Origin: Acephala macrosclerotiorum
Taxonomy: Eukaryota; Ascomycota; Leotiomycetes; Helotiales; Mollisiaceae
DNA: 64,000 bases
Direction: 5' to 3'
Assembly: GCA_014904845.1 (NCBI GenBank)
Contig: MU119261.1
Span: forward strand, 194,516-258,515
The notes below the pieces were generated by a model that had not been told where the DNA came from, did no database searches, and worked only from the letters and a program-made list of their open reading frames with translations. Below are positions 1 to 64,000 of this stretch, one piece after another. Every line of letters starts with the position of its first letter. The stretch's first letter is position 1. A program made the position numbers and the translations under genes.

Positions 1-38
1 CTAGTGGTTCTGGTAGTTCTGCTTCACCAAGAAATACT

Positions 39-330
39 CTTCTGCGTTGAGGGTCGTGTCGTTTAGGTGCGTTTCCGTTTTCATTTCATGGCGTAATGAT
101 ATCAAAACGGGCGTGGGTAGGGCATTTGAGTTTTTAGCGATGGTTTACGATGCTGGATGCTTTTACCTGGCGATCTGGTGCTGCTAGATTACTAGGAAAG
201 CATCTTCTGCGTTGAGTTGCGTTTCGTTTGGAGACATTTCCATTTTCATGGCGTTAGGATATCAAAATGGGCGTGGCGAATATGGGCATTTGAGGCGTTG
301 ACGAGATGGTTTGCGATGGTTTACGACGCT
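39..330. repeat. Imperfect direct duplication of about 115-127 bp
   Basis: Two diverged copies lie at about 39-154 and 204-330. Both start with CTTCTGCGTTGAG, share a core with GGCGT, GATATCAAAA, GGGCGTGG and GGCATTTGAG, and end with GATGGTTTACGA. Several differences are C/T or G/A transitions (for example AAAACGGGCG against AAAATGGGCG). Short GATGGTTAC-like units follow at 331-360. No coding frame is evident, and the origin (old duplication or mobile-element fragment) is unknown. Confidence 0.7.
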
Positions 331-720
331 TACTGGTTACGATGGTTATGATGGTTACGGACTCTTTTCTATGGCCTAGACTGAACGGCGGTTCAGCAGC
401 ACAGGGGGTAATTATGCAATGAAGCCTGATTTTACATATTTTTCTCTAATCTTGTGACTTGTGACGATACCCCTGGATCACGGCAGATAAATGTACCTAG
501 AGGGGCATTGCAAATTCCTGAAACGGAACGCCGGGTTCGAGTATGCAGCGGCACCAAAGTAATGGACTTACATTGAGGATCCCAGCAGTGTGCTAGGAGA
601 GGGGAACATTGCCGACGAGCTGTGATCATCTTCTGGGTATCAAGACTTGCTTGCATTCAGCTACTAACACAGTGCCACCAAAACGCCATCGCCAATGCCA
701 ATCAAGTCTGTATAATTCAT
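331..720. other. Intergenic / 3' flank of krr1, nothing recognised
   Basis: This stretch lies downstream of the krr1 stop codon. I see no convincing ORF, RNA gene or element. It presumably holds the krr1 3' UTR. Confidence 0.5.
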
Positions 721-1870
<1,150 letters not shown>

Positions 1871-3530
1871 TTTGACTGCTATGGTGGGGTTGTACAAGCT
1901 TGAGCTTGAAATTCAAAAAAGTTCACAAGATTTCCTGATGTTTGAATCGGCCGCCGTACCGTTTTTCTCCGGGTCGGCTTTACATTTTTGCGAGAATCAC
2001 CTGATCGGCCCCTTTTTCAAGCGTCACTAGCCTGATATCTGAGACTTTTTATGAATGACTTCACAGCGCGTTTTGTGCCGTCAAGTTTATTGAGATGCTG
2101 CATGCGCGTCTTATCCTTGTATAAGCGCTATTGTCCTTCTAATTTGCTTTGTCATAAAGTCTTAATTTGAGGCATCAAGATATCTAACGCCTCTGGAACA
2201 GACCAAGCTGACCCGTCGATTGCACCTGCTAACTTGGACAATGGGTTCCTCTGCCTTCTCTTTTCTTATTCGACCCTTCTACCACGTGCAGATAGTCAAG
2301 GTCACCGCTCTCATCTCCGATACGTCAAGTCTCTCGGCGTAAACGTTTATCTTGAAAGCGGGCAGCTCGTATCCCAATCTTACGGTCTTACCGGATCTCA
2401 GGGGCAAGACAGCAAGCGGCTTAGCGACTCTTTGGGCGCGCCATGGCACTGGCGGCTTCATATTTTCTTGCGCAACAGGTCAGCCCTGCCCAGGCTTTGT
2501 TTATCAGTACAATCAGCGACTGCCGATTTGAGCTCTTGATCCACCACGCCCGCCCATCCCATCTCTTACCCTAGCGTGGATCACCGAGCCGGATCCGCGA
2601 CTTTTATCATATCGAGGCGTGCACGGGAAGCGTTTTTATGAAGAAGATGCACAGCATAGAAATCCTACGACGCAATGACCGCTCTCCTGTCGGACAATGA
2701 GCGAGATTGTTTATGAACTTCCAGAAAGGGGGATGAACAGCTCAATAGCTCCATCTTATCTGGCCCGCAACAATTTGGTGTATCAGTGGCTGACGGCAGC
2801 ATCGCTGGGCGAGCGTGGTACAATTGTGAGGAAAGGTGGAGAACACTGACTTCATCATGAAGGGAAACAAAATATTCAACATGATGCAGCACAGCTCGAT
2901 TAAACCGTGAATTTAATTGCACTCATCTCTGCTGCATTCTTCAATCTTGATAATGAGCGCTCCATTCCATTGGAGCTCGTGCAAAGAATTGTGCATTAAA
3001 ACCTTGCGTCGAAGGCTTTTTATAGATCTGCAATCATATCTGGGTAGCGCGAGGAGGATAAGGGGCAGACCCATGCCGTGAACAAGCAACTGCCAGCCAG
3101 TTCGAGCTTTCTCCATCTTCGCTACTCATACCTTTACATCTATCTTTCCTCCATTGATGACTTTGTAATTCTCCAACACGCTCGCTGCCTTCTTGTACAC
3201 CTCCAATCCTTGGAATCTCTCCAGTCATTCGTTTGAGCGCGTCCGAAAAGTCTTTGCTTCTTTTGCAGATTCCCATTCCATAATATTTACCAGCCCGTTT
3301 CCGACCTTCATACGAAATAATACAACGAATCTTCTTCTTCGCGACATAGCTTTCGCTCTACATAATCCTCGAGACATTTCAGAGTCTCCGCACCTTCGCG
3401 TTCCTCTTCGAACGCGATATATTTGACCCTTCCAACCGCAGCCACGGCTTCTCTAGCTCCCTTCCGGGCATCGCCCATCGATCACCTCAGCCATTCGAGA
3501 GAACAGTCTCGAGACTTGCCGTCCTTCAGA
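1871..3530. other. Divergent intergenic region between krr1 and the areB-like gene
   Basis: About 1.66 kb is shared by two divergently transcribed genes and must contain both promoters. Only short unsupported ORFs occur; the one at 2234-2539 starts with TTG, not ATG. No RNA gene or repeat was recognised. Confidence 0.5.
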
Positions 3531-5262
3531 ATGGCACATGCAGTGGAAGATGGCAGACACTCGCTGCCGGGGTTGGACCCTATATCTAGACCCTCTTCGA
3601 CGTCCACACAGAACTCGACTCTGCACCACAGTGCTTCGTTACCACAGCTTCCAGGCCTTTCAGCTCTTGCGTCACTCGCGTCGAACTCGAATTCTCCGCA
3701 ATTGAGGTACGTTTGGGAATATTGTCAGGTACAATGAGAGTGCTCAGGGGTGGTTTGGATGTTCCTTGTGCGAAGGACATTGAAAGGGGTACATTTTGGG
3801 AAACTGCGCAGAACATCATGATAATAGCTGAGAAGGCATCTGCATAAATTCCTGCGGACAGGAGAACGGATCAAAAGCATAATTTCGTTGAATCATTGTT
3901 GTTGGAGCTTTGATGCAGTTCTGGCATGACAGATAGTGTAGAAGCGGCCAGGCTAACAATTCAAAACAGGGCGTTCAATGTAGGACCAAATGCTATGGGG
4001 TTCTCGACATCGTCACCATCGGCGACTTCGGGAGGAGGGCAAAGCAACTCACCGGTATGTGTAGATCACTTTCTATCTCTGGCATGACTTTTCCTTCTAT
4101 TTCACCTTGTCGTATTTTCTTCCCAAACTAGTCGACTTCATGTATCATTGCTTTATCCTTTATCGCCTATCATATCAGGCTGCGTCGGTGGTCACTTCCC
4201 GTCGCCGTACCCCCAATCTTGCGCCCCATCTGCCGCCAGTGGAAAATTCGTCAACTTCTTATCGCACAATCAATCCGATAGCAAAGACAAAGCCCAGATA
4301 CCTCAGTCATGGCAACGATGGCTAACGACCGTGAAACTACACAGCCTACCTGCCAGAATTGCACGACCTCGACGACCCCCCTCTGGCGACGCGATGAGAT
4401 CGGGTCAGTCCTCTGCAATGCCTGTGGACTGTTCCTCAAGCTGCACGGTCGACCTCGGCCGATAAGCCTGAAGACAGATGTTATCAAGAGTCGAAACCGC
4501 GTCAAGAGCTCAGGTGCTGCCCAAGGCGCGAAGAAAAAGGTAAGCAATGGAGGAGAGGCATGCGACATACAAAGGGCGGTTGCTAACGCGTCTGCGCAGA
4601 CAGTGTTCGACTCGAATGGCCTTGATCAGGCGCGATCGCAAGCAGGAACGCCTCCTCCCGGAACAATCGGTCATCGTCGCACTTCCCAAAAGTCTGCAAA
4701 TGGCCATTCCGAAGGCTCGAACTCTCCGATCTCGCGAACTGCGACTCCCTCGATGTTCCCTAACCATTTGGGCGCGTTCGGCAATGGTCACCCGCTCGAC
4801 GACCCATACAACAACCACCACTCCCCCTCTCTCCCGCCATTGCACCTTCGAGTCCCCTCACCCGGTCGGTCTACATCACCATTGAACGGACGACATGCAC
4901 TCGACCAGCCGCAAACATATGAGCAGCTTATCGCTGAGAATGCCTCCTTGAAGACTCGCGTCAGCGAACTCGAAGTCATCAATGAGCTCTTTCGCGGCCG
5001 AGTCTCTCAGCTGGAGCAAGACGAGAGCAATGCCAGACGTGGTGAAGAGATGCGTAGGGAGTCAGAGCAAGACCTGATGAGACGTCTGGAGGAATCTCAG
5101 CGCCGTGAGAACCAACTCAAACATCGCCTCGATGACGTTGAGCGTGAGCTTGGAGACCTTCGTGAAGGAGCCCCGCGCGCCAAGAAGATGAGAGTAGCTG
5201 ATATGGTCGGCGACAGCGAGACATCCACTCCTGCATCACTTCCTCAAATGCAATCACCTTGA
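3531..5262 (+). CDS. areB: AreB/ASD4/Dal80-type GATA zinc-finger regulator with coiled coil
   Basis: A frame-consistent model has exons 3531-3706, 3970-4054, 4345-4539 and 4600-5262, giving 372 aa. A shorter product can start at ATG 4309 (317 aa, or 297 aa if 4540-4599 is removed). The single GATA finger is C-X2-C-X17-C-X2-C, with TTPLWRRDE between the cysteine pairs and [16 protein letters not shown] after, followed by a basic tail. The C-terminus has a heptad-rich coiled coil from about genomic 4910 to 5190 ([17 protein letters not shown] onwards). This finger-plus-zipper layout is that of AreB/NreB, negative or modulating factors in nitrogen metabolite control. The 60-nt intron at 4540-4599 (GTAAGC, TTGCTAAC, CGCAG) is a multiple of three with no stop, so both forms are translatable. 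The exon joining 4054 to the finger is the uncertain part: acceptor 4178 leads to a stop at 4323-4325, while acceptor 4344 keeps the frame. Confidence 0.85.
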
Positions 5263-6953
5263 TTATGCTGTCAGGCAAAGGCGCACGGAATCACTCATCT
5301 ACAGCGGGACCGGCGGTTTTCTCTCTTGTTTACTTCTCTGTCGATGATACCAACATAACGATCATTTCCTTCAACTCTCGCTCTGCCTTGCATGTTGCCG
5401 TCACCTTTAGGCGCGTCTGCATAGTCATCTTTGACTTGGCCTTGAGCTTCTCACTGTACTACTATCGGATCGTACTTGCATCACGCGCTAAGCTTGCCTG
5501 CATGTATGAATGTTTCCCTTTTTCTCAACAAAAATTTCACGGCGGGGCTCTCTAATGTCACTTTAATAACTACACGTCTCCATTTCCACTCTGGCATCTT
5601 TCTCCTGAGCGTATCTGTCTTCAGATGGATTGCTTTATGGAAGAGAGATGTAAGACAGGAAGTGGTATCTCGGATGCGAATTGAATGGGCGTGGTGGTCT
5701 GGAGTAGATATGGATGAATGGCTGGATGGATGAATTGAACTTGCACAGAATCGGAACTGGGATGCAACATGGCAATGGATGGTCCATTGCTTCTTTCTTT
5801 ATGCTGCCAATACTGCATCTTTGGCGTAGCATACACAAAAAATAAAAAGTTCATGATTCTCTGACTGACTTTGTCTCTCTGCTTGTCACCCACCATCTTG
5901 CCCTATCGCTCCCACATTCCTCAACAAACCCATCCCACTAAAGCACCCCTTTCGCAATCTGCAAAACTGAACTGTGTGGGAGCAAATTCTCCCCAACAGT
6001 GGCGACACCTGCATCTGCAGGTGAAGAACTTCTTTATCTCAGCTCAGTCTCCCATCCTTATCTGCAGATAACAAAGATAAAGCACCCCCCTCCCTTTTTT
6101 ACCTCATCCTAGCCCCGCTTCGGTACAGCCTTATCGTTCTTTCCTATCAATGAGAACGAGGAGAAAGTTGTGGCGATCTGCTGACATGCATGATATTTTT
6201 TTTTTCTTCTGCAAGTATTCTTTTCTGTGATGGATTTTTGGGAAGGAGGGGGGTTGGTGAGGATTGGGGGGTTTGACCGCCTTTTTTGTTGTTGAGATTT
6301 TAAAGAGGGTATTAGAGGTGGAGGAGGAAGGTCTGCGAAGGAGGTGAGGAATGGCGGTTGATGTGATTTGAGTGAGTGAATGAGTGATTACATGCTGAAG
6401 TGATTGAGAAACTTGAGATGGCGAAATGCTTACCATCCTCCTGATGGTAATCAAGGATTCTGGAGATCAGAGGAAACTGCCGATTGTGTGCCGAGATGGA
6501 GTGTCGAGATTGGGTGTGAACGTATGCGCTCTTGTATCGAATGTTGAAATGCCGAAATCACAAATAAGACAGGAAGCTCTTCCAAGAGCAAGCCAGAAGT
6601 GTGCAAGTGCAGCTTGATATGAATCAATCAGAGATCAAAAGTATATAGCAGCAGAAATGGAACACTTCCAAGTGTACATAAGGTCATGCGTTATACAGTC
6701 GTTCCAACGTCCCTTTCCAAGTTCTTTCATTCCTCATATACGTTTCCAAACTCATAAACATCAATCATAAAACACAAACTGGGTATCAATCCAAAATCAT
6801 GCACCACTCCTCACTCCAACCCAGACAGCATATTCTGCCTTCTGTCTTTATGCACCACTCTCCAGCGCGATGTATCCAATCTTCTCAAGCTCCAAAACGC
6901 CCATATACAACAACACTCCGAAAGAAATCTGCACCCCAACCCACATCATCGTA
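5263..6953. other. Convergent intergenic region between areB and the TOK1-like gene
   Basis: Contains the 3' flanks of two convergent genes. No supported coding region was found. It holds a small cluster of GATA-type sites (listed separately), pyrimidine-rich stretches and short homopolymers near 6190-6210. Confidence 0.5.
6034..6080. promoter_or_regulatory. Cluster of GATA motifs including a 14-bp palindrome
   Basis: TTATC at 6034-6038, the perfect palindrome TTATCTGCAGATAA at 6058-6071 and AGATAA at about 6075-6080 put four GATA core sites in under 50 bp. GATA factors bind such sites. This cluster is about 0.8 kb past the stop of the areB-like gene and between convergent genes, so a regulatory role is only a suggestion. 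Confidence 0.25.
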
Positions 6954-9900
6954 TCAAGAACCCTCACTCTCTTTCCCCTTCCCACTGATATCAACAGTCT
7001 TCAACTCATCCCCACTAACCCGCCTCGCCCAATCCTTAACCTCCGCATCCCTCAATTCCGCCTCAATCCCCTCTTCCACCTCCGCTTCCACCTCCTCCTC
7101 CTCATCAGCACCAATCTTAAAATCCTCCTTCTCAGCTACCGTTGTCCCACTTCCACTTCCACTCCCACATGCCTCCACTCTAAACCCCTCCTTCGCTCCT
7201 TCTCCCAAACTACTGCCCTCAAACCTGCCTTCAAGTCTCCTCTCAAGCGCTTCATCTTCTGCTCTTTCTTCGGGAGTTTTGTGATGGATACGCACAACTT
7301 GATCTCCGGAAGGGCCCCGGGAGAGGACGGGAGAGTGCGAGGTGTGGGAGGATTGGGAGGCGGGAGAGCGGGTGAAGGAGTAGGGTGTTCGGGGGGCGGG
7401 GTGAGCGGGGTAGATTTCTGAGTTGCGGTCGTGGAGGAGGGTGGCTTTGGTGGAGGAGAGGACGGAGGTTGAGTGGACTGCGCGGAGGTGATACTTTGGT
7501 TGTGTTAGCTCTCTCATCCCCCAAAAATCTTAAATTAATAGAGGGGAAACGTACCTCCTTAGCCTGCTTCCTCGTATACCGATTCAAACTCTCACAAAGC
7601 CTATCCAACACCCACTCACTCTCACTAACATCCGCCAACATCGGACTATCCTCCCCAATCCAATCCCACTCAATCAATCCTTCCTCCTCTTCCTCCTCTT
7701 GCGCATCTTCTTGATTCCCACTAAATCGAATCAATCTCGTGAACTCAACCCATTCCCCGTAGCTATATTTCTTCGGCTTTTCACTTCTTAGATCATTAGC
7801 AGTTTTCTTGATTGCTATCGCCAACTTTCGAGCAAGTTCGTGATCAGAGGGTGGCGTAGATTCTTCAGCTAGTTTTTCAAGCGTAGAAGATTCCTTGTCG
7901 CCAGCATCGCCTTCTTCGTCCGGATTTTGCAATGGGAAGCCGCTCTCGATTCGTTTCTTAGCTTCTTTCTCTTTAGCTCTTTGTTCTATCCAATTCTTGA
8001 GTTTGGGATGGTTTTCAAGGAAGTCGTGCCAGACTCCAGCTTTCGGCATAACGGTCCAGTCTGCTAGTGTGAACGTTCCTCGATTGATAGCTGAGATGAC
8101 CGTATCTCCCATGTCTGAGACGAGGATAGTCATGGTTGGGATAGCGACGAGAGACCAGACGATGAAGAATGGTTTTCCGGCGTTAGATTTGGGGCTGAAG
8201 TCCCCGTAGCCGATGGTCAGAAGGGAGACGTAGCAGAAATAGAGGGCTTCGAAATAACTCAGGTTCTGGATCCGTTTTTCTGCACACCAGAAAACTACTG
8301 CGCCGACACACCAGAGTACTCCGAATGCGAAGCCTGACATGGCGAGAGCGTAGTATTGTTTGAAGCGACTGGTGTTGCTTTGGATTTCTCGCATGGCATT
8401 GAATCGATCTTTCTCTTCTTTCAGAAGAATGAGCTTCTCTCGACGACTGGCGCGTTTGGCGAGTCCGCTTCTGCCAGCTGCTCGCTCTTTCATCTTTGCG
8501 TCTCTGCTCAGTGCCGGCTTAGGCTTGTTCGTCCTGCCTGCTCCACCTCGTCCACCATGATGATGTACTCTCTTCTCTTGGAAAGTAATCGTTCGACCAT
8601 GGACATCAAAGTGACCATACTGATCCAAAGAGTTGCGACGAATGCCACCACCAGTCGACGGCTTGCGATTGATTGACACACTTTTATCACCCTCTTTCTT
8701 AGGAGGAATACCCAAACGATCTCTCAATTCATTTTCACTAGTAACGGACCGTCCAAAAGTGCGTTCTCGTTCATTCAACTGATGTTTCCGAATGACCTTA
8801 TCCTTAGACATGCTGGCAGCGAATTTCCGGATACTATTGATCATCAAACCTAGGAAGATGATACCAATAACAGCATATGGAAACACTAATCCACGACCAA
8901 CATCATTCGGGGCGACGAGATCTCCAAATCCAATAGTCAGGACTGTCACATCGCAGAAATAGAGAGCGTCGGCGTATGAGAAGTGACAGACTTTCGCGAA
9001 CACAGCCGCTCCGCCTGCAAGCCAGAAGAAGAACATCATGGTTTGGAGAATCAAGGTCCGTTGATCGTCGTCGAGGTCGAAATGTTGGGGGTAATGGCCG
9101 AGGAAGTACCCGAGCATGTTGACCATTAGGATCATGGAGCCGACTAGGTACAGTACTGCGGCGATGACTGCGTGCCAGAATCCTTGTGAATATGTTTCTC
9201 CTGGGCGAATAGGTGGGACATGTTCGTTCATAGCGACGATGATAGCAATGAGCTGCCTGATGTTAGTCATTTCTCTCTCTTATATTAATTCAGACCCACA
9301 ATCCCAGTAGCAAAATACCAACTAATGATCGTAGCCGGCAAAGCAATAATATACCTTATCCTCCTCGTGAAATTCAGCAACAAGCAAAAATTGCCAAAGA
9401 ATCCACAAGCCAAAGATATGGCATTTAGAACGATCTCCCTACCCATTTCGTCAACAAGATTGTCCTCAAGATTATAGAAGTAGGTGAAACCCCACCAATG
9501 AGGATCCGGAATACCCACACCAAGTGAGTCTAACCCCTCTGGCAAAGCTCCATCATTCGGTAGCGTAGCCCTCCATTTCGTGACCAAAGCTGCGATACTG
9601 AGTACGTTTGCCAAAGGTCCGATGGTAGCTGCGAGGAGGGGAATAGCTGTTGATGCGAACCACCAATCTCTGTTGAAATGTTAGCCGTCTGTTTGTACTC
9701 AGACACCCAACCGTTCCAAACTCAAACTCGGACATTGAGGATTGCTCGCATATCTCCAACTGCTTCTTGGATGTGCAGGTCGGTCATTGAGAAATTGCAT
9801 TCGCAGATGCCCCGTTCTTTCAACCAAATTCCACCAATGCTTCCCTTCGATCCACTCCCAGATCCCCAATATTCGCATACGGCTCAATTACCGGGACTCG

Positions 9901-10265
9901 AGTTGAGATGTACTCGCAGATACTCAATTGTCCCCATTCCAACCCAAATACCGACATCCGAATGGCCGTCTCTACCGCAGACACCCAATCCTTTCCCCTC
10001 GTCTGCCCACCGCTTCCTCTCTCCCACCCACCTAAACCCCAACTCCCTCAATCACCTAACCCCTCAACAACAAAGAAGAAAAAACCACTCACTGAGGCAA
10101 ATTATCCGTCTTCCCCCTTAACTTAAACTTCCCAATCGTAAGCACCACATCCTGTGTCTCCAATGAATACCCATCACTCCTGCTCCCTCCTGTCAACGAC
10201 CTTCCGCCCGACAAAGATCTGCCGCCTGTCTGGGTTCGTCCATTACTGGTTTCTGTTCCGCCCAT
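6954..10265 (-). CDS. tok1: TOK1-type two-pore outward-rectifier potassium channel
   Basis: Exons on the minus strand: 10093-10265, 9300-9669, 7555-9252 and 6954-7493, product about 926 aa. The splices restore conserved residues: LPQ|DWWFASTAIPLLAATIGPLAN across intron 1, and FATGI|LIAIIVAMNEH across the 47-nt intron 2. Two pore loops are visible, TIGFGD at about residues 287-292 and TIGYGD near residue 531, among about eight hydrophobic segments, the 8TM/2P architecture known only from fungal TOK channels. These carry outward K+ current at the plasma membrane and help set membrane potential and osmotic balance. The last 250 or so residues are a charged, Glu/Ser-rich cytoplasmic tail (EEEEEE run, then ADEEEEVEAEVEEG). 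Intron 1 is unusually long at 423 nt. The start ATG at 10265 is the first one in the exon that splices to the conserved core. Confidence 0.93.
9670..10092 (-). other. Unusually long (423 nt) first intron of the TOK1-like gene
   Basis: The donor is GTGAGT at 10092 and the acceptor is CTAACATTTCAACAG ending at 9670. The plus strand carries an ATG-initiated 147-codon frame (9678-10121) covering almost the whole intron. The phrase CAGACACCCAA occurs twice in it, near 9700 and 9980. No domain is recognisable in the antisense frame. Confidence 0.7.
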
Positions 10266-11886
10266 CGTGGTTTTGGTTGTTGGCTGGATAATGCCATGCC
10301 CGGTGGCTTTTGGGTAAGGATGCCGAATTGATGGTTCGGAGGTATGAACGTAGGGAGGAAGATGAGAAACGGGTGGAATTAGAAGTAGGTGGGTCGGTAG
10401 GAAAGAGGAGGCGAAAAAAGCGGATTGAGGCTAAGTATGCGTTCTGCTCAGTAAGATGTGTAGCCTCGTCGAGTCATCGGAATCGGTGGCGGCTAGGTAT
10501 ATGTCTCAGTCTGTCGTCACTGTGCTGCACCCCGGTCTCTCTCTTTCTACAATCCTCACACAAAAACCCCCCCAAAAAAACATACAACTCAAACTTAAAC
10601 TCTCGTCAAGAAATATAAAAGAGAAGAAGAAAGCTGAAAACCGCGGGGAACTGATGGGAGATCTAGTGGTACAAAATAGTAGGGTAGGGTAGGGCACGTG
10701 AGGACTCGGACTCGGCGAAGAAGTCAAAAGCTGGTCCAACCACTAACAAGGAAGAGCTTGAATGTTTGGAGACCCACGCGGGGGGATCAGATCGCGCGAC
10801 GAATCGTGGGCTTGCAGCAAAACTCTTTACAGGGATTACCATGAATCTAATGCAGGCTGCTACAGTACAGTAAGATAAGTCTTGTAGTTTTTGGTGTGGC
10901 AATTTGGCAGGGTCTAGACGCTCCAAGTTTTTAATATTTCTGCTTCGTGCTTTCTTTCAAAATGACTGGGAATGGAGACTTGTGCAGTTCTCCGGGGAAA
11001 TAGCAGTCGTGCGAGCAGGTACGTGAAGGATGAAGTGGTGGAAAGATGTTGACGTGCACAATTCCCTTATTTGGTGTTTAACCAGGGTCTTATGTGCTGC
11101 CGTTTGGTACCACTCGAGAACTGTACCCCGCCAGCCAGCCACAACTCTGCAGCGTCCGAGCACCTGGGAGCCAATCCACCACCAGTTCAAACTCGAAAGA
11201 TAACGTGCTGAGAAATCCCCGTAGCCAACCATTTAGGACGATGATGCATTGCATATATGATTTGAACAATCAGCTGATGGAAGAAGATTTCAGATGCAGG
11301 TTTCGAGAAGCAAGTGTTGCGATTAGCAATTGTTGCTGAGATAGGCGCGGTTTGACTTCAGGGTTGTGGAGATAGGCGTTGACTGTTTGACAGGGAGGCT
11401 GAGGAAGGTCCGTCGAGTGAGAGATAGGCTGGATATGATGTTCATAATTGCTCCTCTCACCGCTGCTGGATTGAACTCTACATGGATGAAAAGAAGAGGT
11501 GGTGATACATGTCCAATCCGGACAATTGATATTATTCTAAAGTTCTCGGTATGAGGACTCGATATATAGATGGTATAATGTACGTACCAAGCCAAGCACA
11601 CTGCATGCATCAAAGATCTATCCCATGACCAGACACTGCCTTGATCCCCAAATCCGATTTAACGCCTCGTCTGTTATGTTCGTCCCATGCAATTGCAATT
11701 GGTGAGCCCTGTCTCACGTTCTAAGCTATAAACGCCTCTGGTCCCAGACGTGCAAATTCGTGCTGTACGCTGTATGTATGTGTCGTTTCCTCGTCATGTG
11801 GTCCGAAATCTTCTTTCTTTCTTCATTAGTGATGTGTGTGTTTCAGATATTATGTAAGTATGATCGTCGGGTCCACAAAAGAATGT
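10266..11886. other. Intergenic, upstream of the TOK1-like gene and downstream of skn1
   Basis: About 1.6 kb containing the TOK1-like promoter and leader and the skn1 3' flank. A GGCACGTGAG E-box-like motif is at about 10694-10703. No supported gene was found. Confidence 0.45.
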
Positions 11887-14262
11887 TCAACATCCTGTTA
11901 TCACCTTATTCTTCGGCCACGCATAGCCTGTTTCCGACCAAGACTGCCAGAAGTCAGTATCAATTCACAACATCATACCAGACAAGAAAACTCACAGTCA
12001 AATTAGGATTGTTGTAAGCAACCGGATGCTGCTTGATATACTCGGTAGTAGGATATCCAGGAGGATCGCAAGTCACCGACGTCTGTCCGGGTTTCTGGTA
12101 AATCCGAACGTAATCGATATGCATGATAGTCGGGAATTTCAAGTCGCCAATCAGAACCTCACTCCATGAATTGGAGATTCCGAGATTCAGGACTGCGGAC
12201 ATGGGTTCTTGCGATACCTGTCTTGCTGCGACATTTCCATTCGGTCCAATTGCTCTTCCGTCCATAATGAACGACGGCTCTTCTCCCACGAACCATGCGA
12301 TCTTGCCATTCGATGTACCGGGTATGTATTCGAATGCATATTTCTGGTATGCAGCACCGTCGTACCAGTCGTTGTTCAGAAGGGTTGTGGCGCTGATAGC
12401 TTGCTGAAATGGTCCACCGCAATATGTATTCATCTGCGTCGTATTGTAATTGGGCATCGCCATGAAGTTCGAGTTCGGACGATAGAAGACATCGAACGGT
12501 GCGACCTGGAAACTCTGTGTGACGACACCAATGCGATTGTTTGGATCGACTGAAGCCTCGAGAATATCGATTTCGGGAGCACCTCTCCCAACTCCGGCGT
12601 TGGGATGATCCTCGCCCTTGCAGGTACAAGACGAAAGCTTTTGACCTGGGAGGAATGAAAGCCCGTCTGGTGAGGACTGGTTTGGAGTTATGCCAGTGTC
12701 GCAAGAGTTGTAAGTGTACGGCCAAACACCCTCTGTCGTTGCTTTGTATCCAGGTCTTCCAAGATTGCCCATGGACCACACGCCAGGCCAGAGACCCGGG
12801 ATACCAGCAGGACCTGCTAGTGAGACGGACACTTCGTAGACTCCGCCTTTGAAACACATTTGATTCCAACTGTTCAGCATACCTGACCGGTACTGAAGGT
12901 TGTGGTTTGGAAATTGGTCTAGTCTCATTTGCAACGTCCCATTTCCAGTGGTCACAGCATCTGGATCATACCATTCGAGATCTTGCGTAGCTCCGTACCA
13001 GATGTTGGGTGCAGTCCAGAAAGGATCATCTCCTGGATAGAAAGTTCGATTGTCGTCGTTGAATTCGTCGCTAAAGACCAGGTTCAGGGTCGATCCATCG
13101 AATGTACTCGTCCTCGTTTTGGCACTTTGTGGCGTGTCGGGATCAATTACTAAAATTATCAGTTCAATACAGTACTTCAGAGGAATATGGTACTTACAGC
13201 CGGTACGAACATTCTCCAACAACGGGTAGGAGTTGTTGTTCACATGCGCCTAAAAATTCGATTAGTAGATGCACTCTAGTTGATGCACGGACTAAAGAAA
13301 CATACCCACGCTGGGCCATAATCATCTACCGGTCCTTTGCCTACAGGTTCCAAGAGATGTGTTTGGAAAGTCAAGACAGGTAGGACAACAAAAACACAGA
13401 GAAGACCCAGGATCAGAAAAACTCCTCCAATGGTTGAGACTATCTGCCTCCTGTCGAAGTACTCGGACAACTTGGGCTTTAATCGAACGTCGTCGTCATC
13501 CTGAGGCATATGAAGGCTATCATCGGCCTCGAGTTCGTTGGCATAAAGAATGAATCCCTTTTCTCCTCCATAGTAGGGGTTGAATGCTGCTATACTGTCA
13601 TCTGGATATCCCCATTTCCCGAGATCGGCTTGAGAGTCACTGAAGGGATTGGTAGTCGTCGTTCGGAGCAAAGGCACGGCAGCAACTGCTACCCTTGGCT
13701 TAGGCCCTGGTGGTCTCGAATTTGACCGCAGGTCTGTACTCGATGGATAGCGGCTGTAATCGTGTCCAAGATCCTTTATCTGCGAAGCAGACTTTTGACG
13801 CAGCAGTTCCTGGGGTGGACTCAGATTGCTACCTTTCCTCCGTGGTCTTTCGATGTTCGATATGTTGCCAGTACTTCGACTCCGAGGAACAGAAGATGCG
13901 GATTCGACGGGTGGCACATCGCCTTCAGCGACAGCTATGTCGTCACTGCCGTTGATTGAGGATGCCGAGGAGTGCGAGGAAGCGGGATTTAAGGGAGACG
14001 GGACGGCGGGAACGTATGATGTTCTCCTGTTGGAGAGCTCAAGTCGATTCTCGACAATGGAAGTACTCGAATTACTCCTCTGCGGTACGAGGTCTGAGCT
14101 GGTCTGGGGTGAAAATGGATTCGAAGTCGTCGACGACGATCGTAGTTCTTCCGAATTCCTCTGGGCCTCGAGATTTGCAGACCTTCTCCCTGCCTGCTGC
14201 ATCTCCCCCGAACTCTCCCCTCCCTTTGACACCGTAGGCGGAACTTTGCTCAAGGACGCCAT
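11887..14262 (-). CDS. skn1: Kre6/Skn1 family beta-1,6-glucan synthesis protein (GH16-like)
   Basis: Exons: 13306-14262, 13198-13249, 11996-13149 and 11887-11943, product about 739 aa. The N-terminal 270 residues are Ser/Pro-rich and cytosolic in style. One membrane segment at about residues 273-297 ([15 protein letters not shown] onwards) gives type II topology. The lumenal part is a GH16-like jelly roll with [33 protein letters not shown] and the EIDILEAS catalytic-type motif near residue 528. The final 57-nt exon supplies the family's C-terminus ([13 protein letters not shown]...GC), which supports the last splice. Kre6 and Skn1 act in the secretory pathway in making cell-wall beta-1,6-glucan; whether they are enzymes or chaperone-like factors is not settled. 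One such gene often serves both yeast roles in filamentous fungi. Confidence 0.94.
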
Positions 14263-15759
14263 ACCTTTGTGAAAGTGTCGTCAAAATAAAACGAATGTAT
14301 TTATCCAGCGAAAGGAACCGACATTTCCATCTCTTCAAACGGGCGTGACGTCGTTCTGGTGGGGATGCCGCCCGGCGAAACAGTGGTGTGAATCCGGGGT
14401 GGGTTAGACAATTAATAGAAACCAAGTATAATCTTGGTCTGGTGCACAGGGAAAGATAAGACAAGACAAGCTTAAATTGACCCAATATTCTTATCTCCAC
14501 AGGTAGTTGGGCATGCAGTTCGCGACAGGGGGTCAACGAGAGACTGAAGAAGAGGTTCGTTTAGATAGGCTTTGGATAGCGACCGTGATGTGAAGACTGT
14601 TGTTGAGATCAAGAAGAGACGAAACGGCAAACGACAGAGTATGACGGGGGAAAACTGGGACGACATGATGGGCGAGAGACTCTGGTGAGGTGACCAAGCT
14701 TGCTAGTCTCCTGCCTCGAAGGCTTGAGGCATATCGATTGATGTAACCGATGGAGCCCATACTGCTTCGGGAAAGACTAGCCCAGGGGCTCCATGCCGGC
14801 AGGTAGCGTCATAAGCAAGAAACCACCCTAGGACATGCAGAAGGCGCAACGAGAAATACGCCACGAAGCATGGGCCGATAGCATGTCATTCGTGTAGCAA
14901 TATCAAATCTCTGTGCGCCTCGAGATTCCCGTTGAGGCTCATGTCCCATTGGGGGAGTTTGTTTGAACCTCGCCATCTGATTACGTATGTTCTGCAACCG
15001 CGGATGTCCGGCGGATGTCCACAAACTCAATTCTGTCGCCGGTTGTCTCGTGCGTTATCTGTATCACTTCCAACGCCAACTGCCACCAAGCCATCTGGGC
15101 GGTCTTTGATCGGATTCTTTTTTTGACTTTTGACTTTCGGGAGGGAAGGGAGAAGATCAACGTGTTGCTCGTGAAGGTGGACCCCTGGCGTAAATCTTGA
15201 TAGGGGAATCTGAATGCGGCTGAATAATCTTCGCTTTGGTGCATGTGGGTCTCTGTTGCCATCGCAGGCTGGGTGTTCGATATCAAAATACGAGCAGGGT
15301 GGGGGTTGAAGTCGATACGAACATTCTGGGGCTCGTGAAAGGTTGAAAACCTGCGTGATCGTCTTTGCTGCAGCGCTAATTCAAAGGATGCACGAAAATG
15401 TCTCTCGGCCAGATTTATTTCCTGGACAGAAGGTCGATCCGATCAAGATTTCAACCGTTGCCGCCGATAACACCGGTCCAATCAAAAAAAAAAAAGTGGT
15501 GGTCAAAAACATACATTATTGTACTGTACTATATTGCAGTCTGTAGAGGCAAAAATTGTACAGGTAGAATACCGAAGTATGTACACTCTTTTGAGCGGCA
15601 GTCGAAGAATTAAGATATATGTCGACTCTTGCCGGTCGTGTGCAACTCCGCTCAAGCTTTTGTGCTCCAAAATCCTACCTTCCTTCGCAAAGTCCAGCAA
15701 AATGAGCCTGCAATTGCAAAAGCCAAAAAAAAAAGGCCATGCCATGCCTGTATTCTTCC
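14263..15759. other. Intergenic, skn1 upstream region
   Basis: About 1.5 kb upstream of skn1 and downstream of the next minus-strand gene. Short homopolymer runs occur at 15484-15495 and 15724-15733. No supported ORF or RNA gene was found. Confidence 0.45.
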
Positions 15760-16917
15760 TCATGCGTCCTCAGCATCGATACCTAGGAGTTCTTTGAGGG
15801 TAACCAGCTGGGTGTTCAAATGAGCAATTCCAACTGAAAGACCACTGACGACTCCGTAGAACTGTCTTTGTTTCGCCTTAGGGAACGTATCAATCAGAGC
15901 CATTCCGATACCATTTGCAGGAGTCGAAGGATTCGCCAAAGCAGAAGAGCTTCCGGTCATAGTTTTCTGATCATTAACGGCAGCCCATCCACTGGTAGCC
16001 ATAGGAGCCGCGTCTCGTGCTTTTGAGGAATTCGGTAACGGTTCAGTCGTTGTTTGGTTAGTAGGCGTCCAGGTAGAAGTGCTCAGAGGACCGGCTGGTG
16101 TTGATCTAGCATGTTGGCTATGTCGTTGCCGCCTCGGCTTTCGTTCTACCAGCGCGGTATATTCTTGCTGATCATCATCCTCTTCACGAGCTATCTCTGC
16201 CTGAAGCAGCGTGTCCAGGTCTGGAGACATTGGCACTGGTGAGTTCTTCTGCGGCTCGCTCGAGTGCGAGGTATTGGGAGGAGGATTTGTTGGAGCCGCG
16301 TCGGAGCGTCTCTTGCGCTTCTTGGTGGGTTTGGGAGGATTGTCACCGACACTTCGGATGTAAGACTGAAGCGCATCCGGATTCTCAGTGTGATATCGCA
16401 GCGCTCTTCCATCCGCTGAGCCTATAATATGTAAGCAGCTTCCCGTCAGAAGGAATTCGGATGGTGTACCTGATGTCTGGAACCTGAGACTGCACTTGTT
16501 GCCCTTTGAAGTAAATATGCAACTGCTACAAGCTCCCTGAAACCATGGATCCAGTGTCACGCACAACGAGAATCGTCCATATCCCCTGGTACAATGTTCG
16601 CACTTGAGTTCCATAACCTTTCCTCTCGTTGACAGCAGAATTGCGCCGCGCTGTTGCACACGAGGACTCTCCTCAGCCTTCTCTGGAGGCAATTCTTGAC
16701 CTGGCCTCCATGGTATTTCACGGACCGGGGGAAGACGTCTCAGTCTTTCAAGAAACGGAATGTAGTCTGGATTCGGTTTCGAGGAGGGCCGCGGACGATT
16801 ATTGTTGGCAGACGGGCCATTTTGCAGACTGTCGTTTGCTCCATATTCTCCGAAGTTTGATGGGTCCAATTGATCTCCCTCATCGAGGTCGTAGTCTTGG
16901 ACGGGAGGAGGCATCAT
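15760..16917 (-). CDS. Fungal six-cysteine protein (DUF3716-like), downstream copy of a tandem pair
   Basis: Exons 16470-16917 and 15760-16421, product about 369 aa. The reading frame is open further upstream only with a GTG; the first ATG is 16917 (MMPPPVQDYDLDEG). A cysteine cluster, C-X2-C-X9-C-X10-C-X2-C-X8-C, lies at about residues 105-150 (ELKCEHC, SLCVTLD, GACSSC, NKCSLR). A basic KKRKRR patch and a long low-complexity middle follow. The last 45 residues (ALIDTFPKAKQR ... LGIDAEDA) look helical. The 48-nt segment 16422-16469 (GTACAC...CTGAC...TATAG) is in frame without a stop, but the neighbouring paralogue has an intron at the same place, so I treat it as an intron. The cysteine pattern resembles fungal DUF3716 as I recall it. 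Function is unknown; metal binding is a guess. Confidence 0.75.
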   Translation of the reverse strand: MMPPPVQDYDLDEGDQLDPSNFGEYGANDSLQNGPSANNNRPRPSSKPNPDYIPFLERLRRLPPVREIPWRPGQELPPEKAEESPRVQQRGAILLSTRGKVMELKCEHCTRGYGRFSLCVTLDPWFQGACSSCIFTSKGNKCSLRFQTSGTPSEFLLTGSCLHIIGSADGRALRYHTENPDALQSYIRSVGDNPPKPTKKRKRRSDAAPTNPPPNTSHSSEPQKNSPVPMSPDLDTLLQAEIAREEDDDQQEYTALVERKPRRQRHSQHARSTPAGPLSTSTWTPTNQTTTEPLPNSSKARDAAPMATSGWAAVNDQKTMTGSSSALANPSTPANGIGMALIDTFPKAKQRQFYGVVSGLSVGIAHLNTQLVTLKELLGIDAEDA

Positions 16918-17081
16918 TGATGTGGAATGAGATGTTGTTGAGGAGCGCGCGTTGCGCTGCTTTAACGGTTCATGGTCCGAGGATCGGTCATACCGATGCA
17001 CTTGACTTAAATGGGAAAGAACGCTTGGCTAAGTGTATTTTATTGCGTCTTAAAGACCAGTTGAATTACATTACAATATCA

Positions 17082-18400
17082 TTAATCTTCATCATCAATG
17101 CCCAAAGCTTTTTTCAGCGCATCTAGTTCAGACTGCAAGTGATTTATGCCAGCTTGTAAACCGCTTAGCAACCCAAAAACAGCACGCTGCTTATTCTTTG
17201 GTAGAGTGTCAATGAGAGCTACTGATCCGTCGTCGATCATGGTTGTCTCTTCACGTCGTCCCTGCTCAGTCGCACCTCTATAACTTCCCCCGCTGCTCTC
17301 TCCGATATTGCTGAAGGGCTGTGGCGATGGACCAGAGGCGGCCTGGTTCACCGCCGCCCAACCTATAGAGTCTCGATGCTCCACCGTTTGAGAAGGATTT
17401 CTGGAGCCAGGACCGCTCAATCCATTTTGCCCCATGGGCATTGATATTGGCGAGTTGACAGTGGCCCAGGATCTTTGTCCGATCTCATTCATCTGCTGTC
17501 TTGCATGAGACTCGCCCAACTCCTGCTCCCACTGAGGTCTTGCGCTCTCCCAATCAGGTACTGCTGGTGTTGTATCCGTCTTCCTCCGCTTTGCTTGAGG
17601 GGGTGCCGAGGCAGGTTGGTATTGACTTGCATTTCTTGAAGGCGCGTCGCCAGGTGTGTTGACTGTTGGACTCTCAAGTACATCTGCAGAAAACTGTTAG
17701 CAAGAGCAACATAATATTCCAATATCATAACATACCGTCATTCTTCTTTATTGAGCAGCGATTTGGTCTGCCAGACAATTGACAGCTTGCGCATGCCCCC
17801 TTGAAGAATCCATCCAACGCGATGCAGTGTTTGAACTTCCCACGACCCTGTAGAAGCCAGAATTAGTATCTGTTCATGCATTGAAGGGCAGAATAGGAGA
17901 AATGAAAGCGCTGAAGCAGGTACATTGTTCCAAGGAGTGGCACTTACATTCGCGCAACTGACACAAGGTGTATCTTGGATTACTCCACGCGTTGCTAGCA
18001 GACACCCAAATCTAATTTGTTTCCTCCGCGACTCTCCTCCTGTCTCATTGTCTGCCCCAGCTTCCACGCCATCTCGCCAGGGAAGCGGACGTATCTCCTT
18101 CATTTGTATAAGGCGCTCCTCCATCGTAGCTGCATTTAGTCGATGTCTCGCTCTCGGCGTACGGTGAATAGACTGATCTAGTCGCGTATTCGAGTGCTCC
18201 GCAGGGTAACTATCGGTTTGCAGATCCTCTTCTATGGGTTCCGGAGAATCCAAGGTATCCAGATCGTGAGAGGGCTGCTGGAGCTGGGCCAGAAGATGTT
18301 GCGACAAATCGTTCATGCTATCTGGCGTCTCGGGGCGTTCCCAATATTCGCCTTTGACAACGATGGTATCGCCGTAGTCTTCATCAAGGGTGGGTGGCAT
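17082..18400 (-). CDS. Fungal six-cysteine protein (DUF3716-like), upstream copy of a tandem pair
   Basis: Exons 17948-18400, 17736-17847 and 17082-17683, product about 388 aa. ATG 18400 (MPPTLDEDYGDT) matches the MPP start of the downstream copy. The splice CAN|GRGKF across a 100-nt intron assembles the same C-X2-C-X9-C-X10-C-X2-C-X8-C cluster (CVSC, KHCIALD, GACASC, NRCSIK). The second intron (52 nt) falls just after the last cysteine in phase 1, as in the other copy. The C-terminus (ALIDTLPKNKQR ... GIDDED) is clearly homologous to the copy at 15760-16917, while the middle is Gln/Ser/Pro-rich and divergent. The gap between the two genes is only 164 bp. They are tandem duplicates of unknown function. 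Confidence 0.75.
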
Positions 18401-19159
18401 AATAGGAATGTGGAATGGAGCGCGTGAATATATCGGAGGTCCTAGGTAAAACCGTTTCTCTGTATGAGGAGGACGTGTCGGGGCTAAAGGTCTCAGAACC
18501 TTGTCCACCGCTTATCGATAAGCTTAAACTGACCTGGGAGGAACCAAGGAACCATCTCTGACCAACACCAGGGATTACACATTCAAGTCTCAGCTATTTC
18601 TTATAGTCTATTAAGCTCTATTTCAATGTCCTTGATTTGTGACACTTTGGTTAATACGTTGTCTTTCTTCCGTCTGCCATGTTTTGGCGACTACTAGTCA
18701 ACCATTTCCTTCTAATGTCAGGTAGAGTCTACACAATAATCTCTTTGCTTTCCTAACGGACACATCTTCTTAAATTGCCTAGGTTGCTATTAGATTGTAA
18801 GAAGTATGGCAGCAAGTGTAAAACAAGGCGAAACAAAAGCTCCGTAAGAAGCAGCGAAACTTCTATACTTCAGTCGACGTAATCTGAAACCAAGTTCAAA
18901 TGTCCCGCCAGAGCTGTGAAATGTAAAATCGTATTATCATCATATCGAACATCTACCTGATCATAAAGTCCGTCTCGATCTCAGTCTCCAAGAAGCAAAG
19001 AGCAACGATAGAGACCTTGAACTCCGAACTCCGAAACCATGCAAATGCTACGCTCTAAAGATCAACCTCCAACCTTTACCTTTCGTGACGATCCCACCGC
19101 TTTCCAAAACCCGCTCGCTGAGACTTTCCCATCATCTTTCGCACTACTCGCCCTCAAAC
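18401..19159. other. Intergenic between the six-cysteine pair and avl9
   Basis: About 760 bp with no supported gene. It should contain the promoter of the 18400 gene and the 3' flank of avl9. Confidence 0.5.
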
Positions 19160-21627
19160 CTATGAGATAGGCGTCCCACTCGCCGCCTCCAACGCCTTCG
19201 CAACCTCCTTATTCCTCTCCTCCCTATCCCCATCCGTCTCCACCTTCTTCGGACCGGCCTCTCCCCACTCATTCGCCTCTTTGGCCACCTCATCCGGCAC
19301 CACAACCTCTTTCTTCGCCTCCAGCTCGACAACAGAAACAGGTAGGGGTTCATCCTCATCAACCGCCTCATGAAACTTCGATGGAACAGGATAATGATGA
19401 ACAGGCTTATGTCCCTCCTCCGCCTTCTTCGGACTCGGCACTCCATCCGCATCAAACAGACTCTCCTTATAACTCTCGTTCGTCTTTGGTCTGTCCTCAC
19501 TCAGCCTCAGTGCTAGGTCTTTCTCTATCGGTCGAGGGGGTAGAGCTGGTAGGTTGTTCTCTTTCTTTTGTGTCGTGGTGCTGGAGGCGGATCGACCCCA
19601 ACCAGTTTTGCGTTTTTCACCTACCCAAGTTCCCCAAGAACCGATGTAAGCTCCAGCTTTAGAGCCAACACTCTGGACTGTTTGTTTTGCTGTATTTAGA
19701 TCCGGACCCTGGAAGCCTGGACTCGGGAGCCCATTCTTCTCGGCTTCCCGTCTCGCCTCTTCATGTTTCCTCCTCTGACTCTCTCTCAGCGCCTCCATAT
19801 CCGAATACAGCTTATTAAACACCGTACTCGCCTTCTCCTTTCCCGCCGCAAGATTTCTACCCAAAACTTCTTTCCCAACCGCAAACCGTTCATCAAGATG
19901 GAACTCCTTCACCTGCTCCGACAATCTCCTTTGAACATCTTCAATCGTCAACCCACCCGCACAAGGATGTTTCGGCTCCACAATATCAAAAAGATGTGAA
20001 TCCGTATAGCGATCCCAAATCCTATAATTCTCCGACCTGGACCAAGCCTCAATCCAATCTGTACCAAAATCATTACTCGGATCACCCTCAACTTGCGGCA
20101 GCATCGCTTTAGGATAATTCGCATAGTGGACCATGTAATTGTGGCATTTTACCGCAGATATCAAAGAGAGGAGGTATTCTTCGAATTGCAAGCGAATGAA
20201 TTCTTCAGAGCCAACGTAGCCCATTGTTTTAGGGCGGTTGGGGTTGGCGTCGTCCCATGTCTCGTTTACGGATTGGGTTATGAAGTCTATCCAGCGGCGA
20301 TCGGCAATTGAGAGGGTTAGGGCTGCTCGGAGGGAGCTGGAGGTTATGTTTATGGTGGTGTTGTCGAGGTTGATGAGGATGTCGCTGTAGCGGTCTTTTT
20401 GTTGGAGTAAGAGAGAGTTTGTTGAGCCGACAATATAGGACTTGGTGCCATAGTCTGCTAGGATGTCGAGTTGTTGCAAAGGAGTATATGGCCCGAAGAG
20501 GCTCCCCTATGGCTCAATTAGTGAACAGTTTGCGTATTTCAGACCACAGCGTTACCTTTCCAAAGATTTGCAGAGGCAATCCCATGTAGTTCAACAACGA
20601 GCTCCTATCGCTTGTCTTCAGACTCGTCGGCTTCGACATATGTCTCTCATAGCTATCCAATTCCGGATCTGCACAATCTTGAAGATTCCGTATCAGACCC
20701 GGAATCAACGAGATGAGAGAGAATTGCATCATGCACAGCCTCTCACACCTACTTCCAAAGAACAACATCTACTTCTCATCAGCACAATGGCCATCTCTTC
20801 TCACCAATTGCAAGGAACAAACCTTCGGCTGCAAAAGACAACATTTAAACAAAACCAACGTCTGCCACTTAAACTCCTTAACCAACTCCCTCAAACTCAT
20901 CCCCAAATACTCCTCCCTATCCTCTTCCGCCTGCCCCACACCCCTCTCCTTCTCCTCCTGCAAACTCTCCTGAAATCTCTTCAAAATCTCCGTATCTGTA
21001 AACTCCCTCTGCGCAAACCACGCTTTCGTCACTACCCCCAATCTCTCTCTCAACATACCAAAGAACTGAGGACTATCTGCTATAACCACAACAGCTTTCT
21101 GGACTGTGGAGCGGGTAACGTCTGCTGGCCTGTTTATCAGAGCTGAAGCGTCCATTTGTCGAGTGCAGGAGATTCCGAAGAGGGATGTCGCGGGGATGGA
21201 GCCGTGGGCGGGGCGTAGGAGAGTGAAGTAGGAGAAATCTTCTGTACTTCTACGAGTCACAATGTCTGTCAGCAATCTGCATACTTTCTCGAGCAGAGAA
21301 CTGGACTCACGCATGAGCGCCATCACTCAACGCCATGAAGGGGAGGAGAGGCCATTCATTATCAACAGCTGGATCAGTGCCCTTTGCTGCGCCGAACCAT
21401 CCCTCGACTTCTGGGCCTCGAGCATGGTGGAAGCCTACTACTGTGACGAGAGGTGTAAAGCCTGCCGCTACTCCATTGCCATTCTTCGCTACAAGATCAA
21501 CAATCGGTACCGTCGTCGCTGTCGTAATCGGAGGAGTTGGAGTTGAGCCCGTCGCTGCAATTGGATCTGGCGCAGTCGCAGTTGTGGCAGGAGGCGCCGC
21601 GAGGTCTATATTCTCCATGTCCGCCAT
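19160..21627 (-). CDS. avl9: AVL9 late secretory pathway protein (DENN-related)
   Basis: Exons: 21311-21627, 20823-21249, 20556-20768 and 19160-20506, product about 767 aa. The N-terminal half carries the Avl9 signature seen from yeast to human: VVGFHHARGPEVE, WPLLPFMALSDGAH|ASTEDFSYF (restored by the first splice), LFGISCTRQMDASAL, ADVTRSTVQKAVVV. The central region continues with the PK|MLFFGS junction and YMGLPLQIFGK|GSLFGPYTP. The last 250 or so residues are charged and low complexity. Avl9 proteins are DENN-like and act in exocytic traffic from the late Golgi and in cell polarity. The true start is ATG 21627 (MADMENIDL); the frame is open a little further upstream only through a TTG. Confidence 0.92.
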
Positions 21628-23128
21628 TCTGAGACCACCTCTTCTTATCAATATGATTCCTCAGCTGCTGGTTTCCTTAATTCTTGACTCCGTCTTCCCT
21701 AGCGCATCTTGCCCCCTTTCATAGAATGCCAAGTATCGTATCTCAAAAGTCGAATGATTTCTGAAGCTTGCCGAGTATGAACGTTGCTTGCTTGTTCTTC
21801 GCGCGTTCCAGTTCCGCTCTCGTCTATGAAATCTGCCCCTCATCCAAGATCTCAATTCCTCAATCACACCGAACCTTTGGGAATCACCCTTTAATAGCAA
21901 TCCGCCACGTACCCTCCGCTCTTCTTTGCATGAACTGCTCAAGAAAGCTGCATACAATCAATCATCCACAAATAGCTCGCTCTGAGCAAAGCGGTCAGAA
22001 AATTTATTGGAGAGTCGAATGCAATTGAGAATTCTGGACAGCTGCAAGGCCAACAAATCGGACATGGAGCAGATGCAGGCAAGACGCCAATCAGAGACCT
22101 CGAAAGACAGGGATTCACGATAGCGTTGGACGTGTTTTACACGTGATGATTGTATGCAAGCACATGCAGGTAATCTCGAGTACGAGAAGCGTTGAATGGT
22201 TTTCTGGTACCAAAGCCCAAGACCGAGTATGTTTTTCGCCTCTCTTTGTATGCACCTCGCGGTCCAGCTAGGTAATTTGAGCTGCAAGAGGACTGCCGAC
22301 CGGATAACGGGTCCTGGTCTTTAAATGATAGGAGAGGCGAAGACAATAGGTAAGAATAGGGGCAAGTGATTGGACTCGACTCTACGAAGTTTGCCACCGT
22401 GAGACGAGGAGCTGAAGGGAGATGCAGTCAGAGGCGTAACGCAATGGGGTGGATGGCGTGTGTACGTGAAGAGCTCTTGGATGTGTTTCTGCTTGTTCGT
22501 TCTTCACCGCTTAGCTTGCTCTGGGGTTTGGTAAATGCTCGCGATTGCTTCGTATGATCATGATCAGAGAAGTTGATAGGATGCTGGGAGTTGCGGTGTT
22601 AACTCTCGTTACCTCCTACATGTGAATGGAGAGTTAGCGTCTAATGACTCTATATTAACGTAGAAGTTCCTGGTATATTTTAGGACGTCAACTGCATATG
22701 GCTTTCTATTCGGTACATGCCTTCGCTACTTCACTCTCCCAAGCCACGCATAGCCTCATCCATCTTGGACGTATCAGAACTTCAGAGGATGTTCATTTCT
22801 CAGGTGGTTACTTTTTGCCGCCTAACAGCGAAACATATTCCAAGCAGCTGCTTGAATCATCTTCATATGGCTATGCCATCACCCTATCTACTGGGGTTTT
22901 CTCCACCACCGGTGGTACAAGGAGGAGAAAAGTTGTGTCCGAGATCCATGCATTGTATACGCCAGAAAAGGAAACAGAAAAGGCACCGCCAGTCTCCCAA
23001 CCCCAGAGCCCTCATTTCATACGTTTAAGAAAAGAAATATTCCTCAGCACTACAGGCCGAGTCGGTATCAATCGTGCAAAAAGCCTCTAATCATCCGGCC
23101 AACAATTCGAGAGGAAGTGGCCGTAAAA
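21628..23128. other. Intergenic between avl9 and hog1
   Basis: About 1.5 kb holding the avl9 promoter and the hog1 3' flank. A 130-codon plus-strand ORF at 22698-23090 has an ATG but no recognisable domain. No repeat or RNA gene was seen. Confidence 0.4.
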
Positions 23129-24684
<1,556 letters not shown>

Positions 24685-27600
24685 GATGAATGTGTAGGGG
24701 GTGGCAGCAAATGAGCAGATGCTGCAGAGCTGTAGAGTGTCGAGATAGACGGAGTTTGTAGGAAGAGAGTTGGTAGGTCGTCCTGATGGGATTTCAGGAT
24801 TGGGGTGCCCGTTTGGTGGTCGTCTCGTTAGAGACTAGTCGTACTAATAATCGCTTCGCAGCAAGCGTTTTTGCTGGACGTGAATCGAAATATCGCCTTC
24901 TCCCAATCACTGCAAGTCGTCCCCGCACAATAATGCGTTAATACCGGAAAAAACGAAGGCTCTGCAATGCCCACAGTCCTGGGGATTAACAGCGGTGCAG
25001 ACGAGAGTGGTTCGCCTTTCGCGAGTGGCGGCAGATTCGCTTTGTGTTGTTTAGGCAAAGCAAGCGATTGCTCAAGCTTGACTCGGGGACTGCGCGTTTT
25101 TGGCTCGGTCCCAAGATTCGATCTTGACCGCGGCTACCAGGCACAGCACAGACAGGCTTTCTCAAATCAACAACAGAATTTCAGATTCAAATAAGTCCCA
25201 GGGGCGGTGAGACGAGTGCCAACAAAAAAGTAGTGCAGATCTTTACTTTGACGGGGCGGGACGTGGTTTATGTATCTTCACAGAGCAGCAGGTCCAGACT
25301 CCAAGCTTGATATAGCTACAGCGGTGGCATCGGATCGCTGTTTTTCACGGACAGGCAGACCGGGGCCCCCAATCGACATGCTTGGCCAACTGCTTCACCT
25401 GGTCGACTCGCATTCTGCCCGGCAAGGAGGGGTTCTTTTCGCTGCATCGAGGGGCGGAGAGCTCAGCGTGAGACAAACATTTGGCGAGATAGCCTTTGCT
25501 TCTCTTCCTCTTCCTTACGGCGGCGTGGGATTTGTCCACCTACGTCATCGGTATCAACATCAACCAGAGAATCATGAAAAAGCTGCCCTTCACGACAGCT
25601 GCACCGCTTCCCCATTTATGCAGACCTCGAACAACCGCCGCAGGCAATCTATACAGATCCTATCAAATCCCACAGGGCTGGGTCACAATTGAGATTGTCT
25701 CAGACCTTGGGAAAGACACATAAATGCACCATGTCATCACCGGAACTTCTACCAAGCTCTCCAACGAGTTTCCAGAAAAGGCTACATACCAACCAGGTTG
25801 TCCACCTCCCAAAACTCTACCTGACAATGCTCGAAGGTGGCTTCTTCTCAGCCGATAATTCGTTCAGAGGCTGATGTCCTAATCCGCTGGAATTATATAG
25901 GGAGGCGACTTGTACTCCTTGCACCCCAAGAACGACTCCAGGCCACGCCTAGAAGCTATCTAACACAATCTGACGCCAAATTGCTCCTAGCACTTCATCC
26001 CTGACTACCGTCCGCCAATAAGCACATTTCTTCCACTATTTGCTAGCTCATGAACTTCGTCGTGAAGAAGAAAAGTCCCCGGGAAAGGGTTTGTACTTCG
26101 AGGTCTTGAAGAGCTGCTGGTAAGTTTACGCGCGGCGCAGGGCTCCAAACTTTATTAGCATGGACTTTGAAGGGGAACCGAATTTGCAGCAAATTCGATG
26201 CACACGTCATTTTTCAATAGCCGATCGAGGTTCAGGCCTCGGAACAATCCCCGTGAACCCCACCAAGAAAAAGGTCTCACATGAGGGCACACAAACAGCC
26301 CCATATGGGTGGTACGGAAGGTCCCGACAATCTGGGATTCATGAAATGGCAAACACTCAGCCAGGAGTTTCAACGAATTTTCATTTTTGATGAACAGACA
26401 ATGTGAGGCAGATTTTTTTTCTTTTTCTTCTGGATTTATCTCCGGACAAGACGAGAATAAGACCGGGGACAAGAAAATATATTCGAAGGCTCCGAAACAC
26501 CAAATCAATGACCGATTACTTCTGTTCTATTTAAGATCCATATGGGCGAGGAAGTTCAAGGATGCTACAAGAATGCTACAAGAAATGATTCTTTCAGTCT
26601 CTTCGCGACATTCTGCACTCCAACAGCACCAAACTTGGGATCGGCAATTCAGGTCAACTAGCCTTTGCCAATGACCGAGCTGATCAAATGACACTCCTAT
26701 CTGTCATGCCTTCTTCATAAATTCTTGTTTGCTACGCTATTATTTCCATTTCGCGTCGTTCATGATTATCGGCCCGAAGAGAGTTCGTTCGTGTTACGTT
26801 ATCGCTTTCAGGTATCGCCACGCAAGACATTGGCATCTCGAAGATCCATCTCACTCCCCTGATGTCTACTGCATATTCATTTCTAAAGGCTAAAGTAATC
26901 GAGTTTGAAGGCGGCGCATTCATCGCGAGCAAATCTCGCATCATGCTCTTCTCAAGAGCAATCCAAAAAAAAAAAAAGTTCTGACATCATGAATGGCGAG
27001 CCGGCGAGATTCAATCGAGGGTTGGACATCACATTTTGCTTCCAGAGAAATTCGAGCTCAGCTGAGACCTTGCGAGCAGGATCCAGCAAATTACTTGTTG
27101 GCACGACCAAATAATCATCACATCAAATCCCTTCATCATACAAATCAACATCTCAAAACAGAAAGCAAATCTGGTAAGCAAGGACTACGATACAGCTGTC
27201 CCTGCAAGCTTCCCACTATCCCAATTCTATCCAATTCCAGTCCTACAAGCGCTATTTGCACCACTCGATCAGCAGTCCATTCCTCTCGATGCCGATAAAT
27301 GGTGTTCCTGAGTCCTGACGAATCGAAACGGAACAGAATGTCAGAGATCTCATATCCAAGACTTGTCTGTCAATTGCTGGATCGGGAACCTTCGCCTTTC
27401 CATCGATAGCTTTTTGTAGATCTGTTTTTCACTTCCACACTTCCACACTGTTGGAGATACTGCAGGGCCTTTCAACACCTAGACCACCAGCAAAGAATTA
27501 GATTGCACTATAAGGATGAAATAAAGTGAAGGTAATGAAGTTAGCAAGCATCTGAGTTAAAACTTAAAATTTGATTGGTTCGATAGAGGTAGTGATAATC

Positions 27601-27896
27601 GATGTGATAGAACCTGTGATGGGAATCAGCAATCGCGGAAAAGATGGATGTCTTGTTACAGGGAAGGAAGGGTAGTATCTTGACTTGAAATGCGTGTAAA
27701 ATTCAATAGAAAGCACAATTAATCACCAAGCGCAGGAGGGAAGTGAGAAATAGGGAGAAACGTATGCTCATTAATCGTGAGACATCGTAACCAAAAGCCT
27801 TGCTATCTACCCATGGCCAGTCATCAATCTACCTAACCCGCAGTTCAAAACCCAAACCCCTTTTCCACCATTCTGTCTCTACCTCGAATCTCACAC
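24685..27896. other. Long intergenic region upstream of hog1
   Basis: About 3.2 kb without a supported gene. The longest ATG frame (25270-25692, 140 codons, plus strand) has no recognisable motif and an unbiased look. Features seen: a 13-nt poly-A tract near 26966, and AT-richer sequence from 27400 to 27800. A leader intron, non-coding RNA or regulatory sites cannot be excluded by eye. Confidence 0.4.
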
Positions 27897-30800
27897 TCAC
27901 AACTCGCCATCAGCCAGACCACTTGTTCCACGCTTTTCCGGAGCTAAAGGCTCAACATTCCAGATACTCTCCGCATACTCATTGATGCAACGATCACTGC
28001 TGAAGAAACCCATTCTTGCAACGCTGAGGATACACTTGCTAATCCACTCATCTTGGTTCTTGTATGCCTCGTCAATTAGAGCATGGGTCTGGATGTAGGT
28101 GTTGAAGTCGTCCGAGACGAGGTAGTAGTCACCGTGGTCTTCGATAGCACTGACTAGAGCACTAAAAGCACTAGCGTCACCGAACGTGCCCTTCTTGATT
28201 TCTGCGAAAACATTGGCGAGGTCCGGATCGATGGTGTGACTACCATAAGTATGGGCGTGACGCAAATCCTCGACATCTTCTGCAAGGTTTCCGAAGAGGA
28301 AGATGTTCTCTTCGCCAATCTCACGAGTGATCTCGATCTGCAACACATTGGTATGTTGGAAAGGAATTTGAGGCAGGAGAACTTACGTTAGCACCATCGC
28401 AAGTACCAATAATCAAACCACCGTTCAGCACAAACTTCATGTTGGAAGTGCCAGAAGCCTCAGTACCAGCAGTTGAGATATGCTCACTGATGTCACTGGC
28501 GGGGATGATGATTTCGGCCTTTGAGACATTGTAGTCCTCCAAGAAGATGACCTTGAGAAGATCTCCAACGCCCTTGTCCTTGTTGACCACAGCACCAACA
28601 CTGTTGATGAGGTGAATGATGGTCTTGGCCATCCAGTATCCTGGAGCAGCCTTACCACCAAAGATGGAGACCCTTGGTGCAAGCTTCTTCCGTTCTTCGG
28701 GTGTCATATTCTTAATAGTGAGGTATCTGTGAATGACACCGAAAATGTTCATTTGCTGTCGCTTGTACTCATGTATACGCTTGACCTGGATGTCGAAGAG
28801 AGCAGCTGGGTTGACAGTAACGTCGGTAGTGGCCTTGATGTGCTTGGCAAGGCGAACTTTGTTAGCATACTTAATCTCAGCCCATTCTTTTCTGAACTCC
28901 TTATCATCAACAAACTTCTCAAGCTCGTTGAGAATGTTGAGATCCTTCAAGAATCCAAGACCTCCAGTCTTGCTGGCAATGAGCTCAGAAAGTCTGGGAT
29001 TGGCTTGGTGCAACCAACGTCTTGGAGTGATACCATTGGTGACATTGGTGAATTTGTCGGGGCCGAAAATCTTGACAAAGTCCTTGAAGATGGTAGTCTT
29101 GATGAGATCCGAGTGGAGTTCGGCAACACCATTAACCTTGTGGGAGCCAACAATAGCTAGATATGCCATGCGGACCATCTTCGGTTGAGACTCTTCAATG
29201 ATAGAAACTCGTCCCAGCAAGTCTCGTTCCTTGGGGAATTTGCGTTCAACGCTTTGGAGGAAGTAAAGATTGATCTCATAAATGATTTGCAGATGTCTAG
29301 GAAGGAGGTTCTGGAACAGAGGGACGGACCACTTCTCGAGAGCCTCGGGAAGGACAGTATGGTTGGTGTAGCCGAACTGTTGTTGATAGGTCATTTAAAT
29401 GTACTGGTAAGTGAAGGACAATCAAACTTACTGTTGAAGAGACGATCGTCCACGCCTCGTCCCACTCAAGACCTTCTAAATCGATGAGGATACGTTGGAG
29501 CTCAACAACAGCGAGAGTTGGGTGAGTATCGTTCAATTGGATAGCAACTTGGTCAGGAAACTCGCTCCAGGCACGCTTAGTCTTCTTAAACCGACGGACA
29601 ATATCGTATAGAGATGCGGCAACCCAGAAGTATTGTTGTTTCAAACGAAGCTCCTTACCACGGTCAAGGTTGTCGTTGGGGTACAGCACAGCGCTGATAG
29701 TCTCAGCACGTTGTTGATCGGCCACTGAGCTCTCGTAGTCGCCGCTGTTGAATTTCTGGAAATCAAACTCTCCACTAGCAGCCTTGCTAGACCAAAGACG
29801 CAAGTTGTTGGTGGCAGGAGTATCGAAGCCAGGAATTGGCACGTCGTAAGCAACAGCCTTGACAATTTCACCACCCTCCCAAAAGGCTTGCTGCTTGCCT
29901 TGTGCATCTTGGAATTTTCTGACATGACCATAGAATTGGATCTGCAAGCACTTAGTAAATGGCAGATGCTGTAGCGACTTGTACTTACGTCAACAGTAAC
30001 ATCGTGTCTTGGGAATTCCCAGGGATTGAAATCCAGCCAGTAATCAGGAACCTCGACTTGATATCCGTCAACGATTTCCTGCTTGAAAATACCATATCGA
30101 TATCTCAGTCCATAACCCCAAGCTGGGTAGTTGAGCGAGGCAAGCGAGTCCTACATAACAAAATCTCGAAGTCAGCAGAGTTCGCGCCGGTTCTTGGAAA
30201 AGTCCCACAACTAGTGAGACATGCGCGCGGACTAAATGCATATCTTAAGACTCTGGAGACTCCACAGAAGAGGTAGTATTGCTCCCGAGTTGGGGAAGAC
30301 TTACCAAAAAGCACGCGGCAAGTCGGCCAAGACCACCATTACCAAGGGCAGCATCGTGCTCTTGATCGATAATGTCCTCGATACGGAATCCGAGGTCAGT
30401 GAGACCGTCTGCGTAAAGTCAGTTGAATGTCCCGGTATTTTTAGAGCTTTTTTACCCCTTGCAACATCTTTCAGACCCACGTTCAACATAGCATTGTCCA
30501 AAGCTCTGCCCATCAGAAACTCCAAACTCAAGTAGTAGACACGCTTCCCATCAGAGAAAGTTTGTCGCTGTTGTGTTCGATTCCACTCCGTAATAAGTCG
30601 GTCTCTGAAAGCAAGACTAGCAGCGGAATACGCAGCACCCTCATCGCAGTTGAACATGCTTCTGGCAAGTGTAGTTTCGACATGACGAACGACCTCCTTC
30701 TCGAAGTCCTCCTTGGTCTTGAAACCATGGGCAGCGTACTTCTTCCAGGCTTCGCGCTGGGGTTCGGGGATGGAAGCTGTAGCGGGGTAGTTTTAGCATG

Positions 30801-31016
30801 TGACAACGAGGGGGGGAGAGCGCAAGTGTTGCATTGCACAGAAAGGGAGCTTGGATTGGAGGGGAACTACTTACCCTCAACACTCTTGATCTCACCAGCG
30901 CCAAAACCGGTAAAGGTACGCTTATGCTTTGGTCTCGAGAAACCCGGACCCACCGGCCCCTGGAGCTCAGAGATGGGAGCACTGGTGGAGGGACGACGTT
31001 CTCTGGGAGCAGACAT
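27897..31016 (-). CDS. gph1: Glycogen phosphorylase
   Basis: Seven exons: 30875-31016, 30456-30776, 30305-30408, 29989-30150, 29432-29941, 28387-29376 and 27897-28337, product 889 aa, close to yeast Gph1 (about 900). Seen in order: [19 protein letters not shown] near the N-terminus, [95 protein letters not shown] and the pyridoxal-phosphate motif [10 protein letters not shown], with the cofactor lysine at about residue 727. The enzyme releases glucose-1-phosphate from glycogen in the cytosol. ATG 31016 fits the usual fungal start; an in-frame ATG at 31088 would add 24 Ser-rich residues. Intron 3 (154 nt) and intron 1 (98 nt) are longer than the rest. Confidence 0.97.
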
Positions 31017-32408
31017 GGTGGATGGAGTTGAGGCGGAACTTTGGTCAAAAGAAAAAGAAGAAGAGAAAGGTTGAGAAGAGGAACTCATGGACACGAGAGA
31101 ACCAAGCTCTTAGCACTGGGATGCAGAAAACGGGCTGGCTGGTCTTGGTTTTGTTTGTGATGCGAATGCGGGGTTATTTCGAGTTATCGAGCCCAGCCCC
31201 TGCTAGAGTCCGAAGTCAACTGGGGGGTCGATAGGGCTGGGATAGCAATTGGATGGGCAAGTAACGATGGTTTGCGAAGGATTTTTGAGGTTTGTGATGT
31301 TGATGTTGATGTTGATGCTGATGTTGATGAAGAGGATAGAGGATAGAGGATAGAAAGAAGAAAAGGAAGTTTGGACGAAGGTAGAGCTCGGGCAGATAGC
31401 TCTTTCCCAGGGTCTTACAATCGAGGTACCCTCATACGACTTTCCAGTAATCGAGGGCTCTGGGATCAGGTTCGCGCTTGCCGATGGTGGGGTTCGAGTG
31501 GGAGCTGGTGGAGCTTGTCAGCAAAGCTTGGGCCACAAGATAGAGGGCTGCATGCACTAGGACGGTGAGTGAAGGTGAAAGTGGTCTGTTTATGGCGAAT
31601 ATAGATAGCGAGCGATTCACTGATCTTCGTCAAGATATGAAACATATCGGATACTGACATTAAAATAAGTCACGGAATCACTTATTTCTCGTTGTGCAGT
31701 CTTCCGCAATCCCCCAGCAGTGTGGGGTTGTTACACCGTCCAGAGCACACTATCAAGGAATCTAGAGGAGTACTAAGCACGTTAGCAGGACGAGGCAGGT
31801 TATTAAGAAGACCCCATGCAAGAAGGATCCACTCGACGCTCGCCATAGGATAGCATTCTCAGCTGCTATTCGGCTCGTCAGGACGCCTCATACCTGCTGT
31901 CATGCATGTTGAATCTTCTTGGTCAATCGATGCCTGGGCCACTATGATGTCAGTATGTAACATCGACACTTCAATTGTGGTTTATTTACTCTACAACATG
32001 CGCCCGAAATGATGCCAAGCAGCCCTCGAGTTCTTCGTACGAAGGCACCGGCTAAATTTCCCCCTCCGCAAATAATATATGGGAGCTTTTCGGGGTCCTC
32101 AATGTCCAACGAATCAGTACCTCCCATATCCATCCTTTAATTATGAACGTGAACGTCATTTGAACACACCAGAGAGCGACTCGCTAGTCCATTGTGAGCA
32201 CAGAAATGTGTATGTGCAACGGTGTGGCGTGCGTAGAATCAGCCATTTGGATTCCCAGAATATGCAGCAGATTCGCCGAAAGTCTTTGTGAGACAGCCAC
32301 TCCAGAACTCCCGTGAAACCCAGCCAACGCCTACGCCTGTGACGATGGGAGTATTTCCAATTCCAAACCCCAGGATAAAGGAAATGTTCATTGATCGTGA
32401 ATTAGTGC
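31017..32408. other. Intergenic upstream of gph1
   Basis: About 1.4 kb with the gph1 promoter and leader and the 3' flank of the G-alpha gene. Simple repeats are listed separately. A single CCCCT (stress-element-like) lies at 31197-31201. No supported gene was found. Confidence 0.45.
31295..31353. repeat. Simple repeats: GATGTT hexamer array then GAGGATA array
   Basis: About six GATGTT/GATGCT units (31295-31330) are followed directly by three GAGGATA-type units (31332-31353), about 280-340 bp upstream of the gph1 ATG. These are plain microsatellites. Confidence 0.85.
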
Positions 32409-33728
32409 TCAGAGTATACCCGAGTCTTTGAGAGCATTTTGGAGAATGGTCTCTTTTACCGCTGCAAAAACGAGTCGGATATTGGATGTATCGGTTGCTT
32501 GTGTAAGACTGCTTGGGTCAGAAACAGATGGCAAAAGGGGGAGTGGGGACAACATACTGAGGATATAGGTTAAGATGTGCTCGGTTGACTTGGTTGAATC
32601 TCCAAAGCAGGTATTTCGATGCTCTGTTGATGTCGTTTCCTCCCGAATAGTCCGGGAAGTAATTGCTTAATGGTGATCGCCCCAGCTTTTGTCTGAAAAG
32701 ATCGACCTTGTTCAAGAATAGGATGATACTCGTCCTCATGAACCACCGCGAGTTGACAACCGAATCGAATAGGACCAGACTTTCCATCATCCGATTCTAT
32801 AGCTGGTCAGTAATGCCAAGATTTGATCAAGCGCAAGGACATACTTGGTTGCTCTCCTCCAAAAGAACCTGGTCATACTCAGACAATGCCACACAGAAAA
32901 TGATGGACGTGACATTCTCGAAGCAATGAATCCACTTTTTTCTCTCACTCCGTTGCCCACCCACATCAAACATACTACCAAGACTTATTAGTACTATCCA
33001 AACCAAACGTCCTCTCTAGACTTACTGTATACTCAGTGAGCCCATAGCAAATCTCGTCTCATAGATACCAGTGGTCTTCGTTCTGGCTCTTAACACATCT
33101 GCCTCAACTGGTATATACTCGGGAGCCGCAATTCGATTCGCCTCTTCAAAGAAACTAGTCTCGTCAGCACAAATTCCTCCAGAGCGCTCCCATGAACGTA
33201 CTATGGTGCAGAATCCATCAAGTAGAATTCGCTCTGCCTTTCCATCAAAGTCTCTATGCTCCTGTCCGCCCATAATGATGTGATCGCAGTAGCCACCATA
33301 GGGCTAAGGGGCGTATGCGGATTTGGATCGACCTGATATTCCGATAAATAATCGCTATATCCAATGTTTGCCGGATTCGTAGGTTGTATGCTAAACTGCC
33401 GCATCGCTCCAATCAAAGCTTTCGCGCAATCGATCAAATTCTTGTATATCGTCAATCGATAAAGGGCCAATTCGTCTACCGAGTAGCCATTCTGGTGAAT
33501 GATTTTCATCTGCTTGACTATTGTTGACTTCCCGCTCTCTCCGGAACCTTGCAATCGTTAGCTATTGTCTGCCAATCCTTGGCGTATATTTTCATTCGGC
33601 ATACCCAACAGAAGGATCTTGCATTCTCGTCGCAGCCGTCTCGAGTCTTCCTCTAATTTCTTATCAATGGCCTGACTCCTCTTCTTCTGGTCCGACTCCT
33701 CTTGATTCGAGCTCATGCAGGCGCCCAT
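32409..33728 (-). CDS. gna-3: Heterotrimeric G-protein alpha subunit, fungal group III
   Basis: Six exons: 33605-33728, 33202-33547, 33026-33154, 32845-32974, 32558-32796 and 32409-32508, product 355 aa, the usual length. MGACMSS gives N-myristoylation (Gly2) and palmitoylation (Cys4) sites. GSGESGKS at 42-49 binds phosphate, RARTKTTG holds the switch-I arginine at 181, [12 protein letters not shown] the switch-II glutamine at 207, NKVD recognises guanine, and TQATDT follows. The C-terminus is LKDSGIL, without the cysteine four from the end typical of group I (pertussis-toxin-sensitive) subunits. MGACMS plus this tail marks group III (Neurospora GNA-3, Aspergillus GanB), which stimulates adenylyl cyclase. 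The acceptor giving YP|HLTQ is chosen over an upstream AG because it matches the family. Confidence 0.96.
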
Positions 33729-36700
33729 TTTCCAGCTCTTTTGGCTGCCGGCGCAGCCTCGACTCTATTGTCTTTTTATCGGCGTCGAAATGATGAACCA
33801 GTCCCTTCAATTATTCAATCGACCCAGCGTTGTGCCGTCTCTGAGTCGGAAGTGGGGAGTGAAGCGTCGAGGCTCGTCGTAGCGTAATCCTCGAGGCTTC
33901 GTGAAGCTCAGGCTGAGAGGGCCATGCGGGTTGAAACTTGTTGACCTCGATGTTTCAACAGCTCGGAGAATCGAGACCTTGCGCGCAATGATTTCCTCCC
34001 TCGAGTAATGACAATGGTCTGTCCTCTGCGCACACAGAAAATTCCGCTGGCTTCTCGCGGTGAGCGCTGCAAGTGACCGTCAGGCGGACGGCGATTGACG
34101 AGGGATTATCCGAGGCAGCGCGATCGTCGAGTCGATGTGATCCAGCAGACCGGAACAGCGGCGCTGTGTGTCTCGCGGAACAATGGAATAATTCGTAGCT
34201 GCGAAGAATGTTTGGACGACGTCGAGTGTTGTCGCAGGGTCCAGTGTGGTGATGATGGAGAGAGGTTATGCGGAGACCTCGACTTTAGCTCGGGAGACTT
34301 CAGTTTGGTGGCAGCGCAAGAGGCTGAGCCCTTCAGCGGAGGAGAACGACACTTTCAGAGGCGAAACCAGGGCTGTCATAGCCGACCAATATGCGGTCTC
34401 TCTCGTCAGCAGTCCGGTCTGGTTCGTTAATTTTTTCAGCTTTCTGGCCAAGTCAGTGGCAAGATGAGATGTGAGATGCGCATTCAAGCAAGGTACAGAG
34501 TCGCTGGCCCGTGATGCATTAGACTTTGGATGTTGTTTGGCTTGGTGAGACCTTGACAAATGGAGGAGGGTCCGATGCCTGCCGGTGCTGGCTCTTCCGC
34601 CTTCAGCGTCTTTCAGCACAGACTGGATGGACACGTTCGCTGGCCATGGCTTCGATTTTGCTACGAAAGTGGGACTGGGCATTGACCGACAAGGCGAATC
34701 GAGAGTGCACCAGCATGGCAGGGCATGGCTTCGATCGGGAAGGCTCTAACAGAAAAAGTAGTTGCACGAGATGGCGATATCATGAGTCTACGGCCCTGGC
34801 GGCATCTCGCAGCATCGAGTATCACCAGTCCACGCCGGCCTGCTGTCCAAACAATTCTCTGTCTGTCAACACCATTTCATCAGGGCTTGAGACCAAATTC
34901 TATCCTGGATTGGACAATTCACACTTTCTGTGTACTGTACTTTTGCACGGGCGAGTCCCATCGTATACCACAGATCAGTTTGTGCTCCCAGCACTATTCG
35001 ATCACACATCCCCACGTGCTGCTTCACCCCAAGATCAGCCATAATCAGCTGTCAGAGAGTGGTGGAAAGAGATGGTCAGCAATCACCGACACACGTGTGA
35101 ACTCCCCTGCCTGATCTCGACCAGCATGGGTTCACCTCCTCCCCTGTCTTTAATCTCCAAACCTCGCTTGGTGATTTAACGAACCTTAATACCAAAGATA
35201 AAAGAGCTATTCTTATAGCTTCAGCGGGCCCAAAGTTTTCAAAATATCAGTATATGGAAATCGTCTATAGCACTGCCGTTTGATGTGCAGATCAGGCCGC
35301 GGCTTGCAGCTTGCAACATCCCCAATAAGGCTAATCCACGACGACAAACCAGGAAGGTGAGCACTGTTTAAGGATGACCCGGTTCATCAGCCCCAAACAA
35401 GTGTCAAGAGACGAGGCGTACTGACTACTCGGTGTTCCTTTCTACTGCAAATCACATAAGATGAGGAAGGTACTTCCTCAAATGCCAGCCATGGCTTTCC
35501 AACAGCCCTATTCCTCCTTTACCTTCTTCTTAAAAACTCAACAATCCCTGCCACCTCGTGCTTCACACTTACAACCACAACCCAAAATTTCCCTCACCAA
35601 AACTCACAACACAAATCCATGCTCTCTCTCGTAACGTCGCACATGAATCATACCGTATACACAAACCTCGAGCTCACGCCAGTCTGTCCCTCGCAGCGGA
35701 AACCCGCATGATCTGCCCTTGCACGCTGATCCAACCCCCTAACCCCAGTCCCGCCATGCGACGTCCTTGTCCCTCGTCATCTCGCCTGAGCGAATCTCTA
35801 GATATGATCTCCCATTGGAGCTGCAAATCATCCCTATCCCAACAGCCTCATCTCGCTCTCCTTTTCCCGTTTCGTTGGTCTTGATGTCTTCAAGAACGCC
35901 ACCAACATAAAAGAGGCGTTTGAACCGTCAGCCAAATTCCCAGTGTTCGGTCACCATGTTTCCTATCATCAGCCATTACCAAATGAACCCAATCCTTAAT
36001 ACTCAAACCCGGCCTATAACAGAAACAATCCCTTTCTTCCCACGAAAGCATCATCTTCCCCTTCTAAACTTTCGCACTGAATTTCCCGAACCAAACCTCC
36101 CGGTCTCGGCTGCAAAGAACCCCTATTCCTTCCCCAACCGGGTGCCAACCCGCACAGAAAAACCAACATGCACATACCCACCGATACGGAAACTCGCAGC
36201 ATCTTGCATCACCCAAACACCATTGCAGGAACCCGACTAACATATTTCCATGTCTCACTTTAAAATCCTGTAGAACAAGGATGTTTCGAGGTTCGGGATT
36301 CAGGTCGTACGAACAGATGCTTCCCCGGTCGCATGATTGCGTTTCACGAACTGTGTTTGTGTATTCTAAAGACAAAGAGCAAGATCTGTACGAGCATATT
36401 GAACTATGAAATGACAATGAACTATATAAGTTCAAGGAGAGAAAGGTATCTAAGATTGAGGAAAGAAAGTTAGTTAATGGGCCGGGCACTATCACAATCA
36501 GAATCACAGCATGAAGAACGCGAATCAAAGACGACGCAGATTTATTTTACGGGGTCTGTCAATTGCAATATTTTACAGTCTCTTTTTCTGAAGACTGCAA
36601 GGTATCCACGGTATAAAAAAGTTCAACTCCTCCTACCCCAGAGCAATGCTTATTTGTGCCGTTGAGTCATGAAAAAGGAGTCCCCAGATCTTGACCATGC

Positions 36701-36959
36701 CATGCCGTGACCTCGACTCCAACTCTGCGATCGAACCGGGCTGGGCTACCATCCAGTGACAAAGAGGAAAAGGAAAATCGTTTGCATGCACTCAATATAG
36801 CAACCACCCATATGCAATCAAGACCCAGGATTTTTCTCTTTCTTTGACGAGTACCTCTCAACAATAGAAGTTCTCCCAATTCTGTCGTGAAATATTGCCT
36901 TCCGGCTCCCAAGTCTATTGCACAGCCCGCAGCAAGCAGAAGATCAGAAAGAAATATTT
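33729..36959. other. Long intergenic region upstream of the G-alpha gene
   Basis: About 3.2 kb. Several 60-170 codon frames exist on both strands (for example 34526-35044), none with a motif I recognise. It contains the G-alpha promoter and the cul1 3' flank. I see no RNA gene or element. Confidence 0.4.
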
Positions 36960-39474
36960 TCATGCAAGATAACCCAGTTCGTCGTCATCCAAACGCTCCA
37001 AGTACTCCTTCTCCAACAGGATGTCGATACACTTCTTGATGTCGGGAATCTTGGGAACGAAGCGGGAACGGATCTGACTGATACACTCGGAAACCAGTTG
37101 GGTGTGCTTCATCTTCTTACGTGCCTTCATGATACGGACGATAGCGGACTAGACAAGTTAGCATGTATATCACGGTATAGGAATTATGTGTACTGACCTG
37201 CATGAGTAGCTTTCTGTCCTCCTCGATGGTCTTGTGAGTATCATCAACCTCTTGCTTCTGTTCCGACTTGACTGCAATGTTCAGGTTGACACGAATCTTC
37301 TTGCTCTTGAAGTCGTAGTTCAAAGAGAAGATCTTGCCAGGTCCAGGCTTGTCACCATCACCGCTCATGTTAAGGACCTTAGCCTTGAGGAAGATACCAA
37401 GAGCCGGATCAAGCACATCGGCTTGAAGTTGGGTAGCCTTGGCGATATCATCATAACTATTTTTGTCATTCTCGTTAAAGAGCATCAGGATGGCCATCTG
37501 GTAGGTCGAGACTTGGAAGGTGTAAGGGGTTTTCATGTTCTTAGGGTAGTTGACCTTGACTTCACCCTTGCACAGCTGCCATAACCAAGTAAGCTTTCTG
37601 CCGCTGTGCTTCTGGTTGTAGAATGTCACAAATCGCTCATAAGCCTTGGCAATCTCCGCAGGTGGTGTGAAATCGGTGTTGGGAGGATTAAGTGGCCAGA
37701 AACCGGTACCTAGAATTGCATAGCTTGCATCGACTGGCTTATCATCTCCTGGTTCGATCAGACCGGCCTCGAACTCTTTGAATCCGCTGTTGAGATCCTT
37801 GGAAATTTGCATATCTTGGAACATGCGTTGCAGCTTGTTGGTGTATTCATAACCGCAAGCCTCCTTCAACTTGCTGATCATACTTGTCTCCGCATCATCA
37901 GATGACGAGCTGGTGTGGACCAATCTACGGGCTAGCATACGGGAGTAGAACTTCTGAAACACATCCTTGTCCTCGATATACTTGAAGACAGTCATGATCT
38001 GAGTGAGGGTGTTCTCAAGATCATGCTCCTCGGCACCGGTTGCGCTCTTCTTCAACAAAGCATCGGTGTACTTGGCCAGGAGTTCCGGTGACTTGTTTGA
38101 CCCTGACTTGCATACCTGGTTACGGTTGACAAATTCCCTGCATGCATTATCAAGAGATCGAGTGAACTCAGGCTCGTCCTTAAAGGCTTGCTTGACAAGA
38201 CCTTGGTATTGGGTGTGGATCTCAAGAAGAGCATCAACATAGACCTTGGGCTCGAGTTTGTCAGCATCAACTGCAACCTTGGCAACTGCTGCAAGACCAG
38301 CTTTCCGGACATGGGCCTCAAACTTTGCACGGAGAGGATCCAGACCATCAGGGATTCTGGAAAGGAGATTGTACATTCGTTGCATGTCGTCGTATCGGTC
38401 GTTATCAAGCAGAACCTGGAACTCATCTCGAAGGATAGCTGAGTGGTCGGCGATAAGGGCGGTGTTGCAACACTTCTTGAGTGGAACAATGATATCCTGG
38501 TGAAGGTACATGTTCACTCGTTCCTCTTCCTCGTCCAATCGGATCTCAGCCTTCTTCATGTATTCCACGATGCTGTTCTCGGCAACGAACTGCTTCGATT
38601 CGGCCTGGTAGAATGCCTTCGTAGCTTCTAAGAACGGTCTCTCAAAGTTGAAACGATAGACGTCGAGGGTTGATTTCGTAGGATCGGCTTCGTCAAGACC
38701 AAGAGATACAAACGAGTCCACGATGCTCTTAATCTGGCTGTGTTCAATGGTCTCACCATGACGTTGCTTCTCAACCATCTTCAGGACAGCATCCATAACT
38801 TTCTCGTGGACCGCGCTGAACAATGTCAAGCGCCATTGCACCAGGTGTAGTGTGTAAACATCGTAGATGTTCTTCTTCCCCTCATCCATCTCGCGCTTGA
38901 CCCAATGTCGGTTAAGGTATCGAAAAAGATGGTTGATGTATTTTGCGGCTGTGGTGTATCGGTCCCATTCTCGGATATAGAAAGCAAGGAGGGCCTCGTC
39001 TGAATGCGTCTTCGAGGTAGCAACAAGTTCCGACAGGTAGCCGTTGAGATAGGTGATCAGATTTTGGTAGAGGTCCTCACCAAGAAGGTGTGCTATAGAT
39101 TATCAGCCTTGAGGTGTGGCGCAAGGGATATGGTACCTACCTCCACGATGTGCGCCCCCAATAACCCCACTGTGGTTGCTAACAGCCTTTTGTGATGTGC
39201 AGAAGTTGTGTACAGCTCTGTTCAATATCAGTAGACGTTAGGAGTTGGCAGATCGGATAACTTACGTGTAAACTCCCATGTATGTCGTCATGTCCATACC
39301 TTCCTGCAGATTGCTCATGATCTTGGAAACACCAGCCTCGAGATACTTCCATCTGCGATTCGGTCAGTATGCGCGTCTTGCTGGCGGTGGAAGGGGGTCT
39401 CACGTTGCCTCTAGATCCTCCCGATTAGGCACGGGAGGCATCACCGTCGTGGTAGTTGTGCGTGTCTGCGACAT
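36960..39474 (-). CDS. cul1: Cullin-1 scaffold of SCF ubiquitin ligases
   Basis: Exons: 39404-39474, 39266-39352, 39141-39217, 37198-39092 and 36960-37148, product 772 aa. The N-terminus contains [34 protein letters not shown] and [15 protein letters not shown], each crossing a splice site and so supporting the joins. Cullin-repeat helices follow ([20 protein letters not shown]), then the cullin homology domain ([55 protein letters not shown]). The neddylation site [11 protein letters not shown], with Lys at about 718, and the winged-helix end ([14 protein letters not shown]) close the protein. It scaffolds Skp1/F-box and Rbx1/E2 modules in nucleus and cytosol. It is complete, with all key sites present. 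Confidence 0.97.
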
Positions 39475-41460
39475 ATCGTTGTAGGATATGAAGGTGGTGT
39501 AGAGTATTGTAAGATTCTTGAATACTTCGAGAGCCCGGCCAGACGGTATTGAAATCCTCTGGTGGCGCGGGGTGGAGAAGAATTAAAGGTTGGATTGGGA
39601 TCCGGACTGGGATTTGGCGAAATATCTCTAAAGGCAGATGCGCCAAGCTAGGCAAGGCAAAGCCAAATGTAGTATCTAGAAAAAGTGAATCACACCCGCG
39701 CAACTTCAAGGCTGCACCTCTTGGAGGATCCGTGCCTGAAGTAGACAAGACGCGAGGGAGGAAGTGTTCCACAAGGCGGGGAGGGCTGAATTCGGCTCCG
39801 TCCCTCCGATGTATTCCAGGAAGAAAGAAGGAGGGGCGAGAATCCTTGTGCAAGACGTGTCTTGCCAAAAGAAGAAGAGATGAGGTTGTGTGTTGGGACG
39901 TTTGATAATGGAGATCGAAATGGCCGTGATTCAAGTCAGCGTACAAGGCGGCAGCCATGCAGGGTATCCAAAGATGGACAAGCGTTCTTGGCACGTGCTT
40001 AACGCTCTAGTAGAAAGAGCACCGACATTCACAAGAGTTCATCCTTTATGCAGTCGAGGTAGTTTTTCTAGTTGATGATTAAGACGATAGTCTGCAGAAA
40101 GTATACTTTCAAATTTCAAATTTTTGCAAGTAAGCCAGTCCTGAAAAAAAAGATAAGGTACAAGCTTTCCATGAACTTTTCGATGACACCTCAACGTGGT
40201 CATTGATTAATTACCATTTGGTCGGGGCGTTTCCCACTCTTCTGTCTCTTATACAGAATATGTTACGGTGATTTGGCTTGAAGATTACTCGATTCACAAC
40301 CAGAAAGACGTCTTTCGACTTGCCAGTATGCTCAGCTGAGTATATATTACATATTTTTCATTTCTACATTCGTTTTGCTCGAAATATCTACCAGGAGGCA
40401 ATCTAGCCAGATCTTACTGTCATGGACCATGTGGAGATCCCATGTCAAAAACTAGTCAGGCTACGGTTGCTCGATTTTGGTTTCTCTGCTCTTATCCAAT
40501 TATTTCTGATCACTACATCTGATACGGAATTCAAAGCAAAAAGCAATGCCGTCAACGGGATATATTTTGCCTCGTTCTCTAATTGCGTTTGAATTCCAAG
40601 ACCATCTCTTGCTAAGTCTCCAAAGTTCAAACGGACACTGCCATCCAACTCCAGACCCGGAGAATAGCACGCCTCAACCTCACCTCACTTTCTTCCCTCC
40701 GGGTCTCTCGACATCAAATTCCCCACCGCGCCCTCATCCCAAACACTTCTATCCGGAATAAGCTCTTCCTAATCTACCACTCCTGCCTCCCATCCTCTGC
40801 AACTGCATCAACAATCGAAACTCACCTCAAAGCCGCCGGTGTAGTTGCGCCTTGATGGCGCTACACTATGTGCAGCATGACACACTTTCACTCCACAACT
40901 CATGAAGTGCTTTGCATCTCTTCTGGGCGTGCTAGACTTTGTACGCCCCTTGTGTTTCCCATCCCCATCCTCAACTCTGCGATTTAGATGTTGACAAGGG
41001 ATAGGTTTCGGAGGCGAAAACAACCCTGGGAGAGTCGAACCCGTAGTTGAGAAAGGAGACGTTATCGTTGTCCCAGCTGGAGTCGGACATCGACTTCTTG
41101 ATGACTTTGGAAGTGGTTTCGAGATGGTAGGCAGCTATCCTAAAGGCAAGCAGTGGATATGTGTTACGAGAAGGACGAAGAAAGTAAAGTGAAAGATATC
41201 GCTGATCTGGGTTGGTTCAAGAAAGATCCATTGTATGGGGATGAAGGACCGACGTTGCAAAAGTGAAAAGAACCTTGGTAAAACATGTTTCGAAATCAGC
41301 AAGAAGACATTATTTCATTATGTCTGATGTATTCGTATGTGCAGCTTTTGCTAGCATGTTCCACAACCAAAACCCCGTGCTTAGATGCTTTGCTTTCCCA
41401 GATATCCTCCGTTTGTTACATTAGAGACCAGGTACAATTTATACAGAGACTAAGATTGTT
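39475..41460. other. Intergenic upstream of cul1
   Basis: About 2 kb with the cul1 promoter and the srf1 3' flank. Short frames only. Nothing recognised. Confidence 0.45.
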
Positions 41461-42834
41461 TCAATCTCCCTCCTCCCTGCCACCGACCCTCTCAACCAGC
41501 CTAGAAATGAGTCAGTAAGTGTCTACTAGGATGAATGGCGAGCGGCAGGGGCACATACCGGAATATGCTGACCGAGAAGGTCAAACTCCACGCAATTAAT
41601 GCTATCATTAATATACCACATAGAGCCTTCATCCTATCACAGATGGCACCATCATAAGGACTATCGTCAGAAGCCTGGCAACTGCCATCCGAGTGTGTCA
41701 AGGCTCCAAAAGCCAATGCCAGATTGGCCGATTCGAAAATGATAAAGAAAAGATCCAATAGAACAAGCCGGATTTTAGCTTTTGGTGATCGTAGGCCTAA
41801 CGGTTTGCCTGTGTATTCATCCCATGTGATGTAAAGAATGTAAGGAACTGCCACGGCATCAACGATGATAGCCATAGTAGTAGAAGTTTCGGCACTGGTG
41901 TAATAGGTTGAGAGATGACGGACAGATCCTGATATCCCGAGAGCGATGGCTGAAGTTGTAAGAACCGTTACCCGGAAGACTAATGGAACAAGAGGATGCA
42001 TGAGAAGGTTATGCTGTAGACGCTGGATGAAGGTCTTCCGTTGCCTCTTGTTATGGAGCAAGCCTGACAACTTCTCTGGGTCGTCGCCTCCTTCGAGATC
42101 GCCTCGCCATGGCTTTTGGTAGCCCGGTGTTTGTTGTTGCAGGAACTCCTGATCAACCCTTTCTCCATCTTCGTTTATGGCTGGTCCATACATAGAGGCT
42201 TTGATATAGGTTCTCCAGGATGATGAATTCGGCTGAACACCAGATTGCATAATAACAGGGTCGCCCTCCCTTGCATGATCCCATTTTCTGCCCTTCACAG
42301 GTTCCTTATGCCCTCCGAAGAACCCGGTCTCTGGCTTCTTTGAGATCTCATCATCATAATCGTCGACATATCCGTCCATGGAGATCCTACGCTCTGGTGT
42401 TTTGGTGCTATAATGGTGCTGTGCTGAATGGGCTCGAGAAGGGGAACTCAAGGAGCTCAATAATCGGTCCGTAGGTTTGGTGTTCATAATTTCATCGCCT
42501 TCTTCGTATGAATCTAACCATGCTGGACTAACTGTCAGCTCGAGTCTTCTCCCCTTTGAAATCCTGACTTACGTGGAAGAGTCCTGACATCTCTCTGCGC
42601 CTTGATATTCTCTCCCCTGGTACTGGCTGTTGTCTGTGTATTGCGCGACGAAGAAGAGTATGCATGTGGCCTGGTAACGCTATCCCGCTTCTTTTTCATG
42701 TCTTGACTTGATGAGCCTGACGAGCTGGACGGATTTCTCTGAGCCTGCAGTGGGCCATATTGCAAGATATGGTGAGCATCTAATTGGACCCCGCGAGGAG
42801 AATTGTTCGGGGTGGAATCGTCGGAGCCCGCCAT
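41461..42834 (-). CDS. srf1: SRF1-type regulator of phospholipase D (membrane protein)
   Basis: Exons: 42573-42834, 41559-42522 and 41461-41500, product 421 aa. Splicing joins TLPP|WLDSYEEGDEI in frame and ends SIFRLVERVGGREEGD. The N-terminal half is polar and disordered in style. A conserved block (SSWRTYIKASMYGPA, then PWRGDLEGG) precedes four hydrophobic segments: PLVPLVFRVTVLTTSAIALG, TMAIIVDAVAVPYILYI, LVLLDLFFIIFESANLALAF and LCGILMIALIAWSLTF. This matches fungal Srf1 proteins, which in yeast regulate phospholipase D (Spo14) activity. It is divergent from the 43291 gene with 456 bp between their ATGs. Confidence 0.88.
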
Positions 42835-43290
42835 GGTAGATCCTTGATGATGAGAAGTCGGTGGGCTGGTAAGGTTCGAGGTCAGCAGGCGCTTGCTGAG
42901 CGCAGCAGAATCCCCTTGCTCGATGCGTTGCTGCGCGACATTAATCGCTCCGTGAGTCTTGGGATCAATTCATACGAAGAGCATTATTCTGGTCCACGCA
43001 AGGAAATGTCGGACCAAGTTGTGATCGTCAGTCATGGCCACGAGCATTCGATCGTCCCGACAATTTAGAGTTAGCAGGGATTACCCGCGCCTCCAGTTAC
43101 CTACCCAGCCACATGCCGTCATTCAGTGGCTACCGCGTTTCGAAAGCTAGAACTTTGGAGCACCGAGCTTCCTCCAAAAGAGACACGTTCTCACGAATCT
43201 CGCGACCTTGAGATCCTGTGCCAATAAAATCTGGGAATGACTTGAAGAGATTGTTCTCAACAGCCTTCACTCGGCAGTCCTCAGCTGACA
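42835..43290. promoter_or_regulatory. Divergent promoter region, srf1 / mitochondrial K+-H+ exchange-related gene
   Basis: Only 456 bp separate the two start codons, so both promoters must lie here or overlap. I see no clear TATA box or known motif. Confidence 0.45.
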
Positions 43291-44182
43291 ATGCGCCTCC
43301 TACTTCTCCCCATCTCAACGCGACGAACGCTCATTTATTGTCAGCGCCTGAATATCACGACTACGGAACAGCAAGGGTTGCTCGACAAAGCTACAACACG
43401 AGCTGCGAACCTGTGGGCGAGCTGGGAGAAGAAGGAAAGTGGCTGGCAGAAAAAAGTGGTGAACTATGGGAATTCGGCGCTCAGGAGGATACCATATGAG
43501 GAATGGGGCCTGAAATCAATACCGCCTCTTTCTACGCGACGGAAGGCAGAAGAGCTGTCAGGAAAGGAGACAGTCGAGGTTTCATTCCCGTCAGCGTTGA
43601 TACCCGAGAGCACGGTCACAGAAGTCTTGAGAAAACTGGGGACGGAGAGACAGGGGCTGCATAAGAAGCGGATGATATATTGCTTTATTGGCATGCCAAT
43701 AACTGCACCTGTTGCCATTTTACCTGTGTAAGCCCTATCTGGATATGTGAGGGACCTTTTTAATGTCTACCAGAATACCCAACCTTCCGTTCTTCTATCT
43801 AGTGTTTAGAGCATGGTCTCACTGGAGAGCATTGTCAGGATCGAGGCACATTGAGTTTCTTCTGGACAATAAGCTTGTCAAGCCCAAGCCTTCGCCAATC
43901 CTGGATGAATTGTACGCTTCAGGGAAGCTACGATTCGATGCTGCTTCATTATCGAGCAAATTATCGAGCAAAACGGAGTCTACGGATGGGCAAGATGATC
44001 CGAACGAACAGATAGTCTTACACAAGTCCGACGGGAGTCGAATTGCGGAGGCACTGAAGATCCCTGAGCTAGATGTCGAGCTTGATAGAGCAGTATGGCA
44101 AGTTGAAAAGGCACTTCAAGCAGCAAAGGAGCTAAAGGAAGAAAAGAGAGTTATGGATCCTGCTAATTCCAAGCCAAAATAG
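43291..44182 (+). CDS. Mitochondrial K+-H+ exchange-related protein
   Basis: Exons 43291-43727 and 43774-44182 with a 46-nt intron, product 281 aa. The N-terminus is Arg/Ser/Leu-rich with almost no acidic residues (MRLLLLPISTRRTL), like a mitochondrial presequence. The middle contains LWASWEKKESGWQKKVVNYGN, RIPYEEWGLKSIP and KKRMIYCFIGMPITAPVAILPV, then the conserved IPNLPFFYLVFRAWSHWRAL and SRHIEFLL. This order is that of the family related to yeast YDL183C, implicated in K+/H+ exchange across the inner mitochondrial membrane. The spliced junction LPV|IPNLPFFY is the key support. The role is inferred from the family. Confidence 0.88.
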
Positions 44183-44362
44183 ATGGGATCCGATGTAACT
44201 TCAACGAACACGATCTCTGTTGTACGATAAAATGGAGTATGTATAGACTTATACATAGATTCTTCTCAATTCAATCATGATCACGATCGAAGTACCTGAT
44301 GTCCATCTTGGACCACCCTCAACCGATGCATAGTATCTTAGTTCGCTTTATTGTCTTCTCCC

Positions 44363-44387
44363 CTCTCTCTCTCTCTCTCTCTCTCTC
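44363..44387. repeat. (CT)12 microsatellite
   Basis: An uninterrupted CT dinucleotide run of about 25 nt. Pyrimidine tracts of this kind are common in fungal promoters, here about 460 bp upstream of the NACHT gene ATG. Confidence 0.9.
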
Positions 44388-44711
44388 AACATTTCCAGTT
44401 GTTAACGATCTTAACTAGAAACTCCATCCCCATGTTGTAGATTATTAAGCGATATCAAAATTGTACTTCTACATCTGCGATAATACCCAGCAGAGCATGG
44501 GAACGGACTGCTTAGTCGCTCGAGTACTATTGTCAACACAATGGGCAATTATGGGACTGTGCGTGGGCTAAGAAATTTGTCTCGAACGCATTGCAAATTA
44601 CCTCCATTACAATTTGAAGTCATTCCGAAATTAAGTCTTCTCTTCAATCGAAGCATGTTTGCTTCTCCCGTCCTGCATGCGATTCTGCCGAGCGGTCAGC
44701 TGGGGAGCTGG

Positions 44712-44749
44712 GAGCTGAATTGATGAGCTGAATCGATGAGCTGAATCGA
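44712..44749. repeat. 13-bp tandem repeat in the leader of the NACHT gene
   Basis: Nearly three copies of GAGCTGAATYGAT in tandem, with related GAGCTGG units just upstream, ending 100 bp before the ATG at 44849. Confidence 0.9.
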
Positions 44750-44848
44750 AGACTTTCTCGCACTCACACTCCACGAGGATACCCATTTCATCTCTTTTCC
44801 TTCTACGACTTCCAAACTCAACGAGAACACGGACTTTACGTCGCTGTG

Positions 44849-47800
44849 ATGACTGCGAACGATCCGGCTGGTGGACAATCCGCGAGGCTGAACCAGGAAA
44901 TCCTCAGAGCCTTGTACAAGTTAAACTATCGAGATGCTAAAAATCGAATTCCAATCCCAACAAAAGGGACCTGCGGGTGGTTCCTCGATAATCCTCACTT
45001 CAGTGAGTGGAAAGACGGTCGAGCCAATTTGCTTTGGGTGGTCGGCAATCCTGGCTGTGGAAAATCCGTTCTCGCCAGAGCACTCGTCGACGGTGCTTTC
45101 GGCAACCAAGGATTGCCTCATTCAGAAACCACGACAATTTGTTATTTCTTCTTCAACCAGAGCTCTGCGGATGAGCGTAGTGCGGCCAACGCAGTTGCGT
45201 CTATACTACACCAGTTGTTCCTCGCAAAGCCAACGCTTCTTGAGCATGCCTTAAGATTAGATGATTTCAGGAATGGGACCCGCCTTGGAGAGATGTTTAA
45301 ACCAATGTGGGATCTACTTACAACTCTTGCTTCGGACACTGAGGCTGGTGAGATCATCTGTGTCCTAGATGCTTTGGATGCATGCATTGGAGAAGACAGG
45401 GTCCAATTTGTTGCTACCCTAGAAAGACTACTCTCTAATCCTCGACGACCCGGGACGAACTTCAAGCTCTTGATCACCAGCCGACCACATAAGGATTTTG
45501 ATCAAATTTTCGAGGAACAATCAATGAATATGGCCAAGATTGACTCTAAAAGCCAGGAGATAAGTGACCTTCAGCGACAAGATATCAACTCGTTCATTGA
45601 CGCAAGCGTCGATGGACTAACTGCGTCGGGAAGGTACAGCCCAGAAACAATGGAGATTTTGAAAAAAGGACTTCGCGCGACCAATCATGGCACATTTTTA
45701 GAGGTCCAGCTGAGGCTTCAAATGGTCCAGCAATCAGTTTTTCCAACGAAGAAGGAGCTACAAAGGATCCTAGAAGATGTCCCGACTACTTTAGATGATT
45801 TATACGAATCAATATTAGACCAAAGCGATGATCCGGAACTTGTAATGTCAATGCTTCGACTCATTGTCGGAGCTAGAAGACCATTTTCACTGACGGAGCT
45901 CAGCGTGGCACTCGTTGTAGAAGAAGGCGAGAAGGTGTACGAAGATCTCAATCTCCGCAAATATACCCCCGAATTCGCAAAGAAAATCAGGTCGTTTTGC
46001 GGTATGGTCGAGGTTGTTGACCATAAGGTGAGCTTCGTTCATCGGTCGGCCAGAGATTTTCTCGTTTCCAAAATGGCTGGAATGGATGGACCTGGTCCAA
46101 CGCGCCAACACACGGACACGAGAGACCTGAACTTGATTTTAGCAAGACGATGCATGCTATTTCTCAATTTCGACCGATTCAAGAAAGATCCCATAGTACC
46201 AAACAAGCACGAGACATTCGAAGAAATCGGGATGAAAGTGCATGAATACGTCGACAACAATATTTTCTTGGAATACGCAGCAACTTACTGGATGCACCAC
46301 GTCAGAGAAGCCGGGGACAGTATTAAGTCAGCGAATCTGTTGGAAATGTCTGTCAAGCTTTGCTCGACCACGTGTCCGCGATTTCATACTTGGTTCACCG
46401 TATATTGGATCCATTGGGATATCAATACTGGGAGACCATTCCCTCAAGGTCTAACCGATCTCATGGTAGCCTCTCTTCTCGGCTTGAAAGTTGTCGTTCG
46501 TTTTCTGACAGATAACGGAGCGAATATTGCGGACTGCGATGACGACGAATGCACGGCTCTGCACTGGTCGGCCGAGGGTGGATACGTAGATGTAGTCGCT
46601 CTTCTTCTAGACCAAGGCGCCGCTATCTCAGCGATTACTCGTGGGGGGCTTACGCCATTACACAAGGCGGCTGCAAAAGGCCACCAAGCTGTAGTCTCGT
46701 TATTACTCAAGAAGGGCGTCGGGGTAAATACGAGAGCCAGCAACAGAGACACACCTCTGCATATGGCAGCGTATTATGGGCGCCCGGCCGCCGTTCAGAC
46801 TCTATTGGAGGGCGGTGGAGAATTCATCTCCTCTGGTGCCCATGGACAATCACCTCAGCAAGTTGCTATCGAGCAGGGTGCGAAAGCCTGTACGGAGGAA
46901 GCGAAAGAGCGGTACAAAGCTGTTGTGCGGCTTCTTAAGGCCGCCGATTTTGAAGCAAGTGGAGTGGCAGATGATCCATCATTGATTAGAAAACAGGTGG
47001 ATGAGCTTTTCAAAGCGAGTGTCATCCATTTCCGGGACTTCAACAGCAGTTTCCGGGAGCGGTGGATCCGGGAGGGTTGGGCCCCTCCCTCTGTCAGCAA
47101 CATGTCTCTAACCGATCTATTCAACGAACAGGACAGGCCGGAAGACGGATTTTTTCGTTGGATTCATCTTCCGGCCAACAACGTATGTTTTCCCTTTGCT
47201 GACTTAGGGTGAACAAAGACATACTGACAGATCTAGATGAGATGGATTGAGGTATGGAATTAGGCAATCTGGTTTCCAGGCCGTTACGGTATTGGCTAAC
47301 TCGGCTCCCTAGCTTTTGATGCACCAACACTTCAAATCGAAAGGAGGCCGCCCCGCTCAAACTACAGTCTTGAAAAAGGAGCTTTGGGCACAGAGACAAC
47401 ATCGGGGCTCCAAAAGATCTTTTATCTCTTTCATGAGACCAATCAGCCAGATTGTAGAAGTCGAGATGAGTACGGACAATATCGAAGTGTTCTGTTACTG
47501 AGTCGGTCAAATGCTCACCATTTCTACAGATGTGAACGAAGAAGACGAAGGTCATGGAAGTGGGAACGACCAAGAAGATGTGAATGTTGTGTTCGTCAGT
47601 TGCAAAGCGCCTACAATTTGGCTAAGTGGAATTTGCTAAGATTTATTCAGATGCCCTTTATGCACTGGGAAACACGATCTAGGCAACTGGATCTAGATTT
47701 TTTTATCCTTCTTAAATTCCTTCTCAACCTTCTGGATGATTATGAAACAAACCCGAGTATTAGCTCCAACCTGAATCAACTTCCAGAGGATGACATGAAA

Positions 47801-49659
47801 TTTCTCTGGAACTCTTTGCGCAAATCTCATTCACAGGCCGTCCTCCAGTTCCGGGACAAAGGAGACCAAGGAATCGACGAAGCTGAGTTCTTGAAATACC
47901 TGCGGCCAGAGGGCAGAACATTGAAAGTTTTATCTACCGATCCTGTACAAATAGAAAGACCATGGAGCCTTTCCAAGGATGACCTTGACATCTTCTCGGT
48001 TCACTGGCAGGAATCGAAGGTCCGTAAGACAAGTATTCTACCAAGAAAAAATGCAAAGAGTCCAAAACAGATCCACCAAGCTCTACACGCGTGTCATCAG
48101 TGGAATGTTAGAGGAAACCGGGATAAAATGCTCGCCGATGCATACGTTGCAGATACACACCCTCTCCATATGCGTCGAACCTTGGACCAATCATATTACT
48201 ATATGCTGGATAATACAAGACCTAGGGACCGAGACCAAGTTGTGTCCCGCTATGGCAAGAGGTTGTCACGGAGACATCCTGTTATGATCATGGTTGATCA
48301 GCTTGTGAGAGCAATTATCCAGCAGATGCTTTCCCTTCTCTCATCATGCAATTGCTGACTTACGATCATTCTAGTGGATGTGGGGATTCAAAGGTAAAAT
48401 TGTTTTCAATGTCCCTGGATGTTGTGGCTAACGATTTCCATCCAGATACTGTCATAACCAGCTTCCCACAGAGACAAGGGGTTCCAGACGACGATCCTGA
48501 TCCCTATGGTATGACGGACGTGTTCCAAAGTATGCTTCGGAATACTTCTGGAGTCAGTGACACGAGAGATTTAGCAAACAGGATTATAGGTGCTTGCTCT
48601 GGTGCATGTTTCGACACTACAAAATTCTTGGATGATGAGTTTCAGTTTCTCGAAGCTTTTGAAAGTTCTATCGGTGCTGTGGTCAGTCAGCACTCGCTTC
48701 TGACCCTAGAGACATATGCTTATTTCCAGACGAGGCCAATGCCGAAGCAGCCTGTTATCAGCGGTTCACGAAATCGCTCGAGTCCCCGGGTGCACTAGAT
48801 CTCTCCAATATCAAGGAAGAATCTGAATTGCTTCGAGAGGTAAAGGATATCCTCGACGAGCTGAACATGATTTCAATCATTTTCTCGGAGCAGCGACGGA
48901 TCTCGGGCTGGGGAGGTGGCCTTCAGACTCTTGAACAAAATCAAATCAAGATCAACACAATGCAAGCACAAGCCAGCAAGACTTATGAATCGGTATGATA
49001 TGAAGACTCTCCCCTTGTTCACAGACACTGCTAAGTCGGCTTAGTTGAAGGATCTCATGGATCTCCGACAAAAACACGCCAATCTTCAAGAGGCTCGCTC
49101 AGCTCGACAGCAGGCAGACGAGACCTCGAAGCAAGGCAATACCATCATGGTATTCACCATTGTGACGATCTTATTCGTAAGTAAACTAGTGTTCTTCCAA
49201 GCTGATTTCTATTGCAGACTCTAAGATGGACAGCTTCCCGCCTCATTCATGGCCTCTTTCTTCGCACTCGCAATCAGCCAATTTCCTCGTGACCCAAACA
49301 GCATGCTCGAACTTCACTACGTAGTGAAATACATGCGTAAGTCCATTCCACTTGGGAAACTTTCAGCACATGTGATAACACTTTATACAGTGATTTTCAC
49401 AGCTGTGGTGGCGACGTTCTTCATCGTCATGGCCTTCCGAATCAACCAGATCGCGGCTTTCCTCAAAAATATCGGAAGAAAGTTTCAAGGGAAAAGCCCG
49501 GAAGCTCCGATTAAAGGCACGGAATATGATGAGGATGATTCACTCGACGAGAAAATGCAGACTTTGACGAGTGTCGAGCCGGTTAAGAGTCGGTGGGCGA
49601 GGGCAAGACACCCATGGAGTAGTAGGCGGAGGGACGAGACTCCATCGTCATTTGCTTGA
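44849..49659 (+). CDS. NLR-like NACHT NTPase / ankyrin / CorA-like membrane fusion protein
   Basis: Eleven exons: 44849-47182, 47237-47251, 47313-47469, 47530-47594, 47651-48304, 48375-48393, 48446-48685, 48730-48992, 49045-49176, 49234-49336 and 49391-49659, product 1416 aa. After about 60 residues comes a NACHT-type STAND domain: P-loop GNPGCGKS (66-73), Walker B-like IICVLDALDA (169-178), sensor FKLLITSRP (205-213) and a fungal winged-helix tail (FVHRSARDFLVS). Residues about 533-680 form roughly four ankyrin repeats (TALHWSAEGGYVDVVALLL, TPLHKAAAKGHQAVVSLLL, TPLHMAAYYGRPAAV). From about 773 the protein becomes a fungal CorA-like module: RWIHLPANN|MRWIE, MPFMHWET, RRTLDQSYYYML, DQVVSRYG, MIMVDQL|WMWGFKD, TVITSFPQR. 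It ends with a coiled segment and two membrane helices at about 1280-1306 and 1328-1346. The canonical GMN loop is absent (FFALAI in its place). The donors at 47470 and 48686 are the least certain. Confidence 0.82.
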
Positions 49660-51389
49660 GGATATTCCTGTTCGATTTCTATGCCATGTTGCAGATTGGT
49701 AATTGCGTTTCTAAGAGTCTCCGTTATATTTATGTCGACTTTTGGGATTGGGACAGATCTTCGCCTTTGCATGAAATTTGATGCTGAGTTGATTTGTAGA
49801 GAACAATTGTGGCCAGTCTCCTCCCTCCCAAAACAGGTAAAGTTGCAACCGATCCTCTCAAATTGAATTCATTATCTTCCCGTCGTTATCCCAATATGGA
49901 AAATCCAGTGCTGGGTACTGCAACCCCCCTTCCCACGCTGAGAGAATCATATATCGAAACTCCGCCTCCGAAACTTAATTTGTGTTTCCAGTTCTCAGCG
50001 TTAAGATTCCAGAGAAAGGCGCCTATCCCTTTGAAATTCCTTGAAGCTTCCTCGGATTTTTCAGGCGTGTAATTCAGGTATGTGATGCAGACGACTTTGA
50101 TCTATTCTCGGCATTCTGCTTGCGGCTAAAGCTATTGAGGAGTATCGAATGCCTTCATCCGTTGCCGGAGCCCGGAAGGCTCGTGGTTTTCGTGTGGAGG
50201 ACGCTGTTCATCTTGTCGGACTTGTGGGACTTCTTGTGGAGTACCTGGTGAGGCTCTGGGCCAAATTGCATCTTGTATTTTCTTTCCCTAGATACCCGCC
50301 GTGGCGAGGACGAGAGAAGTGCCCATCGATTGCGCTATGTTTTCTGTAAGAAGTAAGCTTTAGATTGCAGGATCTTCCAAGCTGAGATGGAGCTGGAAAG
50401 TTGATGATGCCTACAGGCAGAACTATCAGCTAGGCCATTGGAAGCCGACAAGGTCTGCCAAAGTCCCAGGCCATGGCCGTCATACTACAGCTAACGGTGA
50501 CAAATCAAGATCCCGAACTTGATCCAAGCCAGCCTCTCACCCACTCTGGTGCCCCAGACTCAAGTACCAGAGACTACCGAAAATTATTGAAACTCCTTCC
50601 GAATTCTAGACTACGGCCTTTTTCTCACCTTAAAGAGGTAGGATGGAGATGTGAGGTTGTTTTGGATGGGAAAGAGGTCAGGATGGGAAAGTGGAAACGA
50701 GAATGCCATGTTGACGAGCGAGTCGACGTGCAACGTACCAATTTTGAACAAGGAAGCAGAAATTGATCTAGAACTGAGTGAGATTGGCGATGGAGATGAT
50801 GAGTATCTGAGCTGGGCTATTATGGTTGGCAGATTTGAGCATGTGGTGACTATAACACCAGGAGATATGACAAGCACACGCCAAATCAAGAAAAGGGAGG
50901 TGTCAGACTAGTAGAATACATGCAGAGTCGACAGCGGATAAGGTTGAGGATTGCCCTACACGAAGAGCCAGGTGCCGATATCACTTCCACCCGAACTATA
51001 TCTCAGATTCATCTTCAAGATGAGATGATGACGTGCATGAACGACAGCATCAACTTGGAATCCCCAAAGTATGGGACCTAAAAACAAGTCCATCCTAGCG
51101 TCTGCGCTTGTACAACGCCAGGCATCAAGAACCTATCAGGCAACCTCGAAAAGGATTCAAGACACAGAGAACGTCCTAATAACTCCTACCCAAGACGCTT
51201 CTGACAGTATCAGAGACCTCAATCAAGATTCAAACACCTCAAAGAATAGATCCTGAAAGTTTGGGGCTTGAAATCTGAGATTTGAGGTGCTTTCCCAAAT
51301 AGGCAATTTCCCAATGTCGAACTAGTCGACGTGCAACAAATGATTATCACACGCCAATCCTAACATAAAGAAAATCTATTTCTATTCGG

Positions 51390-51475
51390 AAAGGTGAGTA
51401 AAGCTGCTTTACCGGCGGGTTTGGGTGAGCTAAGGTGAGCAAGGGTGAGTCGAAGGTGATAGCGAAGGTGGATAG
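51390..51475. repeat. Degenerate GGTGAG-type short repeats
   Basis: The units GGTGAG, GGTGAGC, GGTGAGC, GGGTGAG, AAGGTGA and AAGGTGG recur about seven times in 85 bp with variable spacing, like a decayed minisatellite. Confidence 0.55.
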
Positions 51476-52424
51476 ACTAGCGTCGAAGGCGACCTGTTTC
51501 CGCTCCTCGGCTACGACTGCCGCCAGCTAAAATTGGGGAAAGTCAGTCAAGGATTCTTCGGAGCCAATTCTAGATCCCCGTCAGCCAGAGCCGCACCTCG
51601 CAACTTTAGCGAACTTCACAAATTCAACCTCATCGTATACGAACATATCGTGTCAATCTGTTAACCTCCTTTTCAACTCCTCTCTGCCACAAGAAGTCGT
51701 ACTCAAATACGCACGATACTGCTCCATAATAGTCATCGACAGTTAATTCTGTATGGTTTCGAAAGTCCGAACGGAGGACAGCGCAAATCTTAGGAGGTGT
51801 CAACGTCTAATCTCCCCACGAACATGTTACCATTCATACGAGACGAGGTGCAATCCTCTTGCCAGCAAAGTTGTGCCAAGGAATGTGAATACAACGTCCG
51901 GTGCCTCTCCTAGACAAGGTACTATTTATGCAAGACCAGGCAATATCGGAGCGGCACTACGGTTGTATCGAAGGTTACGACAGCTAGTGTGCTTAACGGG
52001 CATGGTCAGATTCGTGCAGGTATGAAATCACATCAGGGGAAGATCCACACGAAGGCTCTGTCTGCCCGAGGCGCAGAGAATTTCATGCAAGCAGGCAAGG
52101 CAAGACAGAATCATCTCGGCGGAAGAGTTGCTTTGACGGAAGGGTTTACGGTTACTGGTGTGCCTGTTGGCAATCGTGGGATTCATGCAGCAGCGAGACT
52201 GGGCCAAGGGAAGGATCATAAAGGATCATGAATAGGTTCAGCAGGAGAGCCACGCAAGCAACACGAGGCAGAGACATCTCGCAGCAAGCTGCACTGGTGG
52301 AGGAGTCTCGGAATTGCCGTGGTTCTTGAGCAGTTGGGATTCATGCGTGGATAAAGTTACGCCGGGAAAGGATGATACAGCTTTGGACTACTTTGCATAG
52401 CTGGGAATTTCATGCAGAGCAGGG

Positions 52425-52756
52425 CTAGTACCACGACTGACGTGATTCACCCAGTGGCGGAGTTGCGAGGAGGGAGGGGTTTGTATCAAGATTCCTTCCT
52501 GTACTACCCACAGGTTGAAATAAATGTTAAATGTAAGGTGATTGTGGCCGTGTCTCCAAGGGGTGGCTAGACCAATCACCTGTTCGAGATTCGCAGTATT
52601 TTACTATATCCAGTTAAATACTGGTCATTGCTCATTAACATTATTGCACCCTGTACGTAGTATACCAGGGAAATCTAAAACGCAGCTAGGCACAATCACG
52701 TCGTGGCAAAGTTGCATTAATCAGAGGGGTTTGGGTATACGACGGCTGACGTGATT
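52425..52756. repeat. Short direct repeat pair around GACGTGATTC
   Basis: ACGACTGACGTGATTC (ending near 52447) recurs as ACGGCTGACGTGATTC (ending near 52755). Looser matches (AGTTGC ... GGGGTTTG.GTAT) precede each copy at different spacing, suggesting an old, decayed repeat. The related phrase ATTTCATGC or GATTCATGC occurs four times at 52080-52420. Confidence 0.35.
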
Positions 52757-53319
52757 CCTGAGCATCTTGAGACTGATGGAGAGGGGATGATATCATGGAG
52801 GAGGGGGCGGTGGTGGTACTCGGCTTGCCCTGTTGCTCATCATAATGCATATCCGTCATTCACGCCGACGCCACCGCTGGGGCTGACTGTCCAAGATTCG
52901 CCGGCCATTAACCCAAATCGGGCGCATAAATCAGCCCTACACGCTTCTGATCCCTGTCCCTCATCTAGATAACATCATGAAGTACACTGTTGGCCAATAC
53001 GCTGGCTTGAATCTATCAGTTAGCTGCTGAGGACAGGATCGTCACATCGAAAGCCCCTTCCTACGGCAGTCTCATGCGTCGTAAGCAACTGGTCGGGAAT
53101 GTGACATGTCTCGGCAGAGACACAGCCCAGCTGGTCATGGAATGAGGTCTGAATGCAATGGATAAATTTAGGTCGTCTGCCTGCTCACTGAATGAGCATC
53201 AGGACACTGCATTTTCTACTTTCTGTATCCACCAGTCTTTATTTCTTTGTCGGCACTGCAATGACTATGGCATCATTGATATTATCGTGCACTTATATTG
53301 CATAGCTTTCCTCCCTCTA

Positions 53320-54310
53320 CAGGCTGATCACAAGTTCCCGCCGACTTCCGTCGATAACGGGCACCACCATATCTCCTCATGAGCTTCTCAAAGCTGCTGC
53401 AACAGAATCTGTACCAGTTGCTGAATATCAGGAATGGCCTTCTCAGGGCCTTCTGAAATGGACAAAGATTGGGGATGATATATCGTACAATCTCGAGCTC
53501 AAATTGCCACTAATCTTGGAGCACTTTAACCTACCTATCAATCCCGAAGCATGGACATCTGTCCTAGCAGGGAGGCTCCAAAGTCTCCAACCCGTCACGA
53601 CGCTGCTGCGTACGTCAAGCCGTCCTCATCTTGCGACGACCCAATGAACAAGAAGCGCAAGCATCGTTTTCAGCAGAGGTCTACTCGTCAACGTAGACCA
53701 CACTCCAAGCCTCACAGGCGCTTTCCCAAGTCACACTCCCCACTTGGCTAGGGTTCGACAGTCGCCGCGGTCTCCAGCGCCGAAGGTCGATTGCCTTCGC
53801 CGGCTCCTTCTGCACCACACGCCACGGATACAGACATGCCGCCCGACTGCTGCAACCCTGACCGATTGTCCGGAGCCGCCCTGCCGACGCTGACTGAGGT
53901 TACGTTCCATCCGCACTCCCCACACTGCTGCTCCTTCACTGCAGTGATCCGGGACGGCTATGCCGAGCGAAGAGTCTCTTTCAGCCAGGTTATCCGACTC
54001 ATTGCAAGCATCGGCCATATGGGGAAGATTGACGACTTCACCATCAAGCCGGTAAAGCAACATTCGTTCCTCTTGACTGGCTTTAGCCGGCATACCCCAT
54101 CCCGGCCCTCGTTCGGTGGCACGACTTTGTCAACTGCTGCGGAGGCAGGCCGTGACCACATCGATGGGGCTCTTGCATCGCGAAGGAGTAGGCCGTCAAT
54201 CAGCGATGACGATAGTGGTCTGTCGCGAGGAGCGTGGTTCGAGATGCCAGATCACGTGTCGAGTGCGCTGGCGCAATCGATGAAACTATTTGCGTCTCGT
54301 ACGACGCACT
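53320..54310 (+). pseudogene. Broken coding relic of a repeated fungal protein family (possibly Myb/SANT-type), truncated at the AT block
   Basis: Frame A (53339-53647) reads ITGTTISPHELLKAA, then EYQEWPSQGLLKWTKIGDD and YNLELKLP. At about 53550 the protein-like sequence moves to frame B (MDICPSREAPKSPTRHDAAA...), which hits a TAG at 53749-53751 and continues in the same frame through LPTLTEVTFHPHSPHCCSF, VSFSQVIRLIASIGHMGKID and DDFTIKPVKQHSFLLTGFS to about 54300. One frameshift and one stop therefore interrupt what looks like one protein. Phrases of this kind recur, as I remember, in multicopy fungal proteins that end in a Myb/SANT DNA-binding domain. Here that end is missing because the AT-rich block begins. 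The family assignment is from memory; the broken structure is seen directly. Confidence 0.55.
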
Positions 54311-57300
54311 GGATATTCCATATATTAAACATTCTCTCTTTAAATAAAAAAGCAAACACAATAAAATACAATATCATTAAATTAGTTCATACGAAACTAA
54401 CTTTGTGATTCGTATTCGCCGTATTTTATTTACGTAAATTATATTCGAATTCTATTTATTTTTTCAATATTAATTAATAATTACAAAACTATAAAACAAT
54501 TAAAACTTTTTTTGATCGTACGAATATATTATTATACGATCGATTAATTAAATTATCGTATAAAAATACTATTTTCTATTTTTAAATATAATTTTATTTT
54601 AATAAAAAAAATCTAAAAAAAAAATATTAATTATATAATAAAAAAAAACAAAATTAAATCTTATATTAATATTTATTTTATTTTTCTATTAATAAATTAA
54701 TCGATATACGAATATTAAAATAAAAATATATAAAACGAATTTTAAAATTTTTTTAAAAAATAAATAAAAAAAATTTAAAATATAATAAATCGCAAAATAC
54801 TCAAATTAATTCGTATATATTTAATTATTTATAACGTATAAATTAAAATTTAATTAAAATCAAATTTTTATACGAAATTTTTTTAATAATATTTTTAAAA
54901 AAAAATTTAAATTTATATAAAAAAATTTAATAATTAATTTTAATCGAAATAATATTTATTTAATAAAAAAATTCGTATAATAATATTAAAAATATTATTA
55001 TTTAAATTTATAATTAAATCAAAATTCGATAATTATACGAATTTTTTATTATTTTAAAATGAAATATTACGATTATTTTATTAATTGTATTTTTAATTCA
55101 ATTTTATATTATATTTATTTTTTGTACAAATAATTTTTATTATTTTATACAATATTTTACGTTTATTGAAATTGTTTATAAATTTAATAAAAATATATAA
55201 AAATAAAACGAAATACGAAAAAAAATAATATAATATTTTAAATATTAAATTTTAAATTTTTTTTAATTTATATAAAAAAATTAAAATTAAAAAAATTTAA
55301 TTTTATATAACGTTTTTAATAATATTTAAAAAACGAATATTAAAATTTTATTATAAAAAAATTATTAAAAAAACGTACAAATTTCAAATAATAATTAAAA
55401 TAATTAAAATTTATTTTAAAATAAAAAAAATTTATTAAAAATATTTAATTGAATAACGAAAAATTATATTATATAATACGATTATTAAAAATTTAAATAA
55501 ATTTAAATTTAAATATTTAAAAATTACGAGATTATTATAATAATATTAAAATAAATATAATTTTTGAAATTAAATATTTAATATATATAAAAATATTGAA
55601 AAATATAATTATATATTATTTAAATTTATTTTGATATTTAAAAAATTATATATTAATTTAAAATTTACAATTGAAATCGTCGTACAAATTAAAAAATTGT
55701 TTACATTTTATTAATAAAATTTAAATTAATAATAATTCAAACAATATTAAACAAATTATACGTACGAAAAAACAAAAAATTATTATTTATTTCGTACGAA
55801 TATTCGTAAAAATAAAAAATAAATTTAAAAAAATTTTTATGAAAAAAATATTATATTTACAAAAAATTGAAATATTAATTCAATTAATATATAAATACGA
55901 AATATATAAAAACGTATAAATAATTCAAAAATCAATTTATTACAAAATTGAAAATATTTAAAAAAAAAAATATAATAATTTTTAATAAAATACGAAAAAT
56001 TATTAAATAAAAACAAAATTAAAAAATAATTTTTTTTTTTTAAAACAATAAACAATATTTTTAATTATCGAAAAAATCTCATATAATAATTTTATTATTA
56101 AATTAAATAAAATAAATAAATTAAAAATTATTTTAATTTTAAATAATTAAATAATAATTTATATTTTAATTTAAAATAATATATTTAATTAATCGTATGA
56201 AATATTAAATTTTATATTTAAAAATTATTATTTATTAAATATATTTTAAAAAATTATATCGAATATTAATATAATTAAAATTTCAATTATTAAAAAATTT
56301 CAATTTTTAATATTATAATAATAAAATATTACAATTTAATTAAATCGTACAATAATTAAAAATTATTAAATTTATTTCAAAAAAAAAATCAATTATTATA
56401 AAAAATACAATAAAAATTAAAATATTATTCGAATAAATTATATTTTATATTATTTTAAAAAATATATTATTTTTATTTTATATATAAAATATAAATTATA
56501 TAAAAATTAAATTTAATAATTTAAAAAACGTTTTGTTTTAAAAAAACAAAATTGTTTTTATCGTATAAAAATAAAATTATTTATAAATACTTTTAAATTA
56601 TACGAAAAAAAATATTTACATTTTTTATACGAATTAAATATAATAATATTAAATTAAAAATAATTAAACGTTTTATGAAATTTTATAAAAAATATTAATT
56701 TTATTTAAAATTATTTAAATAATTTAAATTTAATTTAAAAATTATTACAATTTCAATTATTTCGTATTAATAAACGTATTTTATTTAAATAAAAAATTAA
56801 TATTTCAAATAATTAATAAAATAATAATATTTATTATTGTACGATTTTTGAAAAATAAATCGATAAAAATAATTTAAAATATTTTTCGTATATATTAAAT
56901 TAATATATATTAAAATTTATTAAATTTTTTCGTATATAATATTAAAAAAAATTCGTACGATAATAATTAACGTTAAAAAAATATTAATAAAAATTTATAA
57001 TAATATTAATAAAATCAAAAAATATTATATATTTTTACAATATTCGTACGAAATTTTTTAATAAAAATTAAAAAACGAATAATTAAATAAAAAATTAATT
57101 TTATAAATAATTGTAAAAATTGTAAACGATTTTATTAAATTAAATAAATTAATTTTAATTTTTTTTATTTTTAAAATATATTTAAAAATAATTAAAATAA
57201 ACGTTCTATTTTTATTTATAATAAAAAAAGTAAAAATTATTCGTATAATAATAAATAAAATATAATAATTAAATATAAAATAATAAATACGAAATATTTT

Positions 57301-57870
57301 TATTATAAAAAATAAATTTCGTATAATTAATATTTTAATATTATTATTATAATTAAATATACGAATATAATAAAAAAAAAAAAAGTAAATAAAATCGTAT
57401 AAATTATTATTTATTAATAAAAAAAAATATATAATTAATATATTATACAAATTAATTAATTTTTTATATAAAAAAATTACTAAAAAAATAAAATTAAAAC
57501 GATATATAATAAATCGATTAATAATAAAATAATTACTAATAAATTAATAATTAATTCGAAAATAAAAATATTGAAAATTAATTTTATATAATAAAATTAA
57601 TAATAATTATTTTATATTGAAATATATAACAATATAAAATTCGTATTAATAATATTAAAAAAATTTACAATTAATTTGTAATTATTATACGAAAAAAACA
57701 ATAGATTTCAATAGTATTTATAATAAAAAAAAAATAATAATATAAAATTTGTTAATATTACTAGAAATACTTATTACTAGTAATAAATCAAAAACGAAAT
57801 AAACAAATAAATTAAATAATTCGTTGATTGATTATTAGTTTTAAATTTAGTAAACGCGTAAAAATTAAAG
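54310..57870. repeat. AT-rich block, part 1: C and G depleted on both strands (RIP-like)
   Basis: Composition drops abruptly near 54310 to almost pure A+T. Remaining C and G sit mostly in CpG (ACGA, TCGT, TACGAA). Loss of C outside CpG on both strands is what heavy RIP would leave. No repeat copies can be aligned by eye and no gene is left; frames such as 57058-57450 encode only Ile/Asn/Phe/Tyr/Lys runs. Confidence 0.8.
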
Positions 57871-57879
57871 AATATAATC

Positions 57880-57962
57880 TCAACTTTAGCGCAAACGGCG
57901 CTAGTCCCGATCTAGCCTAGTACCGCACGTGACTACTAAACTAATATTGTACTCACACTAGT
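57880..57962. mobile_element. Short normal-composition island inside the AT block (possible LTR remnant)
   Basis: About 80 bp with mixed composition (CAAACGGCGCTAGTCCCGAT, then CTAGCCTAGTACCGCACGTGAC) surrounded by A+T. CACGTGAC recurs in the second island at about 60098. It could be the edge of an inserted element spared by mutation; there is no proof. Confidence 0.3.
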
Positions 57963-60900
57963 AATTTTTTCTTTGTAATAAAAACTAATCCAGTTCAATC
58001 ATTTAAAAAACGCTATTATTTTTTTTTTTTATTGTAGTTCGTTAATACGTAAAACTCGTTAATATTTCAATATAAAAATCATATAATTAAACTTTAAAAA
58101 CAACGTTAATAAATTAGTATTGTTCTCGAAATTCGTCGAGAATTATAAACGCCGAAATTAAAATAATTTTCTTTTTTTTGATCTTATAAATCAAATAATT
58201 ACAAAATTCGAAATACAATACAAAATTTTATTTTTTTTTATTTTTTTTTTTAATAAATATTTTCTTTAGTTCTTTATATTGTTTTTATCGTTTTTTTTTT
58301 TTTTAATTTTTTTTTTTATTCGAATTTTAAAATAATTCGTATTTAAAAACTTTTTCAAAATTTTATTAAATATTGATTTTATTATAGTATTTATTAGATT
58401 ATTTTAATCGTTGATTTATTGAATTTTTTACAGTTTTTTGCGTTTATACGATTAATAAAAAACTATAATATCGATTATAAAACGCTTTTTTTTAATCGTT
58501 TCCAGTTTAATTAAATACTCGTATAACGAATATAAATCTATATAAACGATTATTGAGATCTTAAAAAAATCGAATTATTAAATAATCATATTAATAATAA
58601 ATTCGATTACGATTACTATATCGATTTTTTTTACTATATTATATATCTCAAAAATTAAAACGCTTTTAATAACGCGTTTATTTTTAATAGAATTGTAATA
58701 AATGAGATTTTTTTTGATTTCGAACTTTTTATCGTTCAATTAATATTCATTTATTAGAATGATTTTATATTCAATTTAAAAACTAAAATTTTTATTGTTT
58801 ACAAATAAATTATCGATAAAAACGAAAAGTTTTATTGTAAACAAATCGAAAACAATATATTTAAATTCTCGATTTAAATTTTTAATTTACTATTTTAATT
58901 TTTTATTTAACGTAACAATTTTTTTTTCTATTGAATTTTAGTATTAAATAATAATAAACAAATCGAAAATTGTTTCAAATTGACAAATTATAATAATATA
59001 AACTTTTTTAGTTCGTTATTTTCAATACTTAATTTGAAAATTAAATAATTTAATATTTATTAATTTAATTTTTTTATTTTTATTTTTTTATCGTAATTGA
59101 ATTGTATTTTCAAATTAAATTAAAACGTATCCATTGAAAATCAATAGTGTTTTTAGTATTAAAATTTTTTTAAATTTAATCAAAAATTTAATTTTATTGA
59201 ATTCGTTTTTCTCGAAAATAGAGAATTTTTTTTCTATTAATATAAACGTATTATCGATTTACATTTTAATAATCGTAATTAGAAAACAAAAATCGTATAT
59301 TAATATAACTATAAATAATTTCTTTTTATAATACTTATAATACGTAATTTACTAATGTATTCTTATTTTCGCAATTTTATACAAAAATTTCAAAATAATT
59401 ATAATCGTATTTAATAAATATAAATAATAAATTTTCTTCGATAAACGTATTAATATAAATCGTTAGAAATTTGTTATAAATTAAATATAAATTTAAATAA
59501 TATTACGAAATTATATTTTAATTTTTTTATTTAAAAATTGAATTAAAAAAAATATTAAAACGATAATTAGTCGTTGATTAATTTTTTGTATTATCGAAAA
59601 TTGTATAAAAATTTTTTTTTTTTTCGTCGTTATATTTTTGAATTACTAGTTTCGATTTTTTGTAAAAAATATCGATAGTTTTACTTTTGATCTCATTAAT
59701 TAGTTTCGAATTGAAAATTCGAATTTTAATATATTTATTAAAATCGTATTAAACGAAATTAAAAACTTTTTTTATAATTAAATTATCGATTTTTTTTTTT
59801 TTAAAACGTTTTAAATAATTGTTCAAAAATTGTAATTATATTTTTCTTTCGTAGTTTTAATAATAGTTTTATATTACTTTTTTTTTACTTGTTATAAAAA
59901 CTATAAAAATTTTAGTTTTTTCAACGATAATTGTCAGTACACAAAAGTCCAGATGACATCAAACGAATTATTAAATACTAAGATCTCTGTTTCATATTCT
60001 GTGATTCATTCTGTTTTGATATACTCTTTTCAAAGGAGAGAGTCTACGTAATTATATAGGAGAGAAAGTTCTGAAACAAGCGCGAAACCTAGTTGCCACG
60101 TGACCTGTGAACCAACAATAATAATAAAAAATTAATCGTTGAAATTATTGTAATTTTTTTTATCGTTTTCGATAAAATTATAATATTTATTTTATTTAAA
60201 TTTTTTATTATATATATTTTTATTTCGTGATTTTTTTAAACGTTTTTAATTACGTTTTTTAATTAGTTTTTCGTTTATTTCGTTCGATTAAAAAAATAAA
60301 ATTTTTTTTTTTTAATTTTTTTAATTATTCTTTTAATCGTTAATTCGATTATAAACTTTTAATATTTCTTTTTTCGTGTAATAAAATTTAACGATCGTTG
60401 AATAAAAACTAATTAACTCGTAAAATATATCGATTATATATATTTCTCTATTAATTATTAATAGTTTGTATAGTTTTTTTTATTCGTTCTTTTTACGTTA
60501 AACGCGTACTTTAAATAGAATTAATAAGTTTAATATAAATTTCGTATTTGAATCGTTTCTTATTAAAAGCGCGTCGTTAATTTAACGTTAAATATATAAA
60601 CGACGTATTTTTTTAGTAATTATTCGAATTGTTTTAATTTTTTTAATAATTGATAATAATAGTATATTGTTATTAATTATTTTAAAGTATATTTTAAAGA
60701 TTAATAATATAAATATAATATTATTTGATTTTATTGAATCGTTAATAGTTTTAATTATTATTTATAAAATTATATTTTTGTCGATTTGTTTTTCGATTAA
60801 TTCGTCGTAAATAATCTCGTAAACTCGACGTAATAAAATGTAGTATTTTTCTATTTTTTCCATATTATTATAAGTTTTAACGAGTATTTCTTTGATTTCA

Positions 60901-61200
60901 ATTGTTATTATTTTAGTGTTTTATTGAAATTTTATAAACGAAATTTTTTTTTCGACGTTGTAAATAATATAATTCGATAATTTTTAATATATATCGATTT
61001 AGTATATATATAGTATATTTTATATTGTTTTTATAAATATATTTTTTATGAATTTAATAATTTGAAATATTGTAAACGAGTTTACTATTTGTAAAATTAA
61101 CTTTTTATTTAAATATAAAACGTTAACAATAATCGAATAATTGAATTTATAATTATTTTACAAAATAAATTTGAATTTTTTAAGTAATTGTTTATGTATT
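57963..61200. repeat. AT-rich block, part 2: C lost on the plus strand except in CpG, G partly retained
   Basis: Here G persists in TAG, TTG and AAG contexts while plus-strand C is largely confined to CpG (TTCGTT, TACGTT, AACG). Long T runs are common. This is a one-sided C-to-T pattern. No gene, tRNA or rRNA is visible. Confidence 0.6.
59933..60117. mobile_element. Second normal-composition island, LTR-like
   Basis: About 185 bp with mixed composition. It begins TGTCAGTACACAAAAGTCC, has CAAAGGAGAGAGTC and AAACAAGCGCGAAACC in the middle and ends GCCACGTGACCTGTGAACCAACA, that is TG...CA ends as in a long terminal repeat. Length and isolation would suit a solo LTR inserted after the main mutation of the block. 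No partner LTR, primer-binding site or target-site duplication was identified. Confidence 0.35.
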
Positions 61201-64000
61201 TAACAATAGTAATAATATTTAATAAAATACTAAATATATTTAGTATTTACGTTATAATTAACTCGTTGAAAAATTCTTACAAAACGTCGTACTAATAAAT
61301 AATTAAAACGTCTATACAATTAGTGTAATTTTATATCGATAAAATGATTTTAAATTAAACTTTTCTTTAATTAATACAATAATATCTATAGATAATTTCA
61401 TTTTCTTACAATAAAAACGATTTTATTTCTTTGAATCAAAATATTCTTTAGATTATCGAGTTTTATACTTATAATATCCATATTTTAAATACAAAATAAA
61501 AAAAGTATATTTATAAAAACAACGTAAAAAATAATAATATTTAATAAAATATCAATTCGAATAATTCTTTACAATAAAACAATATTTTTATCAAAGCGAA
61601 TCTTATAAACTCCGATTATAAATACATTCAATTGAATACTAATATCAAACTTTTATAGTACTATAAATTGCGATTAATCAACAATTAATACTTCGACGAT
61701 TTTATTATTCGATATAATCTTTTGAAAATTTTTTAAAAAATATCGATCTTTGAAAATAAAAAATAAACATTAATTCGATTCAAATAATTCAAATTATAAT
61801 AATAAAATATTAAATATATTTTTTCTCGTAATAATATAACAAATAAACTAATTATTTAAAATGATTATTATTTGTATATTATTGATTTTTTTAAACTCGA
61901 TAAAATAATTCTTATTTTCGTTCTCTATTTTTATACTTATTAGCAATTGATTAATTTTTATTATTTGATTATCTTTCGATAAATTTTCTATTTTCTCGAT
62001 TTTAACGAAAAAACTCTAATAATAAACTATTATAATATCTCGATTTATCGTATATTGAACTTATTATCGAAATTTTGTATATATTTATTATCGCTTTTTT
62101 ATCGTATACTTTATTGATCAATATCTCGATTTACTACAAATATAGTATTTCTTTTAATATAATTCTCTTTAAAATCTATAATTTCTACGATATTTATCTC
62201 GAAAATTTTCTCGATTTTAATATTCTCGATTTTATATTCGATCGCGTTCTTTGTCTCGTTTTCTATAAATACGATCGATTCAATTCTAATTAAACTCGTT
62301 TTTTTTTTAATTTTAAAAAATAGAATCTAAATTATATTATTATATTTCACGTAATCGCGTTACAATATTTACTATTAATCGCAATTCAATGTAAACGCTC
62401 TCAAAAATACTAATAAACTTATAAAAAATAAAATTATACTTTTCAATATTTTAACAAATATTAATAATTTGATCTCGCAAATTATATTTTGTTTAATATT
62501 CTAATAATAAATCTAATTAAATTTTTTGAAATTAATCGAAAAATATTTATAAACATTTTAATTTAGTCTTTATTAAATTAATCGTAATAATTTTCACTAA
62601 AATTGTTTTTTTCTATAAAAATATATATAATTAATAATTTTTTTCAATCTCGAAATAAGTTTTTATTATTATTACTAGCGTAATAAAATCGAAACCTTTT
62701 TCTAGAAATCTATCGAAATAAAACGCGTTTATACGTTCTATAAAATTAATAAAAAATGTTTTATCGTATTAATTTTAAAATAATTCGATCTTATTATAAT
62801 AATTATAAAAAATCGACAATTTGCAATCAAAAATATCGTATAACTCTTTATTATACTTTTTATTATCAATATAAATCTTTATTAAATCTATAAACAATTT
62901 AATAAAAATATTCTATAAATTATTATATTGATTCGATTACTATTAAAAAAATTACTAATAAATATATTAAGTATTTTATATTACATTAAATAAATTCGTA
63001 TTTATAAAAAAAATTACAATAAAAAAATATAAAAAATATTCGTAAAAATAATCGTATTCGTAATAAAAAAATTCGTACTAATAATTGAAATCGTAAAAAT
63101 AATCACATTTTAATTATTGAATACTAATATTAAAATACTTTGATTTATTAATTGAATTAATCGATTTTATCGAAAAAAAAAATCTTTATTTTTCAATTGA
63201 TCAACGATTTTTATTTGTATTTATTTATAAAACTCTTTTTATTGAAATTTTTTTTTTCAAATTATCAATAATAAACTTTTTATTTTTCAATATTCAAACT
63301 TCGTAAATACGTAAAAAGTCTTATAAACGACATATAAAATTCTTGTATACTAAACGTAAAATCTCTTATAAACAATTCTTAAAGTCTTTTTAAAAATATT
63401 CTTATAAATTGTAATCAAAGTATTTTTTCTTTTTATATATTTATTCAATATTACTTTATTGAAATCTTTATCGTTTATAAAATCGAAATTTTTTTTCTAT
63501 TTATTTTTATCGTAAAAAAATTTAATTTTAAACAAATTCGTTATTTTAAAAAATAATTACACAATAAATAATAAAAAAATTGAAAATTTTAATTCAAATT
63601 CGAATAAATATTATTATTAATATTTATACGCTTTCAATCAAATAACGAGTAAAAACACAAAACTTTTTTTAATAATTCGTTTTTAACGTAAATTCGAATA
63701 AATTAATACAAACTTGAAATCGCTCTCGCGTTTTTTTATTCGTCTTTTGTAAACGTTATTATTCTACGTAGTAAACGCAAACTTAAAAAGTAAATACAAA
63801 CTTAAAATCGTTTTCGTATTATTCTTTTTAAGTTTTTAATAATCTCGATACTTTCAATGCGTTTCTACAAGAAAATTTTTGTAAATTCTCGTTTTTTCGA
63901 AAGTATATTAATTATTTTAAATATTTTCTTACAAAAAGCAAATTATTTAAAGAATTTATTCTCTTTTGTAAATCAATTTTTTCTAAATAAAAATTTAACT
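61201..64000. repeat. AT-rich block, part 3: G lost except in CpG, C partly retained
   Basis: From about 61.2 kb the pattern flips: C is kept in TCT, TCA, AAC and TAC contexts (CTCTTTAAAATCTATAATTT) while G is mostly in TCG. This mirrors part 2. The block runs off the window end with no gene recognised. Confidence 0.6.

What the first reader, a model, noticed from the sequence alone, without database searches (positions are those of the whole stretch)
44849..49659. NLR-like receptor with a C-terminal CorA-like membrane module
One splice-consistent model fuses a STAND NACHT NTPase, ankyrin repeats and a CorA-like two-helix membrane module (1416 aa). Fungal NLRs usually carry their effector domain at the N-terminus. 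Here the N-terminus before the P-loop is only about 60 residues and the only effector candidate is C-terminal and membrane-spanning. The CorA GMN loop is replaced (FFALAI), so a Mg2+ carrier role is doubtful. Inferred hypothesis: ligand sensing by ankyrin repeats and NTP-driven oligomerisation gate or assemble a membrane pore, a self/non-self or immune-type death device, or couple surveillance to ion flux.
Basis: partly seen in the sequence, partly recalled or inferred. Interest (0 to 1): 0.82.

Follow-up and report, generated by a model that had tools for sequence, protein, structure and literature searches.

The report
Fungal NLR with built-in CorA-type channel
A fungal gene joins an immune-receptor-like switch (NACHT plus ankyrin repeats) to a CorA-type membrane channel in one protein; the same layout recurs in other moulds and lichens but seems unstudied, and its altered ion filter and ATPase site suggest a sensor-gated pore rather than a magnesium carrier.

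The parts
44849..47182 (+). Exon 1: start codon, NACHT, winged-helix-like region, ankyrin repeats, beginning of CorA-like module (778 codons)
47237..47251 (+). Exon 2: 15-nt microexon (MRWIE)
   Evidence: matches HLPANNMRWxE of homologues
47313..47469 (+). Exon 3 (3' end less certain)
47530..47594 (+). Exon 4 (5' end less certain)
47651..48304 (+). Exon 5: CorA-like soluble domain, RRTLDQ and MVDQ motifs
48375..48393 (+). Exon 6: 19-nt microexon (WMWGFK)
48446..48685 (+). Exon 7 (end may be 48681)
   Evidence: alternative read by eye
48730..48992 (+). Exon 8 (start may be 48735): stalk-helix region
   Evidence: alternative read by eye
49045..49176 (+). Exon 9: end of stalk helix, start of TM1
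49234..49336 (+). Exon 10: end of TM1, FFALAI loop, start of TM2
49391..49659 (+). Exon 11: TM2, charged tail, stop codon
44966..45484 (+). NPHP3_N/NACHT domain, residues 40-212
   Evidence: E 3e-37
45044..45067 (+). Walker A GNPGCGKS, residues 66-73
45368..45382 (+). Walker B DALDA, residues 174-178; the usual final Glu is Ala
45845..46072 (+). Winged-helix-like region (GPIID_WHD, below cut-off), residues 333-408
   Evidence: 19.5 bits vs cut-off 27
46451..46954 (+). Ankyrin repeats, residues 535-702
47156..49497 (+). CorA-like module, residues 770-1363 (introns included in span)
   Evidence: fold judged on homologue P0003
49141..49260 (+). TM1, residues about 1282-1302 (one intron inside span)
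   Evidence: hydropathy
49258..49275 (+). FFALAI, the site of GMN in CorA
49321..49443 (+). TM2, residues about 1323-1345 (one intron inside span)
   Evidence: hydropathy

Best explanation
The gene encodes an all-in-one NLR-type receptor whose output domain is a CorA-type membrane channel at the C-terminus. Shown by sequence: one continuous NACHT-Ank-CorA reading, an intact P-loop, loss of the Walker-B glutamate, a CorA-like module whose homologue is predicted to fold like CorA in soluble domain and stalk, and replacement of the GMN filter. Inferred, in order of decreasing support: (a) the CorA module oligomerises in a membrane as CorA does (pentamer; recalled) and carries the NACHT-Ank heads on its cytosolic side; (b) ligand binding to the ankyrin/NACHT heads changes the packing of the CorA soluble domains and stalk helices, as Mg2+ occupancy does in CorA (recalled), and opens the pore; (c) without GMN the pore is not a Mg2+-selective carrier and its opening gives an ion leak that signals or kills; (d) with Walker A kept and the Walker-B Glu lost, the NACHT binds ATP but hydrolyses it poorly, so it acts as a slow or one-way switch or as a nucleotide-occupancy sensor; (e) the role is self/non-self or immune-type surveillance.
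Against: No expression, localisation, oligomer, conductance or phenotype data. The membrane part of the P0003 model is not well superposed on CorA (rows that include it have rmsd 10-13 A). Loss of the Walker-B Glu, and a P. subalpina relative (P0001) annotated without the full P-loop and without TM helices, could mean relaxed constraint. 5 of 21 fused proteins have long N-terminal arms. Of 120 listed relatives of the C-terminal half, 103 are ankyrin-CorA proteins without NACHT by Pfam, so the module has a role outside NLRs. The link between NACHT fusion and loss of the Asn of GMN is not significant once phylogeny is allowed for. No repeated DNA of 18 bases or more in the ankyrin stretch, so no sign of fast-evolving near-identical repeats. 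In Morchella, barrages also formed between strains with the same alleles.
Confidence: 0.42

Rival explanations
1. Metal or ion homeostasis: the CorA module is a regulated ion channel of altered selectivity, and NACHT-Ank is a regulatory input (ATP, metal or partner binding) with no role in immunity or death.
For: 103 of 120 listed relatives of the C-terminal half are ankyrin-CorA proteins without NACHT by Pfam; conventional fungal CorAs serve Mg2+ uptake (PMC4945025, passages); one same-genome relative without a detected NACHT (C266, L014/L043) keeps FFGMN.
Against: No Gly at the GMN site in 203 listed homologues scored, and the motif is described as essential for Mg2+ transport (PMC4945025, passages); the nearest relatives of the N-terminal half are CorA-free NACHT proteins (119 of 120 listed).
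Confidence: 0.25
2. Integrated decoy or anchor: the CorA module is a non-conducting membrane anchor or a bait for foreign effectors, and signalling runs through NACHT-Ank.
For: 185 non-canonical domains occur in 378 Sordariales NLRs and some are proposed decoys (PMC12258605, passages); GMN is lost.
Against: All 59 conserved family positions tested, in soluble domain, stalk and membrane part, are kept in this protein, more than an anchor needs; the arm before the P-loop is short with no recognised effector.
Confidence: 0.18
3. Decaying receptor: a formerly working NACHT-Ank-CorA gene that is losing function.
For: Walker-B Glu is Ala; P0001 is annotated without the full P-loop and without TM helices.
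Against: Ten introns that splice to an open frame without frameshift; all tested conserved CorA positions kept. Loss of the Glu recurs on several branches of the fused group, which fits altered function as well as decay.
Confidence: 0.1
4. Gene-model artefact: two neighbouring genes, NACHT-Ank and CorA, wrongly joined.
For: Both halves also occur apart; no transcript data.
Against: The exon 1 end and exon 2 together encode the conserved HLPANNMRWxE motif; P0001 and 19 other database proteins carry both halves.
Confidence: 0.03

Closest known systems
Fungal NACHT-ankyrin NLRs (NPHP3_N type; surveyed in PMC4986451 and PMC12258605)
   Same: NACHT with P-loop followed by ankyrin repeats; the best CorA-free rows are 33-35% identical over 98-99% of residues 1-560.
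   Different: Short N-terminal arm, Walker-B Glu lost, and a CorA-like channel module after the repeats.
Pezizomycotina ankyrin-CorA family (PF01544 with ankyrin repeats; e.g. P0018, P0044)
   Same: The long CorA-like module and preceding ankyrin repeats; all 59 tested conserved positions shared.
   Different: 103 of 120 listed relatives have ankyrin and CorA but no NACHT by Pfam; the commonest third residue at the GMN site is Asn (118 of 186 unfused scored), here Ala.
NACHT-Ank-CorA proteins of other fungi (P0002, P0004, P0005, P0007, P0008, P0010, P0013, P0030, P0241-P0244, P0246, P0257-P0259, P0280, P0297, P0341)
   Same: Same domain order.
   Different: Apart from P0001 (56% over 78% of the searched C-terminal part) they are distant; Walker-B and filter residues vary; five have long N-terminal arms.
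CorA/ALR/MNR2 Mg2+ channels (Thermotoga CorA structures; fungal Alr2/Mnr2)
   Same: Fold of soluble domain and stalk, judged on homologue P0003; two TM helices near the C-terminus.
   Different: No GMN; NACHT-Ank added at the N-terminus.
CorA effectors of type III CRISPR (SAM-AMP; PMC10600005, passages)
   Same: A CorA-type membrane module used as the effector of a defence sensor (analogy only).
   Different: Activated by a diffusible messenger from a separate complex, not fused to the sensor; sequence homology was not tested.
Morchella importuna mimpvic32 (PMC8940278, section 15 and passages)
   Same: Fungal CorA-domain protein at a locus linked to vegetative incompatibility.
   Different: 765 aa in the text (773 in its table); no NACHT reported; its sequence was not compared here.

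Membership tests
Fungal NLR (STAND NACHT receptor) | NACHT domain by curated model | tested here: met
   PF24883 E 3e-37 and PF05729 E 5.5e-7, both above cut-off
Fungal NLR (STAND NACHT receptor) | Walker A GxxxxGK[ST] | tested here: met
   GNPGCGKS, residues 66-73
Fungal NLR (STAND NACHT receptor) | Walker B hhhhD[GAS]hDE (consensus as quoted in PMC12258605, passages) | tested here: not met
   CVLDALDA: both Asp present, final Glu is Ala. I therefore call it NLR-type with a variant Walker B
Fungal NLR (STAND NACHT receptor) | C-terminal superstructure-forming repeats | tested here: met
Fungal NLR (STAND NACHT receptor) | NACHT fold by structure comparison | tested here: inconclusive
   Lists were filled by ankyrin structures
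Fungal NLR (STAND NACHT receptor) | N-terminal effector domain | tested here: not met
   Residues 1-39 match no Pfam family; roughly half of surveyed fungal NLRs have no annotation there either (PMC4986451, passages)
Fungal NLR (STAND NACHT receptor) | Ligand-induced oligomerisation and signalling | not testable with these tools
   Needs biochemistry
CorA superfamily | PF01544 above cut-off | tested here: met
   30.5 bits vs 27
CorA superfamily | CorA fold of soluble domain and long stalk helix | tested here: met
CorA superfamily | Two TM helices near the C-terminus in the CorA arrangement | tested here: inconclusive
   Two hydrophobic helices are present, but their placing in the P0003 model differs from CorA (rmsd 10-13 A when included)
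CorA Mg2+ transporters | GMN after TM1 | tested here: not met
   ALA at the site; hence CorA-superfamily by model and fold, but not a CorA-type Mg2+ transporter by motif
CorA superfamily | Pentameric channel | not testable with these tools
   No multimer prediction available
Pezizomycotina ankyrin-CorA family | Shared conserved positions of the long CorA-like module | tested here: met
   19 of 19 invariant and 40 of 40 tested nearly invariant positions (44 listed)

The most novel reading that the evidence does not exclude
A channel-NLR: CorA-type oligomerisation holds several (CorA-like: five) NACHT-ankyrin heads together in the membrane before any signal arrives, so the receptor does not need to assemble. 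Ligand plus ATP occupancy of hydrolysis-poor NACHT heads opens the attached non-GMN pore directly. This would be a fungal immune-type receptor that is itself the ion channel, a separate solution from the N-terminal pore-forming effectors of other NLRs and parallel to CRISPR CorA effectors.
Probability: 0.22. Interest if true: 0.85.

Novelty: new variant of a known kind. Interest (0 to 1): 0.56.

Why it matters
If right, several fungal lineages keep an NLR whose sensor and ion channel are one polypeptide, which would make the step from recognition to membrane permeability directly testable in a single protein. The recurrent loss of the Walker-B Glu with the P-loop kept gives a sharp handle on whether NLR switches need hydrolysis. 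It also suggests that part of what annotation pipelines call 'ankyrin repeat protein/Mg2+ and Co2+ transporter CorA' in filamentous fungi (names) is not Mg2+ transport.

Tried and rejected
Uniqueness of the domain order: rejected.

Several independent NACHT-CorA fusions: I first read the trees that way. On the NACHT tree (73 of 140 NACHT-bearing rows; P0002 left out) the data do not reject one clade for the 20 fused rows used (p-AU 0.52), nor MODEL+P0001+P0004+P0005 (p 0.28). On the CorA tree (74 of 234 rows) the first test rejected one clade (p 2e-36), but it included rows such as P0003, which looks like a truncated model of the P0005 type (90.6% identical, starting at P0005 residue 585). After I dropped nine rows (P0003, P0006, P0017, P0240, P0328, P0336, P0342, P0346, P0287) p was 0.042, and 0.47 without P0030/P0243/P0246 in the clade. 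So one old fusion plus perhaps one more is the most that can be said. P0240 has a partial NACHT match that did not pass my cut-off and is not among the 21.

NACHT fusion goes with loss of the Asn of GMN: raw counts 2 of 17 vs 118 of 186 (2 of 20 fused with a wider pattern), but only 4 independent pairs on starred branches and no significance; not claimed.

CorA at the C-terminus replaces the N-terminal effector: the arm-length difference is real in raw counts but not corrected for kinship and contradicted by five long-armed members; kept only as a trend.

Structure search of the NACHT-Ank model: lists filled with ankyrin structures; kinship of the NACHT rests on Pfam. Sequence search of the PDB with A1 was likewise flooded by ankyrins in the 60 rows shown. 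A plasmid protein search with the CorA-like part found nothing.

Paper searches aimed at this architecture: in the papers whose passages I opened I found no description of NACHT-Ank-CorA as an NLR type. Many listed papers were seen as listings only, the library is open-access only and no supplements were read; table S11 of PMC12258605 may list CorA. Passages of PMC10694956, PMC10714772 and PMC6525431 had no bearing.

A weak further CorA-like place in the genome (C12:509054, E 0.0098) was not examined.
Full report
Gene and model. The window lies in a 69.7-Mb, 778-contig genome. The gene runs from ATG 44849 to stop 49659 on the + strand. An alignment with P0001, P0002, P0005, P0018, P0030 and P0044 supports 8 of 10 joins closely, notably HLPANN|MRWIE|LLMH, which needs a 15-nt microexon at 47237-47251, and VDQL|WMWGFK|DTVITSFPQR, which needs a 19-nt exon. 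The join 47469/47530 lies in a poorly conserved stretch, and 48685/48730 has an alternative that would remove three residues (my reading of the sequence, not a call).

Domains. Exon 1 alone scores NPHP3_N E 3e-37, NACHT E 5.5e-7 and several ankyrin families; a winged-helix family is below its cut-off. The rest scores CorA PF01544 E 2.9e-7, just above cut-off. Two hydrophobic helices stand near residues 1282-1302 and 1323-1345. The arm before the P-loop is 65 residues; residues 1-39 match no family.

How widespread. With the C-terminal half as query, 413 proteins reached E 1e-3 and 120 were listed: 8 of the 120 carry both NPHP3_N and CorA by Pfam, and 103 carry ankyrin and CorA without NACHT (my count of the Pfam column). 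With residues 1-560 as query, 354 were found and 120 listed; none of the 120 carries CorA by Pfam, although P0001, the nearest, has the CorA-like module without its end. A third search aimed at long proteins listed 120 of 186, of which 16 carry both. The union, checked with my own NACHT and CorA profiles, is 21 proteins including the window's and P0001. Lists were capped, so this is a lower bound. Source names include Phialocephala, Stipitochalara, Venustampulla, Lachnellula, Aspergillus, Fonsecaea, Rhypophila, Xylaria, Neoarthrinium, Cladorrhinum, Pseudocyphellaria and Sticta. Taxonomy was looked up for four of these (Lecanoromycetes, Sordariomycetes, Eurotiomycetes, Leotiomycetes).

Same genome. 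NPHP3_N gives 156 matches, a lower bound, and PF01544 gives 17, some of them exons of one gene. Seven other places carry this long CorA-like module (C39, C44, C78, C130, C266, C419, C437); in the 8.6-9.9 kb stretches fetched around them none shows a NACHT by my profile, while the window does. So the window gene is the only fused copy among eight places examined; NACHT further away than the fetched DNA cannot be excluded, and one weak place (C12) was not examined.

The ion-filter site. The motif could be read by pattern in 17 of 21 fused and 186 of 213 unfused proteins; none has Gly at the first position, and Asn at the third is kept in 2 of 17 fused and 118 of 186 unfused. In the same genome six of the 17 PF01544 loci read GMN at the equivalent place (L001, L002, L007, L011, L014, L017), two read SMN (L012, L015), one STG (L010), one AIS (L006, the ankyrin-CorA copy on C39); the others were neighbours of the same gene or not readable by the pattern. 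L014 lies at C266, whose module belongs to this extended family by my profile (L043), so GMN is not lost in every relative. GMN is described as essential for Mg2+ transport (PMC4945025, passages). Ala in place of Asn is a further step, with Pro in the nearest relatives that could be read (P0002-P0006). The fused/unfused contrast does not survive a phylogenetic pair test.

The ATPase site. On a common NACHT alignment, Walker-A Lys is kept in 19 of 21 fused (2 gaps) and 119 of 119 unfused; the first Walker-B Asp in 19 of 21 and 119 of 119; the second Asp in 14 of 21 and 119 of 119; the final Glu in 13 of 21 and 119 of 119. The full P-loop is readable in 18 of 21; P0001, P0002 and P0010 lack it as annotated. 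The unfused set was found with the window protein as query and is therefore a near clade. As a control I fetched 40 of the listed NPHP3_N places of the same genome, picked by hand over the score range among those with open frames of 439 aa or more and no stop inside: 38 keep Glu, one has Lys, one could not be scored (Fisher p 6e-4 against the fused set, not corrected for kinship). On the 73-row NACHT tree, with P0002 left out, the change needs 5 steps, 4 if Glu to Asp is ignored. The NACHT consensus hhhhD[GAS]hDE is quoted in PMC12258605 (passages). That loss of this Glu impairs hydrolysis is general knowledge of P-loop NTPases, recalled, not tested.

History. The trees are compatible with one old NACHT-Ank-CorA lineage, with a possible second fusion in the group of P0030, P0243 and P0246. 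I do not claim convergence.

N-terminal arm. 16 of 21 fused proteins have at most 110 residues before the NACHT profile, against 36 of 113 unfused ones beginning with Met (6 of 119 unfused rows were dropped because they do not begin with Met). Five fused proteins have arms of 209-317 residues; P0013 and P0257 show a weak alpha/beta-hydrolase match there, below cut-off. The CorA part therefore need not be the only output in the group.

Literature. In three papers on fungal NLRs and cell death, the passages returned by a search for 'CorA' held only the words coral or corals; I read passages only (PMC4986451, PMC12258605, PMC12881547). The second reports 185 non-canonical domains in 378 NLRs; its supplement was not read. 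PMC8940278 (section 15 and passages) maps a CorA-domain gene, mimpvic32, as one of two candidates at a locus linked to vegetative incompatibility, with the caveat that barrages also form between strains with the same alleles. PMC5371717 (passages) lists an A. nidulans gene with WD, ankyrin and CorA domains, so such combinations are visible in annotation tables. PMC10600005 (passages) gives the CRISPR CorA precedent, with the pore postulated by its authors.

Verdict. Real, well-supported anatomy; a new variant of the fungal NLR kind, recurrent, and not described as such in the papers I opened. The channel-gating mechanism is the most economical reading of a receptor joined to a CorA-like module, but every functional step is inference.

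Noticed in passing
45380-45382 (residue 178): Walker-B Glu replaced by Ala; lost in 8 of 21 NACHT proteins fused to CorA, in 0 of 119 near CorA-free ones and 1 of 39 scorable same-genome ones.
   Followed up: yes
P0001 (Phialocephala subalpina PAC_12153): The nearest relative is annotated without the full P-loop and without the TM helices; its Walker-B Asp reads Gly. Wrong gene model or decay.
   Followed up: partly
L014/L043 (G000:C266): A relative of the long CorA-like module in the same genome that reads FFGMN and gave no ankyrin match in the tblastn; a possible ancestral state.
   Followed up: partly
L038 (G000:C130): Contig length 150605 equals that of P0046 (Acephala macrosclerotiorum BDZ45DRAFT_75687), which aligns there at 88% over 663 columns counting gaps; the window's genome is probably that species or very near it.
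   Followed up: partly
P0240 (Aspergillus foveolatus): CorA-like protein with ankyrin and many repeat-type families and only a partial NACHT match; A. nidulans AN6960 in PMC5371717 is listed with WD, ankyrin and CorA.
   Followed up: no
724-39099: Of ten large ORFs of the window scanned by Pfam (of 26 of at least 180 aa), eight matched: KRR1, GATA/Asd-4, Ion_trans_2, SKN1/KRE6 (two ORFs), DUF3716, Avl9, cullin. My NACHT profile hits nothing else in the window, so no NLR cluster is visible here.
   Followed up: partly
P0013, P0257: NACHT-Ank-CorA proteins with an N-terminal alpha/beta-hydrolase-like stretch (below cut-off) as a possible second effector.
   Followed up: no
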